Below the pieces are notes generated by a model. The model saw only the letters and a program-made list of their open reading frames with translations, did not search any database and had not been told where the DNA came from. A stretch of DNA of 64,000 nucleotides from Ignisphaera sp. (GTDB taxonomy: Archaea > Thermoproteota > Thermoprotei_A > Sulfolobales > Ignisphaeraceae): positions 62,001 through 126,000 of the forward strand of contig JAWBKZ010000005.1 in assembly GCA_038831005.1 (NCBI GenBank), read 5' to 3'. Made by a program: the position numbers and the translations under genes. Position 1 is the stretch's first letter. Each line of letters starts with the position of its first letter. Of this stretch, positions 1 to 64,000 are shown one piece after another.

Positions 1-100
1 TAGCTTTTAGAAGATCCTTCGAAACTATTGCTAAAGCTACAAACAAAACAGAGATCATCGAGATGAGCCCTATGATTATGAATATTGTCTCCTCTAACAT
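1..100 (-). CDS. MbhD/DUF4040-type antiporter-module subunit, partial
   Basis: Only the first 33 residues lie in the window; the gene runs off the left edge. The visible part is one hydrophobic helix starting MLEETIFIIIGLIS and ending SKDLLKA. This fits the N-terminus of the DUF4040 subunit that follows MrpG in membrane-bound hydrogenase and related Mrp-linked complexes. Its ATG overlaps the end of the MrpG gene by 7 bases, so the two are translationally linked. The family call rests on position and a short hydrophobic stretch, so it is tentative. Confidence 0.5.
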   Translation of the reverse strand, partial: MLEETIFIIIGLISMISVLFVALAIVSKDLLKA

Positions 101-477
101 GTTTTCTCACCTTTATCTTCAGCTAGATGATCTACGTAACAAGGATCAAGAACAACTGTCTTAGATCTATGAGCCGCTCTAGAGATGGCATGAGTACCAG
201 CTCCACCAAGGATAAATGTAAAGAATGCTGCAACAAATGCTCCTCCAGCTAAATACCATCTGTGGTCACCTAGAAAGGGAGAGCCTAATGCTATCAGTCC
301 AGCACCTATCATTGGTACAACAGCTCCACCAATGCTTCCAATAGTTAATGCATGCAATCTTACATAGAAATTGGGGAATCTTATCATAAGAATTGCTGCT
401 ATAATATCACATAAAAGACCTATAGCCACCATTATTTGCCCAATTATGACTAATATTAGGTTGAGCGTCTCTTGCAT
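94..477 (-). CDS. MrpG/MnhG-type cation:proton antiporter subunit (MbhC-like)
   Basis: The 127-residue membrane protein has three hydrophobic segments (about 7-31, 44-66 and 73-97) and a short hydrophilic tail. The conserved RFPNFYVRLHA stretch around 33-43 is typical of the MrpG/PhaG family. Such subunits belong to the Na+/H+ antiporter module, either stand-alone Mrp or the Mrp half of a membrane-bound NiFe hydrogenase or respiratory complex. It starts 3 bases after mrpF ends and overlaps the DUF4040 gene. Mbh is favoured over plain Mrp because DUF4040 follows and hydrogenase-maturation genes lie 11 kb away, but no hydrogenase subunit is visible. Confidence 0.85.
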   Translation of the reverse strand: MQETLNLILVIIGQIMVAIGLLCDIIAAILMIRFPNFYVRLHALTIGSIGGAVVPMIGAGLIALGSPFLGDHRWYLAGGAFVAAFFTFILGGAGTHAISRAAHRSKTVVLDPCYVDHLAEDKGEKTC

Positions 478-480
478 AAT

Positions 481-771
481 TCAGTCGCCTAGCTCTTTAT
501 GTTCTAGATACTTAGCCACATATATATCGAGAGCATAAATCCATAGAGTTAAAACAATAGCACATATGATTAGAATAGGGGATCTAAAGAGCACGCTTAA
601 TACAATGAAGAAGGCGGCAAGATCGTAACCCAAGGCATCAATAGCTATTACCATATCTGGTAATGTTGGTCCTTTAATTATTCTAACTAAGTATAGTGAA
701 AACGAAGTTATGTATATAGTTATAGAAAACATAAGAAATGAAGAAATCCAGGACTCTATATCGATAACCAT
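481..771 (-). CDS. MrpF/MnhF-type antiporter subunit (MbhB-like)
   Basis: The 96-residue protein has three predicted helices (about 10-30, 36-58 and 62-82). The family motif RIIKGPTLPDMVIAIDALG lies near residues 30-48; its acidic residue is typical of MrpF. It is the first visible gene of the minus-strand antiporter operon. MrpE (MbhA), which usually precedes it, is absent: a Mrp-type ATPase gene lies 107 bases upstream instead. The start is an ATG at 771. The protein probably helps move Na+ or H+ through the complex. Confidence 0.85.
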   Translation of the reverse strand: MVIDIESWISSFLMFSITIYITSFSLYLVRIIKGPTLPDMVIAIDALGYDLAAFFIVLSVLFRSPILIICAIVLTLWIYALDIYVAKYLEHKELGD

Positions 772-878
772 TTTACATCATCTATACTGAGACAGATAGA
801 ACTATTTAACTTTAACTCTTAATGGCTCTATTTTATTCTAATACATCGAAGACATAGAGGCAAACAATAATAGTATTT

Positions 879-1673
879 CTATGTGTTGTGTTCCAATCTT
901 CCCAAAATATTATAACATAAGTTTATGAATACTGTTAAAAGATCTTTATCTTGTTTCTGTAAATATTCGAGAAGCTTTCCTTCATTTAAAGCGTGAGATA
1001 ATTCCGGTTTTATAGGTAGTTCAGCCAGAATTGGTGTCTCACTAAGATTGATTTCGCCATAAATCTTGTGAGTAGATCCACATACAGGACATCTGAAGTA
1101 GGACATATTTAGGATAGCTCCCAGAAGATCTACGTTAGTATTTTTCAGGAACAATCTAACTTTGTTAACTATATGTGCCACAAGGTTTCCTGGTGTTAAA
1201 ACAAGAAGAGCTCCTCTAACTATAGATCTAAGCGTATGAATTATTGTTAGATGTTCATCTCCTGTACCTGGAGGCATATCGACTACCATAAAGTCTCTAT
1301 TTCCCCACATAGTTTTTGTTACAAGCTCAATTATTGCCCGTGTCTTAAGGGGGCCTCTCCAGGCAATGGGGTTATATTTTTGACTCAAGAGAAGTTCAAA
1401 AGATGCAACAGCTATACCATCAACTTCTTGTGGAACAAGGTTACCCTCAATAGATGCTCCCATGAGGCTATTTTCAATTCCTAAAATCCATGGAACGCTA
1501 GGTCCATGAATATCAGCATCAAGAATAGCTACACTATATCCAAGATTTTTTAAGGCTATTGCTAGAGATGTAGCTACAAAAGATTTTCCTACACCACCTT
1601 TCCCACTCATAACGATTATAGCATTCCTAACATTTTTTAGATTAAGAGTCTCTATAACTGATGTTACTGACAT
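879..1673 (-). CDS. Mrp/NBP35/ApbC-family P-loop ATPase
   Basis: The 264-residue protein carries the deviant Walker A GKGGVGKSFVA (about residues 24-34) of the MinD/Mrp family, a DADIHGPS switch I motif near 53-60 and a DMPPGTGDEH Walker B/switch II near 131-140. A CPVC pair near residue 196 matches the Fe-S-binding Cys pair of ApbC/NBP35 scaffold proteins. It probably assembles or carries 4Fe-4S clusters in the cytoplasm. The same strand and a 107-base gap to the antiporter genes may reflect a link to Fe-S maturation of that complex, which is inference. A second Mrp-like ATPase at 12.3 kb lacks the CxxC pair. Confidence 0.88.
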   Translation of the reverse strand: MSVTSVIETLNLKNVRNAIIVMSGKGGVGKSFVATSLAIALKNLGYSVAILDADIHGPSVPWILGIENSLMGASIEGNLVPQEVDGIAVASFELLLSQKYNPIAWRGPLKTRAIIELVTKTMWGNRDFMVVDMPPGTGDEHLTIIHTLRSIVRGALLVLTPGNLVAHIVNKVRLFLKNTNVDLLGAILNMSYFRCPVCGSTHKIYGEINLSETPILAELPIKPELSHALNEGKLLEYLQKQDKDLLTVFINLCYNILGRLEHNT

Positions 1674-1858
1674 CTATCATCATCGAGTTGTTACCTTTAG
1701 TTGGAATATAACTGTTATGGTGACATAGAGAATTAATAAAACTTTGTATTATTTTTAGATAGTAATAGCACATAACAAACTGATGATCGTCCAACACAAA
1801 TGGACTAAGTCATTGATCCAATAAGTTTAGTAAGATAAAGTCATTGAAAATGAATGAA

Positions 1859-1873
1859 GCAAAAAATATATAG
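1859..1873 (+). promoter_or_regulatory. Probable TATA-type promoter of tRNA-Tyr
   Basis: An A/T run, gcaaaaaatatatag, lies about 35-45 bases before the mature tRNA 5' end. Purines in front would serve as BRE. A start about 25 bases downstream would leave a short 5' leader for RNase P. This is from composition and position only. Confidence 0.4.
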
Positions 1874-1906
1874 CTTCACACCACTAGGTAGTGTACAGAA
1901 TAAAAT

Positions 1907-1992
1907 CCCGCCGTAGCTCAGCGGCAGAGCGCCCGGCTGTAGTGAGGCGGGTAGATACCGGGTGGTCGGGGGTTCAAGTCCCCCCGGCGGGA
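1907..1992 (+). tRNA. tRNA-Tyr(GTA) with a 14-nt intron
   Basis: The acceptor stem CCCGCCG (1907-1913) pairs with CGGCGGG (1985-1991) and the discriminator is A at 1992; C1-G72 is the archaeal tRNA-Tyr identity pair. The D-stem is GCTC/GAGC and the anticodon stem CCCGG (1932-1936)/CCGGG (1958-1962). The loop is CTGTAG plus A, with anticodon GTA at 1939-1941. The intron is 1943-1956, at the canonical 37/38 site. CTGT of the loop pairs with GTAG in the intron, which gives a bulge-helix-bulge junction with 3-nt bulges. CCA is not encoded. Confidence 0.95.
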
Positions 1993-2760
1993 TTAACCAT
2001 AATGTTAATGATACTATTGTTATACACTATATGTTATACAGATGTAGTTGTAGTCAAGCATTTAATATTGTTGTATAGATCATTTACGAGCGGTTTAGAA
2101 ATTTGATGATGAGGGAGGTGATCTGGGATAGATGACGAGAGATCAACCATCTGATTTACGCTATAATTCTATTTAGAAATTCAGTCCATGGAAAGTTACA
2201 TCATATTTCAGCTCCTGCCGAATACATCATTTGTACAAAAACAATATGTTTTAAAAATTATAAAAATTTATTTGATATGAATATAAATTAGTTGTACAGA
2301 TGTATCTATCTATTTCACATTTGTTACTGCCTGTTGTCATCCCTAATGCACAAAAAGATGGTTGAGTCATCAAGTACCCTATCCTAAATCTACTATACTA
2401 AATATTTGTTATCTATTAATCTAGTGTTACTGTGATTTTGTTACATGATAGTAATAGATAGTAATTCTTTTAACTTGTTGGGAAACTTGTAATGAGATTT
2501 CGTTATTTTGTGAAGACTCTAATTAGATGTAGCAATGCTCTATACTTATCTTGATGTTCTGTGAAGTAGTTTTAGCTCTACCCCTATATCGAATTCTTAT
2601 GTATTGTTACTACACCTGTATACTAAATAATGTACAGTATATTAGGTGGCTCATCACTATACTAATCGTTGAATAGACTTTATAAAGTAGAATATTTACC
2701 ACTAGTCGAAGATGGTTAAAAAGTTAAAAGATTTGAGGTTACGCATTAACGTAATCAGAG
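1993..2760. other. Non-coding stretch
   Basis: These 768 bases lie between tRNA-Tyr and the pilin gene's stop. They are AT-rich, have no convincing reading frame on either strand, and hold one candidate C/D-box RNA near the left end. I see no repeats or mobile-element ends. Confidence 0.6.
2104..2156 (+). ncRNA. Candidate C/D-box guide sRNA
   Basis: A perfect C box ATGATGA (2106-2112) is followed 38 bases later by a perfect D box CTGA (2151-2154). Internal boxes are weaker: CTGG (2123-2126) as D' and TAGATGA (2129-2135) as C'. The size fits archaeal C/D RNAs. The guide before D contains GATCAACC, complementary over 8 bases to the GGTTGATC near the 5' end of archaeal 16S rRNA. One imperfect internal box and a short match keep this a candidate. 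Confidence 0.35.
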
Positions 2761-3264
2761 CTATATGATAGTTAATGCTAGAGATTCAGAGGTATAAACG
2801 TTATCAACAAATTTTGCTGTAATTATGAGACCCACTTTTTTACCTATTAAGGGGCTATTGTCATGAGTTGATAACCGGATTATTAATGGTATTTCCTGGC
2901 CTGGTGAAAGGATAGAGTTTCTGAGATCTATATCTATTCTACCATTGCTAGTGGTACTTGGTGTAGGAGATAGAAGTTCTAGATTAATGCTTCTGTTAGT
3001 AGCAATCATTATGCTTAATGCATGGATGTCTCTTGTCCCTAGATTTCTAACAGATATTGTTGCTATAGCAGTGTTTTTATCTATGACCGATGTCGATGTC
3101 ACTACAATGCCTACCTTTTGTTGCTGTATAAATGTGTTCACAAAATTGGGTATAAATGTATAGAATGCTACACCTATAGCTATTGTTATAGCGATACCTA
3201 TAACGATAGCAAGTAATTCGCTTATGCCTTTATCAATTTTCTTTACATTACATATTGTTAACAA
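2761..3264 (-). CDS. Archaeal type IV pilin-like protein
   Basis: The 167-residue protein begins with a class III signal peptide. A basic leader with KKIDKG (about residues 8-13) is followed by a hydrophobic helix ISELLAIVIGIAITIAIG, so PibD-type cleavage after Gly13 is predicted. The rest is a Thr/Ser/Ile-rich beta-type ectodomain, as in archaeal pilins and archaellins. The start is TTG at 3264; no ATG precedes the signal in frame. A FlaJ/TadC-like membrane protein lies 51 bases upstream on the same strand, so the pair probably makes a surface filament for adhesion or motility. No assembly ATPase is visible nearby. Confidence 0.78.
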   Translation of the reverse strand: MLTICNVKKIDKGISELLAIVIGIAITIAIGVAFYTFIPNFVNTFIQQQKVGIVVTSTSVIDKNTAIATISVRNLGTRDIHALSIMIATNRSINLELLSPTPSTTSNGRIDIDLRNSILSPGQEIPLIIRLSTHDNSPLIGKKVGLIITAKFVDNVYTSESLALTII

Positions 3265-3315
3265 CAGTTTTATCCCTAATCTGTTGCTGTATTTATAAGG
3301 TGTTCATGTAGGCAA

Positions 3316-5013
3316 TCAAAGTAGCAAAGGAAGTAGAGTTCCTATTGCCAGAAAAGCTATTGACCTAAACTCGATAACCGGTAAACCTGTACGTAATGTG
3401 CTTGAAACCATTGTGTAGCCCAATAGTGACGAGTATATGAGTAAGTATAGCATATTTATGTCTATTCCGAATGCTGATCCTATACCCATGTAGCTGAGTG
3501 ATGTATGAAGAGGTATCAACGTTCTCCATATCCATACAATCAGTACCGTATTTACCAATGCGAAAACATCAAAAAGAGTACTAATCTTCTTAACAGCATT
3601 TTGCAGTATACTAATTTTGTTAATATATTCGTATACTGCTTGAAATACTTCTGGATCTCCTCCACCACATTCATGTACTAGTCCTAATGTAAATAACGTG
3701 AATTTGAACAAGAAACTATGGGTGGGGATTTTCATTGAAGTCTCTGTTAGAGATACACCTTGACGAAGCATGGTTAAAGCGAGCCTAAGTTTTCTTTTTG
3801 TAGTTTCATTGAGTGTATTCGTGGATATTATATATTCTATGGCTTTAGCTACATCGTAACCATTTCTTCGAAGTTCAACCATGAGTTTCATAATCTCTAT
3901 GCAATCCTTTTCTAGAATCGATATCTCTTTTAGAATAGACCGATATCTATGTGACAATATTAAGGCTAGAATCCATCCTATAGCTAATGAGATAGAGCCC
4001 ATAAATACGTAGAGTAGGAGTGATGATAGTACCATTACCGTTAAGGTGATGAATAGGTGCTTCATGGGGAAAATATCTAAGGATTTTGGTCTTATTGTGT
4101 ACATGGTAAGCACAAGTAGTGGCGTCACAGCTGTGTTTAACAGCATAACTGTAGTTATATTCAGAGCATATGTGGAAATAGCTACAAGTGGTAAAAGTGC
4201 ATAGAGCGCCAACATAATCTGTCCGAAGATGTTTGAAATTCTTTCGCTATAAAGTTTTGCAGAAAATTCGCTAATAGTAAGTTCCTCGCCTAATTTAGAT
4301 CTTAGCCAAGAAACAGTATCACCACCACTACGCAATCTACTTGCATAACCGGTAAACATGTTGGATAATCTAGAGTTGGGTGTGTATTTAGCTCTATGAA
4401 TAAAGGAATCGATATATGAAGGTAAATAAAGTAGAGAATCTCTATTAATGACTGTAAGCTCTTTTGTGATTGCAGATAGAATGCGTGTACGTTTTAACTT
4501 ATCTATAAGGAACCCTATGTTAGCTCTAACACTTTCTGTAACAATCATCAAGATAAGAAACCATTTAAGCTCATTTTCAATATTTTTGCTATGATCATAT
4601 ACATCAACAAAAGGTTTTGCAATTACGTATCCGAGGAATATTAGTGGTACCAACGAAAAAAGTGTAAATACATACAATCTAAAAATAATTCCTGATACCA
4701 TTAACAGTAATGTCAATGGCAACATAGTTATAAGGATGTTCACGTATTTTATCGCTATTTCAATAGAATTAAATCTTAAACTTTTTACAGCAAGAGATCT
4801 ATATATATTACGAACACTCTTGATAACATTCAGAGAAGCAACAGAAACGAAAGGTAATAATATTACACTCAATGTATAGCCAAGGTATATACCAAGTTTA
4901 TTTGGATTATGTGGAAATTCATCAAATGACGAAACCTTAATGTCATCAATATTGATGACCAGTATCGCAGTCTCTAGAATAACGATAGAGAGTACTAAAA
5001 TAAATTGTATCAA
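3316..5013 (-). CDS. FlaJ/TadC-like pilus assembly membrane protein (T2SSF)
   Basis: The 565-residue polytopic protein has hydrophobic clusters near residues 1-20, 45-65, 90-150, 265-350 and 480-565. Between them are two cytoplasmic helical regions (about 155-260 and 365-480) of the type II secretion F-domain kind. The second contains MKLMVELRRNGYDVAKAIEY and a LRQGVSLTE-like segment, typical of T2SSF repeats. It should be the membrane platform that a GspE-type ATPase drives to assemble the downstream pilin. The ATPase gene usually sits just upstream, but here there are 0.5 kb of non-coding DNA and tRNA-Asp. Confidence 0.75.
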   Translation of the reverse strand: MIQFILVLSIVILETAILVINIDDIKVSSFDEFPHNPNKLGIYLGYTLSVILLPFVSVASLNVIKSVRNIYRSLAVKSLRFNSIEIAIKYVNILITMLPLTLLLMVSGIIFRLYVFTLFSLVPLIFLGYVIAKPFVDVYDHSKNIENELKWFLILMIVTESVRANIGFLIDKLKRTRILSAITKELTVINRDSLLYLPSYIDSFIHRAKYTPNSRLSNMFTGYASRLRSGGDTVSWLRSKLGEELTISEFSAKLYSERISNIFGQIMLALYALLPLVAISTYALNITTVMLLNTAVTPLLVLTMYTIRPKSLDIFPMKHLFITLTVMVLSSLLLYVFMGSISLAIGWILALILSHRYRSILKEISILEKDCIEIMKLMVELRRNGYDVAKAIEYIISTNTLNETTKRKLRLALTMLRQGVSLTETSMKIPTHSFLFKFTLFTLGLVHECGGGDPEVFQAVYEYINKISILQNAVKKISTLFDVFALVNTVLIVWIWRTLIPLHTSLSYMGIGSAFGIDINMLYLLIYSSLLGYTMVSSTLRTGLPVIEFRSIAFLAIGTLLPLLL

Positions 5014-5539
5014 TATTTTTCTTCTAGTTAAATTTTTGTGGCTTAACGAAAAGATTACGATAGGTATCTCCCTAACTGAAAGAAACAGTATATAAGATGT
5101 AATTCATATCTACTAAGTTTAATTAAATATGCCCTATGGGAATCCATTAAGCTTTGGTTTCATGTTGTTACCATCATTACCTAAGGCACAGACTCTTCGA
5201 TCTTGAAAACCATGCACTCTGATAAGAATAACATGTTATCTACTTTAAACACATTAGGGATTGCTGATTCGCTTACAATAGATGTTTTCATACGCTTTAT
5301 GGTCTAATCTAGCTATTGTGGTATCAGATAGATATGTAGCCCCAGGGCACCTCTTTCAAATCAATTTGCATCAAAACGTCTTGGTATCTCCGATTTCTGT
5401 TTGTAGATCATACTACTGAATTACGCTGTTTACTATTTTAACTCCGTAATGTATTGATGTTCCTTGTGTTCCAGCCTCGAACTTGAAGAGCAATGAAGTA
5501 TTTCAGGTGACATGAACAGTACTCAAGTCGTAGTTTATT
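5014..5539. other. Non-coding stretch
   Basis: These 526 bases separate the start of the FlaJ-like gene and the 3' end of tRNA-Asp. I find no reading frame with coding character, no repeats and no structured RNA. The part nearest 5014-5110 presumably holds the promoter for the pilus genes. Confidence 0.55.
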
Positions 5540-5636
5540 TGGCGCCGCGGCCGGGATTTGAACCCGGGTCACGGGCTTTCTGCACGCCAAAGATATGCGA
5601 CAGGCCCGCATACTGGCCTGGCTATACTACCGCGGC
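5540..5636 (-). tRNA. tRNA-Asp(GTC) with a 20-nt intron and encoded CCA
   Basis: On the minus strand the acceptor stem GCCGCGG (5636-5630) pairs with CCGCGGC (5550-5544). The discriminator is G, as expected for Asp, and CCA is encoded (5542-5540). The anticodon stem is CGGGC/GCCCG and the anticodon GTC is at 5601-5599. The intron occupies 5597-5578 at the 37/38 site. The loop CTGT pairs with GCAG in the intron, which gives a clean bulge-helix-bulge. The T-arm CCGGG/TTCAAAT/CCCGG is standard. Confidence 0.95.
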
Positions 5637-5829
5637 ACACCATTAGGATTTCTTTTGTGGTCTCCTTATAAGCTTTATGTTGTTATGTTCATTGCTGGTT
5701 TAGCTATAATCAGGGTTGAATTGTAGCATTAGTAGTTTGTTTACTGTTATTCTCTATAAACAATTTAAAAGTGAGTACACTATATTGAGCATTAAAGGAA
5801 AGCGGGATCTTAATAGATGGTGTTAATGG

Positions 5830-6873
5830 ATGGCAGTAGTTGTGTTTAGTGATTGGGATATAGATGGTGCTGTTTCTGCTGCAGAAATACTATATTCACA
5901 AACTGTTCTAGGGATATATCCTGTGAACAAGAAGTGTAATGTCGAACTGATACCCACATCACCAAGATCTATAATTAGAGATTTCAGAAACATTAAAGAT
6001 ATTGAGGTCGAGTACATAGTTATTCTTGATATAGCTTACTCAGAGTTTATGAATAAAGCTCTGTCCATATTCAAGGAAAAGGGAGCAGAGGTACTGTATG
6101 TCGATCACCATATTTCCACGGCAATTCATGCTGATGAAATAAGATCACGTACAGTAAACCTTGTCATAGGTAAATCTGCAACAGCAGTACTTGTGTATAA
6201 TTTGCTGAAATCTCATGGACTAGATGTTACTGATAGATTGAGAGCATTCATAGAGGCTGTATCGTTCATTGAGAAAGGAGGTGATAAGCTTAGGATCAAG
6301 TCCATAGATAGAAGACTGGTGGATATTGTTGTAGCTATTTCCAGAACACTAATTAAATCCAAGAATAAAGATCTATGGGTAAAAACAGTTAACTGGCTTA
6401 CAGAACCTCTACCTAGATTATCTATACCGTTCAGTATTGATATCAAGCAGTTTGTTAGCAGATCGCAAAATGATTTTAAAGAGCTTAAAGCTATAGCGAA
6501 TGAAATTGCTTTAAGTGCTATAAGAATATTCAATATTAGGTTTATAGACATTAGCCATAGAAATTATCCCTATAAGTCAACCTCTATCGCATCAATACTC
6601 TACAGACTTCTCAAAACACCTGTGTTTCTTTTAGCTAAGAGTAGACAAGGACGAAAGATACTGATAATAAAATCTGATGGAACATTAGCATACGACTTAG
6701 CACTCCATCTCTATAGAGCCGGTATCGCAGAGGATATTGTTGGTCACCAAACGCTAACAATATCATTACTAAGACCTGATGTAGACAAAGATATGGTGCT
6801 ACAAAAGATAAGAGAAATAGTTACCAGTGGGCCCGCCGGGATTCGAACCCGGGATCACGGGGATCTCCGCTGA
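5830..6873 (+). CDS. DHH-family phosphoesterase
   Basis: The 347-residue protein has the DHH signature: FSDWDIDGAVSAAE (about residues 6-19) supplies the first metal-binding aspartates, VILDIAYSEF (near 64-73) motif II, and VDHHIS (about 92-97) the DHH motif. Members cleave phosphodiesters (RecJ-like exonucleases, NrnA-type nanoRNases). The length suits a stand-alone archaeal RecJ-like protein, but the C-terminal DHHA1 glycine motif is not clear, so the substrate is open. The last 15 residues (GPAGIRTRDHGDLR and neighbours) are translated from the antisense strand of tRNA-Pro, and the stop lies inside that tRNA. The start is ATG at 5830. Confidence 0.82.
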   Translation: MAVVVFSDWDIDGAVSAAEILYSQTVLGIYPVNKKCNVELIPTSPRSIIRDFRNIKDIEVEYIVILDIAYSEFMNKALSIFKEKGAEVLYVDHHISTAIHADEIRSRTVNLVIGKSATAVLVYNLLKSHGLDVTDRLRAFIEAVSFIEKGGDKLRIKSIDRRLVDIVVAISRTLIKSKNKDLWVKTVNWLTEPLPRLSIPFSIDIKQFVSRSQNDFKELKAIANEIALSAIRIFNIRFIDISHRNYPYKSTSIASILYRLLKTPVFLLAKSRQGRKILIIKSDGTLAYDLALHLYRAGIAEDIVGHQTLTISLLRPDVDKDMVLQKIREIVTSGPAGIRTRDHGDLR

Positions 6874-6940
6874 AGAGGTCCCGAGTCGGGCACCTAATCT
6901 AAGGTGTACCCCGCATCCTAGCCAAGCTAGACTACGGGCC
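6828..6940 (-). tRNA. tRNA-Pro(CGG) with two introns
   Basis: The acceptor stem GGGCCCG (6940-6934) pairs with CGGGCCC (6835-6829), discriminator A. Intron 1 (6906-6885, 22 nt) interrupts position 32/33: CGGG pairs with CCCG, flanked by bulges GTA and ACT and an inner CACCT/AGGTG stem. Intron 2 (6879-6864, 16 nt) is at the canonical 37/38 site, where TTCG of the loop pairs with CGGA in the intron. After both are removed the loop is TTCGGGT on a CGGGG/CCCCG stem, a standard Pro anticodon loop with G37. The mature length is 74 nt and CCA is not encoded. It lies antisense to the end of the DHH gene. Confidence 0.92.
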
Positions 6941-7103
6941 CCCAACTAGCTCGTAATTGTGTAGTAGATTTTAAAGGTAATGGTTTAATCAAAACTAGTC
7001 TGTATAATTTTTGTATATTGAAACATAGGTAAACTTGGTCTATCAAATTCTGTGTTTAAAACATTTATTTGACTATTGTGGTTAATGCATGTAGGTGAGA
7101 TAG

Positions 7104-7469
7104 ATGAGCACCAACAGTCTCATTGAAGATAAAAACAATGTGCATGAGTTGATTGATATAGAGTTTTTCAAGAAAATAGATTTAAGGGTTGGTTTAATTA
7201 GAAATGCTGAACATATACCAGGCTCAAAGAAGTTGATAAAACTGATTGTAGATCTAGGTTCAGAAGTAAGACAAATTATAGCTGGTCTAGCTGAATGGTA
7301 CAATCCTGAAGATCTTGTTAACAAATATGTTATCGTTGTAGCTAATTTGAAGCCTAGAAAGTTAATGGGTTATGAGAGTCAAGGAATGATTCTAGCTACG
7401 TGTAGTAAAGGTAAACCAAGTATATTAACGGTAATGGAACCTGTAGAGCCAGGTTCAAAGGTATGCTAG
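7104..7469 (+). CDS. tRNA-binding OB-fold protein (MetG beta/Trbp111-like)
   Basis: The 121-residue protein is a single tRNA-binding domain. The motif FFKKIDLRVGLIRNAEHIPGSKKL (split near residues 23-46), the NLKPRKLMGYESQGMIL segment and the C-terminal VEPGSKV are the conserved parts of the Arc1p/CsaA/MetG C-terminal OB fold. Stand-alone archaeal copies act with or beside methionyl-tRNA synthetase. GGTGAG at 7094-7099 is a good ribosome site for ATG 7104. It lies 79 bases before ileS on the same strand, a translation context. No N-terminal extension or catalytic domain is present. Confidence 0.85.
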   Translation: MSTNSLIEDKNNVHELIDIEFFKKIDLRVGLIRNAEHIPGSKKLIKLIVDLGSEVRQIIAGLAEWYNPEDLVNKYVIVVANLKPRKLMGYESQGMILATCSKGKPSILTVMEPVEPGSKVC

Positions 7470-7548
7470 ACGCGATATAAATAAGCTTTATAAAGTTTCA
7501 CTCACAATTGGTAAAATACCTAGTGTAGCTGATTGAAGTGGATGTACA

Positions 7549-10539
7549 TTGTCTTTAGAAGAATTAGTATCACCATCTATAAAGGGACGTTATGACCCTA
7601 TATCTGTAGAGAAATGGGTGATGGATTTCTGGAAACGACATAGAATATATGAGAAAGTCAAGAAAGAAAAATGCAGAAATGATAATAAGAAGTTATTCAG
7701 ATTCCTCGAAGGTCCTCCAACAACTAATGGATTCATGCATGTAGGACATGCTAGAGGACGTACCTATAAAGATGTTGTACTTCGTTATGCTAGACTCAAG
7801 GACTACTGTGTATGGGATCAAGCTGGATGGGATACGCAAGGACTACCCGTAGAACTTGAAGTTGAGAGAAACTTGAGGTTTAAGACGAAAAAGGATATAG
7901 AGGTTTATGGTGTTGATAGATTCGTTCAAGAGTGTCAGAAAATTGTGGATTTCTATATAAGTCAGTGGAGAAAAGGTAGTGAAAGGCTTGGACTATGGCT
8001 AGATTACGATAATGCTTATGAGACAAGGAACCCCAAATACATAGAGGTTGTATGGAGATTTCTGAAAAAAGCATGGGAAAAAGGTTATCTATACGAGGAT
8101 TTTAGGGTTGTACCAATATGCCCTAGATGTGAAACGGCACTAAGTTCTCATGAAGTAGCTCAAGGATATAACACAGTAGAGGATCCTAGTCTCTTCTTTA
8201 AAGTGAAGCTAGTTGACGAAGAAAATACATACCTTATAGCATGGACAACAACCCCCTGGACTATTATAGATAATGAAGCTATAGCTGTTAATCCAAATGA
8301 GATATATCTAAAGCTTAGGGTAGGAAATGAGATATGGATTGTAGCTGAGAAGAGATTAAGAGCATTAATCTCTGAAGCAAAAATAAATGGTTATGAGGTT
8401 ATTGAAGCACTTAAAGGTTCACAACTATTTAATAAGAAGTATATTCATCCATTACTAGAAGAAGTTCCTGCGCATATAAATCATGAACCTCTGAATCACA
8501 GAATTTTGTTAGCTGATTGGGTTAGCATGGAAGAAGGAACAGGTATAGTACATATAGCTCCTGCCCACGGTCCCGAAGATTTTGAATTATGTAAAAAATA
8601 TGGCATAAATGTATTCAATAGTCTACAGAAAAATGGTGTTTTTAATGAATTGGCTGGCAAATATAGAGGGCTATGGTTTAAGGAAGCCAATAGCATTGTA
8701 ATTGAAGATCTAAGAAGAAAGAATCTTGTTGTACATGTGGGGGTTCTTCAGCACGAATATCCGCATTGTTGGAGATGTGAAACACCACTAATGTTCTATG
8801 CAGATAAACAGTGGTTTATAAAGATAGAGCCTATCAAGAACACTATGTTGCGTGAGAATGAAAAGGTTACATGGTATCCTGAGTGGGCGGGAAAAAGATT
8901 TTCTGATTGGATAGAGAATGCTAGAGACTGGTGTATATCTAGAGAGAGGTATTGGGGTACACCTTTGCCTATATGGACATGCAGCTTCTGTGGATATAGG
9001 GTTGCTGTAGAAAGTATTGAAGAAATAAAGAAGCTCTCAAAAACAAGTGAAGCTCCAAAAGATGTGCATAGACCGTGGATCGATAAAATTGTGTTTAGAT
9101 GTCCTAGATGTGGAAACGATATGTATAGGGAACCTTATGTAGTAGATGTATGGATGGATAGTGGTGTAGCACATACAGCTTCACTAGTACAAATAAACGA
9201 AGAGTATCGATTCAATGAGCTGTTTCCGTATGACTGGATTACAGAAGCTGTTGATCAAACAAGAGGATGGTTCTATACCCTGTTGTTTACATCTATAATT
9301 ATGCATAATGCAGTGCCCTATAAGACAATATTGTGTCAAGGTCATGTACTAGATAAGTATGGTAAGAAAATGAGTAAGAGCAGAGGTAATGTTGTATGGG
9401 CTTTAGACTTTATGGAGAAAAACGGTGCAGATTCTCTAAGGCTGTATCTATTATCTAAATCTGCTCCATGGGATAGTATAAACTTTGATCCTGATGAAGT
9501 TAAAGACGTGAAGAGAATACTAGATATACTATGGAATTCAGTTAATTTTGCTAAAACGTATATGGATCTAGACAGATGGAGTGCTGTATCAATAGAAGAG
9601 GATCTTAAGCATCTTAAGGCAGAAGATTACTGGTTCATATACGAACTCTATATGATGATTAACGATATTGATAAACACATAACCTCAGGAGATCTGCATT
9701 TGGCTACAAGAAGGTTATTGAACTTCATAGTCGACGTATTGAGCCACAAATACATAACCGTTATAAGACCTAGAGTCTGGCTTGAAGAAGAAGCTCCACA
9801 GAAAAGATCTGCTTACGCTATATTGTTCATGGTGCTTACAGCACTCATCAAAGTGTTGGCACCCTTTGCACCTTATGTATCGGAGTACTTGTATCAAGCA
9901 TTTATTAAAAAATATGCGAAAGAAAATGAAGTTAAGGAAAGTGTTCATATCGAGGTACTTCCAACAATTCCAGAAAATCTGCTCAATAAGAAGTTATGGG
10001 AATGTGTATCAACGTTATTTAGGTTATCTGAAGAGGTCCTAGCTACAAGATCTAAATATGGGATCAAGAGGCGATGGCCATTAAAGAGAGTGATGATAAT
10101 AACGAATGATGCTGATAAGAACCTCTACGAGAAGGCTATAGATGTTGTGAAAACATATGCTAATGTTAAGGAGATACTTGTTTACAGCAGTACCGAGAGT
10201 ATAGATACCTCTGGGTTAATCGAGATAGACCTTAAGTACTTAAAGGGGTACGTAGACATTACAGTGGATGAAGATTTACTGCATGAAGGGTTTGTGAGAG
10301 ATATCGTTAGGAGGATTCAAATGTTACGTAAGGAAAGGAGCCTTCCTGTAGATTATGTACTCAACAAGGTATCTATATATACAGAATCTGAAGCCATACG
10401 CAGAGCTGTAACTAAATTTAGAGAGTATATAGCTAGAGAAACAAGAGCTAAGGAAGTAGTATTAGTAACTTCGAGACCTAGTAACTCTATAGAATTCGAT
10501 ATAGAAGATCAGAAAATATACATAGCCATAGAGCTGTAA
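7549..10539 (+). CDS. ileS: Isoleucyl-tRNA synthetase
   Basis: The 996-residue class I synthetase charges tRNA-Ile. It has the HIGH-type motif GFMHVGHARG near residue 64, the editing (CP1) domain with WTTTPWTI near 229, zinc-type Cys pairs CPRC (about 201-204, 525-528) and the KMSKS loop KYGKKMSKSRGN near 607. The anticodon-binding C-terminal part begins near 680. Length fits archaeal/eukaryotic IleRS. The start is TTG at 7549; no in-frame ATG lies nearby. It heads a close-set run of genes; the next starts 12 bases after its stop. Confidence 0.96.
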   Translation: MSLEELVSPSIKGRYDPISVEKWVMDFWKRHRIYEKVKKEKCRNDNKKLFRFLEGPPTTNGFMHVGHARGRTYKDVVLRYARLKDYCVWDQAGWDTQGLPVELEVERNLRFKTKKDIEVYGVDRFVQECQKIVDFYISQWRKGSERLGLWLDYDNAYETRNPKYIEVVWRFLKKAWEKGYLYEDFRVVPICPRCETALSSHEVAQGYNTVEDPSLFFKVKLVDEENTYLIAWTTTPWTIIDNEAIAVNPNEIYLKLRVGNEIWIVAEKRLRALISEAKINGYEVIEALKGSQLFNKKYIHPLLEEVPAHINHEPLNHRILLADWVSMEEGTGIVHIAPAHGPEDFELCKKYGINVFNSLQKNGVFNELAGKYRGLWFKEANSIVIEDLRRKNLVVHVGVLQHEYPHCWRCETPLMFYADKQWFIKIEPIKNTMLRENEKVTWYPEWAGKRFSDWIENARDWCISRERYWGTPLPIWTCSFCGYRVAVESIEEIKKLSKTSEAPKDVHRPWIDKIVFRCPRCGNDMYREPYVVDVWMDSGVAHTASLVQINEEYRFNELFPYDWITEAVDQTRGWFYTLLFTSIIMHNAVPYKTILCQGHVLDKYGKKMSKSRGNVVWALDFMEKNGADSLRLYLLSKSAPWDSINFDPDEVKDVKRILDILWNSVNFAKTYMDLDRWSAVSIEEDLKHLKAEDYWFIYELYMMINDIDKHITSGDLHLATRRLLNFIVDVLSHKYITVIRPRVWLEEEAPQKRSAYAILFMVLTALIKVLAPFAPYVSEYLYQAFIKKYAKENEVKESVHIEVLPTIPENLLNKKLWECVSTLFRLSEEVLATRSKYGIKRRWPLKRVMIITNDADKNLYEKAIDVVKTYANVKEILVYSSTESIDTSGLIEIDLKYLKGYVDITVDEDLLHEGFVRDIVRRIQMLRKERSLPVDYVLNKVSIYTESEAIRRAVTKFREYIARETRAKEVVLVTSRPSNSIEFDIEDQKIYIAIEL

Positions 10540-10551
10540 AGAGAAGTAGAG

Positions 10552-11088
10552 ATGAGACTTTATATTCTTCCAAACAATCTAAGGAAGATTTTGGCAGAAT
10601 TACATGTGTATGCTGAAGGCTCATTAACTGTTGTTATAGGTTCCAGGGAATATGTAGGTCTTTCGCTAAGAGCTAAGCTGTATTGTGATTTACATAGGGT
10701 AGCTGTTATCGGAGACACCGTTTGCTATACTTTTCTTAAGTTTGTTGGTATACCAAGAATATGTGTAATTGACGGGAAATCCCTTAGAATACCTATAAAT
10801 TATATGGCTGAAATTATGGAATGCTACGATTGTGTAACCCGTTGCTCAAATCCTCCAGGTACGATCTCTCAAGAGTGTCTTGATGTATTGAATAACGCGA
10901 TCAATTCACATCGTCGATGTTTAATTATAGTAAATGGTGAAGAAGATCTTTTAGTGTTAGCTACGGCTTTAAATACTCATAAAATTACATACATTGTCTA
11001 TGGAATTCCATCTAAAGGTGTAGCAGTAATAGATGGTGAGAAATTCATAGAAACAGCTATAAATCTATTTTCACAATTCAAATCTTAG
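10552..11088 (+). CDS. GTP-dependent dephospho-CoA kinase (DUF359)
   Basis: The 178-residue protein matches the archaeal DUF359 family, shown in Thermococcus to phosphorylate dephospho-CoA with GTP in the last step of CoA synthesis. Visible family motifs are VIGDTVCYTFLK (about 52-63), RICVIDGKSLR (about 69-79), NPPGTIS (about 99-105), VNGEEDLLVLATAL (about 124-137) and YGIPSKGVAVI (about 146-156). The Asp and Glu residues in GDT, IDG and GEED correspond to the catalytic acidic residues. It follows ileS by 12 bases, so it is probably cotranscribed. Confidence 0.88.
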   Translation: MRLYILPNNLRKILAELHVYAEGSLTVVIGSREYVGLSLRAKLYCDLHRVAVIGDTVCYTFLKFVGIPRICVIDGKSLRIPINYMAEIMECYDCVTRCSNPPGTISQECLDVLNNAINSHRRCLIIVNGEEDLLVLATALNTHKITYIVYGIPSKGVAVIDGEKFIETAINLFSQFKS

Positions 11089-11121
11089 TGGTTAAGCGAG
11101 TAAAATATTTAGGAAAGCGCT

Positions 11122-11802
11122 ATGGCTGTTCAGCGTTTCAATAATGTAATAGGCTTATCCAGGAGATATCTTGTAGATCCACATGGTTTAGATGATATAT
11201 GTTATGCTCTCTTTAAGATGTTCAAAGATGAGTCTGTATCTATAGTATACGAGAAGCCAATATGTTCACATATATTTGTAATAGGTAGCAACTTCGAGAT
11301 CAGATTATTCATAAATACTTCTTATGAGCTACATCTCAGTATAATCTTTGACTCAGTTAATTCTCTTTCGACGTCAACTCTACGGTTCATTCAAGACATT
11401 TTTCACAATCTCGATAAAACCTTCAGCAAGTTCTGCAAATCTTTTGGAGATATTCAGCTTTCTCTAAGGAGTACATTCAAAATAGATCATATTAATATGG
11501 ATAAGCTTATGAAGTCCTTATCGAGTTTGGGAGTAGTTATCGAAACTAAAGAGAAACACCATATAGATAACATAACTATTGTTGTAATCCGCGGAAAAAC
11601 TGTAGGTAAACATTTAAAAATGTACAATATTATGGTGACGCTTCTGTATGACGATATTTCCGAAGTTACATTCACCATAGATTCAGAGGTAAAGACCGAT
11701 GATGATATAGTTCTATGGGTTGTTGATATACAGAACTTTTTGTATAATACTATTGAACATCTATTCAATTACACTAAAAATGGTATATATACTCTAACAT
11801 AA
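11122..11802 (+). CDS. Conserved-looking protein of unknown function
   Basis: I do not recognise this 226-residue protein. It is soluble, Ile/Ser/Lys-rich with alternating short beta-like and helical stretches, and has no signal peptide, membrane helix, Cys pair or nucleotide-binding loop. A mid-segment (about 110-170) repeats the general pattern of the first half (beta-rich, ending in an amphipathic helix), so a two-lobed fold is possible. It starts 33 bases after the dephospho-CoA kinase and ends 57 bases before hypA, on the same strand, so it is probably in that transcript. A role in hydrogenase maturation or CoA supply would be guesswork. Confidence 0.7.
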   Translation: MAVQRFNNVIGLSRRYLVDPHGLDDICYALFKMFKDESVSIVYEKPICSHIFVIGSNFEIRLFINTSYELHLSIIFDSVNSLSTSTLRFIQDIFHNLDKTFSKFCKSFGDIQLSLRSTFKIDHINMDKLMKSLSSLGVVIETKEKHHIDNITIVVIRGKTVGKHLKMYNIMVTLLYDDISEVTFTIDSEVKTDDDIVLWVVDIQNFLYNTIEHLFNYTKNGIYTLT

Positions 11803-11859
11803 CCTGATAGCTTAATTTAGCTAATTACTGTAGCCAGAAACAAGTGTGTGGTGGAAACT

Positions 11860-12261
11860 ATGCATGAGTGGGCCTTAGCCGAAGGAATTGTAGAAGCATT
11901 AGTAAGAAGAGCTAAAGAAGTTGGTGTAAACAGATTCAGTAGGCTCAAGATAATTTTGGGAGAATTGCAGCAAATAGATAGAGAAATACTTAAGTACGCT
12001 CTTGATGAGTTACTCAAATTGACTAGAAATTCTCTAGATATTAATGTTGATAATATTGTTTTTGAAAAAGAGAATGTGGTTTTGCAATGCTCCAGATGTG
12101 GCTACATATGGAGACCAGCTCTAGATATTCTTGATGAATCTGTTAAAGAATGTATACATTTCATTCCAGAAGTAATTCATGTATATATCTCATGCCCTCA
12201 ATGTAACTCACATGACTTCAGTATTGTCGGTGGACGAGGTATAGCTATCGAGATAAGTTGA
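11860..12261 (+). CDS. hypA: Hydrogenase nickel-insertion protein HypA
   Basis: The protein begins MHEWALAEGIVEAL, the HypA N-terminus whose amino group and His2 bind nickel. That fixes the start at ATG 11860 rather than the in-frame GTG 12 bases upstream. A zinc site is formed by CSRCGY (about 85-90) and CPQCNS (about 126-131). It is 133 residues, slightly longer than bacterial HypA because of an insert between the Cys pairs, as in archaeal forms. It delivers Ni to the large subunit of NiFe hydrogenase. It overlaps the next gene if that uses its TTG start, and hypB and a maturation protease follow. Confidence 0.93.
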   Translation: MHEWALAEGIVEALVRRAKEVGVNRFSRLKIILGELQQIDREILKYALDELLKLTRNSLDINVDNIVFEKENVVLQCSRCGYIWRPALDILDESVKECIHFIPEVIHVYISCPQCNSHDFSIVGGRGIAIEIS

Positions 12262-13004
12262 TCTCTATGACCATAGACCCCAGAATCTTCTTAGCTTCAA
12301 GTAGATTATCTGTATTTAAGTATATAGTTCCGGTACTAAGTCCTAAGGGAGGTGTAGGTAAGTCTACAGTAGCTACGGCTCTTTCTCTAGTATTAACCGA
12401 CAGCTTTGGAACAGTATCTCTGGTGGATCTAGATATCAATAACCCAACAGCTCACATCATTCTGGGGGTAGATGCCGGTTCACTAAAGATAGAAGAAGAT
12501 AAAGGAATACTTCCTATAAAACTATTCGATTCTAGACTCGAGTTCATGTCCATAACACTATTTACAAGAGATAAACTTGTACCATTGAGAGGTAGAGATA
12601 TATCCAATGCTATTCTAGAAATCTTAGCAATCACCAGATGGAGTGGCAAGGTATTGATTGTAGATACACCTCCAGGATTTTCAGATGAGGTTATGGATTT
12701 GATGCGCATAAAAAGCATTATCAAGCCGATCATTGTATCAACAACAGATAAGCTTTCCTTATACTCAGCAAGCAGATTGATTGAGCTCTTAAAGAGTGAG
12801 GATATAGATATCTTAGGTATTGTAGGAAATATGTGTAAAAGTGGTGATATCCATATCTTAGAAACCTATCTACAGAGAGATGATGTTATAGCTTGTATAC
12901 CAAAAATAGATGGATTTGATAAACTGTACGGACGTATAGACACCATATATGAATTATTTAAACAGCACCTTATGAAAGTAGTGAAGGTATTGATAACCAG
13001 ATGA
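12258..13004 (+). CDS. hypB: Mrp/MinD-type HypB (archaeal HypB-like ATPase)
   Basis: The 248-residue P-loop ATPase carries a deviant Walker A, SPKGGVGKSTVATALSL (about 28-44), a DLDINNPTAH switch motif and VDTPPGFSDEVMDLM (about 133-147). It lacks the CxxC pair of Fe-S carrier Mrp proteins and the His/Cys metal sites of bacterial HypB. In Thermococcales an ATPase of this family replaces HypB and forms a complex with HypA; the position directly after hypA supports the same role, which is inference. TTG 12258 overlaps the hypA stop; ATG 12267 is an equally good start. Confidence 0.82.
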   Translation: MISMTIDPRIFLASSRLSVFKYIVPVLSPKGGVGKSTVATALSLVLTDSFGTVSLVDLDINNPTAHIILGVDAGSLKIEEDKGILPIKLFDSRLEFMSITLFTRDKLVPLRGRDISNAILEILAITRWSGKVLIVDTPPGFSDEVMDLMRIKSIIKPIIVSTTDKLSLYSASRLIELLKSEDIDILGIVGNMCKSGDIHILETYLQRDDVIACIPKIDGFDKLYGRIDTIYELFKQHLMKVVKVLITR

Positions 13005-13010
13005 GAGCAT

Positions 13011-13502
13011 ATGGTAGAGATAGTTAAGAAGGAAGATATATGTAAGTTTATACACAACATGTTAAAGAACTCGTATACAATTGTGTGTATAGGAACATAC
13101 CTAAGATCAGATGATAGAGTAGCTCTAGAACTATGCAACACCATCAATATACATAATATTACTACTATATCATGTGAACATGGGCTTGAAAATTGTATAC
13201 ATGAAATAATTGAGAAAAAACTATCGAAACTAGCTATATTTGATGCAGCTATAATAGAAGGAGCGGAACTAGATGGTATAGCCATTCTCTCATTAGATGA
13301 ATTAGAAGATACTCATGGGGTTTCGTTATCATCGCATTCTATACCTATGAACACAATAGTGAGATATCTAAAGGATGAGTTAAACAATGTTGATATCTTA
13401 TTCATAGCTATACCTGTTAAGAATTTGGATATAGGTTTGGAGATGTCTCCTGAGGTTAAGAGTCTTTTAGAAGATGTAGTTAAATGCTTTACATATAACT
13501 AA
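13011..13502 (+). CDS. Hydrogenase maturation endopeptidase (HybD/HycI family)
   Basis: The 163-residue protein has the family's N-terminal loop TIVCIGTYLRSDDRVALEL (about 23-41), with an acidic pair for metal binding. Other family marks are a central acidic FDAAIIEG strand-end near 75-82 and SSHSIPM (about 103-109), which supplies the His. These nickel-sensing proteases trim the C-terminus of the NiFe hydrogenase large subunit after Ni insertion. It starts 6 bases after hypB and closes the hypA-hypB-protease cassette. A target hydrogenase is not in the window, although Mbh-like subunits are at the left edge. Confidence 0.83.
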   Translation: MVEIVKKEDICKFIHNMLKNSYTIVCIGTYLRSDDRVALELCNTINIHNITTISCEHGLENCIHEIIEKKLSKLAIFDAAIIEGAELDGIAILSLDELEDTHGVSLSSHSIPMNTIVRYLKDELNNVDILFIAIPVKNLDIGLEMSPEVKSLLEDVVKCFTYN

Positions 13503-14168
13503 GATTTTGTGTAACGAAATTAGTGTAGCGATGTAGCGAATAATTGTATAATTAAGTGTTACAATAAATGACAATGATCGCTATTCTGATTCAAAATGTA
13601 TAGTTATAGAATTATCTGAAGTGAGTAATGAAAAATTTTGAAGAAATAGTAGAGATCACTATTCAATCATAGGGTATCGAGCTAAAAATTACTAACAATA
13701 TTAAATCCAACAATATAAAAATCAGATGCAACATTCATAAATTCTCCTATACCTCTATATCACTACACCCAAACCATGTATACTACTATACATCCTAGAA
13801 GGGATAAAGCTTCATGAACACTTAATCACCATTACCCCTGTCCAGTAATTATCCTGCTTATACTTTCATCATTTTCTCACAAACCATAAATAAAGTAAAT
13901 GCTCGTTTAATTATTCCGGGAATTAGCTTGAGCTCTGTACATATTAGGTTTACAGAGTACAGGAAGAATAACATGGTTCTCTGCACTGTATTCGTTCTCC
14001 TGCTTCTGGCACTGAGGATATCATATACTACTGTCAGTTACGGTTGCAGTAGCTATGAGGATTAAAACTAAGAGGTTGATGGTCCTCTCTACAAGTCTAA
14101 GCAGAATAATATCGTGCAATGGTTTTTGCACTCTTCCGGAGTGAATCAACTGCTAGGTGTGCTCTATT

Positions 14169-14300
14169 ATGAGAGTAGTAGCTGTGCTCCTCGAGAAACA
14201 GGTGGCATGGGTGTGTTGTAGAGTTGCTGAGAGAGGTAAACTAGCAGGTCTTGGTGTAGTCCTAGAACATACAATTCACGAAAAGCTCACAATCTATTAA
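14169..14300 (+). pseudogene. Possible gene remnant (43 codons)
   Basis: The frame starts MRVVAVLLEKQVAWVCCRV and continues AERGKLAGLGVVLEH before a stop. Its amino acid make-up looks like real protein rather than random AT-rich sequence. A different frame immediately upstream (from about 14100, reading QWFLHSSGVNQLLGVLYYES) also looks coding-like, so one older frame may have been broken by an indel. No family is recognised. Confidence 0.2.
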
Positions 14301-14372
14301 CGGCAGAGACACATCAATATCTTTGATAATATTATCTAAAACATCTATGACCAAGAACATTCTTCAAATACC

Positions 14373-14543
14373 TCAAAACACACGTAATGGTTCTATAAGT
14401 AACATAAATTCTCTAACATGATCCGTAATATCGCTATTACAAGAATTAACCCTAAACCTCTTAACCACTCTACCTCCCATCCTATCTACACGATAACGAA
14501 AACAATAAGAATGAACATGAGAATCTGTTTCTATGTTTTCCAT
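14373..14543 (-). pseudogene. Possible gene remnant (56 codons)
   Basis: The minus-strand frame starts at an ATG at 14543 and reads MENIETDSHVHSYCFRYRVD onwards. Just past its middle, a second frame offers TITCVLRYLKNVLGHR, which loosely recalls the LGH region near the C-terminus of tyrosine recombinases. If real, this is a frameshifted end of an integrase-like gene. The similarity is too short to rely on. Confidence 0.2.
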
Positions 14544-14892
14544 GGAGCTTGAGAAAGAAGATAGAATTTAGAATTGATCTACCCGAAAAGCGTTAGCCTA
14601 TAAACATCATGGGAAGCACTAACAATAATATCTCTCCTCTTCATCAACCTTTTCTCTAGTCAAATCAACTACAGTTGAAGGCTAGATAAAGGACCGTTGC
14701 CATAAGGTTGATGGATAGGATATACATAAAATGTCTTTAGGGTCATTATTTAAGAGAATTCAAATTAGTTCGAATCATTGAAGATGTTCCCACAATAGTA
14801 TAACTCTATACTCAATCAAGCTCGTACCAACGTAAAGTTTTACAGTACCCTATACTACATAGATAGAATACAGATATATTTAAGGTGTTCAT

Positions 14893-16002
14893 ATGGATGT
14901 AGCGATAGTTGGAGCAGGAATTTCAGGTATCCTAACGGGGTACACCTTATCAAGAAATAGGAGGATATGTAGAGTAGATATTTTTGAGAAAAGAAAGGAT
15001 GTTTCTCCAAGAAGACATTGTACTGGCCTTGTTTCGAGGAGCACATTAAAGCGTATGCCTTTTGCTGATAAGTTTATTGTAAATAGTTATAGTTGCATTA
15101 ACATAGTGATGTTTGAGGGAACAGATTTCAATATATATTTAGAGAAGGATGCGGTATATAAAATTGATAGAGTTGCTCATGAATCTTATCTAATTGACAT
15201 AGTTAGAGACAAAGGTATTGAAGTTAGATTCAATAATAACGTTACTAGTCTAGAGAAGATTAACGAGAAAATTCATGTAATATCGGTAGGTAGTATCACT
15301 AAGAATGAGTTATACGATATTGTGATTGTTGCAGAAGGTTTTCCCTCTAGGCTAGCTAAATTAGCTGGATTAAAATCCTACAGAGAATGCTTAAAAGGAT
15401 TTCAGGTAGAGGTATTTTTTAGTAGAAAGACCAGCAACTTGGCCATAGACAATCTATATGTTGCTACGTCATTTAAAAGATTTTTGTCTGAATTTGGATG
15501 GTTCGTACCTATATCAGATAGAAAGGCTGTAATAGGTGTAGCGTTACCTAGTGGAAATGTTCTTAATAGTGTCTATGTGTACATGAAATTTTTCGAGAAA
15601 AAATTCGGTATAGAGATATCAAAAATAGAGAACGGTTATGGTGGAGCTATTTTAAGGGGATACCCAATAGATATTGTAAAAAAGGACTTTCTAGGCATTG
15701 GTGATGCTATTGGAGCTGTAAAGAGCATTAGCGGTGGTGGACTCTATGCTATATCTATTCTCTCAAAAATCTATGGAGAAAATATACACAGAAATGATTT
15801 AATTAAAGAGAAGGTAGAGATGTTAATAAACGAGCTTAAGAAACAATACAGAGTTTACTATATTTTGTACAGAACCTTTAGCAAAATCAACATGAACTGG
15901 ACAAAAATCTTTAAAAAAGTATCGATAGACATAGGTAATGAGTACTATTATGATCACCATGAAGGAATATTGACTAAAGCAGTTTTAAGCCTATTCAAAT
16001 AG
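14893..16002 (+). CDS. Geranylgeranyl reductase-family FAD-dependent oxidoreductase
   Basis: The 369-residue flavoprotein starts with a Rossmann dinucleotide motif, VAIVGAGISGILTGY (about 3-17). It then has RRHCTGLVS (about 40-48), where the Cys and Gly-Leu fit the re-face loop of geranylgeranyl reductases, and the second FAD motif LGIGDAIGAVKSISGGGLYA (about 266-285). In archaea such enzymes saturate the geranylgeranyl chains of membrane ether lipids; some homologues act on other prenyl groups. The start is ATG 14893. It stands alone between a gene-poor stretch and tRNA-Thr, so context does not settle which substrate it uses. Confidence 0.82.
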   Translation: MDVAIVGAGISGILTGYTLSRNRRICRVDIFEKRKDVSPRRHCTGLVSRSTLKRMPFADKFIVNSYSCINIVMFEGTDFNIYLEKDAVYKIDRVAHESYLIDIVRDKGIEVRFNNNVTSLEKINEKIHVISVGSITKNELYDIVIVAEGFPSRLAKLAGLKSYRECLKGFQVEVFFSRKTSNLAIDNLYVATSFKRFLSEFGWFVPISDRKAVIGVALPSGNVLNSVYVYMKFFEKKFGIEISKIENGYGGAILRGYPIDIVKKDFLGIGDAIGAVKSISGGGLYAISILSKIYGENIHRNDLIKEKVEMLINELKKQYRVYYILYRTFSKINMNWTKIFKKVSIDIGNEYYYDHHEGILTKAVLSLFK

Positions 16003-16117
16003 ATGTTTGTATCCCTTGGAAAAGAATATTCAAGTATCTCAATGCATGGCGCTCAGAAATATTGCTTCATTACGTACAAAGATCTTCTGGGCATTAAAGT
16101 ATCTAACTCCATCTCTA

Positions 16118-16192
<75 letters not shown>

Positions 16193-16267
16193 TTGTTCAA
16201 CAGAAAATGGTGAAAGTCCAGGTTTATTAATATTTCTCTTTAATTAACGTTATAATCGATGCTCAAC

Positions 16268-17104
16268 TTAGATAGCCATAAATTTAACAATATTTCTGAA
16301 GGTATCTACATTTATTGTCTGATATGTCTTGAGCTTCTCAATAGTCCTTAGACAATCTTCTTCAATTGAGTGAAGCTTTTTTGCCGGTATGATTAATGTA
16401 TATACAGTTTTATCAAAATACTCTTTAAGCACTTCTTTGATAGTTCTAATCTTTATTTCACATTTAGGGCTACCGATAGCTTTTAGTATTACTACTACAT
16501 CATCTTCACTTAGTACCTCCTCTCCTAGTAGTCTTTGAATATATAGCAGAACAGTTATAGCATCCTTAGGAGTCATGAAGTAGTCTTTCTCTATATCTAC
16601 TTCCAGAAGAATTAGTGTATGTAGACCAAGAGATCTATTAATCTTTATAACGTGTATGGGGTATTCATATACTATACCATCCTTTGGTTTAACTACTGTT
16701 ACAGTCTTTCCAAATCTATACATCTGTAAACAGCTTAAAGACATTGCAGCATTAAGTATAGATGTAGAGGGAAAAATCTCTAGCTCCACACCATTTCTTG
16801 CAGCTTCAACTGCTATAGCTACATGTGTTGTTGCTATCATGGGATCTCCAGCTGTAGCTATACAGACATCAAATTCCGAAGCTTCTCTCACGATCTTAGA
16901 GATACTATAGCCTTCGAGATCCTTTCTATAAGCCATAATCACATCAATACCATGCTCCTTTAAAACTCTAGCAAGCTCGTCTATGGAGGGAAACCACAGG
17001 TTCGTGTATACATCGATATAAACTTTTCTGCATTTTAAGAGCCTGAGTATCGCTCCTATAGCTAGTTGCTCTAATGATAATCCTAGCCCTACGAATCTAA
17101 TCAT
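16268..17104 (-). CDS. dphB: Diphthine synthase
   Basis: The 278-residue SAM-dependent methyltransferase of the tetrapyrrole-methylase fold trimethylates the modified histidine of elongation factor 2 during diphthamide synthesis. It begins IRFVGLGLSLEQLA. It also has the DVYTNLWFPSIDEL segment (about 32-45), the SAM-site loop CIATAGDPMIATTH (about 81-94) and FPSTSILNAAMSLSCLQMYRFG (around 110-131), all conserved in Dph5. Length matches archaeal forms. Its ATG overlaps the stop of the upstream HD-hydrolase gene by 4 bases, so the two are translationally coupled. Confidence 0.93.
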   Translation of the reverse strand: MIRFVGLGLSLEQLAIGAILRLLKCRKVYIDVYTNLWFPSIDELARVLKEHGIDVIMAYRKDLEGYSISKIVREASEFDVCIATAGDPMIATTHVAIAVEAARNGVELEIFPSTSILNAAMSLSCLQMYRFGKTVTVVKPKDGIVYEYPIHVIKINRSLGLHTLILLEVDIEKDYFMTPKDAITVLLYIQRLLGEEVLSEDDVVVILKAIGSPKCEIKIRTIKEVLKEYFDKTVYTLIIPAKKLHSIEEDCLRTIEKLKTYQTINVDTFRNIVKFMAI

Positions 17105-18393
17105 TCAATTATACCTCGAGATCTTAATGCGTTATACACCTTACTCCATTCACTATTCAATACATATAATCTCTTTATGTGGTATCTTCGTGGAATATAC
17201 TTTACAATGCTTGTCTCAATCATTGTTATTGGTATAGACTTCTTACCCGAAATAATTCTAGGCACTATATGGGGATCCTCATCGATTATCTTTATATCAT
17301 CGACAAAGGGCGCCATTTGGTATTCTTCAACTATACCTCTCACAATAGAGGTTATGTGACGTATCATCTGGACATCAGCATCATTACTAACATCGAGCTG
17401 GGTGTTCCCAAAACTTGATCTATCTATAATTATTTTGTAGCCTTTCCTTTTGAAAAAAGAGTCTATAAGTTCTATAAGCTCCTTAGATACTGATCTAGAC
17501 CTATATACTTGTATCATTAATCCTGATAACCATTCATCATTCCAGTAAGCTATATCACCGTTTCTAATTGCTTTAGCTATATCTTGAAGAGACTTAAATA
17601 GGAGCTGATCTGAATAATTGTTACATAGATATTCATAGATTTTCCTAAGCATAAGCTCGTATCCTACAAGAGTTTTATGATAGTATACAGCTCTATACAT
17701 ATGCATTCTGGCTAGATAGAAGTTATCGATGGAATCTATACCTTTATCGAGAACGGCTATATTTCCATCACCATCAACACTTATTGTAGCTATTATCCTG
17801 TGTATATCTATCATTCCATAGGTTACACCGGTATGAAGTGCATCACGTATCAAATAGTCCATTCTATCTATATCTATATCACTAGAGAGAAGCTGATTAT
17901 ATAGAGGCTCTTTATACCTTCCCTCTAAAAGAGCCAATATCTCTTTATAATCGAAACCATGTTTTGATAACACATCTCTTAATTCAGAACTCTCACTTAT
18001 TATGACTCTAGATATATCTTCATGATTTATGTTGAGTCTATGTCTATAGAATGGCTCTATAGCGTGACTAAAAGGTGTGTGACCCACATCGTGAAGTAAT
18101 GCGGCTAAACGTAGAAGCTGTATATCGTCTACGTCATATATGTATCCAAGCGTATAGAATTTAGATGCTATAAGACCTGCTATATGCATGGCGCCCAAGC
18201 TATGACTAAAACGTGTGTGTGTTGCACCTGGATATACATACCATGCAGTTGCAAGCTGTTTGACATATCTAAGTCTCTGAAAAATGGAGGCATTCACGAT
18301 ATCTAGTTCTATATCAGATAACTCTATATATCCGTGTACCTCATCATATATTCGTTTAACTATATTACGTACTCTGATATCACTAGGATTCAC
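17101..18393 (-). CDS. HD-domain phosphohydrolase (dNTPase/SAMHD1-like)
   Basis: The 430-residue protein has the metal-binding HD motifs: HTRFSHSLGAMHIAG (about 59-73), LLHDVGHTPFSHAIE (about 100-114) and a later DRMDYLIRD (about 184-192) with the conserved Asp. RLRYVKQLATAWYVYPGATH before the first motif is typical of the dGTPase/SAMHD1-like branch, which cleaves triphosphate from dNTPs. The C-terminal third is variable. It sits in a minus-strand cluster between a YwgA-like gene (59-base gap) and dphB (4-base overlap). The substrate is not determined. Confidence 0.85.
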   Translation of the reverse strand: MNPSDIRVRNIVKRIYDEVHGYIELSDIELDIVNASIFQRLRYVKQLATAWYVYPGATHTRFSHSLGAMHIAGLIASKFYTLGYIYDVDDIQLLRLAALLHDVGHTPFSHAIEPFYRHRLNINHEDISRVIISESSELRDVLSKHGFDYKEILALLEGRYKEPLYNQLLSSDIDIDRMDYLIRDALHTGVTYGMIDIHRIIATISVDGDGNIAVLDKGIDSIDNFYLARMHMYRAVYYHKTLVGYELMLRKIYEYLCNNYSDQLLFKSLQDIAKAIRNGDIAYWNDEWLSGLMIQVYRSRSVSKELIELIDSFFKRKGYKIIIDRSSFGNTQLDVSNDADVQMIRHITSIVRGIVEEYQMAPFVDDIKIIDEDPHIVPRIISGKKSIPITMIETSIVKYIPRRYHIKRLYVLNSEWSKVYNALRSRGIIE

Positions 18394-18452
18394 AAAACCA
18401 CCCTTTAGATACTGGTAGCCTATCTATACACGGAATCTAACTTGTTTACTGT

Positions 18453-18983
18453 TTAACCACATATATCTTTATCTACAAGAAACCTCCACACATTTTTAAC
18501 AAACTCTCTGGATAGGTTCTTCTTCTTTTTCAGAAGTTCTTCGACTGGATCCACAGGTTTTGGATAGATATCGCTACACACCATAATTAGACTAGCTAGC
18601 ACTTCAAGTGATTTAGGATCCAAAGTTCCTACACGACTTCGGAACTCCTCTAAGAACTCAATAACATTCTTTATTGCCATCTGTGTGTCACTATCAAGTT
18701 CCATACTAGGATCTATATCTCCGCGTCTAATACCTTCTATCGTAGTAGCTATAGCGCTATAGAGGTTCTGCAGAGACTTAGAGTATGGACCCAGAGAAAA
18801 CCATCCAAATCTAAGTTCCAGATCCTGACCAATCTTCTGGTATATATACCCAACCTTCTGGACAACTATCCTGAAATCAAAATTATTACCGTCGATAATC
18901 TCAACTATATCAAGATCTGTAATAATTTTACTTAATATAAGTACTATTGGTTGATGTCCGGCTACCATAAGATTCTGCCACAA
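18453..18983 (-). CDS. Conserved archaeal YwgA-like protein of unknown function
   Basis: The 176-residue soluble protein has a central stretch QKVGYIYQKIGQDLELRFGW followed by FSLGPYSKSLQNLYS. This resembles the conserved core of the YwgA/COG3465 group, whose function is unknown. The C-terminus is a Lys-rich helical region. It is the first gene of the YwgA-HD hydrolase-dphB cluster, with a 59-base gap to the HD gene. The start is ATG at 18983; another ATG at residue 6 is possible. No catalytic residues are evident. Confidence 0.65.
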   Translation of the reverse strand: MWQNLMVAGHQPIVLILSKIITDLDIVEIIDGNNFDFRIVVQKVGYIYQKIGQDLELRFGWFSLGPYSKSLQNLYSAIATTIEGIRRGDIDPSMELDSDTQMAIKNVIEFLEEFRSRVGTLDPKSLEVLASLIMVCSDIYPKPVDPVEELLKKKKNLSREFVKNVWRFLVDKDICG

Positions 18984-19233
18984 CTATACTGTAGTTTAGA
19001 AGAATATATGAGGAGAGAGATTAGTGAAAGAGTTCATCCAAGGTATCAACTAAAATCGCAATAGATGATATCCTTCAGTCACGTAATTACTGGTTTAGAA
19101 ATAACTGTAGAATAAGCATTAATAGGTAGTTTTGAGATCACTCTTTAAATATTTCTTTAAATATTTTAAGTATATGGTACACGGTATCATATTAATGAAA
19201 TGTACATACAACCTATGGTGAATAACCAATGTT

Positions 19234-19309
<76 letters not shown>

Positions 19310-19516
19310 ACCACAAATACTGCTATAGTGAATTATGAGAGGATTATAAGTTTTATTGATGATTCTATATTCTATAGGTTTATAGATGCCTTGAGTTTTA
19401 CTACAATTATTCTCGCTATATCTTTACTATTCATCACTGCGGGGCTTCATCACTTTTCAGTATCGGAGATCCCATTCATCGTGATACCTTAGTATCTTCC
19501 AAGATATATAAGGTTT

Positions 19517-20140
19517 TCAGGTTTGAGGTTTTCTTTTATCAAGATGATCGAAAATAATGTTCAAACACTCGTTTACTACATCATTAACTTTACGTGAAGC
19601 GTCTACAGGTACCAATTTGTTCAATAATACAAGCTTCTCATATATATCTTGAGCTTTTTTTAACCGTTCTATATCTTCAAAATAGCTCCATTTAGATTCT
19701 TTCTGTTTTTTTCTCTCTATAGCTATATCAAATGGTACCCTCAAGTATATCGCTACATCAGGTTCTATAGCGTATCTATTGACTATGTATATCCAATCTA
19801 GATCAATTCCACGAGCACCTTGATAAGCTATAGACGAATACAAATACCTATCGCTAACAACAATAAATCCTTCGTTAAGAAGAGGTAGTACAACTTTCTT
19901 AATGTGATACAGTCTGTCTAGAGCCATTGTGAGTGTCTCTATTTCTGGTTCTGCACCTCCATATGTATCGATGTATTGTTTAAGAGCTTGTGAGAAAGGT
20001 GATGCAAATGGTTCATATGTATATTCAGCTCTATAGCCCATAGATTTAAGTTCTTCAACAAGTTTTTTAGCTATGGTTGTTTTTCCTGACCCATCTATTC
20101 CTTCTATAACTACAAAAAATCCTTTTCTACGACTATACAT
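19517..20140 (-). CDS. tmk: Thymidylate kinase
   Basis: The 207-residue kinase makes dTDP from dTMP. It has the P-loop VIEGIDGSGKTTIAKKL (about 11-27), the DR motif VVSDRYLYSSIAYQG (about 94-108) and a lid region around 140-160 with ERKKQKESKW. It is the last gene of the run that also encodes the mevalonate enzymes. Its ATG lies 31 bases inside the end of the dehydratase small-subunit gene. A ThyA-type thymidylate synthase is found 13 kb away in the window, so two steps of dTTP synthesis are present. Confidence 0.95.
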   Translation of the reverse strand: MYSRRKGFFVVIEGIDGSGKTTIAKKLVEELKSMGYRAEYTYEPFASPFSQALKQYIDTYGGAEPEIETLTMALDRLYHIKKVVLPLLNEGFIVVSDRYLYSSIAYQGARGIDLDWIYIVNRYAIEPDVAIYLRVPFDIAIERKKQKESKWSYFEDIERLKKAQDIYEKLVLLNKLVPVDASRKVNDVVNECLNIIFDHLDKRKPQT

Positions 20141-20523
20141 ACCTCGTTTGCACCCTTATCCATTTCGATTCTTATTTTATCATCTGTAGAAATAGAGGAA
20201 AGAAAGTTTTCTGAGATACCGTAAATTAGTGGAATTCCACAAAGAGCTGCACCAGCAACTACAACAGGATCTGGTTCAATCGATATTATAGCTTTTGGCG
20301 CTAAACCTTTTCTACATAACGAATAGAGTACATAGGTTCCTACAGTACTACCTCTAAATCTTTCAACCACTAGGATCTTGTTCTTTATACTACAACCAAA
20401 ACAGCCACTATCTTTAGATATTATGGTTCCTTTCTCTCTATCAATATCACCTAGAAACGATATTACAGAAACCTTTACAACTTCACCTTCGATAGTGTTC
20501 ATGATATCATTCTCTAACTTCAT
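20110..20523 (-). CDS. Phosphomevalonate dehydratase, small subunit (DUF126)
   Basis: This is the swivel-domain half of the aconitase X-type dehydratase that converts mevalonate 5-phosphate to trans-anhydromevalonate 5-phosphate in the archaeal mevalonate pathway. Visible DUF126 motifs are VISFLGDIDREKGTIIS (about 20-36), RFRGSTVGTYVLYSLCRKG (about 55-73) and AGAALCGIPLIYG (about 88-100). ATG 20523 overlaps the stop of the large-subunit gene by 4 bases (ATGA), so I chose it over the in-frame ATG 18 bases upstream; a third ATG lies at 20502. The protein is about 137 residues, normal for the family. Confidence 0.9.
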   Translation of the reverse strand: MKLENDIMNTIEGEVVKVSVISFLGDIDREKGTIISKDSGCFGCSIKNKILVVERFRGSTVGTYVLYSLCRKGLAPKAIISIEPDPVVVAGAALCGIPLIYGISENFLSSISTDDKIRIEMDKGANEVCIVVEKDFL

Positions 20524-21683
20524 GCAATATCTACTAAACATGCTGAAGCACCAGCTGTTTTAGGTATATAGTGTCGTGCTTTTCCATGAACAGTTGACAC
20601 AGCCTTTAAATTCTTTAAATCAGATACCACAGGACATGCACCGGGGAGATAAACAATCTCAATTCCTTCTAAAGAACCAATATACTTAAGGATCTTCTCT
20701 TGTTCATACATAGGTACAGAGACATACAGTTTTTCTATTTTCAATATCTTCAATACTTCTATAGAGTTTCTCAAAATCAATTCTAATTCATCTATATCTA
20801 TATGCGGACATCCTAGGTAGAGAACTGGTGAACACATGGAATCAAAGAAGGTCTGGACATCCTTAAAATCTATAGAGATCTTTTCCAAAGAACTATGTTT
20901 ATCCACATACTTTTGTGCCTCAGGAGAAACACCTTCTATTAATACTAAAGGACAACTTGATGTAGATGCTAGTGAGGCTAAAAAAGATCTTAATACCACA
21001 TTCTTTAGTTTTTCATCGATATACATCTTCATTTTTATGTAAGGAATACCTCTTACCACATTCCCTATGTATAATCCTATGGCAGAAGCTTCAGCTATAG
21101 ACCTTATGGGAAAATCTATCACTATAGTTTCCGTGGGACATCTATTTTCATCTAAGTGCATACCGCTGAAGCATGTTCTTCCGGCTATAGCTGCCATAAG
21201 TGCTGTTACGCCACCCTCTCTATTCGTTTTAGCTCCCAAAATAGAGTTTGCATAGATAACGGCACTTGATTCAGCCCATGCTAAATGCTCACCAAGTACA
21301 GGTGTTTTCAATTTATATGGTATACAAGTAAAGCTCTTTCTATCTATACCGATAGATATCAAGATATCTATGATTTTCCTCTGTTTAACTATTATTTCTG
21401 CACTATATGAATCTCTAAATTTATCGAGAAAAGCTATAGAGGCAGGGTTAGCTGTGGTATAGATAGATGTTTTTGCCCCTTTCTTCACAAGGTCTTCTAG
21501 AAATTCTATTCCTTCATCACCTATATTGAAATACGATACACCTGAAACATGTGCATGAGAAATTTCAACAAGTTTCTCAGCTTTAAGAGCTCTGCAGACT
21601 TTTACAAGAACATTCATAGATAGCTGAAGAGCTTCTCCAAACTCACCTTGTAATGCTTTTTCTTCCCATTTACCTAAATACAT
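20520..21683 (-). CDS. Phosphomevalonate dehydratase, large subunit (DUF521)
   Basis: The 387-residue catalytic half of aconitase X-type phosphomevalonate dehydratase. The segment FTCIPYKLKTPVLGEHLAWA (about 118-137), followed by ESSAVIYANSILGAKTNREG (about 138-157) and SGMHLDENRCP, is the family core. Cys119, the Cys of YLGCPHID (near 294) and the Cys of GACPVVSDL (near 358) are the expected Fe-S ligands. It lies between the decarboxylase gene (3-base gap) and the small subunit (4-base overlap), matching the pathway order. The alternative, a cis-3-hydroxyproline dehydratase, is disfavoured by this context. Confidence 0.92.
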   Translation of the reverse strand: MYLGKWEEKALQGEFGEALQLSMNVLVKVCRALKAEKLVEISHAHVSGVSYFNIGDEGIEFLEDLVKKGAKTSIYTTANPASIAFLDKFRDSYSAEIIVKQRKIIDILISIGIDRKSFTCIPYKLKTPVLGEHLAWAESSAVIYANSILGAKTNREGGVTALMAAIAGRTCFSGMHLDENRCPTETIVIDFPIRSIAEASAIGLYIGNVVRGIPYIKMKMYIDEKLKNVVLRSFLASLASTSSCPLVLIEGVSPEAQKYVDKHSSLEKISIDFKDVQTFFDSMCSPVLYLGCPHIDIDELELILRNSIEVLKILKIEKLYVSVPMYEQEKILKYIGSLEGIEIVYLPGACPVVSDLKNLKAVSTVHGKARHYIPKTAGASACLVDIA

Positions 21684-21686
21684 AGT

Positions 21687-22961
21687 TCATCCAGGCTTTA
21701 CAAACATGTACTTAAGCTTATTCTCATTGAAAGGTATAGTTAAATCAAATCCAACCTTATCGCATAAACCTGTACTAGAGCTTGGATCTAGTGTAGAGCA
21801 TCTAGCTTTATCTATAATGATCATACTATCTCTTCCTCTGAATCTTGTGGATAAAGCCCATAGAATCATATCATACGAATCTACATCGATATCACCATCT
21901 ACAGCCATCACCATCTTTAGACTTGGATTAGCTGCAAATGCTGCTAATATAGCGTTTTTTGCATCAGCATCATGAGCTTTGTCTATCGATATAGCTACTA
22001 GTAGCCATGAGCCTGAAGCCTCGAGAAGTCTAACCTTATGTACCTTAGGGACAACATGTGAAACATAACTCCATATAAGTGCTTCTCTATAGAAACTCTG
22101 CAGAATTTTATGCTCCTTTCCAGCTGGTAATATGACATTGAAATATTCTTCAGGATTAATATATACACGATCTATTCGGATCAAATGCTCTTTACGTACA
22201 GCATCATATAGATGCAGTAAATCAACAAAAGGACCTTCATCAACTAACTGGCTCGTTATTCTACCCTCAAGAACTACTGCTGCATTAGCTGGAACAGGCA
22301 AACTATAGAGAGGTGTGTACGATATACTGAAACTATTTTCGAGATTTGGGACAAGCTCTAGTTCAAGATCACCAAAAGGAGGTGAAAGTGCTGAAGCTAG
22401 AAGAACTGCAGGATGTACTCCCACAACAATAGCTACAGGAACCTCATCTCTACCTCTTTTCCTATAAGAATCGTATATATATCTCAAGTGTCTAGGCACA
22501 ATTCTAGCTACAACACTATCTTTAGTCACGATCATTGTTCTATGTATAGATGCATTACACACCTCATCTAAACAGGCTATGTATATAGATGATGATAGGT
22601 AGGGCCCTCCATCCATTGGGTAGAACTTTATGAACGGTATAGATGCGAGATCAACGTTGGGCATCATTCTGTAGTTATGTTCAAAGCTTACTTCTTTAGG
22701 TTTGCTAGGACTTAATGATAATACCCTTCGATAGGCATCTTCATCAGTCTCTACACCTAGAACATACTTATAGAACCTCTTTCTGCTATTGAGAACATTA
22801 CCTATACATTTAAAAGGACTGTTTTCAATTCTGAATAAAACCATCATTTGTTCATTATCATATTTGGCAAGATACTTGGTTGGCTCTAATTCACGTTTTA
22901 GGGGTTGCTCTATATACACTATTTCATCTCTTGTTAATTCACAAAAACTCTTCAAGCTCAT
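21687..22961 (-). CDS. UbiD-family decarboxylase, probable trans-anhydromevalonate 5-phosphate decarboxylase
   Basis: The 424-residue UbiD protein uses prenylated FMN in characterised relatives. Family parts seen are YFMPDGG-like KFYPMDGGPYLSSSIYIACL (about 112-131), VVGVHPAVLLASALSPPFGD (about 178-197), VVLEGRI and the VDEGPFVDLLHLYDA segment (about 240-255), with the Glu/Arg residues of the active site. Being 3 bases from phosphomevalonate dehydratase genes, it most likely makes isopentenyl phosphate from trans-anhydromevalonate 5-phosphate for archaeal lipids. Isopentenyl phosphate kinase is not in the window. A prFMN synthase (UbiX) is not visible either. Confidence 0.9.
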   Translation of the reverse strand: MSLKSFCELTRDEIVYIEQPLKRELEPTKYLAKYDNEQMMVLFRIENSPFKCIGNVLNSRKRFYKYVLGVETDEDAYRRVLSLSPSKPKEVSFEHNYRMMPNVDLASIPFIKFYPMDGGPYLSSSIYIACLDEVCNASIHRTMIVTKDSVVARIVPRHLRYIYDSYRKRGRDEVPVAIVVGVHPAVLLASALSPPFGDLELELVPNLENSFSISYTPLYSLPVPANAAVVLEGRITSQLVDEGPFVDLLHLYDAVRKEHLIRIDRVYINPEEYFNVILPAGKEHKILQSFYREALIWSYVSHVVPKVHKVRLLEASGSWLLVAISIDKAHDADAKNAILAAFAANPSLKMVMAVDGDIDVDSYDMILWALSTRFRGRDSMIIIDKARCSTLDPSSSTGLCDKVGFDLTIPFNENKLKYMFVKPG

Positions 22962-22967
22962 TTATAA

Positions 22968-24278
22968 TCACGCTATACACTTACTGAACCGAATATTGTC
23001 GTCCCACTGTTCACCTATTTTAACTTTACCCACGATTATACCCCCTATTTCACCCATGTAATCGGTTAATACACATATTTTCTTTTCGATAAAGTTTATA
23101 TCATCAACTACAGCTACTCCTCGTTCACGTAGATTCTTATCTGTAACAGCCGCTATGAGACCTTTAGCGCTAGAGGGTTTAACTATAAAAACCCTGTGTC
23201 CAGAAGATATTCGTTCAAGTATTTCTCTAGGTACGAGAATTCCATCAGGAACAGCAACAATATCTACATCAGTATACCTAGCTATATGGAGAACCTCTGT
23301 ACCCAATATCTTCTTAAGCTCTAATAGCTCGTCACTATTCGAAGGTACACCATTGAGCAAACACAAGCCTATTACGGCTATAGAGTTCATATCTAAACAG
23401 ATCCTCTTAGCGTTATTGAACCATGATTGATAATTATATCTTCTCAGATCTCTTCTATCCTCTCTATCTCTTTCTTTAACTACCTTGGGTCTAGGTATGC
23501 AGTAGACCTCTATAGATGTGTTTTTGAATGCTGATTGAAATGCACTACAAAACTCCTGACCTAGGACAATAACTGTATCGGGCTTTAAAGTCTTTATTAA
23601 TGTGTACTTGTACTCTATTGAGGCAACATCACCGAGCCAACCATCAGTATTAACTATTACTAGATCTCTGTTCAGATCTCTGGCTTCAGAAACCAAGTCC
23701 ATAACAGATGTGATCACTCTAGCCATAGCTAAGGGATTCGATGGCGATAAATAGCCTACAAACCTCATAGAGCTACATCTCTCCCCACGTAACCATAAAA
23801 CTTTCCTGTCCATGCACTTCATGCCTATAAATGTTGGTGGAGCTAGATCACCTTGACCGATATCGGCATCAACAATACAGGGCTTTAAGCCAAGATCTAG
23901 AGCAATATTAGACAAAAGTGTTGAAAAGGATGTCTTGCCGCTTTCTACAGCTCCTACAATAACAGCTATACCACCTTTTTCAGCAACAGTTTTTGCAGTG
24001 CTTTCCCATACATCTATTACCTCTTCACCAGGTTTAGGTTTCTCGATACTTCCTCCTTCACCAATCAAAATGCTTAGAATAGAATCTGCTACAGCTCTTA
24101 AACAATAGCTCCTATACTTACTAACCACTATAGATTCTCCTTTAGATACGTCTAGACCAAGTATCCTTATATCACCTTCTAGAACACTCAATTTTGCTGG
24201 ACCTATTACTCTAACAAGAGAATCTTTTTCTAGCTCTATTCGTGTCTGTAGAGCTGATGGCTGTATCAGTAGATTCAT
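22968..24278 (-). CDS. Clp1/Grc3-type polynucleotide 5'-kinase
   Basis: The 436-residue protein has a small N-terminal beta domain (1-90). A P-loop domain follows, with Walker A VIVGAVESGKTSFSTLLSN (about 106-124), VDADIGQGDLAPPTFIGM (about 136-153) and the VNTDGWL clasp near 210-216, as in Clp1, Grc3 and the archaeal Ph0197 kinase. These enzymes phosphorylate 5'-OH RNA or DNA ends; in archaea a role in tRNA-intron or RNA processing has been proposed. It lies 6 bases upstream of the mevalonate decarboxylase gene. Genome context suggests cotranscription, not a shared pathway. Confidence 0.87.
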   Translation of the reverse strand: MNLLIQPSALQTRIELEKDSLVRVIGPAKLSVLEGDIRILGLDVSKGESIVVSKYRSYCLRAVADSILSILIGEGGSIEKPKPGEEVIDVWESTAKTVAEKGGIAVIVGAVESGKTSFSTLLSNIALDLGLKPCIVDADIGQGDLAPPTFIGMKCMDRKVLWLRGERCSSMRFVGYLSPSNPLAMARVITSVMDLVSEARDLNRDLVIVNTDGWLGDVASIEYKYTLIKTLKPDTVIVLGQEFCSAFQSAFKNTSIEVYCIPRPKVVKERDREDRRDLRRYNYQSWFNNAKRICLDMNSIAVIGLCLLNGVPSNSDELLELKKILGTEVLHIARYTDVDIVAVPDGILVPREILERISSGHRVFIVKPSSAKGLIAAVTDKNLRERGVAVVDDINFIEKKICVLTDYMGEIGGIIVGKVKIGEQWDDNIRFSKCIA

Positions 24279-24317
24279 ACAGATCTAGCCTATAGCTTTA
24301 GAAAGAAGCTAGAGATT

Positions 24318-24965
24318 TTAGCTGTTACCCCTATATAGAGCTATATTGATGGCTGCAACTTCGTCTGACTTCAACCTTTGGCGATCAATGAAGTATCTAA
24401 GCTTTGAACTTCTATGTTCTGGAACAAGCTCAATACTGGCCATACCTCTAAATGTGTTAATAAGTGTATCGATAAAGGTATCCTCAAGATTCGAGGCTAT
24501 ACCTATCCTTATGATCTTTACTCGTGTATCCACATTCTCTATAAAGAACCTAATATCTTTTAGCACATTTTCCTTAGATCTGTAGCTATTTATGTACACT
24601 ATATCGCTATTAACGATAATAGCGATACCTATACTCTTTCCATAATCAATACCAACTATAGTATTCATTAAAGGTCTAACCACAGATGTTTTCGCAAAAA
24701 CTACTGTTGTTGCTAAACCTTTCTCAAGCCCCCATTCATCGATATCAATAATGTATCCATACACATCTATACTATTTGATGCCAGGTATTGGCGGCCCTC
24801 GGTATCTGCTACAATAACACCGTGGACAGATCTTGTATGGGCATCAACACCTCTAACCTTAATTCCATATTTATCAAGTATCTCGAGTGCCTTGATGAAC
24901 TTTTTTGGATCGCATACAACAACGTAGACGTCTCTAATCTGTTTGTTAACTTCTATCAGCATCAC
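24318..24965 (-). CDS. Predicted RNase H-fold (RuvC/YqgF-like) protein
   Basis: The 215-residue protein is not a family I can name. From residue about 103 it reads TIVGIDYGKSIGIAIIVNSD, a first-strand motif with catalytic-type Asp like RuvC and YqgF. It ends SSKLRYFIDRQRLKSDEVAAINIAL, close to the KSDExxAxxIA end motif of RuvC-like nucleases. A Glu of LVPEHRSS may be the second acidic residue. The N-terminal 100 residues form a separate small domain. It starts the minus-strand run ahead of the Clp1-type kinase (39-base gap), so a nucleic-acid role is reasonable but unproven. Confidence 0.7.
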   Translation of the reverse strand: MMLIEVNKQIRDVYVVVCDPKKFIKALEILDKYGIKVRGVDAHTRSVHGVIVADTEGRQYLASNSIDVYGYIIDIDEWGLEKGLATTVVFAKTSVVRPLMNTIVGIDYGKSIGIAIIVNSDIVYINSYRSKENVLKDIRFFIENVDTRVKIIRIGIASNLEDTFIDTLINTFRGMASIELVPEHRSSKLRYFIDRQRLKSDEVAAINIALYRGNS

Positions 24966-25137
24966 CTAGGCGTGGTACCAGAGTTAGAAATTTTGTGTAG
25001 ACATATAAATCTAATCAGCTGTAAATCTTCATCATTATTCAGATCCCGGATTCCTCTTCACTGAAACAGTTATGTGGAACTATCAAGACTAATATACTTA
25101 TCCGTTATATCACAGAATTCTGAAGGTGTTTTATTGA

Positions 25138-25710
25138 ATGTTAACTAGGTTCAGAAGATCTGTATCGAAAAGTATTGAAAAATTTGCCAAAAATATCTCT
25201 GAATTAGGGATGACACCAAATAAAATAACATTAATAGGTCTGATTATCTCATTCTTATGTCCTTTTGCAGCACTTAAAGGTAATGTATATATTTTTCTAA
25301 TATGTATGGTGATTTCATCATTCATGGATGTACTTGATGGAGCTGTTGCAAGGGTTTCGCAAAAGGTAACAAAGTTTGGCTCTATTTTGGACTCATTTAG
25401 CGATAGAATTGAAGAAACAATGTACATGATATCGCTGGAAATTCTAGGAGTAAACAGAATTGCAGTGACAATCTCAATTGTTTCATCGTTTTTGATAAGC
25501 TATTTGAGAGCCCTAGGAGAGAAACAAGGACTAGTTATGGAAGGTATAGGTCTAATGGAACGAGGTGAAAGATTAATTCTCGTGATAATAACTGGAGCAT
25601 TTATTGCTATAGGTTATCTACATCTAGCAAACATAGTACTCATAGTATTAATTTTATTGTGTAACCTAACTATTGTACAAAGAATTACGTATATCTATAA
25701 AAATAAGTAG
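25138..25710 (+). CDS. CDP-alcohol phosphatidyltransferase, probable archaetidylinositol phosphate synthase
   Basis: The 190-residue membrane protein carries the CDP-alcohol signature DG-x2-AR-x8-G-x3-D-x3-D as DGAVARVSQKVTKFGSILD plus SFSD (residues about 64-86). The predicted membrane helices lie near 30-60, 100-118 and 137-178. In archaea this size class joins inositol phosphate to CDP-archaeol to give archaetidyl-inositol phosphate; other head groups (glycerol phosphate, serine) are possible because the signature is shared. It converges with the eS26 gene, 7 bases apart. The upstream divergent neighbour is the RNase H-fold gene. Confidence 0.83.
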   Translation: MLTRFRRSVSKSIEKFAKNISELGMTPNKITLIGLIISFLCPFAALKGNVYIFLICMVISSFMDVLDGAVARVSQKVTKFGSILDSFSDRIEETMYMISLEILGVNRIAVTISIVSSFLISYLRALGEKQGLVMEGIGLMERGERLILVIITGAFIAIGYLHLANIVLIVLILLCNLTIVQRITYIYKNK

Positions 25711-25717
25711 TATCTAT

Positions 25718-26011
25718 CTAGAGCTTTTGTAAAACTGTTCGCTTGGTTCTTTCATCTTCTGCTCTAACTTTTATAACACCATAGAATATAGCACAATTGA
25801 TGCAATAACATTTTGTAACAGGGTACCTCATTATTATTGCGCCTTTCTTTTCAAGTTCTTCCGCTAACTGTGGATCCACAGGAGAGTGCATCCTAGTTAC
25901 ACATACGATCTTATCTTCTGGAACAAGTGCTCCACAATTATCGCAATGCACTCTTGTTACTGATCCTTTATCTCCCTTTCTTCTACCTCTATTTTCTCTC
26001 TTCTTAGGCAT
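25718..26011 (-). CDS. rps26e: Ribosomal protein eS26
   Basis: The 97-residue protein is Lys/Arg-rich at the N-terminus (MPKKRENRGRRKGDKG). It has the conserved VHCDNCGALVPEDKIV (about 21-36) and KCYCINCAIFYGVIKVRAED (about 67-86), whose Cys pairs bind zinc. It is part of the small subunit at the mRNA exit channel and is found in eukaryotes and some archaea, chiefly crenarchaea, so it supports the taxonomic call. It is followed upstream by proS, 66 bases away on the same strand. Confidence 0.93.
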   Translation of the reverse strand: MPKKRENRGRRKGDKGSVTRVHCDNCGALVPEDKIVCVTRMHSPVDPQLAEELEKKGAIIMRYPVTKCYCINCAIFYGVIKVRAEDERTKRTVLQKL

Positions 26012-26077
26012 GAGTTTTAACCCTGATGATCTACATCTTTTCTAATCTTAACCTTTAGTGATTCAAGTATATATACT

Positions 26078-27562
26078 TTAGTATTTCTTTGCTAAGATCA
26101 TGTACCTATGAGCATCTCTACCACAGAAACCACATTTCATGTCCTTTACATTCTCGATACCCAGGATATTTAGGGTTATTGGCAATGGTTCACCTAGAGC
26201 ATCTATACCCTCTACACCTTCTATGTGGCCATGAACGCAAGGCTCGTATCCACACCATGGAATAAAAGCTAATCTCCCTTCACTTCTAATATGCTCTACG
26301 GCTTCATCTATATTGTTGAAAATCTTTACATTATCTTTAATCCATTTCCAAGCTCTTTCACGTAAATTCTTATATATATCGTTGAGAGCTTCTTTGATAC
26401 TATCAATCATTTTATCTATAACTACATTTGTACGTTTCATAAGGTCTCTTCTGAATATCGTTACGGTACCATTTTCAACCTCTCTTGCCCCTATCTCGAC
26501 TCTTATTGGGACCCCCTTTAGTTCCCATTCATAGAATTTTTCAGAGGGTTTTACATCAACTCTGCTATCTGTATAGACTCTTACTTCTTCCCTCCTTAGC
26601 ATTTCCTCAATATTGTTGCAGTACTCAATAATTCTTTTGTATTTATATTGATCGGCATGTTGAATAGGCACGATAACCACTTGCCATGGAGCTACTGGTG
26701 GCGGTAGTATTAATCCTTTCTCATCGCTATGGATAGCCACTATAGATGCTACTACTCTTTCCGATATACCGTAGCTTGTTTGCCACACATAATCTATAGA
26801 TTCATCACGCTTCTGTATCTTAACATCAAAAACAGATGAAAACGTTTGGCCTAGATTATGAACAGTACCTATCTGTATGGCTTTTCCATCTGGAAAGAGA
26901 GTATCGAAGGCAATTGTGTAGAGAGCTCCTGCAAATTTGTCCCATTGAGGTCTACGGGAAACTATATAGGGTATAGCCAACGTATCAAAGAATTTACTGT
27001 AGATAGATATGGCCTCTAAAACCTGTCTTTCAGCATCTTCAAAATCTTCGTGAACTGTATGAGCCTCTTTAAATGTAGTTACTTCGCGAACCCGCATCAT
27101 AGGTCTCGTCATCTTGGTTTCATATCTAAATATACTTACTATCTGGTAGTACTTCTTTGGTAACTGTTTGTAGCTTTTTATCCAGAAACTCTCCATATAT
27201 GTTAAAGATGTTTCACTTGTAGGTCTCAGAACCAGCTTTACATCAAGTTCTTCAGCACCTCCATGAGTAACCCATAGCACCTCACCTTCAAATCCTCTGA
27301 CATGTTCGCTTTCTTTCCTAAATATTGTTTCAGGTATCAGTATTGGAAGGAGAATCTCTTCATGGCTAGTAGCATCAAGTAGACTTCTTATAGTCTCGAT
27401 AACCTTCTGTCTTATCTTGAATCCATAGGGAAGCCATACACCCATACCTTTAACTGGGTAACGACCATAATCATACAGTTCTGCTTCAGAGATTATCCAA
27501 TCAAACCATTCGCTAAAGTTCTTAAATTTATTCAAAACTGTCTTAATCGTGTGGGTCACCAA
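26078..27562 (-). CDS. proS: Prolyl-tRNA synthetase
   Basis: The 494-residue class II synthetase of the archaeal/eukaryotic type charges tRNA-Pro. It begins with [21 protein letters not shown] and [11 protein letters not shown]. It has class II motif 2 as [20 protein letters not shown] (about 145-164), with the TSE proline-site residues in [11 protein letters not shown] (about 112-122). It ends with the C-terminal zinc-type domain ([10 protein letters not shown] near 440 and KCGFCG near 477) characteristic of this form. Its substrate gene tRNA-Pro(CGG) is at 6.8 kb. Confidence 0.96.
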
Positions 27563-27724
27563 TCAGCACCACGTATAACCCATTTTAATGGGATCTTGCC
27601 ATCAACTATTTTACAAATTAAGTGATAGAGGTATATAATCTGTTATGACTTATTGTGGATCAGATTGCTATAGAGATAGAGATTGTGTGAACTAATTGTG
27701 ATTTGAAACCCTTCACTATTTTTT

Positions 27725-29128
27725 CTATCTATTGGATAAACTGAATGCCTCACTTCTTATGATGTTAACACATTCTTCTAAACACTTCATAAAATCACTA
27801 AAGCTAAATACTATAGGTTCTCGATATCTTCTGAACACATAGATCTTAGTCTCAACTTTATCTTCGTAATATTCATGAACAGATTTGAAAGTTGTATCAG
27901 ATATAGATGCTTCAATATTGGTTGTATAGTCGTCTGTGTGATTTCCTATCCTTACAATGTTTATGCCTCTCGACTTAAGGTACATAACCTCGTTATATAG
28001 CTCGCGAAATATTGACCCATAATTTGAAGTAATTAATCTAATTACATGAACTCCGTGAAAGACAACAATATCTGGTTTAATTTCATTAATTAGTGAAAGT
28101 TCTTGTGCCACTAACTGTGAAGTACTGTATGCGTAAGGATTAACAGCTCTTATGGTGATGTATTTCTCTATGATCTTTAGAACTTTTTCGCTATCTATTC
28201 CATACCGTTCTAGTGTCCTTGAGATTAGCTCAAGTAATGTTGAAGGTGGTGATATGTAGCTTATCAGAAGGATTTTCATTGAATTCTTTATAGCAAATGC
28301 TAATAGATAGCTTAGAGCATCTTTACCATAGATAGTTTCTGGCTGATAGAATACATTCACCAGAAATCCTCGATGGAAATGCCCTATAGTCTCCCTATGT
28401 GCATTGCAAGGTGGATACAGCTCTTCTCCCTGTTCAGGAATTTTTTCTAGTATCGGTGGAGTGAATACCTCTACACCTCTACCTTGAACAATTGCGAAAG
28501 GTATCTCTGCAACATATATTGGTGCTCCTCTAGTTTTTCTAATCTCTAGAAGTCTTACTAAGAATCTTTCTTCAACTCTATGTTTAAGTATTAGTATAGA
28601 ATCGGTTATAAATTCTATTGATCCTAAGCCTAGCTTTTCTTCACCGTATGGAAGCTCTGAAATAAGTATTAAGAGTCCATTAAGAAGCTTGGGGAGCTGA
28701 TAGAAGTAGTTGAGGAGCCAAGCCCTCTTTGTAGCAGACTCTTCTACAGATTCTAACAAAGCTGTTATAGAATCTATAACAACAATATCATAACCTTCTG
28801 AAATAACCTCATTTATGGCGTTAACAACATCACTAACATTTAACGTTAGAGGTAGGTTAAAGTATTTGAACAGACCTCTGAATTCGGCATCAGTAAATCT
28901 GAGACCCAACCTATCCATGAATCTATAGAACTTCTCCTTATCTTCGTAGAGAGACAAGTAAAGACATTTATGACCTTTTAACGTGTTGGCGTAGCATATT
29001 GTTGATGCTAGTGTTGTTTTTCCGGAACCAGGATGACCCGCAATAAGGATAGCATATGGAGCACTTATCGTGCCTAAGAGTTCTTCTAAGTTACTTATTC
29101 CAATGGTGAACATTTTCAATTTCATCAA
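27725..29128 (-). CDS. KaiC/RadA-like ATPase with a second, degenerate domain
   Basis: The 467-residue protein has an N-terminal RecA-fold domain with Walker A IAGHPGSGKTTLASTICYAN (about 29-48), Walker B EGYDIVVIDSITALLE (about 111-126) and ELPYGEEKLG. The second half (about 235-467) has the same strand layout (MKILLISYISPP, IKPDIVVFHGVHVI) but no Walker A, so only the first half should bind ATP. KaiC-like proteins in archaea are poorly understood; roles in signalling and in motility control are proposed. It stands alone, 162 bases from proS and divergent from the GH51 gene. Confidence 0.75.
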   Translation of the reverse strand: MMKLKMFTIGISNLEELLGTISAPYAILIAGHPGSGKTTLASTICYANTLKGHKCLYLSLYEDKEKFYRFMDRLGLRFTDAEFRGLFKYFNLPLTLNVSDVVNAINEVISEGYDIVVIDSITALLESVEESATKRAWLLNYFYQLPKLLNGLLILISELPYGEEKLGLGSIEFITDSILILKHRVEERFLVRLLEIRKTRGAPIYVAEIPFAIVQGRGVEVFTPPILEKIPEQGEELYPPCNAHRETIGHFHRGFLVNVFYQPETIYGKDALSYLLAFAIKNSMKILLISYISPPSTLLELISRTLERYGIDSEKVLKIIEKYITIRAVNPYAYSTSQLVAQELSLINEIKPDIVVFHGVHVIRLITSNYGSIFRELYNEVMYLKSRGINIVRIGNHTDDYTTNIEASISDTTFKSVHEYYEDKVETKIYVFRRYREPIVFSFSDFMKCLEECVNIIRSEAFSLSNR

Positions 29129-29254
29129 CTTTATATAGTCTTTCTGTAGTATGCTCGATTGGTTTAATGTGGCCTAAAATATAAAGCCTTTTTGTTGCGG
29201 TATCGATAGATATCCTATGTTTAGCATCCTATGGATAACCTGGTCTATAACTGA

Positions 29255-29285
29255 TATACGCTAACCTTATTATCTATACGCTAAC
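29255..29285. promoter_or_regulatory. Tandem 11-bp direct repeat upstream of the GH51 gene
   Basis: TATACGCTAAC occurs at 29255-29265 and 29275-29285, exactly 20 bases apart, which is about two helical turns. It lies 30-60 bases before the GTG start of the arabinofuranosidase gene, in the 186-base divergent region shared with the KaiC-like gene. Such phasing suits a dimeric regulator or an overlap with the promoter. No regulator is identified. Confidence 0.4.
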
Positions 29286-29314
29286 TGTTTATCGATATCA
29301 AGTACTGTCCTCTG

Positions 29315-30769
29315 GTGAAGAACATAAAGGCTCACGTATATGTCGATACCTCTTCGGTTATTGCTCATCTCGATAAAAGAATCTATGGTCAGTTTATTGA
29401 GCATGTTGGTAGATGTATATATGGTGGTATATGGGTCGGAGAAAAATCTTCGATACCGAATCTAAATGGTTATAGGCTTGATGTACTCAATGCCGTAAGA
29501 GAGATAAAGTCCCCTATAGTTAGATGGCCTGGAGGAAACTTTGCTTCTCAGTATCATTGGATGGATGGTATTGGACCTAGAGAACAAAGACCTAAGAAAT
29601 TCGATCTAGCTTGGGGTCTAGTGGAACCAAATGAGTTCGGAACTGATGAATATATCGAGTGGATCAGGTTATTGGGAGCTGAACCCTATATAACTGTTAA
29701 TGCAGGTAATGGTACACCAGAGGAAGCTGCTGCATGGGTGGAGTACTGTAACTCAAATAGAGATACTTATTATGCTTCTCTGAGAAAGCGGTATGGTCAT
29801 AAAGAGCCTTATAATGTTAAGTTGTGGGCTATAGGCAATGAGCTAAATGGATGGTGGCAGGTGGGTTTTTGTAGAGATGATGAAGAATGTGGATGGAGAA
29901 CTGTGGAGTTTGCTGATCATATGAGAAGAGTTGATCCTTCTATAAAGCTTGTTGCTGTTGGTGTCGACTATGATCCTGAATGGAATATAGATATGATTAG
30001 GATAGCTGGAAACTATATGGATTACCTCTCGATACACACCTATATATTTAGAGAAAGACAGGGCAAAACGTATGAAGATTTTGTTGCCTGGCCTATATAC
30101 ATAGAGGAGAATCTTAAACATATCTATTACACAATAGAGCAGACTAGATACAAATATGGTATAAAGAAGAAGATAAAGATGGTTTTTGATGAATGGAACG
30201 TATGGTATCCCGAAGCCCAGTCTCCATACCTAGAACAAATAACAAGCATGAAGGACGCTATATTTACAGCTCTTATTCTAAATGTTCTACAAAGACTTTC
30301 AGATATAGTGCCTATAGCATGTTTTGCTCAAACAGTTAATGTACTGTCTCTGATTCTCACAAAAGATGATAAAATTCTATTGACACCTCAGTATTACGTA
30401 TTTAAACTCTATACAGAAGTAACAGAAGGTAAAATAATTAGTGTTTCAGCATTCTCGCAATCATATAGATCTAACGAATTAGATAGAAATGTACAGTACA
30501 TAGATGCCTCGGCTATATACAACAATAACACGGTTTACTTATTCATGGTAAACAGACATCCAGAAGAAGAAGCTGATGTAGAACTACACATAGGTAGCTT
30601 TGCGCCTTCGGTAGTAAAACACAAATACATTGCTGGACAAAGTATCGATGATAGGAACACATTTGAAACTCTAACTAATGTAGTTATAGAAGAGAAGAAC
30701 TATTCTATTACATCAACAAGGACAATAAAACTAAAACCACATTCAGTCAACTTACTGATACTTGCCTAA
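29315..30769 (+). CDS. GH51 alpha-L-arabinofuranosidase
   Basis: The 484-residue enzyme opens VIAHLDKRIYGQFIEHVGRCIYGG (split near 15-38), the GH51 start. It then has VRWPGGNFASQYHWMDGIGP (about 69-88), and LWAIGNELNGWWQVG (about 170-184) with the acid/base Glu in GNE. MVFDEWNVWYP (about 289-299) supplies the nucleophile Glu. It removes L-arabinose from arabinan or arabinoxylan oligomers. There is no signal peptide, so it should act in the cytoplasm on imported sugar, in line with the Opp-type importer at 45-51 kb. The start is GTG at 29315. Confidence 0.93.
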   Translation: MKNIKAHVYVDTSSVIAHLDKRIYGQFIEHVGRCIYGGIWVGEKSSIPNLNGYRLDVLNAVREIKSPIVRWPGGNFASQYHWMDGIGPREQRPKKFDLAWGLVEPNEFGTDEYIEWIRLLGAEPYITVNAGNGTPEEAAAWVEYCNSNRDTYYASLRKRYGHKEPYNVKLWAIGNELNGWWQVGFCRDDEECGWRTVEFADHMRRVDPSIKLVAVGVDYDPEWNIDMIRIAGNYMDYLSIHTYIFRERQGKTYEDFVAWPIYIEENLKHIYYTIEQTRYKYGIKKKIKMVFDEWNVWYPEAQSPYLEQITSMKDAIFTALILNVLQRLSDIVPIACFAQTVNVLSLILTKDDKILLTPQYYVFKLYTEVTEGKIISVSAFSQSYRSNELDRNVQYIDASAIYNNNTVYLFMVNRHPEEEADVELHIGSFAPSVVKHKYIAGQSIDDRNTFETLTNVVIEEKNYSITSTRTIKLKPHSVNLLILA

Positions 30770-31042
30770 TGATATCTATTAGGTGACTATGATCTAGATC
30801 TATTTTCGAATATATATTACATTCGTATCTATATGACTATACACAAAGTTGTTGATTACAGATGAGCTACTAGCATACACCTCCAATATCTAAAAGAATA
30901 TTCAAAGTACCGATAAATCACTAGACAGCTTGCAAACTAGTTGAGCTCAAAATGCTAAAGATGGTGTACTGATAATGTATGGACCTCACCTATATTGGTA
31001 TTGAAGAACTCAGATAGTTACCTAATAAGCTGGTACTATATT

Positions 31043-32581
31043 TCATTCAATGTTTATTAGTCTTAGATAAGCTTCTCCTAAAGGCTTAAGAATTCTTCCC
31101 ACAAATTCTACCTTACCTACTAACATGATTATGTTCCTGATAATACCCTTATCTACAAATAACGGTAGAAGTGTCAGATAGACTGAGCTGTATATAGTAA
31201 GTCCTACAATAATGCTTATGATTTTTGCTACAAAGCTTACACCAATATTTGTTAACAATCTTAGTATAGTGTAGGTAACAATATAGGCTAAACCTGAAGG
31301 TAATAGAGCTTTAATTTCTGGCTTAAGATTTACCTCTAGACTGAATAGTTTCTTGGCTATATAGAGACCAGCTATAGATGATACTATCGATCCTATTGCT
31401 TGTGAGATTACAGCACCATATACATTGTATCTAGAGGTGAGCGTTAACGCCAAGATGATTGTTGTTAGTTGACCAATTACAGATGTTATAGTATTCCATT
31501 TGGTTACCCCTATGGTTATGAAGTAGCTTCCTACTACAAGAGATCCTAAAATAGCTGAAACCACTATCCCTATAGAATAAAGTGTTGCATAAATAGGTGC
31601 TTCAGCATAAGCTCTACCATAAAATAAATGTATAGTGGGACTGATTACAGAAATATAGCAAAGAACTAGAGCTATAAATATAGTTGAAGAGTAGAGTATG
31701 GCTTCTTCTGTTCTCTTCTTAAGGCTGTTGCTATTGTTTAGCAATAGAGGAAGAGAAGTGAGTGTAGCTACAGATATAGCGCCTTGAAGAGCTACAATGG
31801 GTGATAAAGCATTTAGAGCTACACGATAATTGCCGAGATCATAATCTGATACATATCTAGCTAAAATAGTACTTACGAAAGGACCTACAGCTATACCACC
31901 TATAGAAGCTATATAGAGGGGTATAGAGAGTCTCAACATATCTGCTAAAGCTTTTCTTGAAAAACCTATGGGTTTAACATGTTTAGTATATATGATGAAA
32001 TAAATTATTGATAGAATTGTATAGGCTAGCGAACAAGCAACTACTGCGCCATATACACCAAAACCCATGAGTATGAATAAGATAGACAAAACACCTCTTA
32101 GTATAAACTGAGAAATATTTATTGAAGCAGAAATCCTGTATCTACCTAACCCATTAAAGATAGACCCTAAGGCAGTCAAAAGTACATAAGAGGCTGTATA
32201 TACAGAAAGTATCCTCATATAGTCACCCATATATTGTCTAGCGAGAAGATGAGCAAAAGCATTAGCAAGAAAATAAACAGTTAAAGCTCCAATAAAACCG
32301 AGAAGACATCTGAAGATTATTCCTGTCCATATGTATATATCCCTATCTCTATTGGATAAAGTAGCATATCTAGCAAAAATAGTTGCAAGACCCAGATCAA
32401 CTAATCCTGCAACCATGGATGGATAAACCAAAGAAAGACTCCATATACCGTAACCTTCCGGTCCCAAAAGTCTTGCAATAATAATGCTGAAGATGAGGCC
32501 AACAATATCAGCTATAACGCTACCTACTGTAAGCATAAAACTTCCAGATACTATTCTAACAGTAATCTCCTCCTCATCCAT
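31043..32581 (-). CDS. MOP-superfamily polysaccharide/lipid-linked oligosaccharide flippase
   Basis: The polytopic protein of about 512 residues has 12-14 hydrophobic segments spread along its length. An N-terminal helix pair carries IIIARLLGPEGYGIWSLSLV (about 36-55 from the chosen start), the typical motif of Wzx/RfbX-like transporters. Such proteins flip lipid-linked oligosaccharides used for S-layer glycosylation in archaea. I place the start at ATG 32581 (MDEEEITVRIV); an in-frame TTG lies 15 bases upstream. No glycosyltransferase gene is adjacent, so the substrate is unknown. Confidence 0.82.
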   Translation of the reverse strand: MDEEEITVRIVSGSFMLTVGSVIADIVGLIFSIIIARLLGPEGYGIWSLSLVYPSMVAGLVDLGLATIFARYATLSNRDRDIYIWTGIIFRCLLGFIGALTVYFLANAFAHLLARQYMGDYMRILSVYTASYVLLTALGSIFNGLGRYRISASINISQFILRGVLSILFILMGFGVYGAVVACSLAYTILSIIYFIIYTKHVKPIGFSRKALADMLRLSIPLYIASIGGIAVGPFVSTILARYVSDYDLGNYRVALNALSPIVALQGAISVATLTSLPLLLNNSNSLKKRTEEAILYSSTIFIALVLCYISVISPTIHLFYGRAYAEAPIYATLYSIGIVVSAILGSLVVGSYFITIGVTKWNTITSVIGQLTTIILALTLTSRYNVYGAVISQAIGSIVSSIAGLYIAKKLFSLEVNLKPEIKALLPSGLAYIVTYTILRLLTNIGVSFVAKIISIIVGLTIYSSVYLTLLPLFVDKGIIRNIIMLVGKVEFVGRILKPLGEAYLRLINIE

Positions 32582-32596
32582 AAATGCTACAACCAA

Positions 32597-32903
32597 TTAC
32601 TCTCGCATATGTTTTAGTATAAAAACTATATATAGTGCTAAAACTCTTCAAACTCTTTTCAAAAAGACCTTATATCATTTCAATGTGTTAATTACATCAA
32701 TATTGCTACACCATAGAGTTATAGAACCTCGGGGACTTCTGTTAGAGACATAGCTATTCGGTATCCTACATATAAAAATAGGATAGTATTCTAAACAGTC
32801 TGATTTAGAACATTAAGTATAGATAGGTGAGAAAGGTTCAGAACAACGTTTCTGAATATAAATGAGAGGTATATGGTACCGTCATCAGCTATCATTAGGA
32901 TTG
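32597..32903. other. Non-coding stretch
   Basis: The 307 bases between the flippase start and the thymidylate synthase stop contain no coding frame I trust. The TATATATAG run near 32622-32630 may be the flippase promoter on the minus strand. Confidence 0.5.
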
Positions 32904-33641
32904 TTACTTGTTTTCGAGTTTCTTGACCATGTCTATGTATTCTTGTGTTGTTCTCCATCTTTTTCTCGATTCACCGCTCTTTATCTGTTCCACAAATGTG
33001 TTGAACCATTTCCAGTCTCTTTCATAGACATGATAAGAATCAGCTACATGTATATAGTGACCAACAGAAATCCCCAGCTGATTAGCTATGTATTTCTGTA
33101 GTTCTGTGAATGCATACATGTTCATGTATGTAGCTTTCAAAGCATCATTGCTTCTCATATGTACATGTAGAACTAGTTTATTGTCTATAACTCTAAACCA
33201 CATTCTCTGTAGACAAGGTGGATGCTCTGTCTCTAGATCTCTCCATGGTTGCCAAGTTATTGCTTGTGCTCTTCTGCTGTAGGGTGCTTTCTTTAGCTTC
33301 TCAATAATCTTCTCTATCTGATTAACAACAACACCATTTGGTAGTCTATAGCTAAATAATCTTTCGTGATATGTGTAGCCGAACTTTTCGACAAGATGGT
33401 CATGAACACCATACACAACTTCATCAACATACTCTAGCAAACCCTTGAGAGAACCCGCAACAATACCTCTGAGATGCACTCTAGGCTCTGAGAAAGGTTC
33501 TTCAACAACTATAGCAGCAGGAGCATCAATAGATTTCTCACCATACTCAGTATCAATAACTATCCCCAGATTCTTAAGCTCAACCAAACTCTTCTCCCAT
33601 GCCTCAGGCAAACTCTTAGCATACACATATACAATCAACAC
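32904..33641 (-). CDS. thyA: Thymidylate synthase, ThyA type
   Basis: The 245-residue protein shows the ThyA core. Arg residues in APYSRRAQAITWQPWRDLE (about 139-157) bind phosphate, the catalytic Cys is in HPPCLQRMWFRV (about 160-171) and HVHMRSNDALKATYMNMYAF (about 179-198) forms the nucleotide site. GHYIHVADSYHVY follows. It makes dTMP from dUMP with methylene-tetrahydrofolate or an archaeal folate analogue. It is shorter than bacterial ThyA, as in other archaea. A dCMP hydroxymethylase-like activity cannot be excluded from sequence alone. It diverges from pdxS. Confidence 0.85.
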   Translation of the reverse strand: MLIVYVYAKSLPEAWEKSLVELKNLGIVIDTEYGEKSIDAPAAIVVEEPFSEPRVHLRGIVAGSLKGLLEYVDEVVYGVHDHLVEKFGYTYHERLFSYRLPNGVVVNQIEKIIEKLKKAPYSRRAQAITWQPWRDLETEHPPCLQRMWFRVIDNKLVLHVHMRSNDALKATYMNMYAFTELQKYIANQLGISVGHYIHVADSYHVYERDWKWFNTFVEQIKSGESRKRWRTTQEYIDMVKKLENK

Positions 33642-33807
33642 ACTACACCAGAAACTATCTGTATCGTCTCTAATTTATATTCTGAGAGACTATTCAGAAT
33701 GTGTTATCTATCTCTATATAGATATATCGATTAAATACTTAGATTAACACTTATATTCTGAAAGCAATAATGTATCTAGAAATGCATCTAGATGAGTTGA
33801 TTTAGCC

Positions 33808-34848
33808 ATGAAGAGATTGTTTGATACACATCTATATGAGGTTGGATTCAATAATATAGTTGACTTCTTCTACAGACTAGCCGATGTTAGTGATAAACTT
33901 AGATCGAATGGTCTCTACTTTAGATATGGTCCAGAAACATTACCAGACACAATAACTGTTCCTGCTAAAGGTACTCTGAAGGTTAAGTATGGGTTCCCTG
34001 TGTTCCAAAAATATGGAGTATGTATGGATGTTACTAATGTCGAGCAAGCAGTAATAGCTGAAGAAGCTGGAGCAGTTTCGGTTATGGTCCTAGATAAACT
34101 TCCTTATGATGTTAGGAAAAGCGGTGGTGTAGCTAGAATGGCCAGCGTTAAAAGGATAGAGGAGGTTCTTGAATCCGTAACTATACCAGTTATGGCTAAA
34201 GTTAGGATAGGTCACTACATGGAGGCAAAAGTTCTCGAACAAATAGGTGTAGATATGATAGACGAGTCTGAAGTTTTGACACCTGCAGATGAGGAAAGAC
34301 ATATAAACAAGTGGTTATTCAAGATACCGTTTGTTAATGGTGCTAGAGATCTTGGAGAAGCTTTGAGAAGGATATACGAAGGAGCATCGATGATCAGAAC
34401 CAAGGGAGAAGCTGGCACAGGAAATGTTTCTGAAGCTGTGAAACATATGAGGTCGATAATGGAGAGCATAATGGTTGTTGTCAGCATAGCTCCAGAGGAT
34501 AGAATGAGAAAGGCCAGAGAATATGGTGTACCCTATGAATTGGTCGATCTTACAGCTAGACTGAAGAGATTACCTATAATTAATTTCGCGGCTGGAGGCA
34601 TAGCTACACCCGCTGATGCAGCTCTACTTATGTGGCTCGGTTCGGATGGGGTATTCGTTGGTTCAGGTATATTCAAGTCTCAAGATCCTCAAACAAGAGC
34701 AGAAGCAATAGTTCTTGCTACATCTATGTGGTATGATCCTGAAACTGTAGCAGAAGCACAGGCTATGATAGATGAATCAAAGAGTATGATGGGTATAGAT
34801 ATAAGGCAGTTGAAACCTGAAGAACTTCTTCAGGTTAGAGGGATATAG
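33808..34848 (+). CDS. pdxS: Pyridoxal 5'-phosphate synthase, PdxS subunit
   Basis: The 346-residue (beta/alpha)8 subunit condenses ribose 5-phosphate, glyceraldehyde 3-phosphate and ammonia to PLP. It has [21 protein letters not shown] (around 59-79), [20 protein letters not shown] (about 87-106), the active-site Lys of MAKVRIGH (near 132) and the [15 protein letters not shown] loop (about 199-213). It is longer than typical (about 295) because of an N-terminal extension (first 45 residues, [19 protein letters not shown]), seen in some crenarchaeal forms. pdxT follows after 2 bases. Confidence 0.95.
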
Positions 34849-34850
34849 TT

Positions 34851-35453
34851 ATGAACATAGGGGTACTTGGGTATCAAGGAGGTATAGACGAACACAAATA
34901 TATGGTAATTGAATCATGTAGGGAATTGAATATACAGTGTAACGTGGAAACAGTAGTTAAACCTCAACAGCTAAATAAGCTAGATGGTCTCATAATACCT
35001 GGTGGCGAATCAACAACAATAGTTAAGCTAGCCAAGAGGTACAATATGGTTGAGGAGATCAGAAGTAAGGTGATAGAGGGATTACCTGTCTTAGGTACTT
35101 GTGCAGGAGCAATATTCTTGGCAAAGAGGGTTACAGATCTAAAAACAAGAAAAGAACTTCAAGGTACAATAGGTTTGTTAGATGTTGTTGTCGTCAGAAA
35201 CTTCTATGGTAGACAGAAGGAAAGTTTCGAAATAGATCTAGAGATACCTACTTTAGGAGAAAAACCATTTAGAGCTATATTCATAAGAGCTCCAGCAATC
35301 ATCGAGATCTCAGGTAAAGTCAAGCCTCTGGCTATCTATGGAGAAAACTATGTGTTTGTACAACAAGACACTATACTGGCTGCAGTATTTCATCCGGAGC
35401 TATCAGGCGATACAAGAATACATAGATACTTTCTAGAGATTGTTAAAAAATAA
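34851..35453 (+). CDS. pdxT: Pyridoxal 5'-phosphate synthase, glutaminase subunit PdxT
   Basis: The 200-residue class I glutamine amidotransferase releases ammonia for PdxS. Family features are GVLGYQGGIDEH at the N-terminus, IIPGGESTTIVKLAKRY (about 48-64), the nucleophile Cys in PVLGTCAGAIFLA (about 79-91), and the His-Glu pair in VFHPELSGDTRIH (about 181-193). It starts 2 bases after pdxS and forms a two-gene operon with it. Confidence 0.96.
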   Translation: MNIGVLGYQGGIDEHKYMVIESCRELNIQCNVETVVKPQQLNKLDGLIIPGGESTTIVKLAKRYNMVEEIRSKVIEGLPVLGTCAGAIFLAKRVTDLKTRKELQGTIGLLDVVVVRNFYGRQKESFEIDLEIPTLGEKPFRAIFIRAPAIIEISGKVKPLAIYGENYVFVQQDTILAAVFHPELSGDTRIHRYFLEIVKK

Positions 35454-35505
35454 AGAATAGCATAAAGAGGGGTATGATATCTTATTTATAATTACTTTTA
35501 TGGTT

Positions 35506-36420
35506 TTATGGTATATATTGTTTAAGGTATTTCACAGATGCTTCTAGATTCTTTAGGACCTCTTCATCTGGATACTCGAATGGGGGTATATACTCTAGAA
35601 GTAGGTATACTTCTTTAGCTCCCGAAGCTTCTATTGCTTCAACAACTTTATCCGGCTTTATGATACCTATCCTGTTGTATTCTTCAGTAAAAGGCCAATG
35701 TCTATCTCCTTTACCATCCGTTTGCTGTATATGTATTGCAGGTGATTTTGGGGCAAATCTCTTTAGCCATTCATAGGGATCAGCTTCCATACCCTGTAAT
35801 GTACATTGATGACCCAGATCTATATTTAGGAGTACAGATACTCCAGGACCTTCATTGGCTTTAACAAGTATTTCTTCTGTCTCGTTCATTGTCCAAGGAG
35901 TTTCTCTAGGAACAGGCATAGGCTCCCATAAGATCATTTCTAGTCCTTTTGCTTTAGCATATATTCTTAAAGCTTTCATGTTATCTATTAATGCTGAGTC
36001 TATGTATGTTCTTCTTTTCGGATCATTATAGTCTTTCACACTTTTAGCAGCTATATGACCCCCGGTAGCTTTTACCGATATTTTAGAGGTAAAGTCTATA
36101 GCCTTCATATACCAATCTAGAGCATCATACCTCATTACCGGGTCTGGATGTGATAGTAGATTGAATGAGTATGCAGCTAAACCGGTAAATGTTGAATGGA
36201 TAACTATTCCATACTTCTTTATAGCGTCCAGGATAAGATTAGCCATATGTTCTACAGCATCATGTGTAGATCTAGGGTCAAGTAGATCATATGAAAACTG
36301 AACATACTTTACATCAAGTTTAGCCACTATTTCTGCCCATTCATCTGGCATAGGCCATCGTTTAACAGCCCAACTAAGATTCAAACCTAGATGTAGTTTA
36401 GCCATAGTCTCTTCCCACAC
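35506..36420 (-). CDS. Xylose isomerase-like TIM-barrel sugar isomerase/epimerase
   Basis: The 304-residue protein of the AP endonuclease-2/xylose isomerase-like family has strand-end motifs LHLGLNLSWAVKRWP, IVIHSTFTGLAAYSFNLLSHP (around 73-93), EMILWEPMPVPRETPW (about 160-175), LLNIDLGHQCTLQG and a final LLLEYIPPFEY. The Glu, Asp and His residues there are the usual metal ligands. The substrate is unknown; the neighbours (RuBisCO, FGGY kinase, glycosidases) suggest a pentose or related sugar. The GTG at 36420 gives 304 residues; ATG 36405 (MAKLHLGLN) is the likelier start. It diverges from rbcL across 273 bases. Confidence 0.75.
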   Translation of the reverse strand: MWEETMAKLHLGLNLSWAVKRWPMPDEWAEIVAKLDVKYVQFSYDLLDPRSTHDAVEHMANLILDAIKKYGIVIHSTFTGLAAYSFNLLSHPDPVMRYDALDWYMKAIDFTSKISVKATGGHIAAKSVKDYNDPKRRTYIDSALIDNMKALRIYAKAKGLEMILWEPMPVPRETPWTMNETEEILVKANEGPGVSVLLNIDLGHQCTLQGMEADPYEWLKRFAPKSPAIHIQQTDGKGDRHWPFTEEYNRIGIIKPDKVVEAIEASGAKEVYLLLEYIPPFEYPDEEVLKNLEASVKYLKQYIP

Positions 36421-36693
36421 CTATTACCTTTGTAGCTAAAGATTATAAATTTATCCATGAAGATTTTGAGATCAGTAGGAAGTCTTATCAATAGATTAAT
36501 ATTCTACTAAATCTCTTTTTAAAACATCGTTGTCTATCGACGATACACAATGTCTCGTCATGAGATTTGCATAACAATTCGAATTCTTTTTCCTTCCTTT
36601 TCTAGTTTTAGGTATCTCGGTATCTGACAACACTAAGGTTATATGCGTTAAACTTATTATGTTGTCCTGAATACGATAGTAGCTTGGGTATCT

Positions 36694-38037
36694 ATGGCAT
36701 ATAAGCCAAAGGTGGATTTCGAACCTTATCACACATGGATAGACAAGAGTTATGCACCAGATCTTAAGAATGATGTTATTGTTACCTTTAGAGTAACACC
36801 AGCTGAAGGCTTCAGTATAGAAGAGGTTGCAGGTGGTATTGCTGCTGAAAGTAGTACAGGTACCTGGACCACGCTCTATGTATGGTATGATCAGAATAGA
36901 TTAGAGAAACTCAAGGGCAGAGCATACTTCTTTAAAGACTTGGGCGATGGTTCTTGGCTCATTAGAATTGCATATCCTGTAGAGCTTTTTGAAGAGAATA
37001 ACATGCCTGGTTTCTTAGCTAGTATTGCTGGAAACATCTTCGGTATGAGGAGAGCTAAATGGCTTAGAGTAGAGGATATGTATCTTCCATATGATTTCAT
37101 CAAATATTTCAGAGGCCCTGTTAAAGGTGTTAAAGGTGTTAGAGATATATTCAAAGTCTATGACAGGCCTATTGCAGGTACAGTACCGAAACCTAAAGTA
37201 GGCTATACTGCAGATGAAGTAGAGAAACTAGCTTACGAGATTCTAAGCGGAGGCATGGACTATATAAAGGATGACGAAAACCTTGTTAGCCCAAGTTACT
37301 GTCGTTTTGAAGCAAGAGCAAAATCGATAATGAAGATCATAGACAAAGTCGAGAAAGAAACAGGTGAGAGAAAGGTATGGTTTGCTAACATTACTGCTGA
37401 TGTTAGGGAAATGGAGAAAAGACTAAAGCTTGTAGCTGATTATGGTAACCCATACATAATGGTTGATGTAGTTGTCACAGGTTGGTCTGCTCTAACATAT
37501 ATCAGAGATCTAGCTGAAGAATACGGTCTAGCTATCCACGCACATAGAGCTATGCATGCAGCTATAACGAGAAATCCATACCACGGTATCTCAATGTTCA
37601 CATTAGCTAAACTTTTCAGGATAATAGGTGTTGATCAACTACATATAGGTACACCAGAAGTAGGTAAGCTAGAGGCAAAGACCATAGATGTTATAAGGAA
37701 TGCTAAAGTACTTAGAGAAGATCCATTCACACCAGATAAAGATGATATATTCCATCTCGAGCAACACTTCTACCATATAAAACCATCAGTACCAACATCA
37801 TCTGGAGGACTACATCCAGGAACTCTTCCAGAGGTTGTTAAAGTATTAGGTAGAGATTGTGTTATACAAGTAGGTGGCGGCACTATAGGTCATCCAGACG
37901 GTCCTAGAGCTGGTGCAGCTGCTATCCGACAAGCACTAGAAGCTATCGTCAAAGGAATACCTCTAGATGATTATGCTAAAGATCATCCAGAACTTAGGAA
38001 AGCTCTCGAGAAATGGGGATATGTGAGACCGATATAA
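36694..38037 (+). CDS. rbcL: Form III RuBisCO large subunit
   Basis: The 447-residue protein has the catalytic features of true RuBisCO: TVPKPKVGYT (about 164-173), the carbamylated Lys region GGMDYIKDDENLVS (about 186-199), HAHRAMHAA (about 282-290), HIGTPEVGKLEAK (about 317-329, with the loop 6 Lys) and SSGGLHPGTLP (about 368-378). Archaeal form III enzymes fix CO2 on ribulose bisphosphate made from AMP-derived ribose. No small-subunit gene is present, as expected. The AMP phosphorylase and isomerase partners are not in the window. A HAD phosphatase lies 73 bases downstream. Confidence 0.94.
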   Translation: MAYKPKVDFEPYHTWIDKSYAPDLKNDVIVTFRVTPAEGFSIEEVAGGIAAESSTGTWTTLYVWYDQNRLEKLKGRAYFFKDLGDGSWLIRIAYPVELFEENNMPGFLASIAGNIFGMRRAKWLRVEDMYLPYDFIKYFRGPVKGVKGVRDIFKVYDRPIAGTVPKPKVGYTADEVEKLAYEILSGGMDYIKDDENLVSPSYCRFEARAKSIMKIIDKVEKETGERKVWFANITADVREMEKRLKLVADYGNPYIMVDVVVTGWSALTYIRDLAEEYGLAIHAHRAMHAAITRNPYHGISMFTLAKLFRIIGVDQLHIGTPEVGKLEAKTIDVIRNAKVLREDPFTPDKDDIFHLEQHFYHIKPSVPTSSGGLHPGTLPEVVKVLGRDCVIQVGGGTIGHPDGPRAGAAAIRQALEAIVKGIPLDDYAKDHPELRKALEKWGYVRPI

Positions 38038-38110
38038 ATAAAGACAATTATTTTTAAATAAATATCTTCTACTTTATTACCTAGTCTATGAAATATTTGG
38101 GTAGAAATTC

Positions 38111-38884
38111 ATGAATCTATATGATATACTTGAAAGATATCTTTATAGTAATATTCCAAGCGCTCTCTTCATTGATATAGATGGCGTGATGACCGTAGCT
38201 AGAGGTAGCTACGTGATGGATCTTGAAGTAGTTGGTTTTTTGAGAGAATTAGAGTCGAAAGGTGTTCCTGTGTATCTCGTTTCTGGTAATGCTTATCCAG
38301 TGGTACTGACTTTGCAAAGATACCTGGGTCTTTCATCTATATTTATAGCTGAGAATGGTTGCGTCATTCAGATGCATGAAGAAGTCTTAAAAATATGTAA
38401 AGAATCTCTAGATAGTTTAGCTGATGTAATCTCAAAAAGTTTCAGTCTCAAGCCATCACCAAGTAACGCTTACAGATTATGTGACAGGGCATTTCATGTA
38501 CCTAAAGAAATCAGGAGTGATGTTCATGCTGTTAGAGAGCTTGAGAAAAAGATAATGCATCTATACCCAGATATCCATGCATTATACACAGGTTACGTCA
38601 TACATATCTACCCTAAGTATTGTTCAAAAAGCTCAGGTATCAGAATTGTGGCTGAGAAACTCGGTATGGATCTCAAAAAAGCTGTAGCTATAGGTGATAG
38701 TGTAACAGATATTGACATGATTAAAGCTGTAGGAATAGGTGTAGCAACAGGTGATGCTGATGAAGAGCTTAAAAAAGAGGCAGTAATAGTTTTACCATTT
38801 AGAGCTTCGGAATCAACAAAGTTCTTCCTGAAAAACCTGCTATCATATATAGAGATTAAATTTCGAGTCTCAAGCTCTATATAG
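38111..38884 (+). CDS. HAD-superfamily phosphatase, probable phosphoglycolate phosphatase
   Basis: The 257-residue protein has HAD motif I ALFIDIDGVMTVARG (about 18-32, nucleophile Asp in DID), motif II VYLVSGNAYPVV (about 54-65) and motif IV AIGDSVTDIDMIKAVGIGVA (about 194-213). The cap domain is of the Cof/SPP type, as in archaeal phosphoglycolate phosphatase. Being 73 bases downstream of RuBisCO suggests removal of 2-phosphoglycolate or of another sugar phosphate. Its last 15 bases overlap the end of the convergent FGGY kinase gene. Confidence 0.78.
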   Translation: MNLYDILERYLYSNIPSALFIDIDGVMTVARGSYVMDLEVVGFLRELESKGVPVYLVSGNAYPVVLTLQRYLGLSSIFIAENGCVIQMHEEVLKICKESLDSLADVISKSFSLKPSPSNAYRLCDRAFHVPKEIRSDVHAVRELEKKIMHLYPDIHALYTGYVIHIYPKYCSKSSGIRIVAEKLGMDLKKAVAIGDSVTDIDMIKAVGIGVATGDADEELKKEAVIVLPFRASESTKFFLKNLLSYIEIKFRVSSSI

Positions 38885-40324
38885 ATCTTGCAATTTTAGC
38901 CATCTCCTTATGAATGCATCTTTATATGGTCTATACACCTCAACCAAAGCTTCATCAGGTTCTACAGTATCAATAGGCTTCAAGAACATTCTTTTAACTT
39001 CATCTATAGAGCTATAGAATCTGTTTCTAATCAATAAGGGTATTATTACCCCTGTACCAACAAGATCTCCATGAACTATGATTTTCTTTCCATATACTGA
39101 GGCTCTAATCTTGTTCCATATCTTGGATTTGGTGCCACCACCAGTTAAATTGACACAATTTGTATCTATACTGAAGAGCTCTCTAAATAATTCAATAAAA
39201 TAGTTTTCAAGCAATGTTATTCCAAGCATAATGCTTCTAATGAATCTCCCTAAAAGTATTTCTCTAGGTTCATCCGAAATCTTTATACCTGTTATAGCTG
39301 GCTCTAATAACGGATTGTATGTAGGACCTCTATCGCCATAGGGAAAGAACATATACTCGCTACCAGCTTTAACTTTCTCGACATACTCAGAAGCCTTATC
39401 TAGAGGCATTCCAAGGACTTTTTCTGAATACCATGAGAGAAATGCTCCAGTAAATCCTGTTGCAGATCCTGCTAAATACCCCTTTATCGGATGTATATGG
39501 TAATAAAGTGCTGGATGAGTTACAATTCTGTCAACAACTATCTTCGGTACAGTTGTTGTACCTATGTACATGTTTATGTCCCCTATATCTATAGCACCAC
39601 CAGCTATAGCTGCAGCATTACCATCTGTTAACCCTTGATAAAGTCTAGCATTTTTAAGACCAATTTTTTCAGCAAATCTGCTTTTTGCAATACCTATAGC
39701 TTCACCTACTGGAGCTAGTTTAGGTAATTTATCTGCATCTATACCTAGTTCATCATATAGTGGGTAGAACCATGTTGGTGGAGAAGATGTGATATCTATG
39801 CCGAACTTCAAGGCATTTGTGTAGTCCATGTATACATCTTCCCATATCTCGCCTTCATCATAGTACAGCTTGTATAGAAGATATGTTGTTGGTGAAATAA
39901 ACCAGTGGACGTTACTGTAGATATCATGGTGTTCAATCTTTAACTTCAGGATCTTTACAGGAGGTGATGTTTGATCTATTTTAACACCTTTCTCGTTCAA
40001 CTTCTTGATAGAGCTATAGTTTTTGATCTTTTCGTACCATTCATCAATTCTTTCATAGTACATTATGGGACCGTGAATCACTTCACCATATCTATTGACA
40101 CCTATTAAGGTTCCAGAGGTACTTGTGACAGATACATGTTTTTCACAATCGGTGCATTCTTTAACAATGTTTGGTACAGAAGCTTCTAATGCTCGCAACC
40201 ATTCTTCACAAGTTTGATTATGGATAGACTCCTTACCCATAGCTACCAGGTTTCCCTCAATATCGTATACCTCTACCCTAATACCACTACTACCTAAATC
40301 TATTCCTATAAAGAGTTGCTTCAT
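38870..40324 (-). CDS. FGGY-family carbohydrate kinase
   Basis: The 484-residue two-domain sugar kinase begins LFIGIDLGSSGIRVEVYD (phosphate-binding loop 1). It has LYQGLTDGNAAAIAGGAID (about 229-247, with the catalytic-type Asp) and ATP-binding VNLTGGGTKSKIWN (about 391-404). It belongs with xylulokinase, ribulokinase and gluconate kinase. Which sugar is phosphorylated cannot be read from sequence; the neighbouring GH51/GH3 enzymes and isomerase-like proteins favour a pentulose. It is convergent with the HAD phosphatase and upstream of DUF2139 by 74 bases, counting from its own start. Confidence 0.85.
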   Translation of the reverse strand: MKQLFIGIDLGSSGIRVEVYDIEGNLVAMGKESIHNQTCEEWLRALEASVPNIVKECTDCEKHVSVTSTSGTLIGVNRYGEVIHGPIMYYERIDEWYEKIKNYSSIKKLNEKGVKIDQTSPPVKILKLKIEHHDIYSNVHWFISPTTYLLYKLYYDEGEIWEDVYMDYTNALKFGIDITSSPPTWFYPLYDELGIDADKLPKLAPVGEAIGIAKSRFAEKIGLKNARLYQGLTDGNAAAIAGGAIDIGDINMYIGTTTVPKIVVDRIVTHPALYYHIHPIKGYLAGSATGFTGAFLSWYSEKVLGMPLDKASEYVEKVKAGSEYMFFPYGDRGPTYNPLLEPAITGIKISDEPREILLGRFIRSIMLGITLLENYFIELFRELFSIDTNCVNLTGGGTKSKIWNKIRASVYGKKIIVHGDLVGTGVIIPLLIRNRFYSSIDEVKRMFLKPIDTVEPDEALVEVYRPYKDAFIRRWLKLQDLYRA

Positions 40325-40398
40325 AGAGTCACCAGAGGACGAAAAATAGAAAACATAGTTTTAGAATTTAAATCTTATTTAAAAGTTGTGTATATAGG

Positions 40399-41868
40399 TT
40401 AGGGTTCTACTATTACTTCAGCTAACACTTTCTCTAAATTGTTGCTGAATCTAAATGCTACTATATCATAGTATGGCGATAAATCTACTATATTCCATCC
40501 CTGCTCTAGGTTTACAGAATCTTCATAAACTTTTGTAAGCAAATTGTATTCTGCAATACTCATCTTCACCTTATCTGATACATATATTCTCATTTTCCTT
40601 ACAGTAAATCCTTTAAGAGGTATACCACCGAACCATCCTTCTATACCTGTTTCATCAAGCTTATAAAATCCATCGAATACCCATAATCTAAGAGAATTCC
40701 AAGGTTTTGTGAATAACTCTTTCACAGGTATAGCATATATGCCTCCATCACCTGTTCTGTAAGTATATGCTGGACAGTGATTTGCATATGATGCTCCTAG
40801 ATATACATATTCTCCATCTGATATCATACCCGAAACGAAGCCTGAGAGAGACACTATCTGCGGTACAACAGGATCTACTCTCACTAAGAGTCCAAATGTG
40901 GTTCTAAGTGTAGGTTCTGTTAGTCCTTCAGATGGATTAACAGCTATAATAGGTATTCCAAGGGGGTAAACCTTCTGTGTTCTAAGTCCAGGTATATATG
41001 GAGGTCTCTCTGATTCGGGACTAACAATCTCTAGAAACGGATAGAGAATATGTCTATCTCTATAGGGATCACTAACTATCAGTGTACCCCCGTAAAACGA
41101 TATCAATCGATTTTGTATCTGTACTATTTGACCACCATCTCTCTTTATAGAAATTTTCTTATCTGGGTCTAAAGCAAAATTGAAGTCTTCAATAAGTCTA
41201 CTTTCTCCACTGAGGGTATCGTATATAGCTACAGCGGATTTCTCCATATGAGCTGGATTGAATAGTGTAGCAAATATTTTATCGTCTTTCATCTCCATCT
41301 TATATACTGTCCTGTTTCTAATTATCCATTCAACTTTTTTATCATTTAGAGATATCCTCCATAAACCTAGTTCTGCATATCCATCAGCTCTACTAAAGTA
41401 CAGTATATTGTCATGTCCATCATACAAGAGATCTGTTACCTCTCCATACCAATGGTTTGGAGGAAGTTTATCATCCCATTTCCTAGACCATAGAAGCTCT
41501 ACTTTACCATTTTCATCAACTGTATGTATATGGCTGTACTTCTCTCTCATATCTTGTTTAGCAAGAGTTCTATCCGTAGATACGAGCAGTCCTGGAGGAG
41601 CCTTCATCCAGCCACCTATGAATACGTATTCTCGAGACCATGTTATAGCACCATGAGTATCTCCTCCAGCTCTAGGCGGTCTACCAATTAATGCAAAATC
41701 ATATATAATTTTTCCATCCATATATATTTTTCCTGAATGACCCTCATGTACAACAAATGCGCCATTGACTGGGTGAAAAGCCATATAGAAACATCTGAAT
41801 TGATTTTGACCCATACCTACTTCGTCATGCTGTACGTATCTTTTTAAGTGAAGATTTGGTCTACCCAA
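40399..41868 (-). CDS. DUF2139-like protein of unknown function
   Basis: The 489-residue protein resembles the archaeal DUF2139 group, which I recall from Thermoproteota; no activity is known to me. It is rich in short repeats of beta-strand pattern with aromatic ends (RPPRAGGDTHGAITW, EYVFIGGW, DHNILYFSRADGY-like, EYVYLGASYANHCP), consistent with a beta-propeller. There is no signal peptide or membrane helix. It lies between the FGGY kinase and the GH3 genes on the same strand, so a role in handling plant sugars is plausible. The start is TTG at 41868; ATG at residue 19 is an alternative. Confidence 0.6.
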   Translation of the reverse strand: MGRPNLHLKRYVQHDEVGMGQNQFRCFYMAFHPVNGAFVVHEGHSGKIYMDGKIIYDFALIGRPPRAGGDTHGAITWSREYVFIGGWMKAPPGLLVSTDRTLAKQDMREKYSHIHTVDENGKVELLWSRKWDDKLPPNHWYGEVTDLLYDGHDNILYFSRADGYAELGLWRISLNDKKVEWIIRNRTVYKMEMKDDKIFATLFNPAHMEKSAVAIYDTLSGESRLIEDFNFALDPDKKISIKRDGGQIVQIQNRLISFYGGTLIVSDPYRDRHILYPFLEIVSPESERPPYIPGLRTQKVYPLGIPIIAVNPSEGLTEPTLRTTFGLLVRVDPVVPQIVSLSGFVSGMISDGEYVYLGASYANHCPAYTYRTGDGGIYAIPVKELFTKPWNSLRLWVFDGFYKLDETGIEGWFGGIPLKGFTVRKMRIYVSDKVKMSIAEYNLLTKVYEDSVNLEQGWNIVDLSPYYDIVAFRFSNNLEKVLAEVIVEP

Positions 41869-42016
41869 GGGAGAGACCCAAAGTAGGGGTGTAGGTTGTA
41901 TAACTTAATAAGTTTATATATATATCATCTATTCATTTGTATATTCTCCTATGATTAGGAGAACTAAACAAACAAGGATGAACTAGTTAAAAAAATAATA
42001 ATGTTTGGTAATCATT

Positions 42017-44224
42017 TTATTCTATATATGCTTCGGCAGTAAATATCTTTCTCTCTTTGAGTTCTATAGTTTCTCCAACAATTTTGATCGTTGTTTCAAA
42101 GATACTTTCTTCGCTATTGCGTCCAACAACTACCTTGTATTCACCAGGTTCTATAACAAGTTTTGTATCCCTATTGTAAAATGCTAGAAGTTGTGTAGGT
42201 ATTTTGAATGTCACTCTCCTTCTTTCTCCAGGCTTGATCTTTATCCTCTTAAATGCTTTCAGCTCCTTAACCGGTAACGCTAAACTATTGTAAGTTCTGG
42301 CAATGTATATCTGTACAACTTCATCAGCTTCATACCCACCTATGTTCTCGACCTCAACTGATATCCTGATTTCTCCAGCTATTGGTACTTCTAGTGGCTC
42401 TACGTTGATGCTAGTATACCTAAATTCTGTATAACTTAGTCCATAACCGAATGGATACAAAGGTTTAGAAGGCATCTCTATATACTCGCCAAATGATGAA
42501 GGTCTTCTTGAATAGTATATCGGTAGCTGACCACTTGATCTAGGTAGAGATACAGGCAGTCTCCCACTTGGTGAATAGTCACCGAAAAGAATATCAGCTA
42601 TAGCATTACCGCCTTCAGCACCTAGTTTCCAACACCATAGAATAGCCTTTACATCTTTCTGTACATTTTCTAGAGACATAGGTCTTCCAGCTACAACAAC
42701 AAGAACTACAGGTTTGCCTAAATTACTAATACTCTTAACTAGCTCCTCTTGTGGTTTTGTTAGAGAGAGATCTGTTCTATCAATACCTTCACCTGAGGTA
42801 CATCTATTCTTATCAAATATGCAGGAAATATCACCAATAACAATCACAACTACATCAGCTTTACTAGCTATAGCAATAGCCTCATTAAGCATATTAAGGT
42901 CTGAGGTTTGTACCTCACAACCTTTAGCATATGAAACTGACGACGGATCTATCTTGTTCCTTATCCCTTCGAGAACCGTCACTATATGTATATCAGGTTG
43001 AACTAAACCTATGTGTGATGCGTAATGATAATCACCCAACATAGCGAAAGGATTATCTGCAAGAGGACCTACCACCGCAATCTTTATGTTAGATTTCGGT
43101 AAGGGTAGTACTCCATCGTTCTTTAGCAACACTATAGATTTTCTCGCAACTTCACGTGCAAGCTCTCTATAGCTGGGGCCATCTATGGTTTCTGGAACTC
43201 TTGCTTCATCTACATATGGATTATCAAAAAGCCCCAATAGATACTTGACGTAGAGAACTCTTTCAACACCTCTATCTAGAAGTTCCTCGGGTATCTCTCT
43301 CTTCCTTACAGCTTCTACAAGCTCTTTAAAACAGTCATTATGCGGAAGCTCTATATCTACGCCAGCTGATAAAGCTAGTATTGCCGCTTCTTTGCAACTT
43401 TTTGCAACTCTATGAACAGTATTAAGCATCCTTACACCCCAATAGTCAGATACAACAATTCCATCGAATCCCCACTCGTATCGAAGTATCTTGCTCAGTA
43501 GTTCGTCATTAGCATGACACGGTATTCCATCGATTTCATGGTAAGCAGGCATTACAGATTTTAGTTTAGCTAGCTTCACGACTGCTTCAAAAGGATATAG
43601 ATGAATATTTCTAAACTCTCGAACACCTATATTTACAGACGCTATATTTCTACCCCCTTCAGGAACACCATGTGCAGCAAAATGTTTTGCTGTAGCAACT
43701 ACGTAAACTCTATCTCCATCGCCTTGCAGACCTCTAACATATGCTATACCCATAGCCGCTACCAAATTGTGGTCTTCGCCAAAGGTTTCTTCACATCTAC
43801 CCCATCTAGGATCTCTACATAGATCTAGTACAGGCGATAAACAATGCTTAACACCAACCAGCAATGCTTGTTCTCTTATCTTTTCTGCAACGTTTTTAAC
43901 GAGGTCGGGATCCCATGTGCTTGCTAATGCTAAAGGTATTGGAAACATAACAACAGAAGGTCCCATTAATCCTGAGAGACATTCCTCATGCACTATAGCT
44001 GGTATTCCCAATCTAGTTTTTTCAATCAAGAACTTCTGGATCTTATTAACTATTTTAGCAACTTCTCTAGGTTTGAACCCTAGTTTTGATCCTGCTACTC
44101 TACTTATCTGTCCAATTCCATGCTTTATAAGTTGTTCAGCTTTAGCTTCAGAGAAATCACCATTCTCAATGAGATCATCAACAAATATCGAGGTCAGTTG
44201 AGCAATTTTTTCCTCTATACTCAT
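42017..44224 (-). CDS. GH3 beta-glycosidase (beta-glucosidase or beta-xylosidase)
   Basis: The 735-residue family 3 enzyme has an N-terminal TIM barrel with DPRWGRCEETFGED (about 129-142), KHFAAHGVPEGGRN (about 170-183) and the nucleophile Asp in FDGIVVSDYWGVRM (about 244-257). The second domain has the acid/base Glu in CTSGEGIDRTDLSL (about 466-479), and a C-terminal fibronectin III-like domain follows (about 620-720). It has no secretion signal, so it should hydrolyse imported oligosaccharides in the cytoplasm. The specificity, glucose or xylose, cannot be assigned by eye. Confidence 0.93.
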   Translation of the reverse strand: MSIEEKIAQLTSIFVDDLIENGDFSEAKAEQLIKHGIGQISRVAGSKLGFKPREVAKIVNKIQKFLIEKTRLGIPAIVHEECLSGLMGPSVVMFPIPLALASTWDPDLVKNVAEKIREQALLVGVKHCLSPVLDLCRDPRWGRCEETFGEDHNLVAAMGIAYVRGLQGDGDRVYVVATAKHFAAHGVPEGGRNIASVNIGVREFRNIHLYPFEAVVKLAKLKSVMPAYHEIDGIPCHANDELLSKILRYEWGFDGIVVSDYWGVRMLNTVHRVAKSCKEAAILALSAGVDIELPHNDCFKELVEAVRKREIPEELLDRGVERVLYVKYLLGLFDNPYVDEARVPETIDGPSYRELAREVARKSIVLLKNDGVLPLPKSNIKIAVVGPLADNPFAMLGDYHYASHIGLVQPDIHIVTVLEGIRNKIDPSSVSYAKGCEVQTSDLNMLNEAIAIASKADVVVIVIGDISCIFDKNRCTSGEGIDRTDLSLTKPQEELVKSISNLGKPVVLVVVAGRPMSLENVQKDVKAILWCWKLGAEGGNAIADILFGDYSPSGRLPVSLPRSSGQLPIYYSRRPSSFGEYIEMPSKPLYPFGYGLSYTEFRYTSINVEPLEVPIAGEIRISVEVENIGGYEADEVVQIYIARTYNSLALPVKELKAFKRIKIKPGERRRVTFKIPTQLLAFYNRDTKLVIEPGEYKVVVGRNSEESIFETTIKIVGETIELKERKIFTAEAYIE

Positions 44225-44365
44225 CTTTTTGGTGATTTCTTTGATCTTGCAGTAAATAGTGTTTCACCAAAGCAAAGTAAAATGATATAGGTATAAAAAT
44301 ATTTTCATTTATGTCGGTAGAATATTGTAAAAATATTGTGAAAGGTAATGCATAGTCCAGATGTT

Positions 44366-45355
44366 TTAGATATATACACCAAGAATTTCTCTCAAAAGTT
44401 TCTGAGATTCTATAGGATTATTCAATTCTATAGTTTTTCTTATCTTACTCCAGCCAACCTTCTCTAAAGCATTATAGAGTGCTTTAATGTTATATATACT
44501 TTGTCTAACCATTTCGGCTGCATCTAGATATCTTGGGAATAGATCTAGTCCATACCAACCATCGTATCCTATCTCGTGTAGCCAGTAGAGTAGTTCAATG
44601 AATTCTAGTAGATGTACACTCGCGGGAAAGAGATCTAGATCTACTTCTGTGAATATATCGTTTAGATGTAGATGATACAGAGCTCTATACCTGGATATAA
44701 GGACTATAGTTTCGGGTACATATTCTTTTGCTAGCTTTGCATGTGCAAATTCAACATTTATACCTACATTATTTACTCCCTGGGACTTCAACTCAAGAAT
44801 TGTTGTTAGAGCCCTGGCAGCTGAACCATGAAGAAGATAGCTTGCTGGATCCTCTATTTTATACTCTAGTGCTACCTTTAGATCTGAACCATATTCTGAT
44901 ATCTCCTTTATCGCTGAAACATAGTTGTCCCATAGCTTCCTGTAATCTGTTGTGAGAGGAAGGTCAAAACCTTCTCTACCAGGCCATATAATGAGCATTT
45001 TTGCCCCAAGTTCTCTAGCAATATCTATAGCCTTCTTGCACCTATCTATAGCCTTTCTCCTAGTATTTTCATCAAGTGCCGAAAGAGCTCCTCGAGCCCA
45101 TTGAGCTTCTTGAGAAAGTACTGGAGCTATACCAACAGCCTCAATACCGTGATCCAATAGAGCATCTCTAACATCTTTAACATTACTTTCATCAACTTCT
45201 GTAGGATAGTGAAACTCTAGTCCTTTAAGATCATCTACTCTACTTGCTTCATGTACTAAATTCACGATATTTTTAGCCACTTTATAACCTGTAGGCGCAA
45301 AACGTTCTACACCTGCTCCAAAAACCCATATTCCTGTGGAAAATCTTATTCTCAT
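44366..45355 (-). CDS. Xylose isomerase-like TIM-barrel protein
   Basis: The 329-residue protein of the AP endonuclease-2/xylose isomerase-like group has MRIRFSTGIWVFGAGVERFA at the start, LKGLEFHYPTEVDE (about 43-56), KMLIIWPGREGFDLPL (about 118-133), KVALEYKIED and VGINVEFAHAKLAKEYVP (around 193-210), then HLHLNDIF and GWYGLDLFPR. The Glu, Asp and His residues are the expected metal ligands. It could be an isomerase for xylose, rhamnose or a keto-sugar; rhamnulokinase 6 kb away would suit L-rhamnose, which is inference. It is 141 bases upstream of the GH3 gene on the same strand. Confidence 0.75.
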   Translation of the reverse strand: MRIRFSTGIWVFGAGVERFAPTGYKVAKNIVNLVHEASRVDDLKGLEFHYPTEVDESNVKDVRDALLDHGIEAVGIAPVLSQEAQWARGALSALDENTRRKAIDRCKKAIDIARELGAKMLIIWPGREGFDLPLTTDYRKLWDNYVSAIKEISEYGSDLKVALEYKIEDPASYLLHGSAARALTTILELKSQGVNNVGINVEFAHAKLAKEYVPETIVLISRYRALYHLHLNDIFTEVDLDLFPASVHLLEFIELLYWLHEIGYDGWYGLDLFPRYLDAAEMVRQSIYNIKALYNALEKVGWSKIRKTIELNNPIESQKLLREILGVYI

Positions 45356-45485
45356 ATATCTTAACCCGACTAACTAAGTGTGGTTTAACTACTATAAAAA
45401 TGTACTCTTAATGAAATCATAGAAATCTGAACAATTAGAATAATGATTGGATTTAGAATTAAAAAATAATTAATATAACACAATA

Positions 45486-47651
45486 TTACTTCTTTTTAAT
45501 GAACCAACCTATAGCTAAACCAACAATAAGCAACACTATACCTACTACTATGGTCATTGTCCAATCAGTAACAGTTACTTCTGTTGTAGTTGTAGTTGTT
45601 GCAACAGTTGTTCTCACCTCCGTCTTTGTAGATACTGCTGTTGATGTTACGGTTACTGCAGCTTGTGTAACAGTAGATACTGCTGTTGATGTTACGGTTA
45701 CTGCAGCTTGTGTAATTGTGGTTGGGACTGTAATTGTGGTTGGGACTGTAATTGTGGTTGGGACTGTAATTGTGGTTGGGACTGCAGCTCCTGCAGCTTT
45801 CTGTAGCTCATCAAAGAATACAGATGCTGATATTCTATTGCGTGGCTTTAGGAACTCTGGAACAGTATCTACATCAGCTGTTCCTGGCTGAATCTCTTTA
45901 GATGATTTAATCTGGAAGAGAACGAATAGGAATCCTGGATCCCAATTTGTGGCATAGAATGCTCCGTACTTGTTTATTCTGTCTATGTTTGGCCAGCCAA
46001 CCCAGTATTGTTCAGAATACTGGTACCAGTGAGGATCTTGACCAAATATAAGGAACGGTAGATCTCTAAGCCATATCTCTTGCAGTAATCTATAGAGATA
46101 TGATCTTCTGCTTTCATCCCATGTTCTACCAACTTCGTCTAGCAACCAATCGGCCACAGGGTTCTTGTACCTGGATATAGGTCCTCCCCATGGATTTGTT
46201 GGTAACCTTGAGTCCATAGCTACATCAAAGTTTATCCATGGTGAAGCTGCACCCATTCTCGTGCTATGCAACCACCATGTGGCTTCATAATCTCCTTTAC
46301 TAATACTGTCCCATACCACGCTAAAGTCTTTCTGATCAACTATAACATCTATTCCCAACTCTTTTCTCCATATCTCTGCAAATACTGTCGCTGAACCTAT
46401 TACTGGTACCCAACCTGCTGGAACTATTACCGAGAATCTAAATGGTTTTCCATCAGGTAACTCTCTGATTCCATCACCATTTCTATCAATTATACCAGCT
46501 TCATCAAGCAACTTTCTGGCATTCTCTATTGTAGCTTCTCCCAAGAAGTTCTCTATAAGATCTTTAGCCAAGTATTTTTCTGTTCTTTCGAGAAGAGGTA
46601 TTATAGGAACAGGATATACTCTTGCAGGAATGAGGTAGCCTGAGAAAGCAGCTTCAGAAGCTTTTTTAAGTGCTTCCATGTTGTTTGCAAGCATGACATA
46701 GTATAGAGCTTTTCTAACTCTTATGTCATTAAATGGATATTTTTCTAGATTGAATGCAAAGAATACAACGCTACCTCCGAACATACAAGGTGGACAGTTC
46801 TTGTTATCGAATGTTCCTTTTGTTGGATCTGAATTGATTATCTCCCATAATCTGTCAACGAAGTGGGACATGTGGTCTCTGTTTCCTTGTATCCATTCAA
46901 GTCTTACTTGTTCATCGCTCTTAGGTGATATGTGCATTACATATTTAGGTGCAGGTAACCCGAAGTATTTCTTGCCCCACCAATTGTCAATTCTTTCATA
47001 GACCCAGGTATCTCCAGCCCAGTAAACAGGTCTATACGGACCTCCTACAACAATTTTATCGAATTCTGTATCCATGAACTCTGTAGCTATTTTACAGCCC
47101 ATTTCATTGTATAGTTTCTCCCATCTATGCTTAGGTAGAATAAGCCATGTAAGTACATCTACTATTCTGTAGTAGTTAACGTTGGTTTTATTTATATGGA
47201 ATCTGACTGTCTGTGGATTAACTGCTTCTACAGCTGATATATAGTTCCATATATAGCTTCCGGCTGTTGAACATAACCTGTTCACCTCAAATGACCATAC
47301 AACATCATCAGCAGTAATGGATTTTTCATCAGACCAGTAAGCATCTGTCTTTAGAGTAATTTCTAATGTGTATTGATCTACCCATCTAAAGCTTGTAGCC
47401 AGATAAGGCACAAAGTCGTCAGAGTAAGGTCCATAGACAAATGGTCGAGGATACATCAGTATGTCTGTACCCCAGGCGTATCTTCCAGAGACTAATGGAT
47501 TGAAACCTCCAGGGGTTCCCCATTGTTGTGATATTATTGCTGTTTGATCTCGTGGAAATTCTTGTGCATAAACTGTGGATGAGATTACAGGTAATATTAG
47601 TGCTAATGTTAGTATTAGAGCTAATGATACCATAAATATTTTATTTTTCAT
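45486..47651 (-). CDS. Opp-family ABC transporter substrate-binding lipoprotein-like protein, membrane-tethered
   Basis: The 721-residue exported protein has a signal peptide of about 30 residues ending VYAQE. The SBP_bac_5 binding domain follows (about 31-620), with SDEKSITADDVVWSFEVNRL (near 107-126) and DIRVRKALYYVMLANN (near 307-322). The C-terminus is a Thr/Val/Ala-rich stalk with four VPTTIT repeats and two 15-residue QAAVTVTSTAVST repeats. A last helix, WTMTIVVGIVLLIVGLAIGW, and KKK anchor it. In hyperthermophilic archaea this family often binds oligosaccharides; the adjacent glycosidases make sugar the likely ligand. It lies 85 bases after the OppF gene. Confidence 0.92.
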   Translation of the reverse strand: MKNKIFMVSLALILTLALILPVISSTVYAQEFPRDQTAIISQQWGTPGGFNPLVSGRYAWGTDILMYPRPFVYGPYSDDFVPYLATSFRWVDQYTLEITLKTDAYWSDEKSITADDVVWSFEVNRLCSTAGSYIWNYISAVEAVNPQTVRFHINKTNVNYYRIVDVLTWLILPKHRWEKLYNEMGCKIATEFMDTEFDKIVVGGPYRPVYWAGDTWVYERIDNWWGKKYFGLPAPKYVMHISPKSDEQVRLEWIQGNRDHMSHFVDRLWEIINSDPTKGTFDNKNCPPCMFGGSVVFFAFNLEKYPFNDIRVRKALYYVMLANNMEALKKASEAAFSGYLIPARVYPVPIIPLLERTEKYLAKDLIENFLGEATIENARKLLDEAGIIDRNGDGIRELPDGKPFRFSVIVPAGWVPVIGSATVFAEIWRKELGIDVIVDQKDFSVVWDSISKGDYEATWWLHSTRMGAASPWINFDVAMDSRLPTNPWGGPISRYKNPVADWLLDEVGRTWDESRRSYLYRLLQEIWLRDLPFLIFGQDPHWYQYSEQYWVGWPNIDRINKYGAFYATNWDPGFLFVLFQIKSSKEIQPGTADVDTVPEFLKPRNRISASVFFDELQKAAGAAVPTTITVPTTITVPTTITVPTTITQAAVTVTSTAVSTVTQAAVTVTSTAVSTKTEVRTTVATTTTTTEVTVTDWTMTIVVGIVLLIVGLAIGWFIKKK
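45628..45783. repeat. Two tandem repeat arrays inside the stalk of the binding-protein gene
   Basis: Two 43-bp near-identical copies (45628-45670 and 45673-45715, period 45 bases) encode the QAAVTVTSTAVST repeats. Next to them, four perfect 18-bp copies (45712-45783, unit gtaattgtggttgggact) encode VPTTIT. Perfect DNA identity between copies points to recent duplication by slippage or recombination, so stalk length may vary between strains. Confidence 0.9.
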
Positions 47652-47736
47652 GTTTACACCCTACTCTAGGATAACTATATTGTTATGGGTTCTCTTTAAA
47701 AATATTGATGAAAGTGTATAAGGATGTAGAAGTGGT

Positions 47737-48543
47737 TCATAACTGTTTGAACCATGAGGTATAGAGTTTTGGTACTGAGTTTAGTAGGTTTTGTGTGTAT
47801 TCATGTTTTGGATTGTTGAGGATTTCCTCTGGAGTTCCTTCTTCGATTATTTTACCCTTATACATGACCAATATTCTATCACTTACATATGTGGCTAGTC
47901 CTAGATCGTGTGTTATAAACATTATTGATATTTTCAATTCTTCTCTAAGTCTCGTGAATAGATTTAGTATACTGAGTCTTAGCGTGGCATCTATCATACT
48001 TGTAGGCTCGTCAGCTATTACCAGCTTTGGTTTTATTAGGAATATTCTGGCTATCAGTATCCTTTGCCTCATACCTCCAGAGAGCTCAAAAGGTCTTCGT
48101 TCGAGAACTTCTTCTGGTATAAGTCCAACTGATTGTAGAGCTTCTCTAACTAAGTTCATTTTTGTTTCATTATCATAGTTATGCTCAAATAGGTTAAAAA
48201 CTCTTAAGAGATCGTCTCTGATTCTATGTGTTGGATTAAATGATGAGAAAGGATCCTGAAAAACCCCATTAACATTTCTCCAATACCACTTAAGATCGTT
48301 TTTCGATTTAAGATCGTGCCATATATCTTTACCCATAAAGACTATGGAACCTGATGTAGGTTTCAACAATCTTAGAATAATTCTTGCTGTTGTTGTTTTA
48401 CCCGAACCACTTTCGCCCACAAGAGATATGATTTCGCCTTCCTTTACATCAAGACTCACATTGTCGACAGCCAGGATCATCTTGTGTGTAATCAAACCTG
48501 ATCTATAGGTTTTTGTTAAGTTTTTAACATTGAGTAGAGTCAT
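47737..48543 (-). CDS. Opp-type ABC transporter ATPase (OppF-like)
   Basis: The 268-residue ATPase has Walker A GESGSGKTTTARIIL (about 40-54), signature FELSGGMRQRILIARIF (about 156-172) and Walker B LVIADEPTSMIDATLR (about 178-193). The usual C-terminal Cys motif of OppD is missing, which fits OppF. It energises the OppBC pore with the OppD gene product. It follows OppD by 10 bases and precedes the binding-protein gene by 85 bases. Confidence 0.93.
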   Translation of the reverse strand: MTLLNVKNLTKTYRSGLITHKMILAVDNVSLDVKEGEIISLVGESGSGKTTTARIILRLLKPTSGSIVFMGKDIWHDLKSKNDLKWYWRNVNGVFQDPFSSFNPTHRIRDDLLRVFNLFEHNYDNETKMNLVREALQSVGLIPEEVLERRPFELSGGMRQRILIARIFLIKPKLVIADEPTSMIDATLRLSILNLFTRLREELKISIMFITHDLGLATYVSDRILVMYKGKIIEEGTPEEILNNPKHEYTQNLLNSVPKLYTSWFKQL

Positions 48544-48553
48544 ATGTGTTACC

Positions 48554-49546
48554 TCATCTCTTTAGATATAACCAACATGCAACATAACTATTTTGTCCTA
48601 GTTTTTCAAGTTTTGGCTCTTCTCTTCTACATGTATCCATAGCGAATGGGCATCTTGGATGAAATCTACAGCCAGGTGGAGGATTTATTAGGCTCGGAGG
48701 TTCACCGGCTAACGCTAGTGATAGTACTTTTTTCACTCTTTCTACTATCTGTGTTTCTGGTGTGAGTATCGAGAACATAAGTGCTTTAGAGTATGGATGT
48801 AATGGATTATGTATGATTTCTTCTGTTGGACCATCTTCAACTATCTTACCTGCATACATAACTACGATCCTATCGGCAATTTGTCTCACAGTGGCTATGT
48901 CATGTGATATGAATAGGATGCTTTTTACCAACCCTCTCACAAAAATACTGTGTATTGTGGAGAGCACTATTTTTTGTGTTGATACGTCCAATGCTGATGT
49001 TGGTTCATCAGCCATCAGTAGCGATGGATTAAGCAGTGTTGCTAATGCTATCAGTATTCTCTGCCTCATACCGCCCGAAAGTTCGAAGGGATACATATTC
49101 AGACTTTCTACTGGTAAGTTTAGCTCCTTTAGTCTTTTTTCTGCTAGTTCTGTTATCTTCTCTGAATCGATATCGGTTTTCTCCGATAATACGTCAACTA
49201 TAAAGTTCTTTATCTTGACCGTAGGTACTAGAGCGTTCATAGCTGATTGTGGTATTATAGAAACTTTAACTCCAGCTATTCTTTTTCTAGCTTGATTAAG
49301 AGGCATTTCTGTAACATCAATACCATCTATAACTATTTTACCGTCAATAAGTTTGAGTGGTGGAACTATGTCGAGTGCTAAAGTTTTTGCTAATGTTGAT
49401 TTACCGCATCCAGATTCACCAACAATACCTACAATGCTTCTCTCGTTTACTATGAGATCTACATTATCAACAGCTTTTACTGTACCTTTGCGTAGGATGT
49501 AGTAAGCTTTTAGCTCTCTAGTTTCTAAAACCACCATCATATTCAC
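48554..49546 (-). CDS. Opp-type ABC transporter ATPase (OppD-like)
   Basis: The 330-residue ATPase has Walker A GESGCGKSTLAKTLAL (about 43-58), signature FELSGGMRQRILIALATLLN (about 155-174) and Walker B LMADEPTSALDVS (about 177-189). It ends with the Opp C-terminal domain, PPGCRFHPRCPFAMDTCRRE (about 293-312), whose Cys residues bind an Fe-S cluster in some homologues. It follows OppC by 6 bases. It pairs with the OppF-like ATPase. Confidence 0.94.
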   Translation of the reverse strand: MNMMVVLETRELKAYYILRKGTVKAVDNVDLIVNERSIVGIVGESGCGKSTLAKTLALDIVPPLKLIDGKIVIDGIDVTEMPLNQARKRIAGVKVSIIPQSAMNALVPTVKIKNFIVDVLSEKTDIDSEKITELAEKRLKELNLPVESLNMYPFELSGGMRQRILIALATLLNPSLLMADEPTSALDVSTQKIVLSTIHSIFVRGLVKSILFISHDIATVRQIADRIVVMYAGKIVEDGPTEEIIHNPLHPYSKALMFSILTPETQIVERVKKVLSLALAGEPPSLINPPPGCRFHPRCPFAMDTCRREEPKLEKLGQNSYVACWLYLKR

Positions 49547-49552
49547 CTAAAT

Positions 49553-50386
49553 TTATACAGAGCCTACTTTTGGTGAAAAGTATTCATCTAACGATATGGC
49601 TATCATGTAGAGGGAGAGATATATAGCTATTATTGCTATTGTTGGTGGTACGAATGTCCACCATATGCCTTGTGTAATGTTTGCATATAGCTGAGCTATA
49701 TATAGTACAAGTCCTAGGGTGATGTCTTTAGTCATACCTATGCCTATTACTGTTAAACCAACTTCAGACATAACAGCAAAAGAGAATACCATTGCGAAAG
49801 CTGCCAATACATATGGAGAGATAACCGGTAGAATATCTCTAACAATTATGCTGAATCTAGAAGCTCCAGAGAGAACAGCCATATTTATATACTCTGACGA
49901 GAGTATGCTCATAGATCTGGATCTGAATCCTCTCGCCCATCCACCCCATGATGTTATACCTATAACAAATGCTACAAGCCATAGATTCCTTTCTGGTAGA
50001 TATGCAGCCAAAACCATCATTAGTAGGATAGCTGGTATTATTATGAAGATTTCTGAAACCGTCAGTATAGCTTTATCCACTAATCCCCCGAATACTGCTG
50101 CTATAGTTCCAAGAAATATCGCTAATGCTAAAGCTATACCGGAAGCTACTGAACCCACCAACAGAGATCCTCTTATACCGTGAAGGAATTGCGCTAAAAC
50201 GTCTCTTCCTAGAGCATCTGTTCCCAATGGATATTTTGTTGATGGTGGTAGATATCTTCTATCGACCATTCTGCCGGGATCAACTTTATAGAAAATTGGA
50301 CCTATGAGTCCTGTAAGAACTATGGCAGCGAATATCGCGATACCTATGACAAACTTTTTTATCCTTAGTATACCGGGTATCTTCAA
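49553..50386 (-). CDS. Opp-type ABC transporter permease (OppC-like)
   Basis: The 277-residue membrane permease has an N-terminal helix near 12-30. The OppC mark YPLGTDALGRDVLAQFLHGI (about 52-71) precedes five more helices. The EAA loop region, INMAVLSGASRFSIIVRDIL (about 166-185), contacts the ATPases. It starts 2 bases after the OppB gene ends and ends 6 bases before OppD. Confidence 0.93.
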   Translation of the reverse strand: MKIPGILRIKKFVIGIAIFAAIVLTGLIGPIFYKVDPGRMVDRRYLPPSTKYPLGTDALGRDVLAQFLHGIRGSLLVGSVASGIALALAIFLGTIAAVFGGLVDKAILTVSEIFIIIPAILLMMVLAAYLPERNLWLVAFVIGITSWGGWARGFRSRSMSILSSEYINMAVLSGASRFSIIVRDILPVISPYVLAAFAMVFSFAVMSEVGLTVIGIGMTKDITLGLVLYIAQLYANITQGIWWTFVPPTIAIIAIYLSLYMIAISLDEYFSPKVGSV

Positions 50387-50388
50387 CT

Positions 50389-51420
50389 TTATGCACCTAC
50401 ATATGCATATCTAACTCGTGGATCGATAACAGCAAACATGATCTCTGATATAAAGTTGGCTAGTATTATTGTCCCTATCAGTATTACGAAGAAGCCCTGT
50501 ATCAACATATAGTCTGTAGACTGTAGTGCTCTCCAGAGAGCTGTGCCTATACCAGGGTAATTGAACACTATTTCAGTTATAACTGAACCGGCCACGCTCC
50601 ATCCTAAAACTATTGCTAAACCAACTATTTGTGGTAGAGCTGAGCACTTAAAGAGGTATCTCATGGTCTTTTTTTGCGAAAGTGCTAGAACTCTGACGTA
50701 GTCCATGTAATCTGTTGTCAATTCTTGTAAAGCAATATTCCTCATACTTAGTCCCCATCCACCTAAAGATGTTAGGAATATTGATGTGAATGGTAGTATG
50801 TAGTGTCTTAGGTAGTCTAGAACAAATGTTGCAGATAGGCTAGGTCCTAAAGTTGGAGACCATCCACCTCCAGTAGGTAGAATTTTGAGATATACACCAA
50901 AAATTAGCAATAGATACATGGCGAATATGTATGGAGGTGTACCTTGAAGAACTGCAAGTAATGGTAGAACGATTTTATCGGTAAGTTTTCCTCTGTTTAT
51001 AGCTGCTACAACCCCTATGGTGTTTCCTACGATCCATGAAGCTATTATTGCAGGTATAAGTAGAGCTAAAGTCCATGGAAGGTATCGTATAATAATATCG
51101 TTAACGGTATTTGGAAAGAACATTATGGATCTTCCTAAATCTCCTCTAAAGAGGTCTTGAATAAATCTGAAGTACTGCTCGTGTAGAGGTTTATCGAGCT
51201 GGAAGTACTCTAAAAGCATTCTCTCAACTGCTTTAAGTCTTTCAGGATCGGTTGCACCAGTCTGAACTAGAGAATATATTAGCATGGCTAGTGGGTTTCC
51301 TGGGATAAGACGTGGCAATAGGAATATCAATGTCATTGCTACAAAAAACGTTAGGATCATCATGCTAACTCTCTTTATCATAAAAACTATGAATGGATTT
51401 AGTTTAGTCACAATATACAC
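50389..51420 (-). CDS. Opp-type ABC transporter permease (OppB-like)
   Basis: The 343-residue membrane permease has six predicted helices. The OppB N-terminal helix IKRVSMMILTFFVAMTLIFL is followed by LPRLIPGNPLAM (about 40-51) and FRGDLGRSIMF (about 90-100). The EAA loop VRVLALSQKKTMRYLFKCSA is near 240-259. It is the first gene of the oppBCDF-binding protein cluster, and its promoter should lie in the 221-base divergent gap shared with the rhamnulokinase gene. Confidence 0.93.
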   Translation of the reverse strand: MYIVTKLNPFIVFMIKRVSMMILTFFVAMTLIFLLPRLIPGNPLAMLIYSLVQTGATDPERLKAVERMLLEYFQLDKPLHEQYFRFIQDLFRGDLGRSIMFFPNTVNDIIIRYLPWTLALLIPAIIASWIVGNTIGVVAAINRGKLTDKIVLPLLAVLQGTPPYIFAMYLLLIFGVYLKILPTGGGWSPTLGPSLSATFVLDYLRHYILPFTSIFLTSLGGWGLSMRNIALQELTTDYMDYVRVLALSQKKTMRYLFKCSALPQIVGLAIVLGWSVAGSVITEIVFNYPGIGTALWRALQSTDYMLIQGFFVILIGTIILANFISEIMFAVIDPRVRYAYVGA

Positions 51421-51641
51421 CTATTGATACAGCCTTGTATTCTCGGTTTTAAACCTTTATTAAAGTTATAGTTATACCAATTATTACTAACCTAAGTTAC
51501 CAAGAATAACACTCACTGTCTGCCATGATACCAGCGAGGCGTATGTGGATATAGTGCATAGTATAATACATTCACTTAGTACGACTTTAGTGCAACGAAC
51601 TGATAAGAAGGTTTATATTCAGATCCACAGAAGATAGTATC

Positions 51642-53150
51642 ATGGGTGTATACCTCGTGAGCGAGATTGTTGCACTAGCTTTCGATTTGGGTGCTAGCAG
51701 TTGTAGAGCTATGATTGGGTTTATTAATGAGAAGGAAAAGAAGGTACGTGTTGAAGAGCTTTATCGTTGGCCTAACTATATGGTTAGGGTAGGTGAGAGT
51801 CTTCATTGGGATGTTCTCAGGATATGGCACGAGATGAAGTATGCGATAAAGCTTGCCTATAGAAGGTACGGTAATAGGCTTCTATCTATAGGTGTAGATA
51901 CTTGGGGAATAGATTATGCTCTTTTAGACGAGAAAGGTGAACTCATCGGTAATCCACACACATATAGAGATCCTAGAACTGAGGGTATACTTGAAGAAGT
52001 TCTGAAGATAGTTCCAAAAGAGAAGATATATGAGAGAACAGGTATACAGTTCATAAGGATAAATACATTGTTTCAAATATATTCAATGGTTAAGAAAGGT
52101 TCTCCACAGCTGAAGATAACCAAAACCTTCCTAATGATACCCGATCTATTCAACTACTGGTTAAGCGGTGAAGCCTTTGCAGAATTTACTGAAGCAACAA
52201 CAACACAGTTTCTCGATCCCAAGGCAAAGAACTGGGCATATGATATACTTGAGGCATTGGGAATACCTACACGTATATTTCCTCCAGTTATCGAGCCAAC
52301 CACAAAATTAGGTAAAATATCTCCAAAACTCGTCTCGGAACTTGATGTACCAAAAGATATAGAGATAATTGCGCCAGCAACCCATGATACTGCTTCAGCA
52401 ATAGCAGCAGGACCTATGGTTAATGAGAGTGCTGGTTATGTGAGTTCTGGTACATGGTCTCTAGTAGGTGTAGAGCTTCCAGAACCTCTAATAAACAGGA
52501 AAGCTATGGAGTACAACTTTACTAATGAGGGAGGGGCGTTCAATACTATAACATTTCTCAGAAACATCCAAGGTATGTGGATAGTTGAGGAAGTTAGAAG
52601 AGTACTAAGTGAGCAAGGTCAGCAACTCTCTTATCCAGAGATACTCAAGATGGCTCTAGAAGCAAAACCATTTAAGGCATTCATAGATCCTGATGATGAT
52701 AGGTTTGTAGCACCATTGAACATGGTTGACGCTATAATGCAGTACCTCGAGGAAACAAAACAAGAAAGACCATCAAATATTGGTGAACTCTTCAGAATAG
52801 TATTCGAAAGTCTTGCTCTAAAATATAGACTTGTTTTTGAACAAGCAGAAGATCTTATAGGTAGAAAACTAACACATATAAACATATTTGGAGGAGGTTC
52901 TAGAAACTGGCTACTTAACCAACTTACCGCTGACTTCACTAACAAAAAAGTGTATGCAGGTCCTGAAGAAGCTACATCGATAGGTAATGTACTTCTACAA
53001 GTAGCAGGCTTAGGTATAATAAAGTCTTTGAGAGAATTAAGAGAATATGTTCAGAATTCATATCAGATCAGTGTATATGAACCTAATCACAGTAAAGAAC
53101 ATGATGAGGCATACACAAGATTTCTTGAACTACTTTACGGTAAGGCTTAA
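51642..53150 (+). CDS. rhaB: Rhamnulokinase (FGGY family)
   Basis: The 502-residue FGGY kinase most resembles rhamnulokinase: VALAFDLGASSCRAMIGF (about 10-27), LHWDVLRIWHEMKYAI, SIGVDTWGIDYALLDEKG (about 83-100), HDTASAIAAGP (about 248-258), YVSSGTWSLVGVELPEP (about 267-283) and NIFGGGSRNWLLNQLTA (about 417-433). It phosphorylates L-rhamnulose before aldol cleavage. ATG 51642 was kept; GTG 51657 (VSEIVALAF) is an in-frame alternative. Rhamnose isomerase and aldolase are not certain in the window; the TIM-barrel protein at 44.4 kb might be the isomerase. Confidence 0.88.
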   Translation: MGVYLVSEIVALAFDLGASSCRAMIGFINEKEKKVRVEELYRWPNYMVRVGESLHWDVLRIWHEMKYAIKLAYRRYGNRLLSIGVDTWGIDYALLDEKGELIGNPHTYRDPRTEGILEEVLKIVPKEKIYERTGIQFIRINTLFQIYSMVKKGSPQLKITKTFLMIPDLFNYWLSGEAFAEFTEATTTQFLDPKAKNWAYDILEALGIPTRIFPPVIEPTTKLGKISPKLVSELDVPKDIEIIAPATHDTASAIAAGPMVNESAGYVSSGTWSLVGVELPEPLINRKAMEYNFTNEGGAFNTITFLRNIQGMWIVEEVRRVLSEQGQQLSYPEILKMALEAKPFKAFIDPDDDRFVAPLNMVDAIMQYLEETKQERPSNIGELFRIVFESLALKYRLVFEQAEDLIGRKLTHINIFGGGSRNWLLNQLTADFTNKKVYAGPEEATSIGNVLLQVAGLGIIKSLRELREYVQNSYQISVYEPNHSKEHDEAYTRFLELLYGKA

Positions 53151-53502
53151 CTGAATACTAATAATTTAATTTATCTTTTTATTCAACAGTAAATGAAATC
53201 GTGAGGAATATCTTGACTTAACACAATCTTTGTAGAAACTTAAAATGTTTCCAGAGGATAATTATTCACGAGGTTTCAGTAAGAGTATGATTAGAGTTAA
53301 ATCTGATGTAGTTACGATCGAAACGTCATCCAAGTAAGGTTTTGAATTATGTAAAATGAATATTAAAATAGGAGAGCTTCACGACATCTAGAACTACTAG
53401 AAAATTTTATGTATGGAGCATGCTAGCGAATCTTGTTGAGATAAATTCATGTATATGGTTATGACATTTTGATCAAGATGTATGATGTTTATGTATGGGG
53501 TA
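53151..53502. other. Non-coding stretch between convergent genes
   Basis: The 352 bases separate the converging rhamnulokinase and ribokinase genes. A T-rich run (about 53160-53185) just past the rhamnulokinase stop is a fair archaeal terminator. I see nothing else. Confidence 0.5.
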
Positions 53503-54462
53503 TCAATATACCTTTAATATTTCATTATTGTTTTGTGAATACTTCTTTAGAAACTCTTCAACTTCACTACGTGTTGGCATACTTTGAGCACCCATGCGCA
53601 TAATCTTTAAAGTAGCTGTTGCATTAGCATATTTGGCAGCTTCAACTATATCTCTATTTTCATATAGCGATACTGCAAGACCTGCTACAAAGGCGTCGCC
53701 AGCTCCAACTGTATCTACTATCTGGGTCTTGAATGCTGGAACAATAACTCTTATTGATGGAGTAACTACTGCTGCTCCCATAGATCCAAGTGTAGTAACT
53801 ACAGCGTTACAGCCATAGTTTAGTAGTTCTTCGCTAGCCTTAAAAACATCATCAATGGTAGCTATCTTAATGTTCGTGAGCTGCTGAAGCTCAACTCTAT
53901 TTGGAACGATTACGTCTATGTAGCTATAGATGCGCTTATCTAAGGATCTTGCTGGCGCGGGATTCAATATAGTAGTCATATCCAACTCTTTAGCTATTTC
54001 AATTGCTTTATATACTGTTTCTATAGGTATTTCAAGTTGAACTAAAAGGATTCTAGCTCTATTCCTCAGATCTTCGAGAACACTCTCTACGTAATTTGGT
54101 GTAAGAGCGTTATCAGCACCAGATGAAACTATTATCATATTTTCACCAGTTTCTTCGTTAAGAATTATAAAAGCTACTCCACTACTACACTCTGCTGTAA
54201 AGATATAGTCCACCTTTATGCCATTCTTTGCAAGATTCTCAACGAGCAGGCGACCTATATAATCATTGCCTACAGCTCCTATCATATATGTCTCAATACC
54301 TAGACGAGCACATCCTACAGCTTGGTTAGCACCTTTACCACCCGGGTATATTATAAAATCGCTACCGATGATTGTTTCATCTGGTTGTGGAAACTTTTTG
54401 GTCTTTATATAAAAATCTGCATGTATACTACCAACAACAGCTATACACATACTAAGCACCAT
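53503..54462 (-). CDS. rbsK: Ribokinase (PfkB family)
   Basis: The 319-residue PfkB-family kinase begins CIAVVGSIHADFYIKTKKFP with the substrate motif YPGGKGANQAVGCARLG (about 38-54). The C-terminal signature is DTVGAGDAFVAGLAVSL (about 250-266), with the catalytic Asp. The N-terminal pattern fits ribokinase better than fructokinase or nucleoside kinase. It would phosphorylate ribose, feeding the RuBisCO/pentose network or salvage. ATG 54450, four codons downstream, is another possible start. Confidence 0.85.
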   Translation of the reverse strand: MVLSMCIAVVGSIHADFYIKTKKFPQPDETIIGSDFIIYPGGKGANQAVGCARLGIETYMIGAVGNDYIGRLLVENLAKNGIKVDYIFTAECSSGVAFIILNEETGENMIIVSSGADNALTPNYVESVLEDLRNRARILLVQLEIPIETVYKAIEIAKELDMTTILNPAPARSLDKRIYSYIDVIVPNRVELQQLTNIKIATIDDVFKASEELLNYGCNAVVTTLGSMGAAVVTPSIRVIVPAFKTQIVDTVGAGDAFVAGLAVSLYENRDIVEAAKYANATATLKIMRMGAQSMPTRSEVEEFLKKYSQNNNEILKVY

Positions 54463-54916
54463 GAATTAGTGCTTGAGCGATACAATATAAGGTTTAAGCT
54501 CTACTTTTAACTATTATCTGTTCCCTTACGCTAAGTATTGTTAAAAATGTTACGATATTGCTGATCTTTGATGTAATCTACGTGTATAACATTAGAGCCA
54601 GGTTCATAGATTTACAGTATGTCAGAATGTGGCTTTCTGATCTGCATAACGTTAGGTGAGAGGACTGAATAATTAGGGTTACCTATACTGTTACTTAATA
54701 CTTCATTATGTTAACTTATGTACTCAGTAACAAATGAACATCAATGATGGTATGAGGGTACAACAATCAACATATAGATGAGAGGTTGAGAGATTTTACC
54801 TATACTTCTGTTTGGCACAATCCTTCATTTCTAGCTTAATTCACTTAACTTTAAGCTCTAGATATGTAATGAAAATTTTTATAGTAAGTGTGGATAGCTA
54901 GTCCAGGAGAGAAAAT
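54463..54916. other. Divergent intergenic region upstream of reverse gyrase
   Basis: The 454 bases lie between the ribokinase and reverse gyrase starts. The reverse gyrase promoter is at the right end (listed separately). The remainder has no coding frame or repeat I can support. Confidence 0.5.
54871..54911 (+). promoter_or_regulatory. Promoter and ribosome site of reverse gyrase
   Basis: A BRE/TATA-like gaaaatttttatag lies at 54871-54884. A transcript start about 25 bases on would give a leader of about 10 bases. GGAGAG at 54906-54911 sits 5 bases before ATG 54917, a good Shine-Dalgarno. Confidence 0.5.
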
Positions 54917-57900
54917 ATGAATATAGGTTCTCGAGGATATGGCTCAGCTGGATTCTCTATGGCACTACCTACACTAAGTTTTAAGGGTTCTTCGCATAAA
55001 GTAGATGAGAATTACATTAATAAACTTCTGCTTCCTAGAGGTATATACCTACACTTGTGTCCCAATTGCGGTGGTCCTATAGAAGACAGTAGATTGTTGT
55101 TTCGAAATGTTTGTTCAAAATGTATGGGTACTAACGAGATAATACCTGTTAGCAATATGATTGAACTAACAGAACATATTAAAGACATGACTCTCGAGAG
55201 TAGCGTTAGAAAAGTTGTTGATGTTCAGAAATTTGTTCAAGATTTTAGTGAATTTTTTGTCAAGTGTTTGAAGAGTTCTCCCTGGCATCTCCAGATAAGC
55301 TGGACTGTGAGGATTGCTCAAAATCAGAGTTTTGCACTTGTGGCTCCTACAGGTGTAGGTAAAACAACGTTTGGATTGATAGTAGCTCTCTATCTATCCT
55401 ATAGACTGGGTAAAAAGACATACATAATCGTTCCAACATCTATCCTTGTGAAACAGTGCGAAGAGAGATTAAGGGAGTTTGCAGAAAGAGCAGGTATAAT
55501 AGTTCAGATTATAGCTATGCATTCAAGGCTTTCACCAAAGAAAAGAGAAGAATATGAAAAAGCTATACGTGAGGGTTATTTTGATATAATTATCACAACG
55601 TCTAAGTACCTCATGAGAAACTTTAACGAAGTGTTCAATTACTTTCTATCCAAAGGATATAAGATGGGGTTCGTGTTTGTGGACGATGTTGATGCTGTAA
55701 TGAAGGGTAGTAAGGCCATAGACATGATTTTGAAGCTTATAGGGTTTAGTGAAAAAGATATAGAGAAAGCGTATAAACTTATGGCTCTTCGTCAAAGAAT
55801 GATAAAGTGTAGCTCATCTGAGAATGAAAAAGCTAGAGGTATCTGTTATGAGGGTGAGAAACATATCAGAGATGTTTTTAATGATCTTCAACGCGAAGTT
55901 CTAGCTACAAGAAGGAAATGTGGGATACTGGTAATTAGTTCTGCTACAGGAAGAGCTAGAGGCAAGAGAATTAGGTTATTTAGGGAGTTGTTGGGATTTA
56001 ATATAGGGTCTGCTGTTGAAGTTTATAGAAATGTTGTAGATACCTACATGTTGATGCCTAAAGAAGAGGAAGTAGCAGATATTGTTGCAAAGCTTATCAA
56101 TAAGTTAGGTGATGGCTGTTTAATATACGTAACGATTGATCGAGGACTAGAATACGCTAACAAGTTCTGTAATGAGCTCAGAGGCAGAGGTATAGAAGTC
56201 GAGGTACTCTCGAGTAAGAGAACAGATACTCTAGAACGGTTTATCTTGGGTGAGGTAAAGGCTCTAATAGGTGTAGCTACGTACTACGGTCTTCTTGTGA
56301 GAGGAATAGATATTCCGGAGAGGATCAGGTACGCTATATTTATCGGGGTCCCTCGACACAAAATTTCGATAACACAAATAGGATTCAATCCCCAGAACTT
56401 ACTGAGGCTTTTAACAGCACTTTTAGATGTTATAGAGGATAAGAAACAGAAAGATAGGGTAATTAGACTTATAGCACAGCTCAGAAGGATTCTTCGACAG
56501 ATGTCTGCTGAAAGAATTAAGATTGTAGTTGATAAGATATCTTCACAAGAGCCTATAGAAGAGCCTGTAGCCTCCATAATAACCGAAGCCCACAATCTCG
56601 TTGCATCTCTTCTATCTGATAAGAATATAGTTGAGGCCCTCAAGAAATATCAGAAAACATCTATTGTTGAGGAAAATGACACACTCTACATACTGGTACC
56701 AGATGCACCCACATATATACAGGCTAGTGGCAGAACTTCGAGACTTTTTATTGGAGGTATAACGACGGGACTCTCCATAGTATTAGTCGATGATATTAGG
56801 TTGCTTAATGGACTTGTAGACAGAGTGAAGTACTTTATAGAGGATTTCTCAATGAACTCCTTAGAAGCAGTAGATATTGACAATGTAATCAAACGTATTG
56901 ATGATGATAGAGAACTATTGAAAACAATTAGATCTGGTAAACTAGATCTTCGTGAAGTACCCAAGGAGCTTAGAGTTAGAACAGCTTTATTTATAGTTGA
57001 ATCTCCCAATAAGGCTAGAACTATAGCATCATTCTTTGGAAGACCAACGTTTAGGGAAATAGATGGTCTAAGAATTTATGAAACTAATGTAGGCGATATA
57101 CATCTGCTTATAACCTCTACTGGTGGTCATGTTTTTGAGGTTGTTGAAGAAGGCATTCAAGAAGATAGCGTTTATGGAATAGCTATTGCTAAACACAACG
57201 AGAAGATACTCTTTTTACCAAAATATGATTACATTAAGAGATGCTTTAGATGTGGTACACAATTTGTAAGAGGCGAAACTTGTCCTATTTGTGGAAGTGA
57301 TAGAGTAAAATCATCTAGATCTATTATTGAGGTGCTTCAGAGAATAGCTATGGAAGTTGACGAGATATTTATAGCTACAGATCCTGATGCTGAAGGCGAG
57401 AAGATAGGCTATGATATAGCAATATCCTTAGCACCTTTCGCTAAATCGATTATGAGGATAGAGTTCCATGAGGTTACTAGAAAAGCTGTACTAAATGCTC
57501 TTAGAAATCCCAGGGAAGTTAATTTATCGCTTGTTGAAGCTCAGATAACCAGAAGGATAGAGGATAGATTATTAGGGTTTGCACTTTCTGAATATGTGAC
57601 AAACAAGCTGAAGACCCTCGATATAGGTTTGCGAGAAAGAGAAGGAAGGTTAAGTGCAGGTAGGGTTCAGACACCCGTTCTTGGCAGAATCATAGAGCTC
57701 TACATCAAGAAGCTGATAACAGCCAGAAAAGCTAAGATCATATATCTTGATGGAATATCTATAGAAGTTCCTCAGGATTTACTAGAGAAGGTTCTTGGTG
57801 AAGAAATCAAAAGGCTTTCTCCCTCACGTGTGGAGGTAGTTTTTAGATCCACATCAATAAACATTGAGAGACTATACCCATTACCACCATTTACAACAGA

Positions 57901-58951
57901 TGAAATGATAACCGAGGCTCATAGGGTTCTGAAGATCGATGCTGTAGAAGCTATGAGACTTGCTCAAGATCTTTTTGAGCTTGGATTTATAACGTACCAT
58001 AGGACAGATTCAACAAGAATATCGTCAGCCGGTATAAGTCTGGCTAAAGAGTATCTATCCAGTATCTATGGCGATAAGCTCTCCGATGTTTTTGAACCTA
58101 GAGCTTGGGGTAGTGGAGGAGCTCACGAAGGTATACGTCCAACAAAACCTATAGATGTGGATAAACTTAAAGAGCTTATAGCTGAAGGTGTTATAGAGAC
58201 TCCATTAAGACTTACTGCTAAACATTTCAAGCTCTATGATCTTATATTCAGAAGGTTTATGGCAAGCCAGATGAAGCCCGGTATTGTGGAGAAAACTAGA
58301 TACATTGTAACAGTCTATATCGATAGTAACGAGGTATTCTCACAGACTATAGAGCTTGTAACGAGCGTAATTGACCCCGGATTCCTATTGATGTATATGC
58401 CAATAAAAGTCATCTCTACACCTAATACAACATTTTCTCTAAAACCTTCAAAGATAAGAACTGTTGTCTTGAGCGAATACACGATGCCAACTCAAGGCGA
58501 TATAATTAGGTGGATGAAGGAGGTAGGTATAGGTAGACCCAGTACATATGCCAAAATCGTAGACACAATTATTAAGAGAGGCTATACAATGAGTGTAAAA
58601 GGCGGTATACTTATACCTGATATAGAAGGGATATATGTGTATCTTCTTCTTGCTGGAGCGGGTTTTGACAATAAAGATATCGGTCTTGAGACATTTCTAA
58701 ACACCATAAGGTCTGTATACAGAAGAAGTGAAAATATTGTTGAGAATGTTACCAAGGTACTCAACATGGTTCGTGATGAACTAAGGAGGATGGTAAGTGT
58801 CAAGAGAACACAGGAACTCTATACAAAGATACAGTCTGTAGAGTTAGGTAAAGCCAATTATATAGATGTAATACAAGAGTTATTCAAAGAGGTGTGTAGA
58901 TACATAATTTCTGAACTATATGAAGGTGTGAAGGCATGTCAAACAACGTAA
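54917..58951 (+). CDS. rgy: Reverse gyrase
   Basis: The 1344-residue enzyme introduces positive supercoils with ATP and marks hyperthermophiles. An N-terminal zinc finger (Cys48, 51, 66, 69) precedes the helicase half, with Walker A LVAPTGVGKTTFG (about 141-153), FVFVDDVDAVMKGSKA (near 252-267) and an ASGRTSRLF motif VI. A second zinc finger starts at Cys776 (CFRCGTQF, then CPICGS). The topoisomerase IA half has the Tyr in FITYHRTDSTRIS at residue 1027. All catalytic parts are present and the length is normal. The next gene overlaps its end by 16 bases. Confidence 0.98.
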   Translation: MNIGSRGYGSAGFSMALPTLSFKGSSHKVDENYINKLLLPRGIYLHLCPNCGGPIEDSRLLFRNVCSKCMGTNEIIPVSNMIELTEHIKDMTLESSVRKVVDVQKFVQDFSEFFVKCLKSSPWHLQISWTVRIAQNQSFALVAPTGVGKTTFGLIVALYLSYRLGKKTYIIVPTSILVKQCEERLREFAERAGIIVQIIAMHSRLSPKKREEYEKAIREGYFDIIITTSKYLMRNFNEVFNYFLSKGYKMGFVFVDDVDAVMKGSKAIDMILKLIGFSEKDIEKAYKLMALRQRMIKCSSSENEKARGICYEGEKHIRDVFNDLQREVLATRRKCGILVISSATGRARGKRIRLFRELLGFNIGSAVEVYRNVVDTYMLMPKEEEVADIVAKLINKLGDGCLIYVTIDRGLEYANKFCNELRGRGIEVEVLSSKRTDTLERFILGEVKALIGVATYYGLLVRGIDIPERIRYAIFIGVPRHKISITQIGFNPQNLLRLLTALLDVIEDKKQKDRVIRLIAQLRRILRQMSAERIKIVVDKISSQEPIEEPVASIITEAHNLVASLLSDKNIVEALKKYQKTSIVEENDTLYILVPDAPTYIQASGRTSRLFIGGITTGLSIVLVDDIRLLNGLVDRVKYFIEDFSMNSLEAVDIDNVIKRIDDDRELLKTIRSGKLDLREVPKELRVRTALFIVESPNKARTIASFFGRPTFREIDGLRIYETNVGDIHLLITSTGGHVFEVVEEGIQEDSVYGIAIAKHNEKILFLPKYDYIKRCFRCGTQFVRGETCPICGSDRVKSSRSIIEVLQRIAMEVDEIFIATDPDAEGEKIGYDIAISLAPFAKSIMRIEFHEVTRKAVLNALRNPREVNLSLVEAQITRRIEDRLLGFALSEYVTNKLKTLDIGLREREGRLSAGRVQTPVLGRIIELYIKKLITARKAKIIYLDGISIEVPQDLLEKVLGEEIKRLSPSRVEVVFRSTSINIERLYPLPPFTTDEMITEAHRVLKIDAVEAMRLAQDLFELGFITYHRTDSTRISSAGISLAKEYLSSIYGDKLSDVFEPRAWGSGGAHEGIRPTKPIDVDKLKELIAEGVIETPLRLTAKHFKLYDLIFRRFMASQMKPGIVEKTRYIVTVYIDSNEVFSQTIELVTSVIDPGFLLMYMPIKVISTPNTTFSLKPSKIRTVVLSEYTMPTQGDIIRWMKEVGIGRPSTYAKIVDTIIKRGYTMSVKGGILIPDIEGIYVYLLLAGAGFDNKDIGLETFLNTIRSVYRRSENIVENVTKVLNMVRDELRRMVSVKRTQELYTKIQSVELGKANYIDVIQELFKEVCRYIISELYEGVKACQTT

Positions 58952-59760
58952 AAAGTGTTATGTCTGTTCTTCATAGTGTTATAGATCTCGGTAGATATGA
59001 ACAGAATATGCAGAGAATTGAAGAAATGATAGAGCGAGCAAAAAACGAAGGTGCTGAAGTAGTTTTATTGCCAGCTATGATGAATGGTGTATCGATTTTC
59101 GATTTAAAGAAGAACTTGAAGATTAAGAGGGTTACAGAAACTATACCTGGAAAAACTTCTGAGCATTTAGCGAGAATTGCAAATAAATTCAAGATCTATA
59201 TACTGAGTGGACCCATACTTGAAAGAAGAGGTTCAAAAATATATAGATCGGCATTTCTAGTAGATCCATCAATGAACATTAAATCAGTTATAAGTCAAGT
59301 GAACACCCCTTCGAAATTTGGACAAAGTTCTTCACCTCCTGTAGTCAATATCTGTGGACTTACTGTAGGTATATTCATAGCCGAAGATATCCATCTACCA
59401 GAACTTTCACTCTTGATGAAGATAACGAATGTTGATATAGTGGTTTTCTATCCATATCCACAGATATCAGTAGATAAAATAACAGCTATAATGAAAACCA
59501 GATCATTAGAGCTTAACACAATGATCATAAGTATTGGATATACCATTAGAAGAAAAGATGAAGAAATACTGTTTATGCCCACATCAATAGTTGATGAAAA
59601 TGGTACCGTTATTCATGAAGTGTTAGATAAATCACCAAAGATAATTAAAGTTAATTTGGATAAAGGTAAATCAAAGATAAATGTAGAGCCTTCGCCTTCT
59701 CCATCACATAAAAAGCTACTGAAAGTATTGAACAGAGCTATATCATACTACATCAAATGA
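58936..59760 (+). CDS. Nitrilase-fold protein lacking the catalytic triad
   Basis: The 274-residue protein has the carbon-nitrogen hydrolase layout, yet all three catalytic residues are replaced. The Glu position reads EGAEVVLLPAMMNG (PA instead of PE, near 47), the Lys position reads SVISQVNTP (Q instead of K, near 121) and the Cys position reads VGIFIAEDIHLPELSLL (A instead of C, near 149). The fold landmarks around them remain. It should be a non-enzymatic member, perhaps a regulatory or binding protein. ATG 58936 lies inside the reverse gyrase gene, 16 bases before its end, so the two are coupled. Confidence 0.8.
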   Translation: MSNNVKSVMSVLHSVIDLGRYEQNMQRIEEMIERAKNEGAEVVLLPAMMNGVSIFDLKKNLKIKRVTETIPGKTSEHLARIANKFKIYILSGPILERRGSKIYRSAFLVDPSMNIKSVISQVNTPSKFGQSSSPPVVNICGLTVGIFIAEDIHLPELSLLMKITNVDIVVFYPYPQISVDKITAIMKTRSLELNTMIISIGYTIRRKDEEILFMPTSIVDENGTVIHEVLDKSPKIIKVNLDKGKSKINVEPSPSPSHKKLLKVLNRAISYYIK

Positions 59761-59820
59761 TAGGGATACTCGATACCGCGCCATATAATTCATTGTAATA
59801 CTGCACAAAATGAAGACTTT

Positions 59821-60120
59821 TTACTTGCGTAGCGAAACCACAATAACTCGTCTATTCTTGGCAACTATCTCAACTCCCTGAGACACCGCTGCTCTAAGTA
59901 ATTTCTTAGCCATACTATATCTTATATTGTATTTCTGAGCCACTTGAAACGTAGTTATGTGGCTCTGACTCTTAAGCTCCTCTACAATTTTTTTGATCAT
60001 TGATTGATCTACTATACCCAATTTTTCTTCTTTCTTTTCCTCTTTTTTCTCTACTTTTTTCTCTACTTTTTTCTGTTTCTTTTCTATAGATGATATAGGT
60101 TTACCTCCCTTTGTACCCAT
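59821..60120 (-). CDS. rps25e: Ribosomal protein eS25
   Basis: The 99-residue protein has a Lys/Glu-rich N-terminal tail (KKVEKKVEKKEEKKEEK) and the winged-helix core MIKKIVEELKSQSHITTFQV followed by AQKYNIRYSMAKKLLRAA (about 41-78). It is the small-subunit protein shared by eukaryotes and many archaea. It is divergent from the ribbon-helix-helix gene. The start is ATG 60120. Confidence 0.93.
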   Translation of the reverse strand: MGTKGGKPISSIEKKQKKVEKKVEKKEEKKEEKLGIVDQSMIKKIVEELKSQSHITTFQVAQKYNIRYSMAKKLLRAAVSQGVEIVAKNRRVIVVSLRK

Positions 60121-60183
60121 AGCTAGCCCACTGCTGTGAATATCTCCCCTAGCTTATAAATTATTATCTTTAGTATAACGCTT

Positions 60184-60402
60184 ATGGTGACACCTTTGCG
60201 TATAGTTACAGTAAAAATACCGGAATCATACATTGAGGCAATAGATGAACTTGTTAGAATAGGTAGGTATACCTCTAGATCAGAAGTCATTAGAGCAGCC
60301 ATTAGGGAATTACTTAAGAAAGAGCTTTGGTCTAGTGGTAATAGGGTTATTGAGGGAAAAAGCAATAAAAGCAGAGTTATAGAGGTTATAGAGGATTTTT
60401 GA
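60184..60402 (+). CDS. Small ribbon-helix-helix (CopG/MetJ-type) regulator
   Basis: The 72-residue protein carries the RHH pattern: an N-terminal strand [19 protein letters not shown] (about 5-23) and helix-turn-helix [19 protein letters not shown] (about 26-44). A basic linker and the short tail [10 protein letters not shown] follow. It is expected to bind DNA as a dimer. The gene stands alone, facing away from rps25e across 63 bases; no partner toxin is visible, so an autonomous repressor is likelier than an antitoxin. Its targets are unknown. Confidence 0.85.
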
Positions 60403-60608
60403 GTCACAAATTTTAATTTGAGATAGTAGAGATAATGACAAGTTTTTAAGAATTAAGATGTGTATCAGTTACTCTAGGTTAAAGTATCCGTAGATCTTTA
60501 TCAATTCAATAGTTATTCATATCTTTAATAACCATCATATTATGCCTTAGTCATTAGAGCATGAAGAGTTATGAACTTCATAGACGTAGTGTTAAGATAG
60601 TTACGTTA

Positions 60609-60665
60609 TACGATGATGAGGGCTGGTATTGGTGATGTGATGAAGAATGACGTCAGGTCTGAGTG
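60609..60665 (+). ncRNA. Candidate C/D-box guide sRNA overlapping the trmI start
   Basis: Perfect boxes are seen for C (ATGATGA, 60613-60619), C' (GTGATGA, 60637-60643) and D (CTGA, 60659-60662). D' is not clear (CTGG at 60623-60626 is one option). The spacer from C' to D is 15 bases and the overall size is about 55 bases. The D box falls within the first codons of trmI. I could not place its guides on rRNA or tRNA with confidence; chance occurrence in leader DNA is possible. Confidence 0.3.
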
Positions 60666-61447
60666 ATAACCTCTACGTTAATCCAGATGATAGGGTACTC
60701 ATCTACATAGATCGTAGACGTAGATGGATTACAAAAATAGAGAAAGACAAGGTTTTTACATCAGATAGAGGCTTCATATATCTTGGTGATATTATTGGTC
60801 TTGGATACGGATCTAGAATCAAAACCAGCACCAAGTTCGATGTATATCTTCTGAAACCGCTTCTCATAGACTTTCTTGAAAAAGGTCTCACTAGAGTAAC
60901 ACAAGTAATATATCCTAAAGATCAAGGATTCATAGTCATGCTCTTAGGGCTGTCGCCAGGATCAAGAGTTGTTGAGGTAGGTGTAGGTACGGGTAATACT
61001 ACAGCTGTATTAGCTAATATAGTTAGACCAACGGGTCATATTTATGGCTATGAAATAAGGAAAGAATTTCTGAATATTGCTAGAAAAAACCTCGAGATAC
61101 TAGGTTTAGCGAGTTATGTAACGTTAAAGCTTAAAGACGCTAAAGAAGGTATAGATGAAAGAGATGTTGATGGAGCAGTAATCGATGTAGCTGATCCATG
61201 GGATCTTTTGGAACCCCTGCACATAACCCTAAAACCTTCAGCTCCTGTGGTTTTCTTCATACCATCGTTCAATCAAATTGAAAAGCTGTACAATTCTTTA
61301 GTAGAACATGGAGGATACATAGATATCAGATGCTACGAAGTATTGCTACGTGAGATAATGTTAACCAGAGAGGCAATAAGACCATCATCGCTAATGATTG
61401 GGCATACAGGGTACATAATGTTTGCAAGGAAAGTGACAAAGGTATAA
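60647..61447 (+). CDS. trmI: tRNA (adenine-57/58-N1)-methyltransferase
   Basis: The 266-residue SAM-dependent enzyme methylates N1 of adenine 57 and/or 58 in the T-loop, helping tRNA stay folded at high temperature. The N-terminal beta domain (1-85) ends GLTRVTQVIYPKDQGFIVML, followed by SAM motif I SRVVEVGVGTGNTTAVLA (about 105-122), YGYEIRKEFLNIARKNLE and VDGAVIDVADPWDLLEPLH (about 179-197), the motif IV region. Length fits archaeal TrmI. No gene is closely coupled. Confidence 0.92.
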   Translation: MTSGLSDNLYVNPDDRVLIYIDRRRRWITKIEKDKVFTSDRGFIYLGDIIGLGYGSRIKTSTKFDVYLLKPLLIDFLEKGLTRVTQVIYPKDQGFIVMLLGLSPGSRVVEVGVGTGNTTAVLANIVRPTGHIYGYEIRKEFLNIARKNLEILGLASYVTLKLKDAKEGIDERDVDGAVIDVADPWDLLEPLHITLKPSAPVVFFIPSFNQIEKLYNSLVEHGGYIDIRCYEVLLREIMLTREAIRPSSLMIGHTGYIMFARKVTKV

Positions 61448-61683
61448 ACAGCAATACATATATCTTCTTAATCAATAAGAAAGGCATCGGTTCACGTAGT
61501 GACTAACTAGCAATCCAATTAGCAATCGATGATCGTAATCGAAATTCCGATCAAACTACAATACCTAGTTATTTGTCGTAGGTGTACATGCCGTGTTCGT
61601 TTAAAAGTATAGTCAATTCTTATAAACACTAATTTGTGGGTATCATTCATATCCTTTGTACCGCTTTACCGGCAAAGCATTGG
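61448..61683. other. Non-coding stretch between trmI and the trpB2 leader
   Basis: I see no reading frame or repeat in this part. T-rich segments just after the trmI stop may terminate its transcript. The repeats begin at 61684. Confidence 0.5.
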
Positions 61684-61883
61684 GTGGTTGACATCACAGA
61701 GAATACGCTCCAACACGATATTACTTTAATGGTTATGTATTTGACTATAGACTCTGTGATGTATAGTGGTTGACATCATAGGTTATTTAGTTATTTCAAG
61801 ATATGGATGCTCTATAGTCTGATTTAAGCGAAAAACTTTTAATTTTATTCAATTTGATTAAGAGAGGGTGACATCATGCGCCA
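61684..61883 (+). promoter_or_regulatory. Repeat-rich leader of trpB2
   Basis: TGACATCA occurs three times, at 61689-61696, 61771-61778 and 61869-61876. The first two lie in a longer shared word GTGGTTGACATCA (61684-61696, 61766-61778), 82 bases apart. ACATCACAGAG (61691-61701) and CTCTGTGATGT (61752-61762) form an 11-bp inverted repeat with a 50-base loop. A BRE/TATA-like gcgaaaaacttttaatttta lies near 61828-61847. The third copy touches the ribosome site GGGTGA (61866-61871). Operator or RNA-fold control of trpB2 is inferred. Confidence 0.5.
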
Positions 61884-61893
61884 ATGGAGTTAA
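61876..61893 (+). CDS. Possible five-codon leader peptide MRQWS
   Basis: ATG 61876 opens a five-codon frame, MRQWS, ending at TAA 61891-61893. It overlaps the trpB2 start in another frame and includes a Trp codon. GGGTGA (61866-61871) is 4 bases before this ATG but 12 bases before ATG 61884 of trpB2, so spacing favours the short frame. It may be chance. Confidence 0.25.
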
Positions 61894-63242
61894 ATCCTGT
61901 TAGATCTATTCAATCAGATGATATAACACCAAAATACTGGTACAATATTGTTCCCGATCTCCCTGAACCATTACCGCCAATGATTAAACCAGATGGATCA
62001 GTGGTTGAGCAAAAAGATCTAGAGGTGTTATTCCCTAAATCGCTAGTGCTACAGGAATTCTCTGTAGACACATTTATCCCCATTCCTGAAGATCTGCGTC
62101 AACTCTATCTAGAGATCGGTAGACCTACACCACTGTTGAGAGCCTACAGACTTGAGAGATATCTGGATACACCAGCTAAGATATACTTTAAATATGAAGG
62201 TGTCATGCCTACAGGTTCCCACAAAGTTAATACAGCTCTAGCTCAAGCTTATTACAATAAACTCGAAGGTATTGAGAGACTTACGACAGAAACTGGTGCA
62301 GGTCAATGGGGTTCTGCTCTAGCTTTAGCTGGTGTGATATTCGGACTCAAGATCAGGATATATATGGTTCGTGCAAGCTATGAACAGAAACCCTATAGAA
62401 GGATACTTATGCAACTATATGGAGCAGAAGTAGTTCCTAGCCCCAGCCCCTATACTAATTCTGGTAGAGCTATTCTTGAGCAGAATCCGAATCATCCAGG
62501 ATCTCTAGGTATAGCCATAAGTGAGGCTATAGAGGATGCGGTAACCACTCCAAAAACTAAGTATAGTCTTGGATCTGTACTAAATCATGTGCTCATGCAT
62601 CAAACAGTAATAGGTCTAGAAGCATTAAAACAGCTAGAGCTAATGGGAGAAGAACTTCCAGACTATGTAATTGGATGTGTTGGTGGTGGAAGTAATTTTG
62701 CAGGTCTAGCGTATCCGTTTTACTATGATGCTGTAGTTAGAGGCAAGAAGCGAGACATAAAGTTCATAGCTGTAGAACCCAAGGCAGTTCCATCAATGAC
62801 TAGAGGGATCTATACATATGATTATGGAGATACAGCTAGATTAACGCCATTGATAAAGATGTACACAGTAGGTCACAAATACATACCACCGCCGATTCAT
62901 GCAGGCGGTTTAAGGTACCATGGAGCGGCGCCCACACTTGCCCTATTAGTTAAAAACAAAGTAGTTACACCAATAGCATATCATCAAACAGAGGTATTTG
63001 AGGCAGCGAAAATCTTTGCGCAAGTAGAGGGAATTGTACCTGCACCAGAATCTGCTCACGCAGTTAAGAGTGTCATAGATGTTGCTTTAGAAGCGAAGAA
63101 AAAGAACGAAAAGATAGTAATATTATTCAACATGAGTGGTCATGGGTTGCTAGATCTAACTGGTTACCAAGAGTATCTAGAAGGGAAACTGAAAGATTAT
63201 GAGCCAAAAGAAATAGATTTAACGTACATACCTAAACTGTAG
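61884..63242 (+). CDS. trpB2: Tryptophan synthase beta subunit, TrpB2 type
   Basis: The 452-residue PLP enzyme condenses indole with serine (TrpB2 forms may use phosphoserine). [15 protein letters not shown] is near 80-94, [18 protein letters not shown] has the PLP Lys114, [16 protein letters not shown] (about 132-147) follows, then the PLP-phosphate loop [15 protein letters not shown] (about 270-284) and [12 protein letters not shown] (about 339-350). The N-terminal extension (MELNPV...[15 protein letters not shown]) is typical of TrpB2, which is longer than TrpB1. No trpA or other trp gene adjoins it. The start is ATG 61884; an in-frame stop (TGA 61869-61871) excludes a longer form. Confidence 0.95.
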
Positions 63243-63330
63243 AGTAGCTAGAGTCTTTAATACCATAATCTCTAATAATAAATAGTTCAGTTTTTTAATT
63301 TCGAAAGAGTAGGCTAGATACGTGTCGCAT

Positions 63331-64000
63331 ATGACTTTTAATTACGTGGGTAAGAAAATTAGACTCTCGAGAATACTGAGAGATAGTAAAGCTGTTGTAT
63401 TTGCTTTTGATCATGGTGTAGAGCATGGACCAAAAGATTTCCCTCTAGAGCATGTTGATCCCAAGGTTATTCTGAAGAACTGAAGAAGGTTGTTGATGCT
63501 GGTGTTGATGCTATTATGCTCTTACCTGGTTTAGCTTCTTTAACCCATGATGTATGGGCTAATAGAACTGCTCTTATTGTAAAAGTAACAGGTAAAACTA
63601 ACCTAAGACCAGAGGATCAGAGATTGCTTCAAAATGTCTTCGGTTATGTTGAAGATGCTGTTGCTCTTGGTGCTGATGCTGTTGCTGCAACTGTCTACTG
63701 GGGAAGTCCTTACGAAGGTGTTATGATGGATCTATGGTTTAGTATACGTGAAGTTGCTGAAAGATATGGTTTACCATGTCTACAGCTAGCGTATCCTCGA
63801 GGTCCAGCTATAAAGAATATGTATGATGTGGAAATCGTTAAGTATGGTGTAAGAGCTGCTGTAGAGAGTGGAGCCGATCTAATCAAGACTTACTATACAG
63901 GATCTAAAGAATCGTTCTCAGAAGTTGTTAAGATAGCTTCGGGTGTGCCTATCCTTATGAGTGGAGGACCTGCTAGAGAGAATCCTCTAGAGTTTCTACG
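63331..64000 (+). CDS. Class I fructose-1,6-bisphosphate aldolase, frameshifted and partial
   Basis: The archaeal class I (DhnA-like) aldolase is cut by the window end. The start at ATG 63331 reads [19 protein letters not shown] with the catalytic loop [15 protein letters not shown], but a TGA at 63481-63483 ends that frame after 50 codons. One extra base near 63472 would restore [20 protein letters not shown] and the rest, which is intact to 64000, including [13 protein letters not shown] and the Schiff-base Lys region [11 protein letters not shown]. The clean downstream frame suggests a recent one-base deletion or a sequencing error rather than an old pseudogene. GTG 63322 is another possible start. 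Confidence 0.8.

Follow-up and report, generated by a model that had tools for sequence, protein, structure and literature searches.

The open reading frame at positions 58936–59760 of the 64,000-nucleotide stretch of Ignisphaera sp. DNA analyzed here (the window) encodes a nitrilase-fold protein that, as comparison with its homologues well supports, is a maintained pseudoenzyme with a remodelled former active site, and its gene is very frequently paired with one particular paralogue of reverse gyrase, the hallmark enzyme of hyperthermophiles. The gene lies on the forward strand, starts with ATG and specifies 274 amino acids, residues 22–243 of which match PF00795 (CN_hydrolase) with 65.8 bits (cut-off 23.2, E 4.9e-18); it is the sole CN_hydrolase match in the window's own genome. 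Upstream on the same strand, positions 54917–58951 encode a protein of 1344 amino acids that scores 1185 bits against TIGR01054 (cut-off 471.7) and is thus a reverse gyrase, with zinc finger, DEAD helicase, Toprim and topoisomerase domains, that is, with both the helicase and the topoisomerase IA modules present. According to the ORF list and the sequence itself, the two genes overlap by 16 bp (58936–58951, forward strand), so that the ATG of the nitrilase-like gene indeed lies inside the reverse gyrase gene, as an earlier note on this DNA had stated. On the 3′ side, the window contains genes for a homologue of ribosomal protein S25e (59821–60120, reverse strand), a ribbon-helix-helix protein (60184–60402, forward) and, further downstream, a GCD14/TrmI-type tRNA methyltransferase (60647–61447, forward), and in related genomes, too, homologues are encoded close to the pair.

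The catalytic positions were located by aligning the window protein to nitrilases of solved structure and to homologues in which the triad is intact. The position of the catalytic Glu is taken by Ala47 (motif LLPA, codon 59074–59076), that of the Lys by Gln121 (ISQ, 59296–59298) and that of the Cys, in the nucleophile elbow, by Ala149 (59380–59382), which is followed directly by acidic residues in Ala149-Glu150-Asp151 (IAED, 59380–59388; all forward strand). The protein thus lacks the Glu-Lys-Cys triad of active nitrilases and amidases, and the motifs that flank the triad are kept (LP at 45–46, D151, PE at 155–156, R189 and E192). The three replacements within otherwise preserved surroundings that the earlier note had read from the sequence are therefore found again whether solved nitrilases or homologues serve as the reference. 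In fold, length and flanking motifs the protein resembles archaeal nitrilases of PF00795 (Pyrococcus PH0642/1j31, 6ypa, 3ivz), and profile comparison with solved structures gave an E value of 1.5e-33 for 6ypa, the best relatives of solved structure being the amidase of Pyrococcus horikoshii and, among archaeal nitrilases, 3ivz. It differs from these enzymes in that all members linked to reverse gyrase are devoid of the catalytic Glu and Cys, in the window's genus also of the Lys, and in having lost the C-terminal R, P and Y residues that characterize the intact set. An AlphaFold model built from two sequences was poor (mean pLDDT 46.6, pTM 0.53); the 50 best PDB matches listed by Foldseek for this low-confidence model all have the nitrilase fold (TM about 0.5), an outcome in line with the profile match that adds little to it.

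Among 64 aligned homologues without the E-K-C triad, a set that leaves out one long-branch outlier retaining Glu and Lys (L161), none has a Glu at position 47 and none a Cys at position 149. The Lys at position 121 is kept in 47 of the 64; the window's genus lacks it, as do parts of family f2, the latter being less certain as the f2 alignment is gapped around the first two triad positions. An acidic residue at position 149 or 150 is present in 53/64 of these proteins versus 0/21 intact E-K-C nitrilases, and H13, G201 (64/64) and P215 are conserved specifically in the pseudoenzymes. The residue replacing Glu varies freely among families (S, A, Q, P, Y, T, G, H), and within the window's genus the triad positions read QQA, SQA, AQA or AHG. 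The combination A/Q/A, the conservation of which in related genomes the earlier note had suggested checking, is confined to this species; what extends over the whole order is the lack of Glu and Cys. The outlier itself (L161:3452–4339, genome G045) is a divergent nitrilase-like reading frame with E-K-D at the triad positions and a long branch beside the intact enzymes; here the nucleophile may have been lost independently, for a second time.

With the window protein as query, relatives were retrieved from 52 of 60 related genomes, and a profile built from 40 rows (A1) matched 142 of the 147 genomes of the order, some of these matches being intact nitrilases. PF00795 was matched by all 40 of 40 aligned members. 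The 40-row profile further detected members in additional families of the class, where the tandem with reverse gyrase is present at three loci (f14, f16). The matches fetched from outside the class (six with high and three with lower scores) all proved to be intact E-K-C nitrilases, and no reverse gyrase-like reading frame was found in the fetched stretches of these nine loci. A scan of genome contigs with the window protein alone as query gave no match; with a Sulfolobaceae member as query, Metallosphaera javensis was matched, and this organism (L072) has the pair of pseudonitrilase, as we term the protein, and a TopR1-like reverse gyrase. In the phylogenetic tree, a single branch (support 99/97, 200/200 bootstrap trees) divides the sequences without the triad from 21 E-K-C nitrilases. 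As all E-K-C sequences lie across this one well-supported branch, the catalytic loss is consistent with a single origin. Reading frames are intact across the order (about 265–320 amino acids), dN/dS was 0.03–0.13 in eight close pairs with usable dS, and fast-evolving branches occur in families f2 and f9. Low dN/dS, the split into clades and the lack of Glu and Cys in all 64 homologues together argue for a maintained pseudoenzyme under strong purifying selection, the reading that the earlier note had put forward. Homologues with a full triad, which that note had named as evidence to the contrary, do exist, solely as a separate clade, and were never found beside a reverse gyrase. Conservation throughout the order rules out chance or an isolated oddity, and horizontal gain of a single dead copy is ruled out as well, because the trees of pseudonitrilase and reverse gyrase both group the copies by taxonomic family.

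The arrangement of the two genes is widespread. When loci were fetched by protein similarity alone, a reverse gyrase was encoded immediately upstream on the same strand in 33 of 39 cases, and according to the match lists the tandem is present in at least 89 of the 147 genomes of the order; the gene order seen in the window, the conservation of which the earlier note had suggested testing, is thus frequent in related genomes. It occurs across about ten families of the order and in other families of the class, and any other neighbouring gene is far less constant. The two genes overlap in 37 of 57 pairs and lie within 30 bp of each other in 52 of 57, whereby the overlap figures are upper bounds as the longest-ORF starts were used. 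Such gene order is evidence of co-inheritance, not of contact. In several families a gene that follows the pseudonitrilase gene, and in others one a few genes away, encodes a protein of about 120 amino acids with the motif VFRDYYKxYGxPxFYYY and no Pfam match (L116:7192–7566, L118:8700–9074, L124:9076–9465, L126:3915–4304, L128:4613–4975, L131:9377–9736, L134:8834–9196, L140:3969–4319). Neither the window's genome nor the sampled Sulfolobaceae encode it, which rules it out as a core third member of the cassette.

A tree of 81 reverse gyrases resolved two paralogue clades, and the link to the pseudonitrilase concerns one of them: all 55 of 55 linked copies, including the one from the window (L090), fall into the same clade, as against 0/21 rows in the other. 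The Zn2 motif, that is, the second zinc finger, is present in 21/21 rows of the unlinked clade versus 33/59 of the linked clade, and this contrast matches the published difference between TopR2 and TopR1 (PMC6878951). The window's copy itself carries the CxxCx9CxxC motif, as members of its clade may. In Sulfolobaceae, the linked reverse gyrase is the long copy (1220–1250 amino acids) and the unlinked one the short copy (about 1150 amino acids). On these sequence features the linked clade is classified as TopR1-like and the unlinked one as TopR2-like, this naming depending in part on the length of the copies. In L110, L112, L189 and L115 the TopR1-like reverse gyrase is of unusual length (1421–1755 amino acids), and its matches are split by insertions, possibly inteins or large lineage-specific insertions. 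The window's genome encodes a second, TopR2-like reverse gyrase elsewhere (L106, G000:C6; 4061–7822) between two Alba genes (L106:3811–4089 and L106:7902–8201), the identity of which was confirmed by Pfam in this genome only. Alba-like genes were seen on both sides of the TopR2-like gene in L105, L107, L108, L111 and L121 and on one side in L103, L109 and L122; such flanking occurs in many families of the order, often on either side of the gene.

The pairing has exceptions in both directions. Genera g29 and g34, which include the one-contig genomes G058, G072 and G065, have a single, TopR2-like reverse gyrase and have kept a pseudonitrilase without Glu and Cys (A-K-D, in one case P-K-D), which is under purifying selection (dN/dS 0.05–0.20). 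Conversely, family f6 has retained a TopR1-like gene, and a search for a pseudonitrilase beside it found no trace; the TopR2-like reverse gyrase of this family is shortened or very divergent (L113/G022, L177/G032, L178/G059, L179/G051). In genomes of families f7 (e.g., G042, G073) and f4, both genes are present and unlinked. Co-occurrence with TopR1 thus fails in g29, g34 and f6; the association is strong and old, and it is obligatory in neither direction. The protein without TopR1 in two genera and TopR1 without the protein in f6 rule out an obligate TopR1 subunit, and as the pseudonitrilase outlives TopR1 in g29 and g34, it cannot solely be such a subunit. For the link to DNA topology that the earlier note had considered, this means that the high frequency with which the gene is paired with a single paralogue of reverse gyrase lends support, which is weakened by retention of the protein after loss of TopR1 and of TopR1 without the protein.

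Could the protein simply be an active nitrilase with its catalytic residues placed elsewhere? The window protein is weakly similar to solved nitrilases (best phmmer E 2.2e-8), so that a misalignment is conceivable. Against this, the motifs LP-x, R-K, D-xxx-PE and R-xxE align around all three positions in most of the 64 homologues and in the 21 controls, and the only Cys of the window protein, C140, lies nine residues ahead of the elbow position, which makes this explanation extremely improbable. We judge it just as improbable that the gene is degenerating, i.e., a pseudogene with a still open frame: high divergence, the fast branches in f2 and f9 and the loss in f6 would fit such a fate, but it is contradicted by the low dN/dS values, by frames that are intact order-wide and by a glycine (G201) that is invariant. 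A protein repurposed for another reaction, or for binding a metal for catalysis, has somewhat more in its favor, namely the Lys retained in most homologues, the acidic residue that is so common where Cys-Tyr stood and is absent there from the intact enzymes, and the conserved residues H13, G201 and P215 specific to the pseudoenzymes. We nevertheless regard it as unlikely, because the window's genus lacks the Lys and has Ala or Gly at position 149, and because the residue at the Glu position is free to vary among families.

Devoid of the catalytic residues and yet retained by selection, the pseudonitrilase thus probably acts as a helper or sensor without enzymatic activity rather than as a hydrolase. 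Whether that function involves reverse gyrase is a matter of weighing. A real, conserved pseudoenzyme could act independently of reverse gyrase, e.g., as a housekeeping or stress sensor at high temperature, and reside in the topR1 operon merely for reasons of expression. Purifying selection on the protein in the two genera without TopR1, its presence in an intact, unlinked form in several f7 and f4 genomes and its absence in f6 despite the persistence of TopR1 all favor this idea, which we consider quite possible; linkage across about ten families and others of the class, to a single paralogue throughout and mostly with overlap, and the lack of a comparably constant second neighbour speak against it. 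Tentatively, we place ahead of it the idea that a catalytically dead nitrilase-fold protein, usually working jointly with TopR1, has a role in DNA topology or stress as a regulator or sensor, and repurposed catalysis behind both. Such a role near TopR1 is judged likeliest because in Sulfolobus TopR1, not TopR2, is the temperature-responsive regulator of supercoiling (PMC8185306; PMC10653856). A catalytically dead member of the superfamily would have arisen once, near the base of the archaeal class, and its gene would then have become the downstream partner of a TopR1-like reverse gyrase, the two presumably being co-transcribed in most cases and often translationally coupled. The pseudonitrilase would work through binding rather than hydrolysis, with the remodelled, usually acidic old active site holding a ligand or cation or offering a partner surface, and would help to adjust the control of supercoiling by TopR1 or to report on it. 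A more speculative and rather doubtful extension is that each crenarchaeal paralogue of reverse gyrase has a locus dedicated to it: Alba chromatin proteins for TopR2 and, for TopR1, a dead nitrilase that adjusts positive supercoiling in response to a small ligand or cation that it senses. In that case a pseudoenzyme would have been turned into a regulator of DNA topology that responds to metabolites or stress.

Nit domains serve alongside partner proteins in other contexts, such as NitFhit (PMC9913352) and the nitrilase-type glutaminase domain of NAD synthetase (PMC3376133). The pseudonitrilase differs from them in being encoded by a separate, unfused gene, in being catalytically dead and in being linked to a topoisomerase. 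The TopR1 system of Sulfolobus involves the same TopR1-like paralogue as the pseudonitrilase-linked one, that of Metallosphaera javensis included, and the open-access publications on TopR1 that were searched do not mention a pseudonitrilase partner gene. Nor was a description of the reverse gyrase–pseudonitrilase pair found in the open-access literature, to which the survey was confined. Within this literature, the fold family and the neighbouring enzyme are known, and the pseudoenzyme subfamily and its linkage are apparently undescribed. Automatic annotation would label the protein as a hydrolase. The family adds a large, old pseudoenzyme lineage of single origin to the nitrilase superfamily, and as the pair is present in most genomes examined, including those of genetically tractable Sulfolobaceae, it provides a concrete candidate regulator of reverse gyrase.
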